From assembly GCF_000469385.1 (NCBI RefSeq), contig NZ_KI271345.1:1-39132 (forward strand): a stretch of 39,132 bases of DNA, in the 5' to 3' direction. This DNA comes from Leptotrichia sp. oral taxon 879 str. F0557 (GTDB lineage: Bacteria > Fusobacteriota > Fusobacteriia > Fusobacteriales > Leptotrichiaceae). The notes below the pieces were generated by a model, which was not told the DNA's origin, made no database searches, and saw only the letters and a program-made list of their open reading frames with translations. Below, piece by piece: positions 1 to 39,132 of the stretch. Both the position numbers and the translations under genes were made by a program. How positions within the stretch are numbered: the stretch's first letter is position 1; each line of letters begins with the position of its first letter.

Positions 1-160
1 CAAATTCCCTCTGCATTTTCTCTTGCTGCTGCCTAATTCTCTCCTGTTCAAGCTGTCTTTGCTGAATATCAATAATTCTGTTAGCTTCATTAACTGGAGC
101 AGAAAAAGCAATATTTGCAAGTAAAAACGCACAAAAAAGCATTATTTTTTTATGAATCAT
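1..160 (-). CDS. Partial secreted protein, possibly a TpsB/FhaC-type two-partner secretion transporter (5' end only)
   Basis: This is the first 53 codons of a gene that runs off the left edge. The ATG at 158-160 follows a perfect AAGGAGGTG ribosome binding site. The protein starts with a signal peptide (MIHKKIMLFCAFLLANIAFS, then APVNEANRI). After it comes a stretch very rich in Gln, Arg and Glu (IIDIQQRQLEQERIRQQQEK). A signal peptide followed by a Q/R/E-rich helix is typical of ShlB/FhaC/HecB outer-membrane transporters, where this helix plugs the barrel. The POTRA domains and barrel lie outside the window, so the family is an inference. The gene has its own strong promoter and may be either cargo or flanking chromosome. 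Confidence 0.5.
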   Translation of the reverse strand, partial: MIHKKIMLFCAFLLANIAFSAPVNEANRIIDIQQRQLEQERIRQQQEKMQREF

Positions 161-194
161 AAATTCACCTCCTTGTTTAATAAAAGATTAAATA

Positions 195-223
195 ATATTA
201 ACATAAATTAAAAAAGAAGTCAA
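195..223 (-). promoter_or_regulatory. Strong sigma-70-type promoter for the gene at 1-160
   Basis: On the minus strand the -35 TTGACT (218-223) and the -10 TAATAT (195-200) are separated by exactly 17 bp. The start codon lies about 35 bp downstream. The same -35/-10 pair and spacing recur at 29680-29708 ahead of the secretion operon. Confidence 0.8.
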
Positions 224-340
224 ATTTGTATAGAAAAACGAATTTTTAATACTTAAGACAGAAATGTTATCTTACAAAATTTAATATGAAATTTAATTTT
301 AAAGCTTCGATGTGAAAAAAATTTTAGAATAGTTTTCCTA

Positions 341-375
341 AAAAAAATACTCCAATCAATAAAAGGAATATTTTT
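341..375 (-). terminator. Possible intrinsic terminator after the giant helicase gene
   Basis: Arms 343-353 and 365-375 can form an 11-bp stem with one T-G pair around an 11-nt loop. On the minus strand the stem runs into eight Ts. It lies 34 bp beyond the helicase stop codon. The stem is AT-rich, so it is weak. Confidence 0.45.
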
Positions 376-408
376 CTTAAATTATTTAAATCTTATTTGT
401 TTCTAAAT

Positions 409-3400
409 TTATTTATTCTTTTCTAAATCTTGAATATCTATTTTTTCCTTAATCCCTTCCTTTTTTTTCATCCCTTCTTCTATCAATTTATTAACCTCGC
501 TTAATCTTTTAATTTTTTCTAATAATAAATCTGCTTTTTCAAAAGGCTTATTAACTTCTTCTTTCGCATTGGAAAATTCTTCCCTGTAATTTTCAAGTCT
601 TACCTTCTCTTTTTCCAGATTTTCAGGAATTTTATCTAACAAATTATCCATTCTCGTTATATTCCCAATTGAATCTTTCCCAAAATCAGTATAATATTTT
701 TCTTTGTTTTCCAGTACACATTTATATTTTTTCTCATAGAAGTCAAAATTTGAAGACAGTTTAAATCCTCTATAATTTCCAATAATTTGAGGCTCATCAG
801 ATATTCCAGTACCCTTTATAGCTTTTAAAAGCTCTTCTCCAGCTTCTTTTTTATCATAAATTTTGGTTCCGTTAATTTCAATAGATGTAAATTTATCCTC
901 ATTATTTGATTTTGGCTCTATTTTAGAAACATCTTCCTTCACATTTTCAATATATTTTTCCATTTTACTAATTTTTACAGGATATTCCTTTGTTATTTTA
1001 TCCTCAAGACGATATAAGTTTGACTTGTAATTGGCTTCAAGCATTCTTAACTTATTTACTTCCATATCCAAATCCATTTTTTCCTTAATTAAAGGATTTC
1101 CTGTTGCGAGTGCCTTTATTTCAGCATAGTTTAAAGAGCTTTCATCAACATCTTCTGCTACTCTGACTGGGGTTTTGGAAGTCATAATTTGGCTTATAAA
1201 CTTTTGTTTATTCTCGATAGTTTGCCACAAATAAGCGTCAAATGTATTCTCAGTAACATATCTGTAAATTTCCACTTTCTTATTTTCATTCCCTTGCCTG
1301 ACTATCCTTCCTGCCCGTTGTTCCAAATCCGAAGGACGCCACGGCACATCTAAGTCGTGAAGTGCAATTAATTTTGTTTGTACATTTGTTCCTGCTCCCA
1401 TTTTTTGTGTTGAACCTAGCAATATTCTTACATCTCCTGTTCTTACTTTTGCAAAAAGTTCGTCCTTCTGTTTTTCAGAATTTGCATTATGAATAAATGC
1501 TATTTCTTCTTCAAGAATACCTTTATTAATCAACTTTTCCTTTAAATCTTCATAAATATTGAAACTTCCATCATTTTTGGGAGTAGACATATCAGAAAAT
1601 ACAAGCTGTGCGGATTTTTTTTCAATGCTTTCTTTCCATATATTGTAGATATTTTCTACACAGGCATTTACTTTACTGTTTTCATCATCGGGAAGCATTT
1701 CATTTACAAGCCTCTGATCTAGTGCAAGTTTTTTACCATCATTTGTAATTTTTAACATATTGTCTTCTGTTGGCTCTACATTTCTGTTTCTTACTTCTTC
1801 TGCTCTTTCTGAAAGGCTTTCTAATATTAATTTCTGTTCCTCTGTCGGTTTAGTCAATACTTTTTTGTACTCTACTTCAGGTGTTGGTAAATTTAACATA
1901 TCAGCAGTCTGTATATCTGCAAATTGTTTAACATTGTTCATAAGTTCAGGAAGATTGTAGAATTTTGCAAATCTTGTTTTAGTTCTATAGCCATTTCCTT
2001 CAGGAGATAATTCAATAGCTGTAACTGTTTCCCCAAATGTGCTTGCCCAAGAATCAAAATTTTGATGTCCTTGTTTTTTAAGTTCATCATACTGTAAATA
2101 TCTTTGCATTGTATAAAGTTCTGACATAGTGTTGGAAACTGGTGTACCTGTCGCAAATACAACTCCTTTTCCACCTGTTATCTCATCCATATATCTACAT
2201 TTCATAAACATATCCGATGATTTTAATGCTTCAGTTTGTCCTATTCCTGCCACATTTTTCATTTTAGTGTATAAAAATAAATTTTTAAATGAATGTGCCT
2301 CATCTACATACAGCTTATCAACTCCTAATTCTTCAAATGTAACGACATTATCCTTTTTAAAATCATCATTTAATTTTTTTAGCCTTACTTCTAGTTTCTT
2401 TTTTGTACCTTCAAGTTGCTTTACAGTGAAATTCTGGTTATTTTCCTGCTTTAATTTTTGGATATTTTGTATAATTTCATCAATTTCATTTTGTATATGT
2501 TTTTGCTGGTAATCCTTGCTCATTGGTATTTTCTCGAACTGAGAATGTCCTATTATTACAGCGTCGTATTCTCCAGTTGCAATTCTTCCAATAAATCTTT
2601 TTCTGTTTTTGGGTTCAAAATCCTTTTTAGTTGCTACAAGAATATTTGCTCCTTGATAAAGTTCCAAAAATTCCCTTCCTAGTTGTTCAGTCAAATGATT
2701 AGGAACTACAAACATTGATTTTGTTGCAAGTCCAAGTCTTTTTGACTCCATTGCAGAAGCAACCATTTCAAAAGTTTTTCCTGCTCCCACAACGTGTGCA
2801 AGCAGTGTATTTCCACCGTACAATGTTCTTGCAACTGCATTTAATTGATGTGGCCTTAATTTTATTTCAGGATTTATGCCATTAAAAGTAAGATGGCTTC
2901 CATCATATTCTCTTAGTCGAATTGAATTAAATTTTTCGTTATATATCTTAGTTAATTCATTTCTTCTTTCCAAATCCTTAAAAATCCAATCTTTAAAAGC
3001 CTGTTTAATAATATCCTGTTTTTGTCCTGCCAGCATAGTTTCCTTTTTATTTAAAATTGCTATTTTTTTACCTTCCGAATCTGTTTCATAGTCAAAAATT
3101 TTTGTATCTCTTAAATTTAGAGAATCTTCTATAAGTTTGTACACATTTACCCTTTCAGTTCCAAAAGTCATAACAGCAAGGGGATTATCATTATCCATAT
3201 TCTTATTTTCTATTCTCCATTCGGAAGTATATTCAGAGTAGTGAACTTTTATATATGAACTTTTGTATGCTGGTGTCTTTAATGTTTCCACAATAAAATC
3301 CTTTATATGATTTTTAGGAACCCAAGTTGCTCCAATTCTGACATTTATCTCGCTTGCTTCAAGTGGCTTAGGCATTACTTCCTGCAATTTTTCTTTTTGA

Positions 3401-6400
3401 AAATTTAGTATTTCAGGACTTATTCCATTTTTCTCTTCATCAGAAAGAGAATTAAATTTGTCAATATATTCTATTTTTTCTCTTATATTCCCACTTAAAT
3501 ATTCATCCTGTGTTACATATTGAAATTTTTGTGGAAAATCTTGATTTATATTAAGAAATATTTCCCCTTTTAGACTGTCAATTAAATCATCTTTTTTCAT
3601 TCCAGTAAGATTTGTCATATATTCAAAATCCACTTTTGCTTTTTGAGAAATTGAAAGAATTAAGGCTTCTTGCGGTGTGTCTACTCTATCTATAACTTTT
3701 GATTGTTTTATCGTTCTTTTAGAAAAAATATCCCCTTTTTTCTTAAAGTTTCCACGTTCATCAAATATCTCTATTGAAGATAATAAAGAATAATTGGAAT
3801 CTTCAGTAAATAATCTCGAATTTGCTCTTGAATTTAAATATCCATACTTATTAATAAATCCATCATATATTCTATTTAGTTTTTCCTGCTCAATTTTTAA
3901 TCTATCATCTGTTTCACTGTCTTTTTGAATCTGAATAACTTTTCTTAATGAAGATGTAAGTTCTATATATTTTGATATTTTATCCTTATCTCTATCTGAT
4001 AAATCTTGTAATATCATTTCACTATTTTCTTTAAAATAAATATCGTTATCTTTTTTGAAGAATGAAAAATTTCTTATTTCATAGTCTTCATTTTCAACAC
4101 TAATTACAGTTTCTTTTTCCTCAGCGAGAGTTTTTTCATAACTTCCTTCTATATTCCCAACTGCTTGTTCTAATTCATCCTTTAAATTACTATTTTCTTT
4201 TGGCATACAAGTTAATGTTCTCCCAAAACGTCCACTAACTTCCTCCATTTTCCCCAAAACCATATTAGGATTATCCACAAAATACTGATTATATACAAAT
4301 TCTTCAGAATCAGATTTAACCGCATACCAGTCCTGCTCCTCTTTATTTATATTTTCCCTTTTCTTTAAAAATATAATATCCGATATCACTTCAGTTCCAG
4401 CAACGCCTTTAAATGTATCATTTGGAAGCCTTATTGCTCCTAATAATTCCGCTCTTTCTCCAATGTATCTTCTCACACTGTCATCCTTTTTATCAAATGT
4501 CCCAGAAGAAGTTATGAAAGCCATAATTCCGCCTTTTTTTACCTTATCTAATGATTTTGCAATAAAGTAGTCGTGTATCATAAAGTTCTGCTTTTCATAT
4601 TCTCTGTCCATTACCTTAAAATCTCCAAACGGAACATTTCCTATTACAACATCAAATGAATTGTTAGAAAATTCTGTTTTTTCAAATCCTTTTACTTGAA
4701 TATTACTTTCAGGATAAAGTTTTTTAGCAATATTTCCGCTGATACTGTCTAGTTCCACACCATATATCTTGGAGTTTTCTAATTCATCAGGCAGATTACC
4801 TATAAAGTTTCCCACACCACAACTTGGCTCTAAAATATTTCCGCCTTCAAATCCAAGTTGCTGTATTCCTTTATAAATGGAATCAATTACTATTTTAGGT
4901 GTATAAAAGGCTGTCAATGTACTTGCCTTAGCATTATCATATTCTTCCTGCGTCAAATTTTCTTTTAAAAAATTTCTTGCTTCTTCCCATTGTCCACCTT
5001 TATTTTCATCAAATACATCAGCCAGTCCTCCCCATCCAACATATTTAGAAAGTGTTATCTTTTCATCATCTGCAGCTTCTCTTTCCTTCAAATTTTTTAA
5101 AACTTTTATAGCTTCGATATTATTGTTTAGACGCTCTGATGGTAACAGTTTTTCAGACTGAATTTCTTCAGTAATTTTAAAATTTTTAGAAATATTATCT
5201 TTACTATTTTCTTCATCTATATAAGGATATATTATTTCATCATTCTCAATAATATTTTCTGTTTCCTTTTCAGGAATAAAATATTGATTTTCATCTATAA
5301 GTTCCTGTATTCTTTTTTCAATTTTGTCCCAAGACAGAACTATCTTAACTTCATTATTACTAAAATGGTTTTTATATAACTTCATGTTTTTAGAAGTATA
5401 AAAGGCATCATCTATAAAATCTCCACGGTCAGGTATTGAAAAACCGCCTGTTCCGTATTCCCATTTCAAATATTTTATTCTGTCTTCCTTTGAACTATTA
5501 TCTTGAAAAAAATTATAGATGGATTCTACTCCACTGTATGATTTTAATACATCATCAATATTCTTTTGAGTAATTATATTATCATTTTCTATTTGTAAAT
5601 TATCTGATTGTAAGTTATTTCCCTGAGAGAAGAGAGTAGGCTGTTCATAAGCCTTACCCATTCCATTTGATCCTTTTCTTTTAATTCTTCGGTTAATCCC
5701 ATAGTTTTCATCATTTTGGGTTTTTCTATCTCCCAAAATTTCTCCACTTCTGTCTGAATTGAAAATAGATGTTCCATAACTTCTCCCTTCATTAGAAGAT
5801 TTTTCAAAAATTCCACTTTCTCTTGTTCCAGATATTTCATTCTCGCTCGTCCCCAAGAGTTGAGTTTGCTCAAGTCTATTTCTTCTTCCTCTAAATCCGG
5901 AACTAGCACTTGAAACTTCTTGTCCATTAGTATCATTTTGTAAGTTCCTCTCGCCTGCTCGTAGGATGTTTCCTTCACTACTGGAGTATATATCCCGTTC
6001 TCTATCAGATATTCTTTCCCGTCTATCATCTTTTTCAGCATATTCCAATTCCTCCTCATTTTTTTCATTTTCTATCTCATATCCAATTTTACTATTTTGT
6101 TCTAAAGTTGTTTCATCATTTATTTTCTGAATTTCCTTACTTACTTTGATTAGAACTTTTTTTGCCACATTGGATATTTCTGATGATATTAGTTCCATAG
6201 TTCTAAAGTCTGAGAATAAAGAATAAATTTTCTTTTCCTTTTCATTAAATATATCCTTTTTCTTAATTCCCATTCTTTGATCAAGTGCAATCAGAACAGA
6301 TTTTTTTATAAAACTTTCAAGAACTTCTGTATCTTTGTAATTGAAAGTATCTAATTTGCTGTTTTCAAGCATTGTCTGGCTTATAAGCACCATCTGTGCT

Positions 6401-6795
6401 TCTTCAAAATCTGATTTTCCTGTCATTCTTTCAAAAACATCTTTATGAGTTCTATTATTAAATTCCCATAATTTAGGTTTTTCATCGTTACCTTTATCTA
6501 GGGACACTGTCTGTGTAACATCAAAAATATATCTGACATTCTTTTTTCCACTTCTTATATTATATACAGGTATTCCTTTCTGATTTCTTTCTACAACTCT
6601 GTTAAAATTTTCTTTCCAAAAGTCATATTCTGCACAGGCTACAGCTTCAGGACGAATAAAAAATATATTTAACTGATCCAATGCAGAATATTTATAATTG
6701 TTTCCTATGACATGAAGATAGTTAATATATTCACTAAAATCTTCATTTATCTTTTTATGTGCATTTTCCAATACAGTTTGAATCTTATACCCCAT
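409..6795 (-). CDS. Giant ArdC-like / N6-adenine methylase / SNF2-type helicase protein (2128 aa)
   Basis: This is a multidomain DNA-processing protein of the type found in ICEs, large plasmids and phages; phage P1 DarB has a related methylase-helicase plan. Residues about 35-80 look like the ArdC N-terminal ssDNA-binding domain. Residues about 250-400 are a low-complexity Ser/Gly/Asn/Arg-rich linker. The methylase part has a SAM-binding motif EPSCGVGNF (656-664) and a catalytic-type motif GNVPFGD (719-725; NVPF in place of the usual NPPY/F). The helicase part has Walker A GAGKT (1337-1341), DEAH (1498-1501), a TGTPVSN motif, and [10 protein letters not shown] (1826-1835). The start has a GGGGG ribosome binding site. 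It is the last gene of the minus-strand transfer region. The expected role is protecting or remodelling transferred DNA, but whether the methylase is active is unknown. A second gene lies in another frame inside the linker (5589-6041). Confidence 0.88.
5589..6041 (-). CDS. tnpV: TnpV-like protein encoded in an alternative frame inside the helicase gene
   Basis: This 150-residue frame lies wholly within the giant helicase gene, on the same strand but in a different frame. It is no ordinary shadow frame. It has AGGAGG (6051-6056) nine bases before its ATG, and the product resembles TnpV proteins of Firmicutes transposons and ICEs. The matching features are a Tyr-rich N-terminus with a PDLEEEEID stretch, then [13 protein letters not shown] (63-75), [14 protein letters not shown], and a C-terminus with [20 protein letters not shown] (114-133) followed by [11 protein letters not shown]. 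The matching part of the helicase (residues about 252-402) is disordered and poor in hydrophobic residues, as expected where a folded protein is overprinted. TnpV function is poorly known. A longer frame begins at 6068, but the ribosome binding site favours 6041. Family recognition is from memory. Confidence 0.72.
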
Positions 6796-6839
6796 TTCTT
6801 CCCCCTAATATAAAATTTTGTGATTTCAAATTTTAATTA

Positions 6840-8912
6840 TCATTTTTCTATTTTTATAAAATCCTTTCTTTGCAAGTTCAAATAATCTCCATTTATCTCT
6901 ATTCCAAAATGTGCATTATATTCCTTTCCACTTTTACTTTTTATCTTAAACACAACCTGTTTCCCTCTTAATAATTTTTTTGCATTATCCTTACTTATCT
7001 TTATTTTTTGTCCAAAATAACTTGCTTCTTTCCAAAGAGATGTTTTACATCCCTTCTTATAATTACTGCAATAGTAACTTTTACTGTTCTCATAAACATT
7101 ACTGTTACATTTAGGACATTTTCCAATAACCTCCATTTCTTTTTCAAATTTTTCAACTTCTATATCTTGATTTATTATATTTTGTAACTCACTTTTAGTT
7201 TTTTCAATAATATCACTTATATTTTTTCTGTTATTATAAATATCTTTCTGAAGCATAGAAAACTCAACAGTCTTTTCTGCATAAAGATTAATATGGAGCA
7301 AATCCAGCAGTTCGATTAACTTTATCCCTTTTTCAGTTATACTAAAATTTTGTTTTTCGGAAGTAATATATCTATATTTCTTAGCTTTCTCAATTATTCC
7401 TGTTCTAGTCGCCTCTGTACCAATCTCTACTCCTTTCATTATTTCTCTATATTCCTGTGTATCGTCCTCATTTTCCTGATTTTTTTCTTTTCTAAAAGGA
7501 TTTTTTAAATAATTACTCAAATTTTCCTCAGTAACTTTTTTAGGAGGAATGGTTAATTTATCAGCAACTTTAAAATCAACATCAATTTCCTGATTAATTT
7601 CAAAATATGGCAACTTGTTATCTATCTTCTGATTTTCATATTTTAAAAATCCTTCCTGCTTTACTGATTTTCCCTTCAAGTTAAAGATTTCATTTCCCAC
7701 AGCAATCTTTATTTCAGTTTGATTAATTATCGCTTGCTCCTTCAAAAAGTTAGAAATAAATCTATTTCTTATTGTTTCAAAAATTATCTTTTCTTCTAAA
7801 TCCAAACTATTCATATCAGGAACTTTCAAAGTTGGCATTACTGCACTATGGCTCTCAATCTTGCTACTGTCAAATATTTTTTTGCTGTCCTTAAACACCA
7901 GTTCATAATCACTATATAATTTTATAAGTTCTCTTACCTTGTCTTTTTCCTCTTCAGCAAGATATTCTGTATTTGTTCTAGGATATGTAATAAATCCCTT
8001 TTCATAGAGATTTTGTATAATTTCAAGAGATTTTGCAAAACTTATTTTATTTTCCTTCGATAATTTACTTTGTAATTTTGAAAGTGAAAAAAGTTTTGGA
8101 GGATTAAGAATAATTTCCTTTTCAGTTATATCTTTTACAATCCCTTTATTTCTATTTAACTCATACGAATAACTTTTAGCTTTTTCAAGTTCTAAAAGAT
8201 TGTATTTTTTATCACAAATAAGTTTTAACAAAGTTCCATTACACATAGTTTCACTCTCAATAGTAAAATATTTTTCAGGAATGAAATTTTTAATTGCCAA
8301 ATCTTTATCATAAATATGTTTTATAACTGGAATAAGAACACGTCCGACTGGAAAAAGCGTGTTAGCCTTTAACGAAATATATCTTGTAAGATTGATTCCC
8401 ATAAGCCAGTCCATATATGTCCTTGCAAGCCCCTCATTATGTAAATTTTTATATTTAGAATTATCTTCAAGATTATTTATGGCTTTTCTTATGGTTTCTT
8501 CAGTCTGTTCAGGAAGCCACAATCTTTTTATCTTCTTATCAGTTTTTATGGCATTGATAATAATATCCACTATAATTTGCCCTTCCCTGTCTGCATCTCC
8601 CGCATTTACTATCTCATCAACTTCATTGCTGTTAATAAGATTATTTAATATCTTATACTGTTTCTTTATTCCCAAATCATTTTTTAAGTCAAATTCAAAT
8701 TTTTCAGGAAAAAATGGCAGTTTAACTTCACTCCATTTCCTCTTTTCTCCAACATATCCATCAACATCCCTTAATTTAAACAAATGTCCAAAAGCCCAAG
8801 AAATAATATACTTTCCATTTTCCATATACCCCTCTTTATTAACCTTGACATTCAATGCACTTGCAATATTACGTGCAAGACTCGGCTTTTCTGCTATTAT
8901 TAATTTTTTCAT
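6840..8912 (-). CDS. topB: DNA topoisomerase III (type IA)
   Basis: This enzyme relaxes or decatenates DNA by cutting one strand. Conjugative elements often carry such a copy. The 690-residue protein starts with the TOPRIM strand MKKLIIAEKPSLARNIASAL and has the metal-binding GDADREG motif (105-111; D106, D108, E110). The catalytic tyrosine is Y310 in FITYPRT. LARTYMDWLMGINLTR (162-177) and FPVGRVLIPVI (187-197) match the conserved core, although GRVLIP differs from the usual GRVQTP. A C-terminal zinc ribbon has C599, C602, C615 and C622. The length is normal for TopB. AAGGGGG precedes the ATG. It lies 44 bp upstream of the helicase gene, probably in the same transcript, and likely resolves intermediates during transfer or replication. 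Confidence 0.95.
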   Translation of the reverse strand: MKKLIIAEKPSLARNIASALNVKVNKEGYMENGKYIISWAFGHLFKLRDVDGYVGEKRKWSEVKLPFFPEKFEFDLKNDLGIKKQYKILNNLINSNEVDEIVNAGDADREGQIIVDIIINAIKTDKKIKRLWLPEQTEETIRKAINNLEDNSKYKNLHNEGLARTYMDWLMGINLTRYISLKANTLFPVGRVLIPVIKHIYDKDLAIKNFIPEKYFTIESETMCNGTLLKLICDKKYNLLELEKAKSYSYELNRNKGIVKDITEKEIILNPPKLFSLSKLQSKLSKENKISFAKSLEIIQNLYEKGFITYPRTNTEYLAEEEKDKVRELIKLYSDYELVFKDSKKIFDSSKIESHSAVMPTLKVPDMNSLDLEEKIIFETIRNRFISNFLKEQAIINQTEIKIAVGNEIFNLKGKSVKQEGFLKYENQKIDNKLPYFEINQEIDVDFKVADKLTIPPKKVTEENLSNYLKNPFRKEKNQENEDDTQEYREIMKGVEIGTEATRTGIIEKAKKYRYITSEKQNFSITEKGIKLIELLDLLHINLYAEKTVEFSMLQKDIYNNRKNISDIIEKTKSELQNIINQDIEVEKFEKEMEVIGKCPKCNSNVYENSKSYYCSNYKKGCKTSLWKEASYFGQKIKISKDNAKKLLRGKQVVFKIKSKSGKEYNAHFGIEINGDYLNLQRKDFIKIEK

Positions 8913-8930
8913 ATATCTTCCCCCTTACTT

Positions 8931-9353
8931 CTATCTCTCTAAATCTTTGTCATCAGTATTCCAAAAACTTTTAGAAAAACTTTGCTTTTGGTTTTCACTT
9001 ACATTTTTCTCTTTTTCAGTTTTTAAATATTCATTATTCTTTATCCCTTCATTTAATATTTCAATTTTCCAATCATCTCCATAATATGTAAATTCTACAT
9101 CTTTAAATTTATCAGCTTCCTCTATACAATTACTAAAATCATGTTCCAAAGTATCAAAACTAAACTCATCGTATTTTAAATTTAAGGTATTAATTGTATC
9201 TCTCAATTCTTTTACAAATTCTTTGTTATATACATTCCCAAATTTTTCTTCTATTTTTGATAAAATATGTTCTGATGAATAATATACATTTTCCTTGTCA
9301 AATTTTACACCAGCAATCTCTCCTAAAAATTGTTGAATTACCTTACTTTCCAT
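8931..9353 (-). CDS. Hypothetical protein (140 aa), transfer region
   Basis: Not recognised. The frame opens further upstream (to 9392), but ATG 9353 is chosen because AGGAGG lies seven bases before it and because the longer version would overlap the neighbouring NlpC/P60 gene. The protein is acidic, has no signal peptide or membrane segment, and ends in a polar Lys/Glu/Ser-rich tail. A segment with KDVEFTYYGDDWKIEILNEG is probably beta-stranded. It lies between an NlpC/P60 hydrolase and topB, so it belongs to the transfer operon, but nothing in it points to a reaction. Confidence 0.75.
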   Translation of the reverse strand: MESKVIQQFLGEIAGVKFDKENVYYSSEHILSKIEEKFGNVYNKEFVKELRDTINTLNLKYDEFSFDTLEHDFSNCIEEADKFKDVEFTYYGDDWKIEILNEGIKNNEYLKTEKEKNVSENQKQSFSKSFWNTDDKDLER

Positions 9354-9370
9354 ACTATTTCCTCCTACAT

Positions 9371-9904
9371 TTATATAACCGACACTGCCCATCTAAACTT
9401 ATCCTGATAAAACCCAGTAAAGTCTGAAACAATTACTCTTTTACTTTTTGAGCTGGCGTGTATAAACTGTCTATTCCCAATATACATTCCCACATGTGAA
9501 ATTCTGCCTTTTTCTAAAGTTTCAAAAAATAGCAAGTCCCCCTTCTTAATATTATTATGCAATTTTGGTTTAAATATCGACTGTTCTGACGAAACACGTG
9601 GAATTGTAATTCCCAATGTTTTTTTGAACACATACTGTACAAAGCTGGAACAGTCAAAACTACTACTTCCAGTTGCACCATACACATAAGGCTTTCCAAT
9701 CTGAGTTTTTGCAAATTCTACAATTTTATATCTTATTTTTTCTTCTCTGTCCTTATTGCTCTTAGTTGTGTTATTTTCAATTATTTCCATCTTTTTACTA
9801 TCTTCATTTATTAATTGTTTCTGAAAATTAATTTCCCCCTTAGAAAAAGATAGCGAAGAAATAACTGATATTCCCATTAAAATTTTTACAATATTATTAA
9901 ACAT
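9371..9904 (-). CDS. Secreted NlpC/P60 peptidoglycan hydrolase
   Basis: The predicted cysteine endopeptidase cuts peptide stems of peptidoglycan, probably to let the secretion machinery cross the wall. ATG 9904 is preferred over an upstream ATG (9931) because AAGGAG lies six bases before it and the protein then begins directly with a signal peptide (MFNNIVKILMGISVISSLSFS). Residues about 60-177 form the NlpC/P60 domain. The predicted triad is C85 in FDCSSF, H137 in ISHVGMYIG and H149 in FIHASS. GKPYVYGA and KKGDLLFF are also typical. The mature N-terminus, KGEINFQKQ, is almost the same as that of the upstream transglycosylase. A palindrome (10008-10029) and a long imperfect hairpin (9953-9997) lie upstream. 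Confidence 0.9.
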   Translation of the reverse strand: MFNNIVKILMGISVISSLSFSKGEINFQKQLINEDSKKMEIIENNTTKSNKDREEKIRYKIVEFAKTQIGKPYVYGATGSSSFDCSSFVQYVFKKTLGITIPRVSSEQSIFKPKLHNNIKKGDLLFFETLEKGRISHVGMYIGNRQFIHASSKSKRVIVSDFTGFYQDKFRWAVSVI

Positions 9905-9952
9905 TTTCCACTCCTTCAAATCTTGTTTCATAATTCTTATTATTTTTACTGC

Positions 9953-9997
9953 TCAGTGTTTTTTCTCAAAACTTTTGTAATGAAAAAAATCCACTGA
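9953..9997 (-). other. Imperfect hairpin in the leader of the NlpC/P60 gene
   Basis: Arms with CAGTG at 9954-9958 and CACTG at 9992-9996 extend inward through a T-run facing an A-run. The likely loop is about 14 nt. The hairpin lies between the palindrome at 10008-10029 and the hydrolase start and has no U-tract of the usual terminator kind. It may be a leader structure. Function unknown. Confidence 0.3.
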
Positions 9998-10007
9998 CCT
10001 AATTTTG

Positions 10008-10029
10008 ATTTTCTCACGTGTGAGAAAAT
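10008..10029. repeat. parS- or operator-like palindrome, copy 1
   Basis: The core TTTTCTCACGTGTGAGAAAA (10009-10028) is a 9-2-9 inverted repeat, extended by one A-T pair at each end. The same core recurs at 34337-34360, with variants at 32938-32957 and 33523-33542. This copy lies between the transglycosylase stop and the NlpC/P60 start, far from the other three. Confidence 0.75.
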
Positions 10030-10033
10030 ATAG

Positions 10034-10741
10034 TTACAAGTTTATTATTTTATTATATTTCTGAATTACTTTTGGTATATATTCCCTTGTTTCCTTTATC
10101 CCTTTCCAAGCGTTATTTGCTAATCTTCCACAGCCAGCGTTATAGCAGACCAGCATTTTTGAAACACTCCCAGTTTTTTCATAATCTCTTTTTAAATGCA
10201 ACACACCTCCCTTTATATTTCCTGATATGCTGTTATCCACTCCAAATTCCTTAAAATTAAAAGGCATTAACTGCATAAGCCCTCTTGCTCCAGCACTTGA
10301 TACTGTTGAATGATTAAAATGGCTTTCAGTATTCATAACTGCTAAAACTAAATATGGATTAAAGTTATACTCTTTGCTGTATTTAAAAACATAGCCAAGT
10401 ATATTTTGTATTTCATTTTCATTCAGCTTGCTGTTCTGTGTTTTAATATATTCAATAAGTTTTCTGTTTCCAATATTTTTTTGAATACGAGAAGTATTAT
10501 TAACTTTTTTTACAGACTTATTATCATAAAATAATCTATTGCTTTGTGATTGGATATTGCTTGTATCTTCTTTAGGCGAATCGTTTAATTCTTTATTTTT
10601 GTCAGCCTCATTATCCTTTTGTGTTTTTAATTTCTCAATTCTTTCCTGCTCAACTTTTTCTTTCTGTTTCTGAAAGTTTATCTCTCCCCCAGAAAAGGAA
10701 ATTTTTGAAACTATCATAAGAAACAATATACATTTTTTCAT
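10034..10741 (-). CDS. virB1: VirB1-like lytic transglycosylase
   Basis: This predicted SLT-type lytic transglycosylase cuts glycan strands so that the secretion channel can assemble. MKKCILFLMIVSKISFS is a signal peptide. Residues about 25-90 are a charged, low-complexity linker. Residues about 95-235 are the catalytic domain, with E139 in MNTESHF as the expected catalytic acid, then SAGARGLMQLMP (149-160) and CYNAG (199-203), all classic SLT motifs. The mature N-terminus GGEINFQKQ is shared with the downstream NlpC/P60 enzyme. AAGGAG precedes the ATG by ten bases. It lies 18 bp after a DUF4116-containing gene in the transfer operon. Confidence 0.92.
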   Translation of the reverse strand: MKKCILFLMIVSKISFSGGEINFQKQKEKVEQERIEKLKTQKDNEADKNKELNDSPKEDTSNIQSQSNRLFYDNKSVKKVNNTSRIQKNIGNRKLIEYIKTQNSKLNENEIQNILGYVFKYSKEYNFNPYLVLAVMNTESHFNHSTVSSAGARGLMQLMPFNFKEFGVDNSISGNIKGGVLHLKRDYEKTGSVSKMLVCYNAGCGRLANNAWKGIKETREYIPKVIQKYNKIINL

Positions 10742-10759
10742 TTATAACCATCTCCTTTG

Positions 10760-11827
10760 CTATCTTTCAATTTCAATGTCCTTGCTTTTTATTTTCGGAT
10801 TTGTATAATTTATCTTTATTTCCTCATAATCACTCTTTCTATCCAAATCAGTATCTTTTAAATAAGGATTTGTTCCATACACAAATTTTTCTTCCCTATC
10901 TGTCAGCCCATCAAAATCACTGTCCTTGTATTTTTCCTTAATTTCCTCTATTTCCTGTTTAATATTTTCATCTCCATAACTTAGAGCGTCTTCATTTCTT
11001 TTTAAAACTTCCGTTACGACATCTTCATCCTTTTGCATTTCAGAACTTGCATATTGATAGGAATTAGGGTAGTTTTTTACAGATTCCATCACTATTTCCT
11101 TATCATTTTTTAATTCCTCGCTTGCAAATTGTAAAGCACGTCCATCCTGTTTCACTGCTTCCAAAACTAAATCCCTGTTATTCTTAAGCCGTTCACTTGC
11201 ATATTCAAGATTTTTTCCATTTTCTTTGACTTTTTTCATAACATATTTCTCATCATCTCTTATTTTCTCAGAAGAATAATATTTAAATATATTTTTACCT
11301 GCATATATTGAGGCTTCATACCATTTTTCCATTTTATCAGCCTTATTTCTAAGCTCACTCATTTTGCTTTCCTCAATATATTTTTCCAATTTTTCATTAG
11401 TAATGGATCTTATTTCCTTTTTATCCTTTAACATTAAGTATTCTCGAAGATACTCGTTATTTTTATCTTTTTCAAGCATATTTCTAATTTTTTCCATTGT
11501 TTTGCTGTCATATCCACTTTTTACATACAGCTCAACATCCTCTTCAGATAATCCTTTTTCAAATCCTTTCCTAATTTCCTTCATCTGATTTACATCCAGC
11601 TTTTTCATCACAAGTTTTTCCCATTTGCTGTCATCCAAGCTATTTTCAGCTCTTTTTTGTAATATTTCCTCATTAAGCACGGGTGTTACACATAATTTAA
11701 ACTGTTCAAGAGTCAAATTTGATTTTATCATTTTCTTTATTTCCTGTTTTTCATCTTTAGAAAATTTTACTCCTATCCTTTTTAAATAGTCTTTTTTCTC
11801 ATTTTTTTGAAATACACTCAGCAACAT
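10760..11827 (-). CDS. DUF4116-repeat protein with calcium-binding-like C-terminal motif
   Basis: No function is known for this 355-residue protein. Residues 1-165 are charged and helical. Residues about 190-285 hold at least three consecutive units of about 25 residues built as [ND]xExVxExVKxxxxxLxYASExLK, the pattern of DUF4116 repeats. Residues about 302-315 read DSDFDGLTDREEKF, and 325-335 read DTDLDRKSDYE. These are thrombospondin-type-3 or dockerin-like DxDxDGxxDxxE calcium loops, the second one degenerate. No signal peptide is visible (it starts MLLSVFQKNEKK), which is odd for such loops. AAAGGGG lies seven bases before the ATG. It lies between a coiled-coil gene and the VirB1-like gene. 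Confidence 0.78.
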   Translation of the reverse strand: MLLSVFQKNEKKDYLKRIGVKFSKDEKQEIKKMIKSNLTLEQFKLCVTPVLNEEILQKRAENSLDDSKWEKLVMKKLDVNQMKEIRKGFEKGLSEEDVELYVKSGYDSKTMEKIRNMLEKDKNNEYLREYLMLKDKKEIRSITNEKLEKYIEESKMSELRNKADKMEKWYEASIYAGKNIFKYYSSEKIRDDEKYVMKKVKENGKNLEYASERLKNNRDLVLEAVKQDGRALQFASEELKNDKEIVMESVKNYPNSYQYASSEMQKDEDVVTEVLKRNEDALSYGDENIKQEIEEIKEKYKDSDFDGLTDREEKFVYGTNPYLKDTDLDRKSDYEEIKINYTNPKIKSKDIEIER

Positions 11828-11857
11828 TATTCTACCCCTTTCTTATTAATTAAATTT

Positions 11858-12529
11858 TTATCTCTTTCTTGTTTCCTGCCCCTTTAAAATTTTTTTGTAA
11901 TCTATTATTAAATTATTCATTTTTATCAGTTCATTCACTCCTCCAATAATATTTTTAAAAACAGTGTCGTATTCTATTCTGCTCAGTATCTTTATTCTTT
12001 TATTTTTCAATTTTCTTAGTATCAACACAGCTTCTAACTTGTTTCTGTATATAAAGTCGTTTTCACTTAGATATTCTTTAAATCCCAACTTTCTATCTAT
12101 TTCTTCACTCAACTTTTTTAATTCATTTTCCCTTTCAGTTACTTTTTCATCCAATTTCTGCATTTCCATATCAATTTCATTTTCTCTAATTTTTAAAGCG
12201 TCTTCTGTTTCATATAACTTTTCTCTCCTATCTCGATAAATTTTTTTCTGTTGCTGTTCCAACTGATAAATTTTTTCATCGTATTCACTCTCAATTCTCC
12301 TCTTTTCCTGATTATATTTTCTTTCCTCATCATGTATGAACTGTTCAAGTTCTTCAGCAAGTTCAGCTTTTATTTCTAATTTTTCTAATTTCACCCTTTC
12401 TTTTAATTCATCGCCTTGAAGTTCCGTTATTTTGCTAGTTTTTTTCCGCTCTATTTCTTCGAAATCTTCACTTTCTAAGGGAGAAAATCCTTCATTTTTC
12501 ATCATTTCTTTCAAATTATCTAAACTCAT
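11858..12529 (-). CDS. Coiled-coil protein of unknown function, transfer operon
   Basis: Not recognised. The 223 residues are dominated by Glu, Lys and Arg. A long heptad-like helix covers about residues 40-150, including a Gln-rich stretch YQLEQQQKKIYRDRREKL. The last 70 residues are more hydrophobic (YRNKLEAVLILRKL, VFKNIIGGVNELIKM) and may form a small folded end. There is no signal peptide or membrane segment. The start overlaps the end of the TraD-like gene by 14 bases, indicating translational coupling. A scaffold or relaxosome helper is possible but is only a guess from position. Confidence 0.78.
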   Translation of the reverse strand: MSLDNLKEMMKNEGFSPLESEDFEEIERKKTSKITELQGDELKERVKLEKLEIKAELAEELEQFIHDEERKYNQEKRRIESEYDEKIYQLEQQQKKIYRDRREKLYETEDALKIRENEIDMEMQKLDEKVTERENELKKLSEEIDRKLGFKEYLSENDFIYRNKLEAVLILRKLKNKRIKILSRIEYDTVFKNIIGGVNELIKMNNLIIDYKKILKGQETRKR

Positions 12530-12908
12530 CTTTTTTCTCCAATCTTCGTTTCAACATCTGTTTCTTTTCTTCTCTCATCTGAAACTCTTCACCACCCATA
12601 ATTTTACAGTCTTTAATTTCATCATTGCTTAAAAATTGAAATTTCATAAAATATCCCAGCAACGTTGCCTTATCTTCATTTAAAATATTCGCAATTTCAA
12701 GCAGAACTCCCATTTCAATCAGTTTTCTTGTTCTTTGCTTCCATTTCTCATTTTTTTCCGATGTATTTAGCCTTCTTGTATCATTTGCTATTTCTCTTCT
12801 AATTTCCCTTATTTTTTCATCTGTCTTGACTATTTTCTTATGTATTTCAAGTTTCTTTTTTTCATTTGACTTCAGCTTAATCATCTTATCTTCATATTCT
12901 AAACTCAT
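12516..12908 (-). CDS. TraD-like relaxosome accessory protein
   Basis: The 130 residues have a charged coiled-coil first half. The core RTRKLIEMGVLLEIANI (59-75) followed by KATLLGYFMKF (80-90) resembles the small TraD/MobC-type conjugation proteins (Pfam TraD), where a K/RxRxxxxLG...TLLG pattern is typical. These small proteins are not the VirD4-type TraD of F plasmid; they help the relaxase at oriT. The start overlaps the end of the TraF gene by 17 bases and has only a modest AAGG site, so translation is probably coupled. Assignment is by motif only. Confidence 0.6.
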   Translation of the reverse strand: MSLEYEDKMIKLKSNEKKKLEIHKKIVKTDEKIREIRREIANDTRRLNTSEKNEKWKQRTRKLIEMGVLLEIANILNEDKATLLGYFMKFQFLSNDEIKDCKIMGGEEFQMREEKKQMLKRRLEKKDEFR

Positions 12909-13383
12909 ATATCAACCTTGCTTTTTTCTCTATTCTTGACTTCTTTATTGCACCGTAATATCTTCCATCAAATGTCCCCCTGATTTTAGATAATGTCAAA
13001 ACTTCATCTTCCTTTATTTTCCCATTGAAATTAGACGATATTTCAGGAAATATTTCTCCATAATCTTCACCGTTTACATATATCCGGTTACCTTTTATCT
13101 CAACTTTATCCTCATAAAATGCCACAACAGGTTTTACCGATTTAAACATTGTCCCTTTTATACTTGTCAAATTTTTATACTTATTATCTATCTCATAAAC
13201 AACTAAATCCCCCTTTTTCAATACTCCATCAAATTTTTCCAGTTTATATATTCCCAAAGGAATTGATGGCGTTACATTTATTACATAAATTTTTGACAAT
13301 AGATGTAGCCCTGTGAATGTTATGGCAAGAAATATTGATACAGAAAGCATTATCAAGTTAAACTTTTTAGTTCGTATATCCAC
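12892..13383 (-). CDS. traF: TraF-type conjugative signal peptidase (S26 family)
   Basis: This membrane serine protease is of the IncP TraF kind, which trims and cyclises the TrbC/VirB2 pilin. The GTG at 13381-13383 is chosen because GGGAGG lies five bases before it. A TTG at 13416 would add 11 residues and overlap the upstream gene. One membrane segment spans residues about 10-30. NVTPSIPLGIYKL carries the nucleophile S40, matching the TxSxPxGxY motif. K81 in MFKSVKP is the expected general base, and TFDGRYYGAI (138-147) corresponds to the conserved SFDSRYFGP-like motif with D139. A VirB2-type pilin at 28940-29305 is the natural substrate. Confidence 0.88.
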   Translation of the reverse strand: MDIRTKKFNLIMLSVSIFLAITFTGLHLLSKIYVINVTPSIPLGIYKLEKFDGVLKKGDLVVYEIDNKYKNLTSIKGTMFKSVKPVVAFYEDKVEIKGNRIYVNGEDYGEIFPEISSNFNGKIKEDEVLTLSKIRGTFDGRYYGAIKKSRIEKKARLIYEFRI

Positions 13384-13399
13384 AATTTCCTCCCTCTTT

Positions 13400-14851
13400 T
13401 TAATTTCCTTTGGCAAGTGTTGTTGTTATCTTATCTGCTTCATTCATTACAAAAGCCATTACCATTCCTACTGTGATAAACAAAAATATAGTTTCATATT
13501 TCAATTCCTTAAAAGTAACTTCCCCAAATCCTGCAGCATCCAAGTTTTTAAATACTATTCCTCCCAGTGCCATTATGACAACTATTTTACTTCCTGTGAG
13601 AAATAGGGTTGTCAATGCTTTATTTCCTAAGTCCTTTTTTGTAATCGAATTTACATCAAAAGGTAAAAATATCCAAGATAATCCCAAAGCCATTCTAAAC
13701 TGTAATACCGCCATCATCATTTCAAATATTATTCTTACCACAAAATAATAAACAAGAATAATAACCCCTATTAACAGCAGCATTTTCCCAAGTTCTTCAA
13801 AAAATAGCCTTGAATCAGTAATAATATTAAAAAAATTAAAGTTTGATTCATTAATAATCTTTAAGATTTTCCCTGTTTCCCTTCCAGCTATTGCCCATAT
13901 ACTGTTTAAAGTTACGGTCCCTCCACTGTTTCCCATAAAATATGAGCCAATTCCAGAAAATATTCCATACCCCATATCAATTAAAGAAATTGCATTAGGT
14001 ATAACATATGCCAGTATTGAAAATCTTATCATTATTCTGAGTAAGGACATCCATAAATTTTCCAATACATTTTTTACTATATAGCCATATAGAATCCACA
14101 TTATTTCAAGAACTGTGAGTACACTTAAAAGAACTAATAAGCCAGGTGTCATTTTTTCTATCCCGCTATTTATCATTTGTACAAATTCATTTTGAATATT
14201 ATCCCAATCTACTGATAACGATGATTTTGTGGAAGCAGTTGAAGCATTATTTCCAGAATGCCCTCCGTTTGCAGACACTGTTGAACCTGCTGGAGGTACT
14301 GCAACTGTTCCATCTGAATTTACTGGAATATATCCGTTATTTATCAATACCTGCTCTGCTGTAATAACTCCTGAATATCCTCCATGTGCCTTACATATAT
14401 TGTAGCCTTTTGATACTTTTACTCCACCTTTAGGATATGGTTTTGAATTTGAAGCGTGAACAACATCAATACTACATCCATTTGCTATGCCAATTGCATA
14501 AACTACATGTCCATTAAATAAAATGGCATCTCCTGGTTTTATTTGATTGGTTGCTATTTTAGTCGCCTTTGCTCCTGCTCTCATACTCGCTGTTGTATTT
14601 GCCCAATTTTTAGTATTCGCTCCTGTAACAGAACTCATACCTGCCGCTTGTGAAGCTCTATCTACAAAACTGGAACAGTCATAAGTATTTGCTCCCATTC
14701 TATTAGCCTGACTATATGCCTTTCCTACTTGTGCCATTGCATAATTAACAACATCCTGTCTATATTTTGCTACATCATAATTTCCTTTATTTCCATCAGA
14801 AACTGCTATCAAATTAAGAATGAAAAACAAGCTAATTACAATTTTTTTCAT
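13400..14851 (-). CDS. NlpC/P60 hydrolase fused to a VirB6/TrbL-like membrane domain
   Basis: The 483-residue protein joins a wall hydrolase to an inner-membrane channel component. A signal or anchor sequence (about 3-18) is followed by an NlpC/P60 domain (about 28-170) with predicted catalytic C59 in YDCSSF, H115 in FNGHVVYA and H132 in VVHAS. A Ser/Gly/Asn linker follows (about 180-212). From about residue 235 there are five or six hydrophobic segments with the spacing of VirB6/TrbL proteins. An ordinary VirB6 is also encoded (17086-18549), so this is a second, modified copy. AAAGG lies four bases before the ATG. A terminator (14884-14912) lies just upstream, so its transcription is unclear. 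Confidence 0.85.
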   Translation of the reverse strand: MKKIVISLFFILNLIAVSDGNKGNYDVAKYRQDVVNYAMAQVGKAYSQANRMGANTYDCSSFVDRASQAAGMSSVTGANTKNWANTTASMRAGAKATKIATNQIKPGDAILFNGHVVYAIGIANGCSIDVVHASNSKPYPKGGVKVSKGYNICKAHGGYSGVITAEQVLINNGYIPVNSDGTVAVPPAGSTVSANGGHSGNNASTASTKSSLSVDWDNIQNEFVQMINSGIEKMTPGLLVLLSVLTVLEIMWILYGYIVKNVLENLWMSLLRIMIRFSILAYVIPNAISLIDMGYGIFSGIGSYFMGNSGGTVTLNSIWAIAGRETGKILKIINESNFNFFNIITDSRLFFEELGKMLLLIGVIILVYYFVVRIIFEMMMAVLQFRMALGLSWIFLPFDVNSITKKDLGNKALTTLFLTGSKIVVIMALGGIVFKNLDAAGFGEVTFKELKYETIFLFITVGMVMAFVMNEADKITTTLAKGN

Positions 14852-14883
14852 ATTTCCTTTAATCCCCCTTTCTAAAAAAGTAC

Positions 14884-14912
14884 AAAAAAAAGACTAGAAT
14901 TTTAATCTAGCC
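14884..14912 (-). terminator. Intrinsic terminator closing the toxin-antitoxin cassette
   Basis: GGCTAGA/TCTAGTC arms (14906-14912 and 14892-14898) give a 7-bp stem with a 7-nt A/T loop, followed on the minus strand by eight Ts (14884-14891). It lies 16 bp after the secreted-protein stop and 33 bp before the NlpC-TrbL start. Confidence 0.8.
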
Positions 14913-14927
14913 TTTCATACTTTAAAA

Positions 14928-15299
14928 TTAAGGTAACTTATTTAATTTTCTATCTAAATAATCAATAATATTTCCATTTCCATCTTTAATTACAAATCCA
15001 TTTTTTATTATATGTATATATCTGTCCATCCCTTGAATTTTATAAATTCCATTTCTTAATAACTGTATATTATCCCATTCAAATCCGTTTTTATCCGCAT
15101 TTTTTTCTCCAGTATTAAAACCAATTTGATATGTTCCATTAGATAATTTCTTTATCCCTATTGGATCTTGATATCCAACTTTGCTGTAATACCAATATCC
15201 TATCAATTTATCTATATTTACACTATTATTATTAGACATTTTTGCAGAAAATCCTAACATTCCCAATGTAAATATTAAAATAACCATTATCTTTTTCAT
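14928..15299 (-). CDS. Small secreted protein of unknown function
   Basis: Not recognised. ATG 15299 is chosen because GGGAG lies seven bases before it and the protein then begins with a clear signal peptide (MKKIMVILIFTLGMLGFSA). The mature part, about 104 residues, is rich in Gly, Asn, Ile and Tyr, with alternating patterns such as GYWYYSKVGYQDPIGI and GTYQIGFNTG that suggest a small beta structure. It is the last gene of the toxin-antitoxin cassette and is followed by a strong terminator. Possible roles (surface exclusion, cargo) are guesses. Confidence 0.72.
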   Translation of the reverse strand: MKKIMVILIFTLGMLGFSAKMSNNNSVNIDKLIGYWYYSKVGYQDPIGIKKLSNGTYQIGFNTGEKNADKNGFEWDNIQLLRNGIYKIQGMDRYIHIIKNGFVIKDGNGNIIDYLDRKLNKLP

Positions 15300-15319
15300 C
15301 TTATCACTCCCTTTCATAC

Positions 15320-15751
15320 TCATTTCCCGTGATTATACGCAGTAAAATCAAAATCAAATCCTATTATATGAAGAACATCTGTGTTAATTTCTGATTTTAT
15401 ACCTATCATTCTCCAGTTTTGTGAATTTAATCTAAAAACATAAACTTTCTGATCCTTTGAAGTTTCATAATCATATGGAGAAAAATTTATATTCTCTATT
15501 GACAATGTTTCAATACCTGTCCTTTTATTTTGCTGATGTAAATCCAGCCAACTTTTTAACTGAATATCCATTAACTTATCCAAAACTATTCCTTTGGCTT
15601 CATTTGATTCTTTAGAATTTTTAAACTTGTTAAAATTGTAGTTTTTATTTTTAGTCAAATATCTGAAACAAAAAACAGGATAAGATAATAACTTTACTTC
15701 TGAAATATTTTTAAAATTATTATTCTTTAACTTTTTAATTTTTTTAGACAT
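15320..15751 (-). CDS. Putative toxin partner of the Panacea antitoxin
   Basis: The 143-residue protein has a very basic N-terminus (MSKKIKKLKNNNFK). Its C-terminal part reads VYVFRLNSQNWRMIGIK...LHIIGFDFDFTAYNHGK. The alternating strands and the ending FDxDxxxYNHGK are typical of small RelE/ParE/HigB-like toxins found beside Panacea-domain proteins; I recognise the pattern but not a named family. The start overlaps the stop of the Panacea gene by eight bases, as in toxin-antitoxin pairs. By analogy it would block translation or cut mRNA. The target is unknown. Confidence 0.6.
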   Translation of the reverse strand: MSKKIKKLKNNNFKNISEVKLLSYPVFCFRYLTKNKNYNFNKFKNSKESNEAKGIVLDKLMDIQLKSWLDLHQQNKRTGIETLSIENINFSPYDYETSKDQKVYVFRLNSQNWRMIGIKSEINTDVLHIIGFDFDFTAYNHGK

Positions 15752-16178
15752 AATTTTCTTTAAAGCTCTCTTTCATCAAATCCTGTGGAATAACATTATT
15801 TATTTTAGTTTCTATATACGGTTTTTCTGTGTGAGTCAAATTTCTCAATCCCCAAGCAGAATATTCTCCAAATACATTATACACTTCTGTCAATATCTTT
15901 TCCGTTTCCTTATCAATATCTACTTTATCAAATTCTTTTATATCGTCTGAACCATACTTTTTATACTTTTGATATATTTCCTCAACTACTGGCCCGTGAT
16001 TCCATGCTACAATATTATTTGAAAATAGCGGAGCATTTTTCAATGCAAGATACGCTGATTGTGCATAATAGAGTAATTTTTGCAATTTTAAATTACTAAT
16101 TCCATCTGCACCTTGATTAGTCTCCATATACGAATTATAAATTAAAAACCAGTTGGCAATATCTTTTACATCATACAT
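15744..16178 (-). CDS. Panacea-domain (DUF4065/SocA-like) antitoxin
   Basis: The 144-residue protein matches the Panacea/DUF4065 family along its whole length: DVKDIANWFLIYN (3-15), then LKLQKLLYYAQSAYLALKNAPLFSNNI and AWNHGPVVEEIYQKYKKYG. These YYAQ and HGPVV segments are hallmarks of the family. Panacea proteins act as antitoxins for many unrelated toxins, and relatives include SocA and phage GepA. GAGGTG lies seven bases before the ATG. The gene starts 33 bp after the GNAT gene and overlaps its presumed toxin, so the four genes form one cassette. Confidence 0.88.
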   Translation of the reverse strand: MYDVKDIANWFLIYNSYMETNQGADGISNLKLQKLLYYAQSAYLALKNAPLFSNNIVAWNHGPVVEEIYQKYKKYGSDDIKEFDKVDIDKETEKILTEVYNVFGEYSAWGLRNLTHTEKPYIETKINNVIPQDLMKESFKENYV

Positions 16179-16211
16179 TTTTTTTCACCTCATTTAAACT
16201 ATTGTATCAAT

Positions 16212-16781
16212 TTATTTTAATTCCATTATCATTACATTATAACCACTTTCAGAAATAAAATTATCTATTTTAGAAAATCCAAAATTTTGATAAAAATTCA
16301 AAATTTTTTCATTATTTTGACATTCAAGCCAAATAAATTTTACTCTAATTTTCTGTCTAATTTCTAACAATAACTCATATGCAATTTTTAAAATTTCATT
16401 TCCTGTTAAATTATTTTTCTCTAAATTAAAGTTTTTACCAACTTGACCTAAAAGAAAACTATTAATTACATAATCACCTGATTTATTTTCAGAAGCACTT
16501 TTAGTTAATCTCTTTTTTAAAGTTTTTGAAATTATATCTAAATCTTCCTTTTGGAGTATTAAACTTCTATTTGCTATGGAAAAATAGCCTGCTAATTCTT
16601 TTTCAGAATTAAAAATTAAATATGTTGAAGAAATCGAAATTCTTTCAAAGAAAATAGCCTTATTTATTAAAAAATTTTCAATGTCTTTGTCTTTACTTCT
16701 AAATCCTTTTAATTTATTACGAACTTTATCTTCTCCAATTTGTGATAATAACTCTGTTAAAGAAAACGTAGTAAATTTCAT
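16212..16781 (-). CDS. GNAT-family acetyltransferase, probable toxin
   Basis: The 189-residue protein has the GNAT fold. NSEKELAGYFSIA (58-70) gives the early strands, FLLGQVGKNF (109-118) fits the acetyl-CoA pyrophosphate-loop region, and FIWLECQNN...LNFYQNFGFSKI (149-172) is the typical C-terminal strand and helix. The start overlaps the stop of a 61-residue gene in a TAATG arrangement, as in TacAT/AtaRT-type modules where a GNAT enzyme acetylates aminoacyl-tRNA. The toxin role is inferred from this pairing. Stand-alone GNAT activity remains possible. Confidence 0.78.
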   Translation of the reverse strand: MKFTTFSLTELLSQIGEDKVRNKLKGFRSKDKDIENFLINKAIFFERISISSTYLIFNSEKELAGYFSIANRSLILQKEDLDIISKTLKKRLTKSASENKSGDYVINSFLLGQVGKNFNLEKNNLTGNEILKIAYELLLEIRQKIRVKFIWLECQNNEKILNFYQNFGFSKIDNFISESGYNVMIMELK

Positions 16782-16966
16782 TATTCTCCTTTCTTTTCAG
16801 AAGTTTCTTCAAAAAATTTTTTAATATCATTCCCCTTAATAAATTCATATTCTACATCTACATCTAGTGGTTTATTATTTTTTGCATTTTCAATAGCCTC
16901 CAAAAATGATGAAACTTTTTCCTCTGTATCAAACTTTAATTCTGTTGTAAAACTTGAAGTTGCCAT
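16781..16966 (-). CDS. Small antitoxin-like protein paired with the GNAT toxin
   Basis: This 61-residue acidic protein starts MATSSFTTELKFDTEEKVSSFLEAIENA and ends with a charged helix. ATG 16966 is chosen because AGAGGTG precedes it at good spacing; a GTG nine bases upstream overlaps that site. The N-terminal strand pattern (TTELKFD) could be a small DNA-binding dimer element, but no motif is certain. It is the first gene after the cassette promoter, is translationally coupled to the GNAT gene, and probably neutralises it. Confidence 0.7.
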   Translation of the reverse strand: MATSSFTTELKFDTEEKVSSFLEAIENAKNNKPLDVDVEYEFIKGNDIKKFFEETSEKKGE

Positions 16967-17004
16967 TTTTATCACCTCTTTTAAATTTCTATTTTTACAA
17001 TAAT

Positions 17005-17032
17005 ATTATATCACATCTAATAGTTTTTTCAA
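17005..17032 (-). promoter_or_regulatory. Promoter of the toxin-antitoxin cassette
   Basis: TTGAAA (17027-17032), 16 bp, then TATAAT (17005-17010) preceded by TGA, an extended -10. The palindrome ATAATATTAT (17000-17009) overlaps the -10 and could be the antitoxin operator. The same TTGAAA-N16-TGATATAAT arrangement is used at 37288-37315. Confidence 0.8.
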
Positions 17033-17085
17033 TCTGAATTTTTTAAGACTAGATTAATATTCTATTGTCATTGTCCTTACACATT

Positions 17086-18549
17086 TTATTCCTTGCTGTT
17101 CTTTTCTCTCCTCATTTCAGATTCTGCAAAAGTTTCACTGTTACTATTCTCAGTTTCTTTTGTTTTTGTATTTTCTGAATGTTTTTGCGTGACTTTCTTC
17201 CCTTCATTTGACTGTTTTTGAGAATCCTTATTCGAGGCTGTCTTGCTGTTATCACTTCTCATTTTTTCTTCAGCTTCTTTTGTATCGGCTGTTCTATCCG
17301 CATTTCCTGATTTAGTTTTTTCATTTCCTTTATTTGCATTTTGAGAATTTTGATTTTTAGTGTTTTCTGTTTCCTGTGATTTATTTTCTTCGGTATCTTT
17401 CTTATCATCTTTTTTATTGCCCATAAATTTTTTAATTCCATCACTGGCCATATTTTTTACTTTTCTGCCTGAAGCAATTGGATCAAAGTCCATTGTCATT
17501 ACTTTTATTGCTTTTCCTGCATTTTCAGCAGCCGAAGCAGTCAGATTTCCAGGATATTTTCCTATTTTAGAGCCTATTTTCGCACCTGTCTTCATACCTG
17601 CTATTGCTCCTGCTCCTCCAGTAGACACCCCACCAGCAACCGCACCAACTGCTGCACCTAGTCCGCCAACTGCTGCACTTCCCAATAAAGATGTAACTCC
17701 TCCTACAGCCGAGCCTCCTGCACTAACAACATTTCCAGTAAAATTACCAAGCTGTGAGCCATTTAATCCACCTTGTCCGTATAAAATTAAAGAAGCTATG
17801 CTCTGATAGTTCTTTATTAAAAATGAAATTGCTATGAATACCGCAAGCCACACAATTATCGTATGAGGCTCGTTATTTTCTGCCCCAATATTTTCAGGAA
17901 TAGGATAAGATTTTAAAATTTTTACTCCCATAGATGAAAGTGCAACTGCAACCATTAATTGAGTGCCTGAGCCTACAATTGCTCCCAAAGTTTTTCTTCC
18001 TATATCGCTCAAAGCGTCAAGTGGTAGACAAGCAAGATATATTATTGCCAATTTTCCAACTACATGGAACTGTATTATAGCTATTGTTATTGTTGATATT
18101 ATAAACACTAAAAATATGAATCCAATAATAAAGAGAATAAAATACAGAATAGCCCAAAAATCTTGAAACTTTAAGCCTATACTTAAAAACTTGCTTAATT
18201 CCTCCCATAACTTATCCCAAATGCCCTGCACTTTTAACGGACTTCCAAGCCCTTCTCCAAATAAATTTCCTATGTCAGAAAATAGTTTGTATGCCATATC
18301 CAGCAGTTCCTTGTACATTTTTATAAGCCCAAAAGTAAGTGCATATCTTACAAGTTTTTTTATAGTTTCGACAAGTGTATTGCCTATGTTCTCCGACCAG
18401 TTAAAGAAGGCTGTAAATGATAAGTCCAGCACAGCAAATGATGAGGCAAGTGTCAATATTACAACCATTAAAGTTGTCATTCCTGTATCAAGCATACTGA
18501 TTATTGGTTCAATCAGTGCCGTATCAAATTGAAAATTTGCCGCTGCCAA
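17086..18549 (-). CDS. virB6: VirB6/TrbL-type inner-membrane channel protein
   Basis: This polytopic protein forms part of the inner-membrane channel of the type IV secretion system. TTG is the start codon; it has AAGGAGG eight bases upstream, and there is no nearby ATG. Hydrophobic segments occur at about 22-48, 65-85, 130-165, 170-190 and 235-255. A long Gly/Ala-rich region (about 275-335) and a highly charged Lys/Glu/Asn/Ser tail (about 375-487) follow, as in TrbL. It lies 13 bp after the VirB5-like gene. The toxin-antitoxin cassette begins right after its stop, separating it from the remaining transfer genes. Confidence 0.88.
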   Translation of the reverse strand: MAAANFQFDTALIEPIISMLDTGMTTLMVVILTLASSFAVLDLSFTAFFNWSENIGNTLVETIKKLVRYALTFGLIKMYKELLDMAYKLFSDIGNLFGEGLGSPLKVQGIWDKLWEELSKFLSIGLKFQDFWAILYFILFIIGFIFLVFIISTITIAIIQFHVVGKLAIIYLACLPLDALSDIGRKTLGAIVGSGTQLMVAVALSSMGVKILKSYPIPENIGAENNEPHTIIVWLAVFIAISFLIKNYQSIASLILYGQGGLNGSQLGNFTGNVVSAGGSAVGGVTSLLGSAAVGGLGAAVGAVAGGVSTGGAGAIAGMKTGAKIGSKIGKYPGNLTASAAENAGKAIKVMTMDFDPIASGRKVKNMASDGIKKFMGNKKDDKKDTEENKSQETENTKNQNSQNANKGNEKTKSGNADRTADTKEAEEKMRSDNSKTASNKDSQKQSNEGKKVTQKHSENTKTKETENSNSETFAESEMRREKNSKE

Positions 18550-18562
18550 TTATTTCTCCTCC

Positions 18563-19294
18563 TTATCTCTTATGTTTTTTCACTTCATTTTCCATTGCCT
18601 TTATATGATTGTTTAAACTGTTTTTTGTATATTCGCTTCTTTTTTGAGCTTCCCTTCTTGCCTGCACTTCTTCAGCCGCCTTTAATGCGTCAAGTCTGTT
18701 TGTAGTTGAAATCATATCTGCTATTGCGTTCATCTGCACTGACAGATTGGCACTCCATTGTGATAGCACTTCCAATACTTGCTGTGGATTTTTTGCTTCG
18801 TGAGTTTTTCTTATAAGTATCCTTGCATTATCCGATGTTTTTTTCATTGCCACTTCATTCATAGAGCCTGACTTCATTGCGTCCCTTGAAAGACTGTCAA
18901 GCGTGTTTGTAAATCTGTCAAGAAGAGCCATATACTGTCTGTTATTAGCATCGGCATAAACATCTTTAAACCATAGTTCAGCTCTTTTTGCGTCTCTTAA
19001 TGTTGATTTTGTGGTATTTGTTATTCTAACTAATGTCTTTATCGTGTCATCATATTGGCTTATATATTTTTTTAGATAGGCTTCAGGCAGTTTCTTTGAA
19101 AGCTCAATCTGTCTTTCTATCTCCTTTAACTGTGCATTCAGGCTTTTTAGTGTCTGTGCATTGATTGCCACACTTTCAAAATATGTTTTCATCTGCCAGT
19201 AATCAGAAGCTCCACTGCCTCCTCCAAGTATTCCTGAAAACGAATTTACTGATATGATTGTCATTGTCATTAAAAAGAATATTATTTTTTTCAT
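18563..19294 (-). CDS. virB5: VirB5/TrbJ-like pilus-tip protein
   Basis: The 243-residue protein has a signal peptide (MKKIIFFLMTMTIISVNSFS, then GILGGG). The rest is long amphipathic helices (TLKSLNAQLKEIERQIELSK, then RDAKRAELWFKDVYADANNR) with the character of TrbJ/VirB5, a periplasmic protein placed at the pilus tip. A VirB4-VirB5-VirB6 order supports the call, since this family is poorly conserved. The gene starts one base after the VirB4 stop region and has GGAGG eight bases before the ATG. Confidence 0.82.
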   Translation of the reverse strand: MKKIIFFLMTMTIISVNSFSGILGGGSGASDYWQMKTYFESVAINAQTLKSLNAQLKEIERQIELSKKLPEAYLKKYISQYDDTIKTLVRITNTTKSTLRDAKRAELWFKDVYADANNRQYMALLDRFTNTLDSLSRDAMKSGSMNEVAMKKTSDNARILIRKTHEAKNPQQVLEVLSQWSANLSVQMNAIADMISTTNRLDALKAAEEVQARREAQKRSEYTKNSLNNHIKAMENEVKKHKR

Positions 19295-19295
19295 T

Positions 19296-21779
19296 TTAGT
19301 TACCTCCCTGTATAATTTCCTGACATCTTCTAAATTCCTGACTATTTCTACCCAATTTGTATTCTAGCCATTTTAAGTTAATTTCCTTTAAATCATTTGT
19401 TTCTGCACATATTTCCTGTATTTTCATCTGATCTGTTGAACTTGCCGAGCCTACATAAGCCAGTTCAATTTTACCTAAGTCCATTTCAAACTCCCTTGCT
19501 CCAAGCTCACTTTTGTAAAAGTATTGTTTCTGCATTTGTCCACGTGCAACTCTTTCAATTTCTATTGCATTTAATCCGAACTTTGAATAAAGTTCCTTCC
19601 AGTAATTCTGTGCCTGTGGAGAAGGAAGAAGTATCTTTGTTTTACATCCGTCAACTATTGCAGGTGTTATTTCAGATTTTGAAATTTCATCAAGCGACTG
19701 TGTTGCAAAGATTATAAAGGCATTCAGTTTTGCAAGCGTTCTAAGCCAGTCATTGAATTTAAGCCTGAAACTTTCGTTTTCCATCGCAAACCAAGCCTCA
19801 TCAACTACAATTGCAGTTAAATAGTCCTTTGTTAATTTTTCCACTTCTATTCTATGAAACAGATAGCTTAATATCGGAGCTGTTGCTTTTGGATCTTCTA
19901 TTATTCTTCCCATTTCAAATACCTGCCAGTTTGAGTCTGAAAAATTATCTTCATTGTTATCAAAATATTTTCCATATGAACCTGTATTTGTGTATGGCTC
20001 AAGTGCCTGCTGAATTTCCTTGTTCATAACTGTAAATGCAAAATTTGTCATTGTTCTCCTGTTAGGCGGATCATTTGAAAGAGTAGTAAGTGTTTCCCAG
20101 ATTGTGCTTTTCATATCAGGCGTTACAATTACATTTTCCTGCTGAAGAAGGGAAATTATCCAGTTGCTTGCAAATGCTCTTTCTGTTTCGATATGAATAT
20201 TTGCAAGTGGCTGAAATGCCAAATCATTATCTCCACCTTTTCCCAAGTCATAAAATTTTCCACCCATACAAGCAGTTAAAACACGTATTGAGCCACCTTT
20301 ATCAAAAAAGAATACCTGTGCATTAGGATATTTTTTAAGTTCAGCTACCAGCATTCCCAATAATACTGATTTTCCTGACCTTGTTGGACCTGCTATAAGC
20401 GTATGTGCCGCATCCTTTATATGAAGGTTAAAGTAAAATATATCGTTCAAATCTGTTTTAGTCATCATAAGCGGAACACCTGTAATATTTTTCTTATCCC
20501 TAAAAAATTCATTCACTTCCTCTCCACGATACAGCGATGAAGTGGGGAAAAGACAGCTTAAAAGCATTGAGTTTATTGGATATTTTCTTATATTCGCCTT
20601 CACATTTCCTGGAATAGCCCCTAAATATGAAGGGAAAATATTGTACTTATCAATCGAGCAAGTAAAGTCCTGCTCATCAAATATTGTTACTATTTTAAGT
20701 GCATTATCTTCAAGCCTTTTTATATCTTCATCAGCAAGTATTATGGTAAATGTGTAATAGCCATAACTCATTCCGCCTTCCTTAAATTCATTTAAAGCCA
20801 TTTTGGCTTCTTCTGTTTTTGCCAGTTCCAGCTCATCAATGTTAAATGAAGGCTTTTTAGTTATAGCTTCCGTTATGTACTGTCCAAAATTCTTTTGCTT
20901 TCCCTGATGAAAAATAAAGAAGTTTTTTAACATCTTTTTTGATTCATTTTGTGAAAGTATAATGTATCTTGCCGACATTCTAAATTCAAAGTCCAGACTT
21001 TCAAGTTTTTTTAAAACTCTTGACTCTATCTCATCAGGAAACAGATTAACCGAGATTGTCCTTAAATGCTTTGCCTTTGTCAGTCTTTGTATTTTCGTGT
21101 CTTTTCCATTTTCAAAACTTGAGTTTGACAAATATTGATCAATTGGATATAGAGGAGATGTAGGCATTTTCTTCTTTTCAGGAAATTCAGCATTCACTGT
21201 GGAATACATATATGCCATAAGTTCATCTCCCTGCAAGACTTCAATGCTTGTTGTAGCATATTTTAATAACGCAATAAATGAAGCTACTTTTTGTCTAAAT
21301 ATTTTTAATTCCCTTTCTGCTTCCTCAGCCATTTTTTCTTCTGAATCATCTTCCTTTTTACTAGCCAGCAATGAGTTTATCTTATTTTCAGCATCTTCTG
21401 CTATTAAATATGTCAATGTTATATAGTAGTCACATTTAAAATATTCCCCTTTTGAAAATAAATCCTTTCTTTCATTTTCTATAAGAACTGTCGGTATAAA
21501 GTCATCATTAATTTCTGTTTCAATATATCCTCTTGACTTCTTTCTTTGAACTTCATAATGAACAATAAAATTGTCAGGCAATTTTTTTATCGCATTGTTA
21601 TACTGCAATATTTTCAAGTTCACTTCTTCATCAGTAAAAAAATCCAAGTCGTGATTTCTTACTTTGAGAGTTACCTGAAACCCCATATTTTTATTAACAA
21701 GAATAAAGTCATTGAGAAGGAAGTCCCAAGGAATATGATAGATAAATGAATTTTTGTAGTTATCAAGTGTTTTTCCCAT
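19296..21779 (-). CDS. virB4: VirB4/TrbE secretion ATPase
   Basis: This cytoplasmic or membrane-bound ATPase powers pilus assembly and substrate transfer. The 827-residue protein has Walker A GPTRSGKS (464-471), Walker B IVVDEAW with D660-E661, and FATQSLDEI shortly after. The N-terminal half matches the CagE/TrbE/VirB domain in character (for example NLFPDEIESRVLKKLESLDF). Length and motif spacing are normal. Its ATG follows the stop of the winged-helix gene at once, and AAGGA overlaps the end of that gene, so the two are co-translated. Confidence 0.95.
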   Translation of the reverse strand: MGKTLDNYKNSFIYHIPWDFLLNDFILVNKNMGFQVTLKVRNHDLDFFTDEEVNLKILQYNNAIKKLPDNFIVHYEVQRKKSRGYIETEINDDFIPTVLIENERKDLFSKGEYFKCDYYITLTYLIAEDAENKINSLLASKKEDDSEEKMAEEAERELKIFRQKVASFIALLKYATTSIEVLQGDELMAYMYSTVNAEFPEKKKMPTSPLYPIDQYLSNSSFENGKDTKIQRLTKAKHLRTISVNLFPDEIESRVLKKLESLDFEFRMSARYIILSQNESKKMLKNFFIFHQGKQKNFGQYITEAITKKPSFNIDELELAKTEEAKMALNEFKEGGMSYGYYTFTIILADEDIKRLEDNALKIVTIFDEQDFTCSIDKYNIFPSYLGAIPGNVKANIRKYPINSMLLSCLFPTSSLYRGEEVNEFFRDKKNITGVPLMMTKTDLNDIFYFNLHIKDAAHTLIAGPTRSGKSVLLGMLVAELKKYPNAQVFFFDKGGSIRVLTACMGGKFYDLGKGGDNDLAFQPLANIHIETERAFASNWIISLLQQENVIVTPDMKSTIWETLTTLSNDPPNRRTMTNFAFTVMNKEIQQALEPYTNTGSYGKYFDNNEDNFSDSNWQVFEMGRIIEDPKATAPILSYLFHRIEVEKLTKDYLTAIVVDEAWFAMENESFRLKFNDWLRTLAKLNAFIIFATQSLDEISKSEITPAIVDGCKTKILLPSPQAQNYWKELYSKFGLNAIEIERVARGQMQKQYFYKSELGAREFEMDLGKIELAYVGSASSTDQMKIQEICAETNDLKEINLKWLEYKLGRNSQEFRRCQEIIQGGN

Positions 21780-21780
21780 T

Positions 21781-22404
21781 CTATCTTTCCTTTTCTTTAT
21801 TTTTAATATTTTCCTTAATTTCTTCTCTTTTTAGAACTTTACTTAAAATGTCTCCTCTATCTATTAATACGAATTTTTCTTCGTTGCTTTTAGATATTTT
21901 TGTCATAAATAACACTTTATTTGATGATAATTCTTTTTGTGCGGCTACAAAGTCTTTAAATTCAAGTCCTGTTTTTTCTCTAACTGATTTTGAGTCAAGG
22001 TATACTAAGTTTCCTACATTTTCTTTGTATGTGTTGTAAATTAATTTTGCATTATCTGATAACGTTGAAAGCTTTTCTTCTTTCACTTTTTCTGTTTCTT
22101 TTATTTTATCTGCTATTTCTTCCAATTTTTTTTCATAGTTATTTTTAAATTCAAGTGATTTATCTTTATTGGTAAAATATTTTATTTTATTTACTTCAAA
22201 TATAGAACCATCATAATTTATTTTTTCTTCTGATGAATGATGAAAGAATACTTTATTATCTTGTACTAACTCCTTAAATGCTTCATTAAACTTTTCTTCC
22301 TCTTTTATTCCCAGTTTTTCCATTATCTGATTTCTGCTTAATGTAGTATATCCGACTTCATTTTTTGTTCTTTCTTCTAAAAAATTCATAATTTTTTCTT
22401 TCAT
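21781..22404 (-). CDS. Winged-helix-like protein of unknown function inside the secretion operon
   Basis: Not recognised as a known secretion component. ATG 22404 is preferred over one at 22446 because AAAGGGG lies ten bases before it. The 207 residues hold two similar segments. One is about 1-65 (MNFLEERTKNEVGYTTLSRN...FKELVQDNKVFF). The other is about 105-180 (LSDNAKLIYNTYKENVG...AAQKELSSNKVLF). Each looks like a helix-turn-helix with a beta wing. A charged coiled coil links them. It lies between virB3 and virB4, an unusual place for a DNA-binding protein. It may regulate the operon. Confidence 0.6.
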   Translation of the reverse strand: MKEKIMNFLEERTKNEVGYTTLSRNQIMEKLGIKEEEKFNEAFKELVQDNKVFFHHSSEEKINYDGSIFEVNKIKYFTNKDKSLEFKNNYEKKLEEIADKIKETEKVKEEKLSTLSDNAKLIYNTYKENVGNLVYLDSKSVREKTGLEFKDFVAAQKELSSNKVLFMTKISKSNEEKFVLIDRGDILSKVLKREEIKENIKNKEKER

Positions 22405-22459
22405 TTCAATTATTCCCCTTTCAATATTTTTTCTTTTCGCTTCCATTTTTAATATTTGC

Positions 22460-22699
22460 TTAAGGATTTAAATATCTTTCAGTCTTGTAATGCTCTATTA
22501 TCAGTTCCAACGTCATCGGATCCTTTACTGACATAACTGCACATAGAATATATATTGCCCCTGCCGGTATAAAAATTACCCAGTGCCTGAATATTAAAAA
22601 TATGATTCCTGTTAATAATACTAGCGATATAAAAACCTTATATGGCAACCCCATTACCATCTTCACATCCAGCAAAGATTTATACACTTTTAATTTCAT
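22460..22699 (-). CDS. virB3: VirB3/TrbD inner-membrane protein
   Basis: This 79-residue protein has two adjacent membrane segments (about 17-37 and 40-58), flanked by KVYKSLLDVKMVMGLPYKV at the N-terminus and a charged C-terminus ending YKTERYLNP. This fits VirB3/TrbD, which pairs with VirB4 in the inner membrane. Its ATG overlaps the stop of virB11 in a TAATG arrangement, so translation is coupled. Confidence 0.85.
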   Translation of the reverse strand: MKLKVYKSLLDVKMVMGLPYKVFISLVLLTGIIFLIFRHWVIFIPAGAIYILCAVMSVKDPMTLELIIEHYKTERYLNP

Positions 22700-23688
22700 T
22701 ATCCTACCTCCTCAATTTCATATTCCTTTGTCTTTTTGTTAAAGCCATTCACTTTGATTATCTTGTTCACTTTTCTTACAGTTTTACCATTTTCAGTCGT
22801 TCTTATAATATTCACGATTACATCCACAGAACGTCCTATAAGCGGCTGTCTTGGATTCCTGTCAACTTCCATTAACAGCTCTTCCAGTCTTTCCAAAGTT
22901 TCTTCTGCACCATCCGAATGGACTGTTGTAAATCCTCCACTATGTCCAGTATTCCAGTTTTTAAGTATCTCCTCAGCTTCTTCTCCATATCTAAGCTCTC
23001 CCTGAATAATTCTGTCTGGCCTATGTCTAAGTGCATCCTTTGATAATTCCAGTGCAGAAACATCCTCAGTTACAAAAACTCTTAACACGTTTTCCTTATT
23101 GCAAATAATTTCCTCAACTTCCTCAATAATGTATATTCTTTCAACAGTATTTCTAATTCTGTCAACTTCCTTTAAATAATCTACAAGAGCATTAGTAAAT
23201 GTTGTCTTTCCTGTACCAGTTCCGCCCGATACAACTATATTCTTTTTATTTAAAATGGCTTCTGTAAGAAAATTTTTCTGAAATTCTGTAATTGAACCCA
23301 TTGCTAAATAATCATCGAGTGTAAATATTTTTTTAGGCCTTTTCCTTATTGTAAATACTGGAATCCCTTTAGTAATTCCTTTTGCGGCTCCTTGAAATCT
23401 GTCAGAATTTGGCAAGTTTCCAGAAAGTCTTGGATTTTTTTCAGAAATTATCTTTGAGTTATATGAAGCAAGCACCTGAATAATTTTGTATCCTTCCATT
23501 TCATTCAGGTATGTATTTGTCTTATACATTCCCCTTTCATATGATTCCACCCATACATACCCATCAGGATTTAGCATTATTTCCGTAATGTCGTCATCTT
23601 CCATATATTCCTTCAATGCTGACAGCCTTTCATTTACAAAGTCTATTTGTGCCTGCTTCTGAAGTTCATATTTTTCACTTTCCGTCAT
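22699..23688 (-). CDS. virB11: VirB11/TrbB hexameric ATPase
   Basis: This traffic ATPase sits at the base of the secretion channel. The 329 residues contain Walker A SGGTGTGKTT (154-163). The Asp box IYIIEEVEEI follows, then the conserved LRHRPDRIIQGELRYGEEAEEIL with the Walker B/His-box region and GHSGGFTTVHSDGAEETLERLEELL, which is diagnostic for the family. The N-terminal domain (LNPDGYVWVE) is also typical. The ATG overlaps the stop of the preceding small gene as ATGA. Confidence 0.95.
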   Translation of the reverse strand: MTESEKYELQKQAQIDFVNERLSALKEYMEDDDITEIMLNPDGYVWVESYERGMYKTNTYLNEMEGYKIIQVLASYNSKIISEKNPRLSGNLPNSDRFQGAAKGITKGIPVFTIRKRPKKIFTLDDYLAMGSITEFQKNFLTEAILNKKNIVVSGGTGTGKTTFTNALVDYLKEVDRIRNTVERIYIIEEVEEIICNKENVLRVFVTEDVSALELSKDALRHRPDRIIQGELRYGEEAEEILKNWNTGHSGGFTTVHSDGAEETLERLEELLMEVDRNPRQPLIGRSVDVIVNIIRTTENGKTVRKVNKIIKVNGFNKKTKEYEIEEVG

Positions 23689-23984
23689 AATATTTCTGCC
23701 AGTTCCTTCATTTTTTTAGCAGTTTCATCATTGCTTGGACTTTCAATTATGATTTTTAAAAGTTTGTTTCCGACACCAGATTTTTCTAAAATCTCTTTTA
23801 AAATGTCTACATTTTCCTGTTCAACCTTTTCAATTTCCTTTTGGGAATCAGCCATTATTTTCTCCAGTTTGGCAATCTTTTCTTTATTTCTTTTTATTCT
23901 TTCAGTATAATTTTTTTCTCTAGCTTTTCTCTTTTTCTTTACTATTTCATCTGAACCATTAATTGTCTCTTCAATATTTTCCAT
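23685..23984 (-). CDS. Small coiled-coil protein between virD4 and virB11
   Basis: Not recognised. The 99 residues are a highly charged helix (about 12-70, with KKKRKAREKNYTERIKRNKE) and a shorter C-terminal helical part (NKLLKIIIESPSNDETAKKM). There is no signal peptide, lipobox or membrane segment, so it is not a VirB7 or TrbK lipoprotein. GGGAG lies four bases before the ATG. The gene overlaps virB11 by four bases. An adaptor for the ATPases is possible but unsupported. Confidence 0.75.
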   Translation of the reverse strand: MENIEETINGSDEIVKKKRKAREKNYTERIKRNKEKIAKLEKIMADSQKEIEKVEQENVDILKEILEKSGVGNKLLKIIIESPSNDETAKKMKELAEIL

Positions 23985-23992
23985 ATATCTCC

Positions 23993-26029
23993 CTATCCTA
24001 TTTTTTTTGATTTATACTTTTTTCTTACCTTTTCAATAATTTTTTCATATTTTATATCATCATAAAAATCTTCCTCTTTCATCTTAAATGTATGCTTGTA
24101 TTCATACATCCCCTTCATTGCTTCAAATATTACATATCCGTCCTTAAAGAATACTGGCTGGTGCTGTGTCCTTTTTAGCAGTTCAGGATATTCGTAGTAA
24201 TAGAGCTTATCTAATAATAAAGGTTTTTTATATCCTGTAATTACAACTGCCTTTCTGTCAGGCAGCAGTCTTGTTTCTGAAGGACTTAATAAATCCTTTC
24301 CCTGCTCTGAAACGTTTCCTCCCCCTTTTAGCCCAATATTTCTACTTTTTACCCTGATTGTTTCTTTGCCGAGTGTCTTTGAAATATAGTCAGGTGCAGC
24401 TTCATCGTTTGGCCTACCAAATATTTGAATCTGACATCCATTTAACACCTCTTTCCCCTGTTTATCGTATGTCGAATTTAACTGATCAAGCCCTTGAAAT
24501 ATTCCAACCATCTTTATTCCAAATCCTGCATAGTACCCAAGCCCTTTTACAAGAGCCTTCATCTTGCCATAAGCATTTAGTTCATCCATTAAAAATGTTA
24601 TGTTAAAATTTTTCTTGCTTAAACTTTCCATTAATAAATTTGTCAGCTGAATATACATTATCCGTACTAACGGAGCTAGCAAATCTATATCTTTTGGTTT
24701 TATTACAAAGTATAAATCTACAGGATTATTGCCATTAACCAAGTCCATTGCCCTAAAATCAGACTTTCCTATATTTTTTACAACCGAAGGAATTTCAAAT
24801 ACCTGCAATTTAGTCTTTGCCGTTGAAGTAATAGACTTGAACGTATTTTCTCCTGTATTTTGCAATAAATATCCGAACTGTTTTGCAACAAAGGGGTGCA
24901 ATCCTTTGTTTAATGCTTTAATTGATTCTTCATCAGTATATATTTTTCTAAGCCTTTCAATTGTTTTTTCCTTCAGAATAAAATCTTTTGACATTTCATC
25001 CTCGTATTCATCTTCTTCCATAGGCTTTCCAAGATATTTTGCAAACATTCTATACAAAGAATTTTCAGTATTAGTAATTATTGATATTACATCGTTTAGT
25101 GAAACTCTAACATCCGTTATATCAGGATCTTCTTCAGGACGACTGCTTACTTCCTTATAATGAACATAACCAGTTAAAGTGGAAATTGTATCTTTTGCAC
25201 TGTCTCCCCAAAATGGATCCTTACTCTCATCTTCCCCAACAATCATTGTTCCAATTATTCTGCAATCTTCAATCTCGTAATTTGTTCCATACCGTACTTC
25301 CGATAAAAAGTTATAGCTGTTTGAAAGTTCACTCATTGGCTCAAACTTTAATATCCTGTGCTTCAATATCTTTGCTCTGTACCAGCTCGTAAGCTCATAG
25401 TTTTCCTTTTTTATGTCAGAAATAAAGGTTGATATTCTTTTCAGTCCTGCTATAAGGCTTGGAATAATATATCCCACACCTTTTCCTCCTCTTGTTGGCA
25501 AGAACAGGGCAATATGTATCATTGACGTATCATAAAGCAGTTTTAACTTCCCAGTCAGCGTCTTTACATACCCTATAACAAAACCGTTTTCATCTCCGCT
25601 TAGAAAGTTTACATCTGAAGGCTTTTTCTTATTTTTCTTCAAATCATCATACGTTCCAAATTCAGCATCTCCGTGTGATTTCAGTTTCTTTTTTTTCCAG
25701 TACGGCATTGTCAAAATAATTAACGAGCTAATAAATATAAAGCACATACCTAATTGAAACTGCGAAGTTAATCTAGGAGTTTTTTCCATTACCATTTCCC
25801 AGTTTTCAGATGGAAAATACATATACTGATTCTTTTTATCAATAATTACAGGTTTTATTAATCTACGTATTTTTGCAAAAGTAGTATAATTATTAACTTT
25901 TTCCAGTTCTTCCATATAGTTTGTTGATACTATCATTAAACCTGTTATATTTACTGAAATAAACATTATTATTGCAAAAATCCATTTTACAGGCTTCGTA
26001 TTTCTGAGCGGCTTATATTTCTTGTCCAT
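23993..26029 (-). CDS. virD4: VirD4/TraG-type coupling protein
   Basis: This inner-membrane ATPase brings the relaxase-DNA complex to the channel. Two N-terminal membrane segments (about 16-36 and 92-110) are followed by SHGDAEFGTYDDL, then IALFLPTRGGKGVGYIIPSL with Walker A at 178-186. ITFLMDELNAYGKM is the Walker B, and FQGLDQLNSTYDKQGKEVLNG, FGRPNDEAAPDYISKTLG and LLSPSETRLLPDRKAVVITG are the usual TraG/VirD4 C-terminal motifs. AGGA lies seven bases before the ATG. The gene directly follows virB10. Confidence 0.96.
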   Translation of the reverse strand: MDKKYKPLRNTKPVKWIFAIIMFISVNITGLMIVSTNYMEELEKVNNYTTFAKIRRLIKPVIIDKKNQYMYFPSENWEMVMEKTPRLTSQFQLGMCFIFISSLIILTMPYWKKKKLKSHGDAEFGTYDDLKKNKKKPSDVNFLSGDENGFVIGYVKTLTGKLKLLYDTSMIHIALFLPTRGGKGVGYIIPSLIAGLKRISTFISDIKKENYELTSWYRAKILKHRILKFEPMSELSNSYNFLSEVRYGTNYEIEDCRIIGTMIVGEDESKDPFWGDSAKDTISTLTGYVHYKEVSSRPEEDPDITDVRVSLNDVISIITNTENSLYRMFAKYLGKPMEEDEYEDEMSKDFILKEKTIERLRKIYTDEESIKALNKGLHPFVAKQFGYLLQNTGENTFKSITSTAKTKLQVFEIPSVVKNIGKSDFRAMDLVNGNNPVDLYFVIKPKDIDLLAPLVRIMYIQLTNLLMESLSKKNFNITFLMDELNAYGKMKALVKGLGYYAGFGIKMVGIFQGLDQLNSTYDKQGKEVLNGCQIQIFGRPNDEAAPDYISKTLGKETIRVKSRNIGLKGGGNVSEQGKDLLSPSETRLLPDRKAVVITGYKKPLLLDKLYYYEYPELLKRTQHQPVFFKDGYVIFEAMKGMYEYKHTFKMKEEDFYDDIKYEKIIEKVRKKYKSKKIG

Positions 26030-26031
26030 AA

Positions 26032-27369
26032 TTATTTCCTATATGGAGATAAAATTATATCCTTGCTTACAAAGATATTAAATTTTTTACCTCTTTTTAT
26101 CTCAATTGTAGGCTGTCTATTCAAATCCTTTTCAACCATTCTTTCCCCAATGCTTCTAATATTCTGTGCCGCATCTGAAGCTCCTGTACCAATATTCACT
26201 CTTGACCTGCTACCAGCTTCAATATTTACATCAAGACTTTCAAGCGAGCCTGAAGCCATATTTATGGCAGAAGATAACAGCACACTTCTCATAAGTTTCC
26301 AGAAATGGTTGTTAGTTTTCCCTTTCAGTCCAGCATTACCCAGTAAATCCACTCCCTGCATATTATCAAGCACAAGTGTTGATCCATTTGGAAAAACCAG
26401 TCTTTGCCATATCAACAAAACCCTGTTCTGTCCATACGTTATACTGCTGTCATATTTTCCAACTATTTTTGTACCCATAGGAATTAAAATATACTTTCCA
26501 GTACGGTAGTCATAAACATTTTCTCTAACCTGAGCAATCACATCTCCTGGCAAATCAGAGTTGATTGCCGTTACAAGAACAGCTGGAATAAAGCTCCCTG
26601 TCTTTAACTCATATTTTCCTATTGCAGGATTTTTTAAATTAGTCGAATAGAAGCTGTCCTGCTTTTGCTTCAGGAATAAGGACTTTGACTTCTGTTTATT
26701 CTGATCTGTGTCATTTTCATTTTGCTGTTGCACATTCTGAGGAACTTGTTGCTGTTGTTGTTCCTGATACTGTTCTGTTGTTTGCGGAGTTTGTGTTGAA
26801 ACTCCCTTATTAAATCCTATTGCAGATTTTCTCCACTCCTTGTTTTTTTCTTCCGAGACTGTTGAACTATTGGAATTTTTATCTTCTGAAATATCTGAAA
26901 ACGATGATGAGCTTGAACCATAATTTGAATCAAGATTGTCGTTATTGTATTCTGAACCTAGCTGAGAATCATACTGTGATAAGCTAGGTGTTCCAGTTCC
27001 ATCAGTAGTCGTATTTATATTTGCCACTCCATCCTGCGTTACACCTTCAGGAGTTTGGGCATTTTGATTTTGAGTATCTACTGCATCCTTTATATCCAGT
27101 CTTGTTCCAGTTGATATTGATTCCATTTTTTCTTGTTCCTTCGGCTTCTCATTCTTTTTAGCCTGATTTGCAAAATATATGCTTACAAAAATTAAAGCCA
27201 AAATTATGCAGACTAGGATAGCAACTTTTTTCTTATCAAAAAATTCTTCTATTTTTATCTTTGAATTTTTTATCGTTCCTATCCCCTCATCCTCAAGCGA
27301 TATTTCCTCTTCCTTCTGTTCGGTAAAATCATCTTCAGAAGTTTCAAAATAGTCATTCTTATTTACCAA
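26032..27369 (-). CDS. virB10: VirB10/TrbI channel protein
   Basis: This protein spans both membranes and links the ATPases to the outer-membrane pore. TTG is the start codon, with GGGGGTG six bases upstream. A short cytoplasmic part, one membrane segment (about 48-67), and a periplasmic region rich in Gln, Asn and Ser (about 80-240, including a run of five Gln) lead to the conserved C-terminal domain: LKTGSFIPAVLVTAINSDLP, YILIPMGTKIVGKYDSSI, QNRVLLIWQRLVFPNGSTL and LDNMQGVDLLGNAGLKG. It lies between virB9 and virD4. Confidence 0.95.
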   Translation of the reverse strand: MVNKNDYFETSEDDFTEQKEEEISLEDEGIGTIKNSKIKIEEFFDKKKVAILVCIILALIFVSIYFANQAKKNEKPKEQEKMESISTGTRLDIKDAVDTQNQNAQTPEGVTQDGVANINTTTDGTGTPSLSQYDSQLGSEYNNDNLDSNYGSSSSSFSDISEDKNSNSSTVSEEKNKEWRKSAIGFNKGVSTQTPQTTEQYQEQQQQQVPQNVQQQNENDTDQNKQKSKSLFLKQKQDSFYSTNLKNPAIGKYELKTGSFIPAVLVTAINSDLPGDVIAQVRENVYDYRTGKYILIPMGTKIVGKYDSSITYGQNRVLLIWQRLVFPNGSTLVLDNMQGVDLLGNAGLKGKTNNHFWKLMRSVLLSSAINMASGSLESLDVNIEAGSRSRVNIGTGASDAAQNIRSIGERMVEKDLNRQPTIEIKRGKKFNIFVSKDIILSPYRK

Positions 27370-27387
27370 TTAAGACACCCCCTTTTT

Positions 27388-28212
27388 CTATTTTTTCTGG
27401 TTATATATCTTCAACGTATTTTTTCCAAGCGTCATATATATTTCTTTTACAACATTGTTAATCATAACATTGCGTCCTTCAATTTTTATATTAACTAAGG
27501 ATAATTGGTTATCCAAACCTTTTACATAAAAAGCTGGCATTTCCTGCAAATTTGACTTTAATACTATGAATGTCTTTTCTCCGTTGTCAAACACTTGAAC
27601 TGGAGAAAGCTTTGAGTTCTTGTTCCATGAATATCTGTAATTCAGTTTCATTAAGTCCGTTGTACCAATACTTTCCGTATTAGCTTCATATTCATCCATT
27701 AATATTTTTCTCTCATTTGGATATTGCCACTCAACTAAAGGATTATATTCTCCATTTGTGGATTCAATATTAATAAAGTAACTATGCTTATCTGTAACTA
27801 TATTTATGTTAGTTTTTATATCTTCTTCAAGCGGCTTTATGTATATGTATGTTCTGTTCTCTTTTCCACCTGTCGCCTCTTCAATCATCCAACGTTCTGT
27901 ATCTCCACCAGCCTTAAATACCACTTTTTCATTTGGAGCAAGCCTTAAAGTCGTTAAATAGTCTGGCTTGGAATAAACTTCATATATGCTGTTTTCCGCA
28001 TAATTAAATATAACGGCCGTCTTTTTTATTGCATCCTTTTTTCCACTTAATATTCCGTCATCATCAAATATTTTCTGACTATTCTTTACTACGTCTACTG
28101 TAATATTGTTTTTTGCATTTCCATCATTTGCAAAAACATTAACCGACATCAATATCAAAAGCAGCATTGATAATATTTTTCTATTAAATTTTTTTAACTT
28201 GTTCTTTGTCAT
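27388..28212 (-). CDS. virB9: VirB9/TrbG outer-membrane-complex protein
   Basis: The 274-residue protein has a signal peptide (core ILSMLLLILMSVNVFA) and a beta-rich mature part. NSIYEVYSKPDYLTTLRLAPNEKV matches the VirB9 N-terminal domain, in which a binding-strand region is followed by ...I.L.pGE. RTYIYIKPLEEDIKTNINIVT and the C-terminal KTFIVLKSNLQEMPAFYVKG also fit. GGGAG precedes the ATG. The position between virB8 and virB10 is standard. No VirB7 lipoprotein was found next to it. Confidence 0.92.
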   Translation of the reverse strand: MTKNKLKKFNRKILSMLLLILMSVNVFANDGNAKNNITVDVVKNSQKIFDDDGILSGKKDAIKKTAVIFNYAENSIYEVYSKPDYLTTLRLAPNEKVVFKAGGDTERWMIEEATGGKENRTYIYIKPLEEDIKTNINIVTDKHSYFINIESTNGEYNPLVEWQYPNERKILMDEYEANTESIGTTDLMKLNYRYSWNKNSKLSPVQVFDNGEKTFIVLKSNLQEMPAFYVKGLDNQLSLVNIKIEGRNVMINNVVKEIYMTLGKNTLKIYNQKK

Positions 28213-28229
28213 ACATCTCCCTCATTTTT

Positions 28230-28937
28230 CTAATTATTTTCTCTCGAAATTGTAAAATCCTTTATTATTATCCCCAATGGATTTTTAGCAACCAGTTCCT
28301 CATTTTTTTCATTCACATATTCCACAGTAAATACTCCAAGATAACTTGTATCCTGCATTTCCATTCCTGTTTCAGAAAACTGCTTTTCCTTCCATCTGAC
28401 TTGATAAGTATTTGAAGTATTTGTAAGTTTATTCGCTGAAACTATATTTACATTCGTTGTAATTTTATCTGCAAGCATTTGTATTGTTCCTGTTTCCTGA
28501 ATCATCGCATCCAATTTTTTTTGCGAATTTTGTGTTAAGAAAAAAGCATTTTCCTTTAACTTGTTATCGTAATATGTCGTGTCTTTTGGAAGAGTTCTTA
28601 CATCCAAAATGAATTTTGATATGAAATACTTTGTTTCCTTCTCCCCAACTTTTACATTGGATTTTGTCAACACATTTACTTCTATTGGAGCTCCTGTCGT
28701 TTTATCAACCTGAACAAGAAATACCTTTATATTCGTTCTCAAAACAAAGAATATTAATGCTAAAATTAATATATGGTTGATAACTATGCTTATTCCTAAT
28801 CCCTTTTTTAACTTTGCATTCGTTTCTGCAAGTTCAAACAAAGTTTCAGCCCTTTTTTCAAAACTTGTCTTTTCTCTTTTGACATCAGTCCTTAATTTAA
28901 AAATATCCCTTTTTTTATTTATTCTTTTTAAATCCAA
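28230..28937 (-). CDS. virB8: VirB8/TrbF assembly protein
   Basis: This bitopic inner-membrane protein nucleates the secretion complex. TTG is the start codon, with AAGGAG seven bases upstream inside the last codons of virB2. A charged cytoplasmic part (1-46) is followed by one membrane segment (about 47-67) and then VFLVQVDKTTGAPIEV (about 73-88), the usual start of the periplasmic NTF2-like domain of VirB8/TrbF. The C-terminal YLGVFTVEYVNEKNEELVAKNPLGIIIKDF (limits 202-230) matches the TrbF ending, in which NPLG-I is conserved. Confidence 0.92.
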   Translation of the reverse strand: MDLKRINKKRDIFKLRTDVKREKTSFEKRAETLFELAETNAKLKKGLGISIVINHILILALIFFVLRTNIKVFLVQVDKTTGAPIEVNVLTKSNVKVGEKETKYFISKFILDVRTLPKDTTYYDNKLKENAFFLTQNSQKKLDAMIQETGTIQMLADKITTNVNIVSANKLTNTSNTYQVRWKEKQFSETGMEMQDTSYLGVFTVEYVNEKNEELVAKNPLGIIIKDFTISRENN

Positions 28938-28939
28938 GC

Positions 28940-29305
28940 CTATACTCCTTCCAAAAGAGCTGTATCAATCATAGTTCCGCCAAGTCCTTTTACTATATCC
29001 TCTGAACCAAAAATAAGTGCAAGTGCCAAAGCCACTCCTATTAACAGAGTTATTATTGCTGTCATATTCGGATCAGTCAACATCTTAAATACTCCAAATC
29101 CTATGCACCCAATAGCACCAAGTGAAAAAACTATTTTCAGTCCATTATTCATATTTGTAAGAAAAGTTACAAGCGTTGCAAATATTCCTGCATTTCCGCT
29201 TGTAGTTGCCTGACTTATCACAGTTGTTACCAAAAATAAAATCATTAGACACAACAATTGAAATTTTTTATCTAGCAATATATTTTTAAGTTTTATTTTT
29301 TTCAT
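28940..29305 (-). CDS. virB2: VirB2/TrbC-like pilin
   Basis: This 121-residue small hydrophobic protein is the expected pilus subunit. A long basic signal sequence (1-32, with LLCLMILFLVTTVISQA) probably ends before TTSGNAG. Two further hydrophobic segments (about 53-76 and 82-98), separated by the short polar MLTDPNMTA, match VirB2/TrbC topology. It is the first gene after the operon promoter and its long structured leader. A TraF-type peptidase is encoded (12892-13383), so the pilin may be trimmed and cyclised as in RP4; this is inference. Confidence 0.88.
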   Translation of the reverse strand: MKKIKLKNILLDKKFQLLCLMILFLVTTVISQATTSGNAGIFATLVTFLTNMNNGLKIVFSLGAIGCIGFGVFKMLTDPNMTAIITLLIGVALALALIFGSEDIVKGLGGTMIDTALLEGV

Positions 29306-29327
29306 TATTTATCGTCCTCTCTTATAC

Positions 29328-29388
29328 AAAAAAAGAGCCCGTACAAAATTTCAGAAATGTTTTTTCCAATAATTCTGCACTCAGGCTC
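29328..29388 (-). ncRNA. Structured leader hairpin A, terminator-like, next to virB2
   Basis: On the minus strand GAGCCT (29383-29388) pairs with GGGCTC (29335-29340). After a two-base GA bulge, GTGCA-GAATT (29371-29380) pairs with AATTT-TGTAC (29341-29350). The loop is 20 nt (29351-29370) and seven Ts follow (29328-29334). Hairpin B has the same fold with covarying pairs and a nearly identical loop. This looks like an attenuator or regulated terminator 22 bp ahead of the virB2 start. Confidence 0.72.
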
Positions 29389-29432
29389 CTATATTTAGTT
29401 TTATGTATTTGTTTTTTATCACAATATTCTAG

Positions 29433-29465
29433 TTAAGGACTTCTAATGTTTAAATCTAATTTCAT
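29433..29465 (-). CDS. Possible 10-residue leader peptide between the two hairpins
   Basis: ATG 29463-29465 opens a frame coding MKLDLNIRSP and then TAA. GAGGTG lies six bases before the ATG, as good a site as many real genes here have. It sits between hairpin B and hairpin A in the virB leader, where a translated leader peptide could control formation of hairpin A. The peptide itself has no recognisable run of one amino acid. Confidence 0.4.
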   Translation of the reverse strand: MKLDLNIRSP

Positions 29466-29487
29466 TATTTTCACCTCGATTTTGAAC

Positions 29488-29550
29488 AAAAAAAAGAACC
29501 TATACAAAATCTCAGAAATGTTTTTCCCAATAATCCTGTATTTAGGCTCT
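29488..29550 (-). ncRNA. Structured leader hairpin B, terminator-like, upstream copy
   Basis: AGAGCCT (29544-29550) pairs with AGGTTCT (29495-29501). After a two-base AA bulge, ATACA-GGATT (29532-29541) pairs with GATTT-TGTAT (29502-29511). The 20-nt loop is 29512-29531, and a run of eight Ts occupies 29488-29495. It differs from hairpin A mostly in paired positions, with changes that keep pairing, while the loop differs at one base in 20. An upstream tag like CATAAAA-TAAATATAG also repeats in both copies. Confidence 0.72.
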
Positions 29551-29679
29551 CTATATTTAATTTTATGCTACTTTGTTTTATTCTTCTTTTAAAATGAGTT
29601 TAAGGAAAAGTCCTGTATCCTGCCTATACACCTCCTAAAACTAGGCTCTCATTTTTTACGCTGTTTTATTCTTGTGCTA

Positions 29680-29708
29680 ATATTACCTCAATTTTTTCAA
29701 AAAGTCAA
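29680..29708 (-). promoter_or_regulatory. Promoter of the type IV secretion operon
   Basis: TTGACT (29703-29708), 17 bp, then TAATAT (29680-29685). It is identical in both boxes and spacing to the promoter at 195-223. It reads left into the structured leader and virB2. It lies just after the presumed oriT. Confidence 0.85.
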
Positions 29709-29737
29709 GCCCTTTTTTGAAAATTTTTCCCCATAAA

Positions 29738-29809
29738 CTTTCCCAAATTTTTCTAAATTTTGGAAAGCACGCTTACAAGTTTCTCAAATTTAAAAATTTT
29801 GAGAAACTT
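29738..29809 (-). other. oriT: Candidate origin of transfer (oriT) with RSF1010-like nick region
   Basis: Two inverted repeats lie side by side. The first has arms 29738-29750 and 29755-29767 (13 bp, one mismatch, 4-nt loop). The second has arms 29777-29788 and 29798-29809 (AAGTTTCTCAAA and TTTGAGAAACTT, perfect). On the minus strand the second repeat is followed after one base by TAAGCGTGC (29767-29775). R1162/RSF1010 oriT, as I remember it, has an AGTTTCTC/GAGAAACC repeat followed by TAAGTGCG and the nick before CCCT. A nick here would fall near 29767/29768. The nearby relaxase is of the RSF1010 MobA type, which fits. Confidence 0.62.
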
Positions 29810-29933
29810 ATCGTGATTTTTTTGCCACAAAAAATTGTAAAAAAATGACTTTCGTTTACACTCAAAAACTCACTTCGTTCGTGTTTAATTTCTAAGAAAT
29901 TAATAATATTTATACCTTCAAAAACTTATTTTT

Positions 29934-29962
29934 ACAAAAAAGGACAGCTTTTTACTGCCCTT
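29934..29962 (-). terminator. Intrinsic terminator after the relaxase gene
   Basis: AAGGGCAG (29955-29962) pairs with CTGTCCTT (29940-29947), with one G-U pair and a 7-nt loop. A T-run (29934-29941) follows on the minus strand. It separates relaxase transcription from the secretion operon, which has its own promoter. Confidence 0.85.
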
Positions 29963-29995
29963 GAACTTATTTATATTTACTCTCATTAAAACTTT

Positions 29996-31861
29996 TTACC
30001 TTTCCAACTCATCCAAAACTTCCATATCTTCCATCCTAAAATCACCACTTATACCTCCTAAATTTTTATCATAATTTGCACCATTTAAACTTTTACTTTT
30101 CTTTTTCCTGTTCCATTTTTTTATACTTACTTGTCGTTTTTCAGACAATCTTTTTTTCTTATACAATACTTTTATGGCTTCTATATTCTTGATAATTTTT
30201 TTAACTTTTTCCCTTTCCTGAACTTTGGAATTACCATTTTTTAAAAGTTCATCCTGCAATTTTTTTTGAATTTTTATTTCAATATTTTCTTTTCTTGCCT
30301 CATAATCTTCCTTTATTTTTACTTCTCTTTTTAACCAGTCCAAGTAATATTTTTGTTCACTTATATCCAAATTTTTGTTAAGTTCTTTTTGCAGTCCTTC
30401 TATTTTAATCTTACTCTCCGCAATATTTTTCTCCAATTTTGAAAATTCATAATTTGAATATTTATCTTTTATCAAAGTTTCCTGACTGACTATTTCCTCA
30501 TTTTTATCTAACTCTTTTACTAATTTTTTTAGTTCTTTTTCAATTCTATTTATCTCTTTCAGTCCATTTTTTTCATAAATAAATTGCAAATGGTTTATAT
30601 TATACAGTCCATTTTTTTCATCATTATATTTAATATTTTTCTCTTTTAAATTTTCATATATCGTGTCTTTTTCATCTTCAAAATTTGCAATTTTTCTTAA
30701 ATATTTTTCCCTAATATTTTCAACTCTTTTATCAAAAATATACTTCTTTTTCCAGTCGTTCTGAATTTCATTTCTTAAACTTTCTAAATTTTTTAAATTC
30801 TTTTCTTTTGTAATTTTTAAATATTTTATTCTATTTTTCTCTTTTATATTTTTTAGTTCCTTGTCAATTTTTTTGTTCTCATTCAGAAATTTATAGTACT
30901 TTTTATCCGTCATCAAGTTGTATACAGTATTCTCAATTTTATCTTTTGACATCTTCTTTTTTATATCTCTTATACTCTCTTCTAACCCCCTCAGTTTTTC
31001 CAAATTTTCTAAATCTCCTATTTTATCTCTTTTTAAATCTTCATACTCCCTTTCCAGTTTTTTTAATTTTTCAAGCAGTTTTTTCATTAAATCTGTTCCA
31101 GCTTTTAAAATTCTGCTTTTAATAAATATTCTCTTCTTAACTTTTTCCTTATCACTTAATTCACTTTCTTTTCTGTATAAAATCTTTCCATCAATATTTA
31201 TTGCTTCACGATTTAACTCATAAACTTTCTTATAGTCATTATTATTTTCCGCATCCCTTTTCTGATCCTTTAACGATTTTGCACTTACTTTCTCTATTCC
31301 TTTTTTTTCAAGTTCAAAATTTAAAAATGTTTCCCATTCTTTCCTTATATTTTTTAATGTACTTCTTTCATTCCATTTTTTATCTTTTCTCCAACCGCCT
31401 TTTTCTATATTTTTAGAATTATATCTCTTAAAATACTTATCCTTTTCCCTTTTAATATCATCAATTTTTCTTTCAAAAAACATTATATGAACGTGTGGTT
31501 GCATATCCCCATCAAAACTTTTTGGATTGTGAATTGCATAGTTATACACATATTCTTTTCCAAAAAGATTTTCACAAAAACCATCCACCATCTTTTTATT
31601 TTCTTCAGGAGTAAACTCTCTCGGTAATGAAATTTCAAGTTCCCTGTATAGATTAGAATTTTTTCTCTCATAAGTTTCTGCACATTTCCAAAAGTCTTTA
31701 ATATCGTTAAACTCTTCAGGAAGATTCATTACTTCCTTAAAAAGTAAATCCTCTTTTTTATCATATTTTTCATCTCTGTTTATATAATCCAAATGTGCAG
31801 CAGGCGGAGTATACTTACTTCCTCTTTTACTTTTTTTCATTCTAAGATGAAATATTGCCAC
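29996..31861 (-). CDS. MobA/MobL-type relaxase (MOBQ family)
   Basis: This enzyme nicks oriT and leads the strand into the recipient. GTG is the start codon, with CGGAGG seven bases upstream. The N-terminus MAIFHLRMKKSKRG...HLDYINRDEKYD aligns by eye with RSF1010 MobA, placing the catalytic tyrosine at Y26. The metal-binding histidines are in YAIHNPKSF (H111) and QPHVHIMFFE (H123, H125). Residues about 230-600 are long charged helices with Lys/Glu repeats and no clear helicase or primase motif. At 621 residues it is longer than a bare relaxase domain. It is transcribed with a 134-residue unknown gene just upstream and is followed by a terminator and the oriT candidate. Confidence 0.93.
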   Translation of the reverse strand: MAIFHLRMKKSKRGSKYTPPAAHLDYINRDEKYDKKEDLLFKEVMNLPEEFNDIKDFWKCAETYERKNSNLYRELEISLPREFTPEENKKMVDGFCENLFGKEYVYNYAIHNPKSFDGDMQPHVHIMFFERKIDDIKREKDKYFKRYNSKNIEKGGWRKDKKWNERSTLKNIRKEWETFLNFELEKKGIEKVSAKSLKDQKRDAENNNDYKKVYELNREAINIDGKILYRKESELSDKEKVKKRIFIKSRILKAGTDLMKKLLEKLKKLEREYEDLKRDKIGDLENLEKLRGLEESIRDIKKKMSKDKIENTVYNLMTDKKYYKFLNENKKIDKELKNIKEKNRIKYLKITKEKNLKNLESLRNEIQNDWKKKYIFDKRVENIREKYLRKIANFEDEKDTIYENLKEKNIKYNDEKNGLYNINHLQFIYEKNGLKEINRIEKELKKLVKELDKNEEIVSQETLIKDKYSNYEFSKLEKNIAESKIKIEGLQKELNKNLDISEQKYYLDWLKREVKIKEDYEARKENIEIKIQKKLQDELLKNGNSKVQEREKVKKIIKNIEAIKVLYKKKRLSEKRQVSIKKWNRKKKSKSLNGANYDKNLGGISGDFRMEDMEVLDELER

Positions 31862-31863
31862 AA

Positions 31864-32268
31864 TTATGCCTCCGTATTATTTTTTATAATCACATATTTT
31901 ATATATTTATCATTTATGAAAAAATTTCTGTCTAATAAAATATCACAATCTTTAAAGTTTATATCAGTATCCAAAATATTTTCAATTTTATACATCCATA
32001 TTTCATCATTTCTATACAACTTCATATTATATTTTCCTATTTTATTATCACTTACCTTTATCATTTTCATAATTTTTACAAACTTTTCTTCACTTATATA
32101 TTCCTTTATTTTTGCATCATTTATTTGATTATTTACTATTAATCCCACATTTCTCTTAAAAATATCTATTGTTTCATTTATCTTTTTTTTTTGTAAAGTT
32201 TTGTAAAAAAAACATATATGCTCCTTTCCTGTTGTTGTCCTTAATAATCTTATATCATATATTTTCAT
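31864..32268 (-). CDS. Hypothetical protein (134 aa) upstream of the relaxase
   Basis: Not recognised. The protein is rich in Ile, Lys and Asn and looks mixed alpha/beta, for example MKIYDIRLLRTTTGKEHICFF and DCDILLDRNFFINDKYIKYV. There is no signal peptide or membrane segment. GGGAGG lies close before the ATG. Its stop is two bases from the relaxase start and carries the relaxase ribosome binding site, so both are in one transcript. It may help the relaxase, but this rests only on position. Confidence 0.72.
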   Translation of the reverse strand: MKIYDIRLLRTTTGKEHICFFYKTLQKKKINETIDIFKRNVGLIVNNQINDAKIKEYISEEKFVKIMKMIKVSDNKIGKYNMKLYRNDEIWMYKIENILDTDINFKDCDILLDRNFFINDKYIKYVIIKNNTEA

Positions 32269-32345
32269 ATATCCCTCCCAAATTATTTTTTAAATATCTA
32301 AACATTCCTTTTTCTCTTTCACTTTTTTAATCTTCTCATAATTAC

Positions 32346-32379
32346 AAAAACTAACCATAACATACATTACGATTAGTTT
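32346..32379 (-). terminator. Intrinsic terminator after the 172-residue gene
   Basis: Arms 32367-32379 and 32348-32360 form a 13-bp stem with two G-U pairs and a 6-nt loop, ending in TTTTT. It lies 10 bp after the stop at 32390, so the relaxase operon to its left needs its own promoter; none is obvious in 32269-32345. Confidence 0.72.
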
Positions 32380-32389
32380 AGATTTTATT

Positions 32390-32908
32390 TTATTCTGCTA
32401 TACATTTTTTTGATTCAAAAATTCTTTTTAATTGCTCAAAATCATATTCACCATACTTTTCATTTTCTACTTCTAAAGTAATAACATTCCCTCCCCTCAA
32501 AAATAGTTCTATTTTAGTATCATACATTCCTTTTACTCCCCGATACATCATTGATTTTAATCCTTTCCTTAACTCTCCAATTCGCCTTATCCCTATTAAC
32601 TCACTAGAAGCAATTATCAAATCTTTTAAACATATATTTCCATTTGTATATTTCACTCTTTCTTTTCTTAATTTTCCAGAAAAGTCAAATCCCGCTTCCG
32701 TTATAAATTTCTCATAATTTTTGTGCATTTCACTAAGTGATTTATATTTTTCCTGAATTACTTCTCCTGTAATTAATTTTATATTTAACTTAAATACTTT
32801 AAATGAAAATGGATTTCTTTCAATTTTTTCAATATCATTTACATCTATTATTCTATCATCAATTTTAATTTGTGTTTTATTATTTAATGTATTATTTATT
32901 ATATTCAT
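32390..32908 (-). CDS. Hypothetical protein (172 aa)
   Basis: Not recognised. The first half is beta-rich (TQIKIDDRIIDVNDIEKIER, KLNIKLITGEVIQ), like a small PH- or SH3-like barrel. The second half has helices and a strand pair (KIELFLRGGNVITLEV). Basic stretches (KLRKERVKY, RRIGELRKGLKSMMYRG) could bind nucleic acid. AAGGA lies nine bases before the ATG. A palindrome of the parS/operator-like family (32938-32957) lies 30 bp upstream, so it may be controlled by the partition locus. A terminator follows. Confidence 0.7.
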   Translation of the reverse strand: MNIINNTLNNKTQIKIDDRIIDVNDIEKIERNPFSFKVFKLNIKLITGEVIQEKYKSLSEMHKNYEKFITEAGFDFSGKLRKERVKYTNGNICLKDLIIASSELIGIRRIGELRKGLKSMMYRGVKGMYDTKIELFLRGGNVITLEVENEKYGEYDFEQLKRIFESKKCIAE

Positions 32909-32937
32909 ATATCATCATCCTTATATATAATTTTAAA

Positions 32938-32957
32938 TTTTCTCACGCGTGAGAAAA
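32938..32957. repeat. parS- or operator-like palindrome, copy 2 (perfect)
   Basis: TTTTCTCACGCGTGAGAAAA is a perfect 20-bp palindrome. It has GC at the centre where copies 1 and 4 have GT. It lies between two genes, 30 bp before the start of the 172-residue gene. Confidence 0.78.
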
Positions 32958-32966
32958 ATCATTAAT

Positions 32967-33317
32967 TTACTTACAGTATTCTCCAATTGTATAATTTCCT
33001 AATTTGTCCTCATCAACTTTATAAATATTTTTATTCTCAAGAACAACGTAAAAATTTTCGCCGTCATTTTGGCTATATATCTTCATAACTTTATTTGTCC
33101 TACATATATCTAAAATTTCCTGCTGTTGTTTTTCCTGAACATCTTTATTCCCTTTGGTTTTATGCTTTAAATTATTTTCTTGAACTTTTACTACACTCAT
33201 AACGATTATAAATGTTCCTAAAATTATTGATACCCTAACAAAATGTTTCATTTTTCTTCCTAAGAACTTCTTTTTTTTCAAATTATAAACCCCATTATTT
33301 ATATTAATTTTCTTCAT
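32967..33317 (-). CDS. Small membrane-anchored protein of unknown function
   Basis: Not recognised. ATG 33317 has GGAG ten bases upstream and overlaps the end of the preceding gene. A second candidate, ATG 33251, has AGGA six bases upstream and would start the protein right at the hydrophobic segment (MKHFVRVSIILGTFIIVMSVV). Either way one membrane anchor is followed by about 70 polar residues outside (KTKGNKDVQEKQQQEILDIC, then NDGENFYVVLENKNIYKVD). Two Cys, one near the C-terminus, could form a disulfide. Entry exclusion or an envelope role is possible but unsupported. Confidence 0.62.
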   Translation of the reverse strand: MKKININNGVYNLKKKKFLGRKMKHFVRVSIILGTFIIVMSVVKVQENNLKHKTKGNKDVQEKQQQEILDICRTNKVMKIYSQNDGENFYVVLENKNIYKVDEDKLGNYTIGEYCK

Positions 33318-33486
33318 CCAATACACTCTCCTCTTCCATTTTTTCTAAAATTTTTTCCAATTCTTTCAATGCCTCTAATCTTCTGCTGACATCTTTAATA
33401 AAAAATGAAATCGCAAACATAATCGCCAACATATATCCTAAAATCCTATCTATCAGACTTCCCATAACTTTTATAAAATCTTTCAT
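33304..33486 (-). CDS. Small membrane protein (60 aa)
   Basis: Not recognised. One hydrophobic segment (residues about 10-30, LIDRILGYMLAIMFAISFFI) is followed by an acidic helix (LEALKELEKILEKMEEE). The ribosome binding site is weak and close to the ATG. It overlaps the next membrane-protein gene by 14 bases, so the two are probably made together. A parS/operator-like palindrome (33523-33542) lies 37 bp upstream. Confidence 0.55.
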   Translation of the reverse strand: MKDFIKVMGSLIDRILGYMLAIMFAISFFIKDVSRRLEALKELEKILEKMEEESVLDEEN

Positions 33487-33522
33487 TTTCCTATCTCGCT
33501 TTCTTTCTTAAAATAATTTTGA

Positions 33523-33542
33523 TTTTCCCACACGTGAGAAAA
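33523..33542. repeat. parS- or operator-like palindrome, copy 3 (one mismatch)
   Basis: TTTTCCCACACGTGAGAAAA has the same half-sites as copies 1, 2 and 4 with one changed base. On the minus strand copies 1 and 3 also share the following ATCAAAATTA. It lies 37 bp upstream of a small membrane gene and 6 bp after a possible 37-codon frame. Confidence 0.72.
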
Positions 33543-33548
33543 ACCATT

Positions 33549-33662
33549 TCAAATTAATTTATATTCATCAAAATAACATCCCCAGTAATTAATAATCAAA
33601 TTTTTGTCATTAATCTTTATTGAATGTATTTTACTTTTATCAATTTTCTTCAAAATCATCAT
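33549..33662 (-). CDS. Possible 37-residue gene overlapping the end of the DUF3102-like gene
   Basis: Two ATGs (33660-33662 and 33657-33659) follow AAGG by five or more bases. The frame overlaps the last 23 bases of the DUF3102-like gene and ends just before palindrome copy 3. The product begins MMILKKIDKSKIHSIKIN and ends NYWGCYFDEYKLI, with an alternating pattern like a beta hairpin. It fills an otherwise empty gap, but there is no family match, so it could be chance. Confidence 0.35.
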   Translation of the reverse strand: MMILKKIDKSKIHSIKINDKNLIINYWGCYFDEYKLI

Positions 33663-34248
33663 TCCTACCTTTTAATTTCTTAATTTCCATCTCCCATTTT
33701 TCAATATTTCTGTGTGCTTTTTCAATTTTTTCACTTAATTTCTGTATTTTTTCATCAAAATTAATTTCTGTTTCTTCCTTGCCTTTTTTCTCTATTTCCT
33801 TAATCTTTTTAGCCGCTTCAACTGGATCTTCAAGAATTTCTACAATCTCCGCCTCTTCGAGCTTATCATTGTTTTTCTTTATATACTCCAATGTCCTAAT
33901 ACTCGCTTCTGCAATCGCAGGATTTCTATATTTTTCAAACTGTTCCCACCTATTAATTTCACGATAAACCATATTCTTATCAAGCCCTAATGAAGTAAAC
34001 CACGCAACAAATGTTCCTGTTCCGTGATTTGACAAAATCTCCTGAACTCTTTTTAACTTTCTTCCCATTTCAAGAGCCTTTTTTGCCATAAACTTTCCAA
34101 TTTGCCTTATATCCTCTTCAGTCTGAGTCACTTCCCTTATAACCCTTTCATCAGTTATCTCATATTTATCAAAATCAAATTCGCTATGATAACTTTCAAC
34201 TTCCATTTTCCGATTTTTATTAATATTTAACAGTTCCTGCCTATCCAT
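33640..34248 (-). CDS. DUF3102-like DNA-binding protein, likely ParA partner
   Basis: ATG 34248 is chosen because TAGGAGG lies just before it; a TTG five codons upstream is less likely. Residues about 45-110 resemble DUF3102: IGKFMAKKALEMGRKLKRVQ, then EILSNHGTGTFVAWFTSLGL and KNMVYREINRWEQFEKY, a helix-turn-helix-like region in which NHG and AWF correspond to the family HGeWg-WL pattern. Residues about 125-200 are a charged coiled coil. Such proteins lie beside ParA on plasmids and ICEs. Here the gene follows parA, with a 24-bp palindrome between them, so it may act as the centromere-binding protein. This is inference. Confidence 0.7.
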   Translation of the reverse strand: MDRQELLNINKNRKMEVESYHSEFDFDKYEITDERVIREVTQTEEDIRQIGKFMAKKALEMGRKLKRVQEILSNHGTGTFVAWFTSLGLDKNMVYREINRWEQFEKYRNPAIAEASIRTLEYIKKNNDKLEEAEIVEILEDPVEAAKKIKEIEKKGKEETEINFDEKIQKLSEKIEKAHRNIEKWEMEIKKLKGRNDDFEEN

Positions 34249-34262
34249 AATACCTCCTACCA

Positions 34263-34317
34263 AAAAATTATAGACAATTCAAATAACTGTGATTCTATAA
34301 TTTTTCACACAGTTATT
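34263..34317 (-). other. Two interleaved inverted repeats between parA and its partner gene
   Basis: Repeat 1 has arms 34263-34274 (AAAAATTATAGA) and 34294-34305 (TCTATAATTTTT), 12 bp and perfect. Repeat 2 has arms 34282-34291 (AATAACTGTG) and 34308-34317 (CACAGTTATT), 10 bp and perfect. Each loop contains one arm of the other, so the RNA hairpins either exclude each other or form a pseudoknot. Repeat 1 ends with a T-run just before the ribosome binding site of the DUF3102-like gene, and its arm contains TATAAT, so it could also be a promoter/operator. Confidence 0.6.
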
Positions 34318-34336
34318 AAATTGTCATTGTCCTATT

Positions 34337-34360
34337 GATTTTCTCACGTGTGAGAAAATC
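34337..34360. repeat. parS- or operator-like palindrome, copy 4 (longest)
   Basis: The core TTTTCTCACGTGTGAGAAAA (34339-34358) is extended by GA/TC to a 24-bp inverted repeat. It lies 4 bp from the parA stop codon and 89 bp before the DUF3102-like start. It is the longest copy and the one inside the partition locus, making it the best candidate centromere. Confidence 0.8.
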
Positions 34361-34364
34361 TTTC

Positions 34365-35153
34365 CTATCCTTTATTTATATAAACTTCATTATATAAAAA
34401 TTCATTCACTAAATTTTTATAATCTATTGCCGCATTACTACTCTTCTTAAAGCTAAATATATCTTTATGCTTTTCCATAGAATTTAGTATATTTGCATCT
34501 TCTCTCACATAAATATCCGAATACATTTCTTTTAAAATCTCTTTCATTTCCAAATGTGCCTTTTTAAAAACTTTTGTATTTCCCTTTACTTGCACAAAAA
34601 ATATTTTATAAAGTTTAATTTTTGGATTATCAACTTTTGCAATCTCCATCATTTCAAGTAAATCCCTAAGTCCATTCGTATCTATAAACGAAACTTTTGA
34701 AGGTGCAAAAACATAGTCTGTTACATTTAAAATTCCTTTGACTGTATTATTTACAGTCCCTTCTGTATCAATTACTATAAAGTCATATTCACTAAAGTTT
34801 TCAAAAAAATCCTTAAATATCTTCAGTTGATCCTGTCCACTTTCATCTCCTTCCCTTTTAAAAAATTCATCAATTCGATTAAAATAAATATTGCTGATTA
34901 TTACATCCATTCCATTTTTTTCATTTATATACTTCTCTTTGTTAACCATTCCCAAACTATCATAGCACTCCTTTAACGCTTCAAAAATCGTATTATCATT
35001 TCTTATATCAAGATACGAAGCTATCGCTCCTCTTGGATCTGTATCAATCAATAAAACTCTTTTATCTTTATTTTTTAAGGCATATGCAATATTTATTGCA
35101 CTCGTCGTCTTTCCTGCTCCACCTTTTGGGTTAATCACACTAATTATTTTCAT
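34365..35153 (-). CDS. parA: ParA-type partition ATPase
   Basis: This 262-residue MinD/ParA-type ATPase would segregate the excised or replicating element. It has the deviant Walker A PKGGAGKTTS (9-18; K10 and K15), VLLIDTDPRG (33-42), and the Walker B region FIVIDTEGTVNN (125-136). There is no N-terminal HTH, so it is of the short kind that leaves DNA binding to a partner. AGGAGG lies seven bases before the ATG. The DUF3102-like gene follows after 116 bp containing a palindrome and interleaved repeats. Confidence 0.93.
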   Translation of the reverse strand: MKIISVINPKGGAGKTTSAINIAYALKNKDKRVLLIDTDPRGAIASYLDIRNDNTIFEALKECYDSLGMVNKEKYINEKNGMDVIISNIYFNRIDEFFKREGDESGQDQLKIFKDFFENFSEYDFIVIDTEGTVNNTVKGILNVTDYVFAPSKVSFIDTNGLRDLLEMMEIAKVDNPKIKLYKIFFVQVKGNTKVFKKAHLEMKEILKEMYSDIYVREDANILNSMEKHKDIFSFKKSSNAAIDYKNLVNEFLYNEVYINKG

Positions 35154-35271
35154 ATTATTTCCTCCTGATTTATTTAAATTTATCGTTCAATTTAACTTAT
35201 TGTTATCCTTTTCAAGTTTCGTATTTTATTCTATAATATTTGCTTCTTATTCTTCGTAAAAAAATTTGATA

Positions 35272-35437
35272 TTATTCAAAGATTCTTTTTACTTCGGACT
35301 CTTTTATTTTATAACCTCCAAATAAAACTTACTTTAACTTTTTTTCTTTTTATTAATTTATAAATATATTGTGGTGTACATCTACCATATTCAGGAACTT
35401 CTTTTACTGTATAAATTTTTTCTAGTTCTAAAGACAT
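35272..35437 (-). pseudogene. Frameshifted excisionase-like HTH gene
   Basis: ATG 35437 begins right after the helicase-loader stop, with GGAGG eight bases before it. The first 39 codons give MSLELEKIYTVKEV...TPQYIYKLIKRKKVKVSFI, then a stop at 35309-35311. Skipping one T before 35319 restores the frame: GGYKIKESEVKRIFE and stop at 35272-35274. Together they form a typical MerR/excisionase-type HTH (IYTVKEV..., YKLIKRKKVK, GGYKI-ESEV). A single-base frameshift, a sequencing error or programmed slippage would all explain this. Confidence 0.72.
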
Positions 35438-35438
35438 A

Positions 35439-36221
35439 TTATTTACCTCCATTCCAAAATTCTTCAAATAATTTTTTTCCTATTTTCCTTCTTCTACTTT
35501 CCCATACAAATTCTAATGTATCCAATCTCTCACGAAATCTATCTATCAAAGCATCATTTCCTTGAGTATCCATAAAATCAGCAATTTCTTCTTTTTCTAG
35601 GTTTGTTGATATAATAATACATTTTTCCTTTTCATAGAAAAAATTAAATATCGTATATAACTTTGACTTTCCCCAAGTTTCAGATATATTTTCTTTTCCC
35701 AAGTCATCCAATATTATCAAATCCGCTTCAAGCAAGTCCTTAAAAACCTTTTCCTCAGTTAAATTATTAAAATTACTAAAAGTTGACTGGATTCTCTGAT
35801 AAATTCCATTCAAAGTAGTTCTATAGACTTTATAATCATTTTTTAGCAACTCATTGAAAATACAAAGGCTATAAAAACTTTTCCCTGTTCCTATTTCTCC
35901 ACACAAATATAAACCTAGTCCTCTATCCCTAGCTTCTTTAAAATGCTCACAATAATACTCAAGTTTCTGTTTGATCACATTTTCTTCTTTAGATAATATT
36001 TCAGAGTTTTCAAAAACATATTCTTTCCATCGAACTGGCAAACTTGAAATATTAAGAAAATATTCAATTTTTTTCTGCAATTCCTGTTTCCTAAGTTGTC
36101 TACTTGCTTGTATCGCTTCTTTTAACTTATCATCAGAATCCATACTCTTTTTTTGCTCCTGCTGATTTTGGTTTTGAAATTTTTTTATCCTGTTTTCTGC
36201 CAGTTGGCTTAATTTCATCAT
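35439..36221 (-). CDS. DnaC/IstB-like AAA+ helicase loader
   Basis: The 260-residue protein probably loads the host replicative helicase at the element origin. Walker A is GEIGTGKS (108-115), Walker B IILDDLG (169-175), sensor 1 ISTN (204-207), and DRFRERL (228-234) holds the likely arginine finger. The N-terminal 65 residues are charged and would contact DnaB. AAGGAG lies six bases before the first ATG. The start overlaps the end of the replication initiator gene by 89 bases, so the two are expressed together as in many phage and plasmid replication modules. Confidence 0.9.
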   Translation of the reverse strand: MMKLSQLAENRIKKFQNQNQQEQKKSMDSDDKLKEAIQASRQLRKQELQKKIEYFLNISSLPVRWKEYVFENSEILSKEENVIKQKLEYYCEHFKEARDRGLGLYLCGEIGTGKSFYSLCIFNELLKNDYKVYRTTLNGIYQRIQSTFSNFNNLTEEKVFKDLLEADLIILDDLGKENISETWGKSKLYTIFNFFYEKEKCIIISTNLEKEEIADFMDTQGNDALIDRFRERLDTLEFVWESRRRKIGKKLFEEFWNGGK

Positions 36222-36927
36222 AATAAGCTCCTTCCAGTATCTTTATAAATTTTTCCTCATTCAAAAAGTCATCAAATGATATTTTCCAGTTTGATTTATC
36301 AGTTCTTCCAAGTAAAAAGTTTATATTCTTTATTTTAAACATTGTTTCCAAAATTTCCTCCTGAGAATATTTCTCAAGTAGTTCAGATAATCTTTTCTTC
36401 CTATTCTCTGTAAAAGATTTTATTAAACTTAATTCACATTCTTTTGCTAATTCATTCCATTTTTCCATAAAAAGAGAATAAGTATTTAATAACTTAGTAT
36501 TTAATTCTTTAGTATTTAATGTATTAGTCTTTAATTGTCCTTCATTTTGTACGACTTCACTTTGTACTTTTACATTTTGTAGACCTACATTTTGTACCTC
36601 TACATTTTTTAATTGGCGTTCTTCTTTTTTTAAAGGTTTTTCATAAATATTATAAATATACTCAAATTGATTTTTCCCTTTTCGAGGTGGTAATTTTTCT
36701 ATTCTTAAATATCCAAATTCTTTTAATTCATTTAAAGTACTATTTATAGCTCGCTCTCCTTCAACACAAATAGAAATTAAACCTTCAATTGAATAATCCC
36801 AATCAGGAGGTAAACTTAACATTAATGTCAATAATCCTTTTGCTTTTAACGTCATTTTTCTTTCTTTCAAGTGAGTATTTGAAATTACCGTATAATTATT
36901 ATTTTTATTTACCTTAAATACAGCCAC
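36133..36927 (-). CDS. Replication initiator / replisome organiser with winged helix
   Basis: GTG is the start codon, with AAGGTG five bases upstream. Residues about 10-80 are a winged helix of the kind found in phage and plasmid initiators: LKERKMTLKAKGLLTLMLSL, WDYSIEGLISICVEGE, AINSTLNELKEFGYLRIE. Residues about 107-150 are pentapeptide repeats (VQN-type, then TKxLN-type) coded by exact 15-bp DNA repeats. Residues about 150-225 resemble a DnaD-like helical domain (KWNELAKECELSLIK, LLEKYSQEEILETMFKI). A basic tail ends the protein. Followed by the DnaC-like loader, this forms a replication module. It could instead be a regulator, but the pairing argues for replication. Confidence 0.82.
   Translation of the reverse strand: MAVFKVNKNNNYTVISNTHLKERKMTLKAKGLLTLMLSLPPDWDYSIEGLISICVEGERAINSTLNELKEFGYLRIEKLPPRKGKNQFEYIYNIYEKPLKKEERQLKNVEVQNVGLQNVKVQSEVVQNEGQLKTNTLNTKELNTKLLNTYSLFMEKWNELAKECELSLIKSFTENRKKRLSELLEKYSQEEILETMFKIKNINFLLGRTDKSNWKISFDDFLNEEKFIKILEGAYYDEIKPTGRKQDKKISKPKSAGAKKEYGF
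36481..36615. repeat. Nine 15-bp iteron-like repeats inside the initiator gene
   Basis: Four units with AGTATTTAAT (starts 36481, 36496, 36511; AGTCTTTAAT at 36526) are followed by five units of the form TACATTTTGTACNNC (starts 36541, 36556, 36571, 36586, 36601). Period is exactly 15 bp throughout. They encode pentapeptides in the linker. In RepA_N plasmids the origin lies in the middle of the rep gene, so this may be the replication origin. An alternative is simple repeat expansion in a flexible linker. Confidence 0.75.
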
Positions 36928-37013
36928 TTATCCACCTTCTTCTCTTATATTCCACTAATTTTTTGAATAATGTTAAATTTTATTTCTAAAGAAATTGAAA
37001 TATCTCAAAAATT

Positions 37014-37229
37014 TTATTGTACTCTTCCTTCAGTTACTTCTTTGTATTCATTAAGATATTTAGCTGTTTTTAATGGATCAAAATAATATTTCCAAATGCC
37101 ATTTATTTTTTCTGCTTTAACAAAATCCAAATCTCCTCTTCTTGCTAATGCTACAAATTTCCAGTAACTTAAATTTATTTGTTTAGAAATCCCTGTTACA
37201 GTATATAAAGATTTTCCCTTTTTTCTCAT
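37014..37229 (-). CDS. Excisionase-like / MerR-type HTH protein
   Basis: The 71-residue protein begins MRKKGKSLYTVTGISKQINLSYWKFVALARR and continues FVKAEKINGIWKYYFDP...AKYLNEYKE. A first helix pair followed by a wing with IWKYYF is typical of small excisionases and HTH_17 proteins. ATG 37229 is chosen because AAAGGA precedes it by eight bases; an ATG three codons earlier would overlap that site. It is the first gene leftward from the divergent control region, as xis often is. It may bind the attachment site, regulate, or both. Confidence 0.75.
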   Translation of the reverse strand: MRKKGKSLYTVTGISKQINLSYWKFVALARRGDLDFVKAEKINGIWKYYFDPLKTAKYLNEYKEVTEGRVQ

Positions 37230-37287
37230 TTTTATCATCCTTTCTCGATTAATTTAAATTTATTACAATTTATTTTTACTTAATTCA

Positions 37288-37315
37288 ATTATATCATATT
37301 TTTGTAAGTTTTCAA
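37288..37315 (-). promoter_or_regulatory. Leftward promoter of the excision/replication operon
   Basis: TTGAAA (37310-37315), 16 bp, then TATAAT (37288-37293) with a TGA extension. It reads into the excisionase-like gene and the rep-par genes. A 16-bp palindrome lies 5 bp upstream of its -35. Confidence 0.82.
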
Positions 37316-37320
37316 CATAT

Positions 37321-37361
37321 TTATTTTATAAAATAAGTTATAAATTTATTTTTTGAAATAA
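37321..37361. promoter_or_regulatory. Pair of operator-like sites between divergent promoters
   Basis: TTATTTTATAAAATAA (37321-37336) is a perfect 16-bp palindrome. TTATTTTTTGAAATAA (37346-37361) has the same outer half-sites. Their centres are 25 bp apart. They lie between the leftward promoter and the repressor promoter, the expected place for repressor binding. Confidence 0.6.
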
Positions 37362-37376
37362 AATACTATTTCTTTT

Positions 37377-37404
37377 TTGTTATTACTGATAAATATGTTA
37401 TAAT
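37377..37404 (+). promoter_or_regulatory. Rightward promoter of the repressor gene
   Basis: TTGTTA (37377-37382), 16 bp, then TATAAT (37399-37404) preceded by TGT, an extended -10. The repressor ATG is 70 bp downstream. Confidence 0.7.
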
Positions 37405-37473
37405 TTATTTGTATTTATTAGCTTCTATATAAAAATATACTAATCTAATATAATTTTTTGGTTGGGAGAACAA

Positions 37474-37836
37474 ATGAAACTAAATGAAAAATTAAAATTT
37501 GAAAGAGAAAAACAGGGATATACCTTGAATGAACTATCTGAATTAACTGGTTTACATAGAATTACTTTACACGACTATGAAACAGGAAAGATAAAGAATA
37601 TTCCTTCAGACAAAATACTACTATTATCTAAAATTTATAAGAAAGATCCCAATTATTTTCTTTTAGATAATGATAAAAATATAAAATCTCATAATGAAAA
37701 TATACATAACATTGAAGATATTAATGCAATAATGCTTGTAAATAAACAATTATTAGAATCTTTATCAATAGATAACGAGGAAATAAAAAAATTTTTAAAA
37801 AAATACTATAAATTTATCATAAAAAATATTAAATAA
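37474..37836 (+). CDS. Cro/cI-type HTH repressor
   Basis: The 120-residue protein has an HTH_3 (XRE) domain at about residues 1-60: KLKFEREKQGYTLNELSELTGLHRITLHDYETGKIKNIPS (limits 6-45), with LNELSELTGL and RITLHDYETG as the two HTH helices. The C-terminal half is polar and helical and has no protease-type LexA domain, so RecA-driven self-cleavage is unlikely. ATG 37474 is chosen because GGGAG lies five bases before it. It diverges from the excisionase/replication operon and probably represses it through the sites at 37321-37361. Confidence 0.9.
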   Translation: MKLNEKLKFEREKQGYTLNELSELTGLHRITLHDYETGKIKNIPSDKILLLSKIYKKDPNYFLLDNDKNIKSHNENIHNIEDINAIMLVNKQLLESLSIDNEEIKKFLKKYYKFIIKNIK

Positions 37837-37855
37837 TTTTAAGAAATCCTACTCC

Positions 37856-37874
37856 GTATAAATATATTTTATAC
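37856..37874 (+). other. Short inverted repeat between the repressor and the next gene
   Basis: GTATAAA and TTTATAC surround five bases, giving a 19-bp dyad 14 bp before the start of the 124-residue gene and overlapping the run-up to its GGAGG site. It may be an operator or an RNA hairpin hiding the ribosome binding site. Confidence 0.4.
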
Positions 37875-37887
37875 TGGAGGAATTCTT

Positions 37888-38262
37888 ATGAAAAGAAATT
37901 TTGAAAAAGTAACTGAAAACACTGGCAGAAAAGAGGTGTTTAAAGTTATGCATGATAAAGTTGAAATTATAAATGATTTCAATACAAATGAAAAAAGAGA
38001 AGCTAGAATTATTTTTTACAATCAAAAGATCTACGTTATTCTGTATCGAGATTTAAATTTTGAAGAACTGAAATGGTTTAATTTTTATATTCTAATTTAT
38101 GGCAATCAAAATTATGGAAAAAATACTTTCTTTGAATTTAAATTAAACAAAAATAATTTAATTTATCATTCTCAAGTATGGGGCATCATTGGAAATAAAA
38201 AGTTTAAATCTGAAAGTATTTCTTTATTAATAAAAGCACTTTCAATCAAGGCAGGTGTTTAA
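37888..38262 (+). CDS. Hypothetical protein (124 aa) before the integrase
   Basis: Not recognised. The protein looks beta-rich in the middle (ARIIFYNQKIYVILYRD, FYILIYGNQNYG, FFEFKLNKNNLIYHSQVWGI) with a helix at the end (SISLLIKALSIKAGV). No signal peptide or membrane segment is seen. TGGAGG precedes the ATG. It lies between the repressor and the integrase on the same strand, its stop two bases before the integrase ATG, so the genes are co-transcribed. A recombination helper or regulator is possible but unsupported. Confidence 0.72.
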   Translation: MKRNFEKVTENTGRKEVFKVMHDKVEIINDFNTNEKREARIIFYNQKIYVILYRDLNFEELKWFNFYILIYGNQNYGKNTFFEFKLNKNNLIYHSQVWGIIGNKKFKSESISLLIKALSIKAGV

Positions 38263-38264
38263 TA

Positions 38265-39132
38265 ATGAGAAATCCTAACGGAACAGGAAGTATTTTTAAG
38301 AAGAAAGGGAAATCAAGAAAGCCATATATTGTACGAGCAGCTGCTTATTTAACAGAAGAAGGGAAATATAAAAGACCTATTATAGGAAGTGCTGAAACCT
38401 TAAAAGAAGCCAAAAAAATGCTTTTTGAATTTAATTCAAGAAATTTAAATGTTGATTATGCCGACTTAAAATTAATTGATTTATTTAATCGCTGGACTGA
38501 ATCAAATCACGTTAAAAATATAAAAACAGAGGAAACATTTTACAGATATTCTACTGATTTCAAAAGTATATTTGAAGATATATTAGAATGTAAATTTATA
38601 TTTCTTGATTATAAAGATTATCAGACAAGACTTGATAAGTATGCTAAAAATAAAGGAAAGGCAGCTCTTACAGTTTTAAAATCAATATATGTAGATGCAA
38701 TAAAAAATAAAATTGTATCAGAAAATGTCCCACTATATTTAGAATCTTCATCACAAATTACCAAAACTGTTGAAAGAGTAGTGTTTGAAGATAATTTTGT
38801 AAGACTTTTATGGAAAAGATACAAAAATACTAAAGATAGGTATAGTGCTATGATTTTGATGTTATTCTATTCTGGAATGAGAAGTGCAGATTTACTTAGA
38901 ATAGAAAATAAAAATATTAACTTAAAAGAGCGATACTTTGTAACAGGATCAAAAACTGAAGCTGGAATGAATAGACAAATTCCTATTCATCATTTAATTT
39001 TTCCTATTATAAAAAGATTTATAAATGACGACAAGTATTTATTTAAAGAACAATATGATTCTTTAAAATATCAATTTGATAAAATTCTTTCAGAATATAA
39101 TACTTCGGGTAATTTACATTCAATTAGGCACA
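38265..39132 (+). CDS. int: Tyrosine recombinase (integrase), 3' end outside the window
   Basis: The first 289 codons of a phage-type integrase are present. It starts MRNPNGTGSIFKKKGKSRKP, an arm-binding domain start typical of ICE and phage integrases (NGxGSIxK). Residues about 70-165 are the core-binding domain. The catalytic domain shows R206 in SGMRSADLL, K230 in VTGSKTEAG, and H285/R288 in NLHSIRH, where the window ends. The second His and the catalytic Tyr lie beyond. AGGTG lies seven bases before the ATG. It catalyses integration and excision. The attachment site is expected beyond 39132 and cannot be seen. Confidence 0.93.
   Translation, partial: MRNPNGTGSIFKKKGKSRKPYIVRAAAYLTEEGKYKRPIIGSAETLKEAKKMLFEFNSRNLNVDYADLKLIDLFNRWTESNHVKNIKTEETFYRYSTDFKSIFEDILECKFIFLDYKDYQTRLDKYAKNKGKAALTVLKSIYVDAIKNKIVSENVPLYLESSSQITKTVERVVFEDNFVRLLWKRYKNTKDRYSAMILMLFYSGMRSADLLRIENKNINLKERYFVTGSKTEAGMNRQIPIHHLIFPIIKRFINDDKYLFKEQYDSLKYQFDKILSEYNTSGNLHSIRH

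Follow-up and report, generated by a model that had tools for sequence, protein, structure and literature searches.

The window, that is, the whole stretch of 39,132 nucleotides analysed here, is an entire contig of Leptotrichia sp. oral taxon 879 str. F0557, and it carries a conjugation module on the minus strand between positions 6840 and 37000. Among the ten module proteins that were scanned are TrbL, CagE/TrbE/VirB, the T4SS coupling protein, TrbI, and a MobA/MobL relaxase; a topoisomerase, a lytic transglycosylase, and a ParA-type ATPase are also found in this module. On the same strand, positions 409 to 6795 hold an open reading frame (ORF) for a protein of 2128 amino acids, here called the host, which Pfam and PHROG identify as a polyvalent protein (the PHROG label is DarB-like antirestriction, with 1547.6 bits). 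A methylase and an SNF2-type helicase stand in one chain, the combination by which polyvalent anti-restriction proteins are recognized, and the order of the parts is an ArdC-like N-terminal domain, a polar linker, an Eco57I/N6-type methylase, and the SNF2-type helicase.

The N-terminal domain (residues 1 to 230; 6106 to 6795, minus strand) has no match in Pfam, ArdC-N included, and was assigned as ArdC-like by fold comparison. AlphaFold modelled it with a pLDDT of 86.5, and Foldseek placed the ArdC structures 6i89 and 6sna at ranks 1 and 2 (probability of 1.00, E values of 0.0054 and 0.011), with a TM score of about 0.45 against ArdC of plasmid R388. Further along the minus strand there follow the linker that, in translation, lies over the tnpV codons (about residues 252 to 401; 5593 to 6042), the Eco57I-type methylase domain (residues 674 to 784; 4444 to 4776; PF07669, E value of 1.6e-9), the N-terminal lobe of the helicase (ResIII, residues 1311 to 1505; 2281 to 2865; PF04851, E value of 6.7e-5), and Helicase_C (residues 1731 to 1835; 1291 to 1605; PF00271, E value of 5.6e-9). 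LPD11/LPD25, DUF3849, or YodL was found in the hosts of three relatives. Passages of Iyer et al. 2017 (PMC5512222) present ArdC-N as a domain thought to bind and protect single-stranded DNA on entry and the methylase-SNF2 dyad as one thought to modify the injected DNA.

Within the host gene, in the +1 frame, lies the nested tnpV (5589 to 6041, minus strand), with 150 codons and a stop, the ATG at 6041 to 6039, and the end of the stop codon at 5589; an alternative in-frame ATG further upstream would give 159 codons. Across the whole overlap the host frame contains no stop. A preliminary description, made from the sequence letters, had reported a TnpV-like frame of 150 codons inside a 6.4-kb gene of the same strand read in another frame, and an AGGAGG site nine bases ahead of its ATG. 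The ORF was confirmed on the minus strand in the +1 frame, the putative internal ribosome-binding site is present at 6051 to 6056 (minus strand) with the 9-base spacing, and the proposed identity was borne out by Pfam, in which PF14198 matches the 150-codon product with an E value of 2e-20 and 73.3 bits, where the gathering score is 27, over profile positions 8 to 111 of 111. The nested tnpV is the sole TnpV match in this genome assembly, and the NCBIfam scan of its product gave no match.

The AlphaFold model of the window TnpV has a mean pLDDT of 92.3, which like the Pfam match is more than a chance frame would give, and presents strands first and then helices. Foldseek returned no match to it, such as to a solved Xis-type excisionase, under an E value of 0.6 in the PDB and BFVD, and comparison with structures by VIA gave Z scores of at most 4.6, in regions of long helices and within the noise of the tool, as is the match to a serine integrase chain (Z of 4.1). 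The PDB sequence search revealed no relative (the best E value, 0.07, was to a designed protein), and none was recognized by the protein’s own peptides among 17 pattern matches in viral contigs. By Pfam, the window TnpV belongs to the same family as the TnpV of Tn4451 and the free-standing PF14198 proteins, and a nested clostridial TnpV reaches 150.5 bits with this profile. The free-standing proteins sit in a space of their own, for example, directly after a recombinase gene, whereas the TnpV of the window is wholly intragenic. As stated in a passage of PMC3158075, a role of the Tn4451 TnpV in excision was postulated from its homology with lambda Xis.

Occurrence of nested tnpV genes in near and distant relatives

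Homologues of the helicase were found in 12 of 60 relatives, the window’s own genome counted, and 7 of 18 chosen genomes gave a TnpV match, that of G025 being below the curated cut-off. The seven TnpVs of the aligned relatives (G001, G006, G010, G011 twice, G008, and G055) all lie behind the host N-terminal domain in the +1 frame, and in G008, the second copy of G011, and G055 the N-terminal part of the host is just 33 to 37% identical to that of the window. Four genomes have a helicase match and no TnpV match: in G038 the helicase match starts at residue 463, in G057 it is a short helicase stretch, and G039 and G024 contain remnants of the N-terminal domain with stops. Two loci deserve a separate mention. 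The host ORF on contig 1 of G055 (about 2202006 to 2212397) reaches 4007 codons, with several hundred additional residues ahead of the ArdC-like domain. The copy on contig 1 of G025 (727470 to 737894) is decaying, with several stops in the helicase and a TnpV of 18.6 bits; despite this decay, neither the TnpV-like frame nor the overlying host frame is interrupted.

To cover more distant elements, TnpV loci were gathered from viral contigs (19), genome contigs (the best 80 of 543), and plasmid or phage records (nine), and a long ORF encloses the TnpV in 71 of these 108 loci but not in the other 37, the genome-contig part being biased toward nested-like TnpVs. Because of this bias the search was reversed, with the host N-terminal domain as the query; the model of the domain (alignment A4) was made from TnpV-bearing hosts, so that hosts diverged too far from them would escape detection. 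In the examined loci, which are partly redundant, 146 of the 148 ORFs with the host domain have a TnpV directly behind it, all 146 in the +1 frame. The other two are an interrupted ORF of G039 and a 299-aa ArdC-like protein (L193).

The same arrangement, with TnpV directly behind a near-full-length host domain and in the +1 frame, was observed, with domain hits taken at E values below 1e-30, for all 25 such domains of seven genomes, for 13 of 14 in a family sample of 100 genomes, and for 19 of 19 in 299 genomes sampled from the phylum to which G060 belongs, an Oscillospiraceae bacterium whose own domains, already counted, were excluded from the last two samples. Pooled, 57 of 58 near-full-length domains precede a TnpV, always in the same phase, and the sole miss, on contig 37 of G146, is a split gene whose domain end and TnpV are on contig 84. 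One of the 19 TnpVs of the phylum sample (G191, 25.5 bits) is under the Pfam cut-off. The counts omit, as partial or split, G090 and G194, each of them followed by a TnpV, short ArdC-like matches of other proteins, and G310, where a partial host-domain match of 38.8 bits has no TnpV. In these samples the gap between domain and TnpV ranges from -1 to 227 bases; the nested overlaps measure about 345 to 450 bases, and the host-domain matches are mostly part of one open frame of about 2000 to 3300 codons. The seven genomes contain 50 near-full-length TnpVs, 25 of them nested and 25 not behind a host domain (that of G062 contig 65 included), and six further TnpV rows that are partial. None of the TnpVs with an internal stop (G061 contig 247, G094, G096, G148, and G158) is behind a counted host domain.

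The tblastn search with the window helicase matched 1908 plasmid records, and 17 were picked from this search, from a spread listing, and from the host-domain search (the pieces L237 to L239 were not counted). All 11 plasmid helicases with the host domain contain a TnpV-like +1 frame beneath a stop-free host frame: those of Cohnella, Ruminococcus albus 7, two Subdoligranulum, Streptococcus suis, Virgibacillus, Listeria monocytogenes, Streptococcus agalactiae, Anaerococcus, Aerococcus, and Enterococcus hirae, where the matches of Listeria and E. hirae cover only about the first 100 positions of the domain model. Pfam was run on ten of them (Aerococcus excepted), and eight are above the TnpV cut-off, with Anaerococcus (24.9 bits) and S. 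agalactiae (16.7 bits) below. In contrast, none of the six helicases without the host domain (Vallitalea, Burkholderia, Campylobacter jejuni, Rhizobium, a Streptococcus, and Vagococcus) has a nested TnpV. Thus, TnpV follows the ArdC-like domain. An un-nested TnpV can still neighbour a helicase gene, as in the plasmid of Vagococcus carniphilus, where a free-standing annotated TnpV (10525 to 10926; 26.6 bits, barely below the cut-off) lies 0.75 kb downstream of the helicase on the same strand.

These counts, from the 148 ORFs, the phylum sample, and the plasmid helicases alike, bear out the idea put forward in the preliminary description that the overprinting is conserved in homologous helicases. 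The result named there as refuting, a homologue that retains the linker while its tnpV frame is broken, did not occur among the hosts examined, and the pieces of host domain that lack TnpV are the remnants of G039 and G024, the split gene of G146, and the weak partial match of G310. The further suggestion that overprinting explains the long linkers of these helicases holds for the polar part that follows the ArdC-like domain but does not extend to every long helicase linker, since TnpV tracks that domain and not the helicase core.

Constraint and translation signals in the two frames

In a gap-free alignment of the window with four close relatives, the sites that vary at the first, second, and third host codon position number 22, 9, and 77 (of 254 each) upstream of the overlap, 25, 27, and 7 (of 150 each) inside it, and 38, 15, and 103 (of 300 each) downstream. 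The same picture is given by 30 disjoint pairs, in which divergence at the three positions is 8.6, 6.5, and 22.6% upstream, 12.3, 6.1, and 4.3% in the overlap, and 9.4, 6.8, and 22.4% downstream. At the TnpV stop codon the frames switch, with divergence at host position 3 passing from 0.029 to 0.152 (24 pairs). We then expressed the changes as rate ratios per frame, an idea after OLGenie as presented in part of PMC7531306, although the figures are not OLGenie output. Over the 30 disjoint pairs, changes that are silent in the host and alter TnpV proceed at 0.148 of the silent rate of the flanks (bootstrap range, 0.104 to 0.188), as against 0.64 (0.53 to 0.74) for changes that are silent in TnpV and alter the host; the three pairs from the window’s own group give 0.063 and 0.275, respectively, each over a broad range. 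It follows that TnpV is the constrained frame, as had been presumed. The opposite reading, of a conserved helicase linker over a TnpV frame that is open by accident, was rejected on these per-frame rates, and with host position 3 almost frozen in the overlap and a Pfam match far above the cut-off we give it practically no credence.

The amino acids of the host in the overlap appear, at most, weakly constrained: the rate of changes that alter both proteins is 1.25 times that of changes silent in the host and altering TnpV, which amounts to no host constraint, and the ratio of TnpV-silent, host-changing substitutions to those silent in both frames is 0.78 (30 disjoint pairs). For this reason, the case for read-through of the host rests on the avoidance of stops and on the conserved domains on either side. 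We classified 144 distinct TnpVs of at least 85 amino acids as nested when a host domain stands before them in the appropriate frame and as free-standing otherwise (eight of the 152 distinct matched stretches, being under 85 amino acids, were uncounted), and the host frame is free of stops in all 98 nested TnpVs, whereas the equivalent frame of all 46 free-standing ones contains 1 to 10. When tnpV was shuffled synonymously, the host frame stayed open in a median of 3% and a mean of 14% of trials (33 clusters). Moreover, in the 33 nested clusters hydrophobic residues make up 12% of the host linker over tnpV, compared with 34% of the preceding domain and with 22% of the same frame beneath 35 free-standing TnpVs. 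The helicase frame, earlier called low-complexity, is therefore better described as polar and poor in hydrophobic residues, and what is kept in it over tnpV is, as judged from the sequences, its openness and its polarity.

This weak constraint on the host residues is what one would expect if the region held three ordinary genes, for an ArdC-like protein, TnpV, and a methylase-helicase, with a boundary that is stop-free by chance and no read-through of the host. Against such an arrangement stand the stop-free host frames of the nested TnpVs, which have no counterpart among the free-standing ones, and the location of most host-domain matches in one very long frame, so that we regard it as very improbable.

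At least 5 bases of AAGGAGGT are found 4 to 12 bases before the chosen start in 32 of the 33 nested clusters, compared with 99 of 2453 other +1-frame ATGs of the same hosts. As the starts had been chosen partly by the ribosome-binding site, the count was repeated by taking as the start the first ATG that each open frame contains, a rule blind to the site, and 20 of the 33 clusters still have one. The position, the phase, and the internal ribosome-binding site of tnpV are conserved features. Reading back from the ATG in the tnpV frame, a stop is reached one codon away in 4 of the 33 clusters and within 15 codons in 21. Programmed frameshifting that joins the ArdC-like domain to TnpV, with no internal initiation, would suit the adjacency of the frames and the position of TnpV directly behind the domain, but a fusion of this kind is impossible in the four clusters with the nearest stop, and the ribosome-binding site ahead of the start also argues against it; we consider it very unlikely.

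As a side observation on the region ahead of the start, over about 30 host codons before the tnpV ATG (about 6042 to 6131 in the window) divergence at host position 3 is already 0.05 to 0.08, compared with 0.13 to 0.23 further upstream (24 pairs). The reduced silent divergence possibly marks a regulatory or RNA element ahead of the internal start.

Taken together, the nested TnpV frame presents the traits by which overlapping genes are recognized, namely, purifying selection, a translation signal of its own, and a host frame that is open in homologues. The region is thus very probably dual-coding, and one mRNA of the conjugative element would give both the polyvalent protein and TnpV, their joint translation being a deduction from the DNA. 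The polyvalent protein, with its ArdC-like front and its methylase-helicase rear, would be translated straight across tnpV, and TnpV, a small folded protein, would be initiated in the +1 frame from a Shine-Dalgarno sequence of its own inside the host gene. The stretch of the host over tnpV would be a mere spacer that must remain open and polar, with its letters set by tnpV. We propose that the nesting couples the two genes, so that neither would be lost alone and both would come from a single transcript. Tentatively, TnpV could cooperate with the polyvalent protein in the protection and establishment of transferred DNA in the cell, or in its excision.

Origin, annotation, and relation to known systems

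The distances among TnpVs and those among the host domains are correlated (r of 0.85 for 32 clusters, and 0.73 for 29 after removal of the window’s relatives), which indicates that the two have for the most part moved as a pair. In the tree of TnpVs, built from 99 rows and 117 columns and with the nested and free-standing labels fixed beforehand, the nested state requires five changes. Midpoint-rooted parsimony counts 5 changes from a nested ancestor and 6 from a free-standing one, with 5 escapes as against 8 nestings, and the AU test on the same rows and columns, picked after viewing the tree, speaks weakly against a single free-standing clade (p of 0.035). The tree leans slightly, as far as these sequences go, to escape from a nested ancestor. 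TnpV might in that case have been born by overprinting in an ArdC-like/methylase-helicase gene and have escaped several times to a free-standing life, the TnpV of Tn4451 included, an origin that we hold to be possible but rather doubtful. If it were true, a whole Pfam family of transposon proteins would have started out as a second frame in a bacterial gene whose two frames both continue to be read.

It is also possible to hypothesize an ancient capture, in which a free-standing tnpV was trapped behind an ArdC-like domain, for instance, from a mobilizable element inserting into snf2 genes, where the host frame happened to stay open, and the arrangement was then fixed. Such a capture, which concerns the origin only and is compatible with dual coding, is a substantial possibility, if short of a probable one. 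Free-standing TnpVs are common, making up half of those in the seven genomes, and a part of PMC9815147 describes TnpV-carrying elements that insert into snf2 genes in Streptococcus suis, which leaves room for an event of this kind. In searches with other queries, no independent relative of the host stretch over tnpV came to light. Parsimony slightly prefers the nested ancestor instead, and the stops that all 46 free-standing TnpVs hold in the equivalent frame must have been missing from any captured copy.

None of the ten annotated records of the nested pair lists tnpV together with a host gene spanning it: six list the host only (R. albus, S. suis, Virgibacillus, Listeria, Anaerococcus, and E. 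hirae), one lists TnpV and no host (Cohnella), one lists TnpV and a host truncated to begin behind it (Monoglobus), and two list neither (S. agalactiae and Aerococcus). The PLSDB gene table is incomplete and omits pseudogenes, so that a missing row is no proof of absence from the original record. The expectation that standard annotation would drop tnpV was right for the host-only records, whereas in others it is the host that is lost, so that either member of the pair can disappear. On the Cohnella herbarum plasmid, where the host gene is absent from the table, an antisense hypothetical protein is listed over the ArdC-like domain (8280 to 8843). Among the open-licence papers searched no report of TnpV nesting was found, nor is it mentioned in the passages where PMC9815147, PMC11913394, and PMC10782964 treat TnpV. 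According to parts of PMC7103648, PMC9927249, and PMC8227390, overlapping genes are usually omitted from annotation.

The nested pair reveals a gene class lost by annotation and offers a natural system for the evolution of two proteins on one stretch of DNA. Furthermore, it explains the source of the polar stretch behind the ArdC-like domain and links TnpV to an anti-restriction protein of conjugative elements.

With the polyvalent proteins of conjugative elements described in parts of Iyer et al. 2017 (PMC5512222) the host shares the methylase-SWI2/SNF2 combination and, as judged by fold comparison, the ArdC-like front; different from the nested pair reported here, neither TnpV nor the word “overlapping” occurs in the main text of that paper. 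In bacteria, long overlaps between genes of the same direction have been put down to errors of annotation, and in the relevant passages of Palleja et al. 2008 (PMC2478687), which covered 338 genomes and 968 overlaps of more than 60 bases, none that is co-directional or divergent was judged to be real. The overlaps accepted there are co-directional and conserved, as is the one considered here, but extend over at most 56 bases, whereas the pair of the window shares 450 bases and is completely nested. If both frames are translated, nested tnpV would be a clear exception to that survey. In the overlapping genes of E. coli O157:H7 and in viral overprinting, as these are outlined in the portions of the literature drawn on here, two proteins likewise come from one stretch; the E. 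coli O157:H7 cases are antisense, whereas nested tnpV is on the same strand, encodes a known protein family, and is common to very diverged elements.
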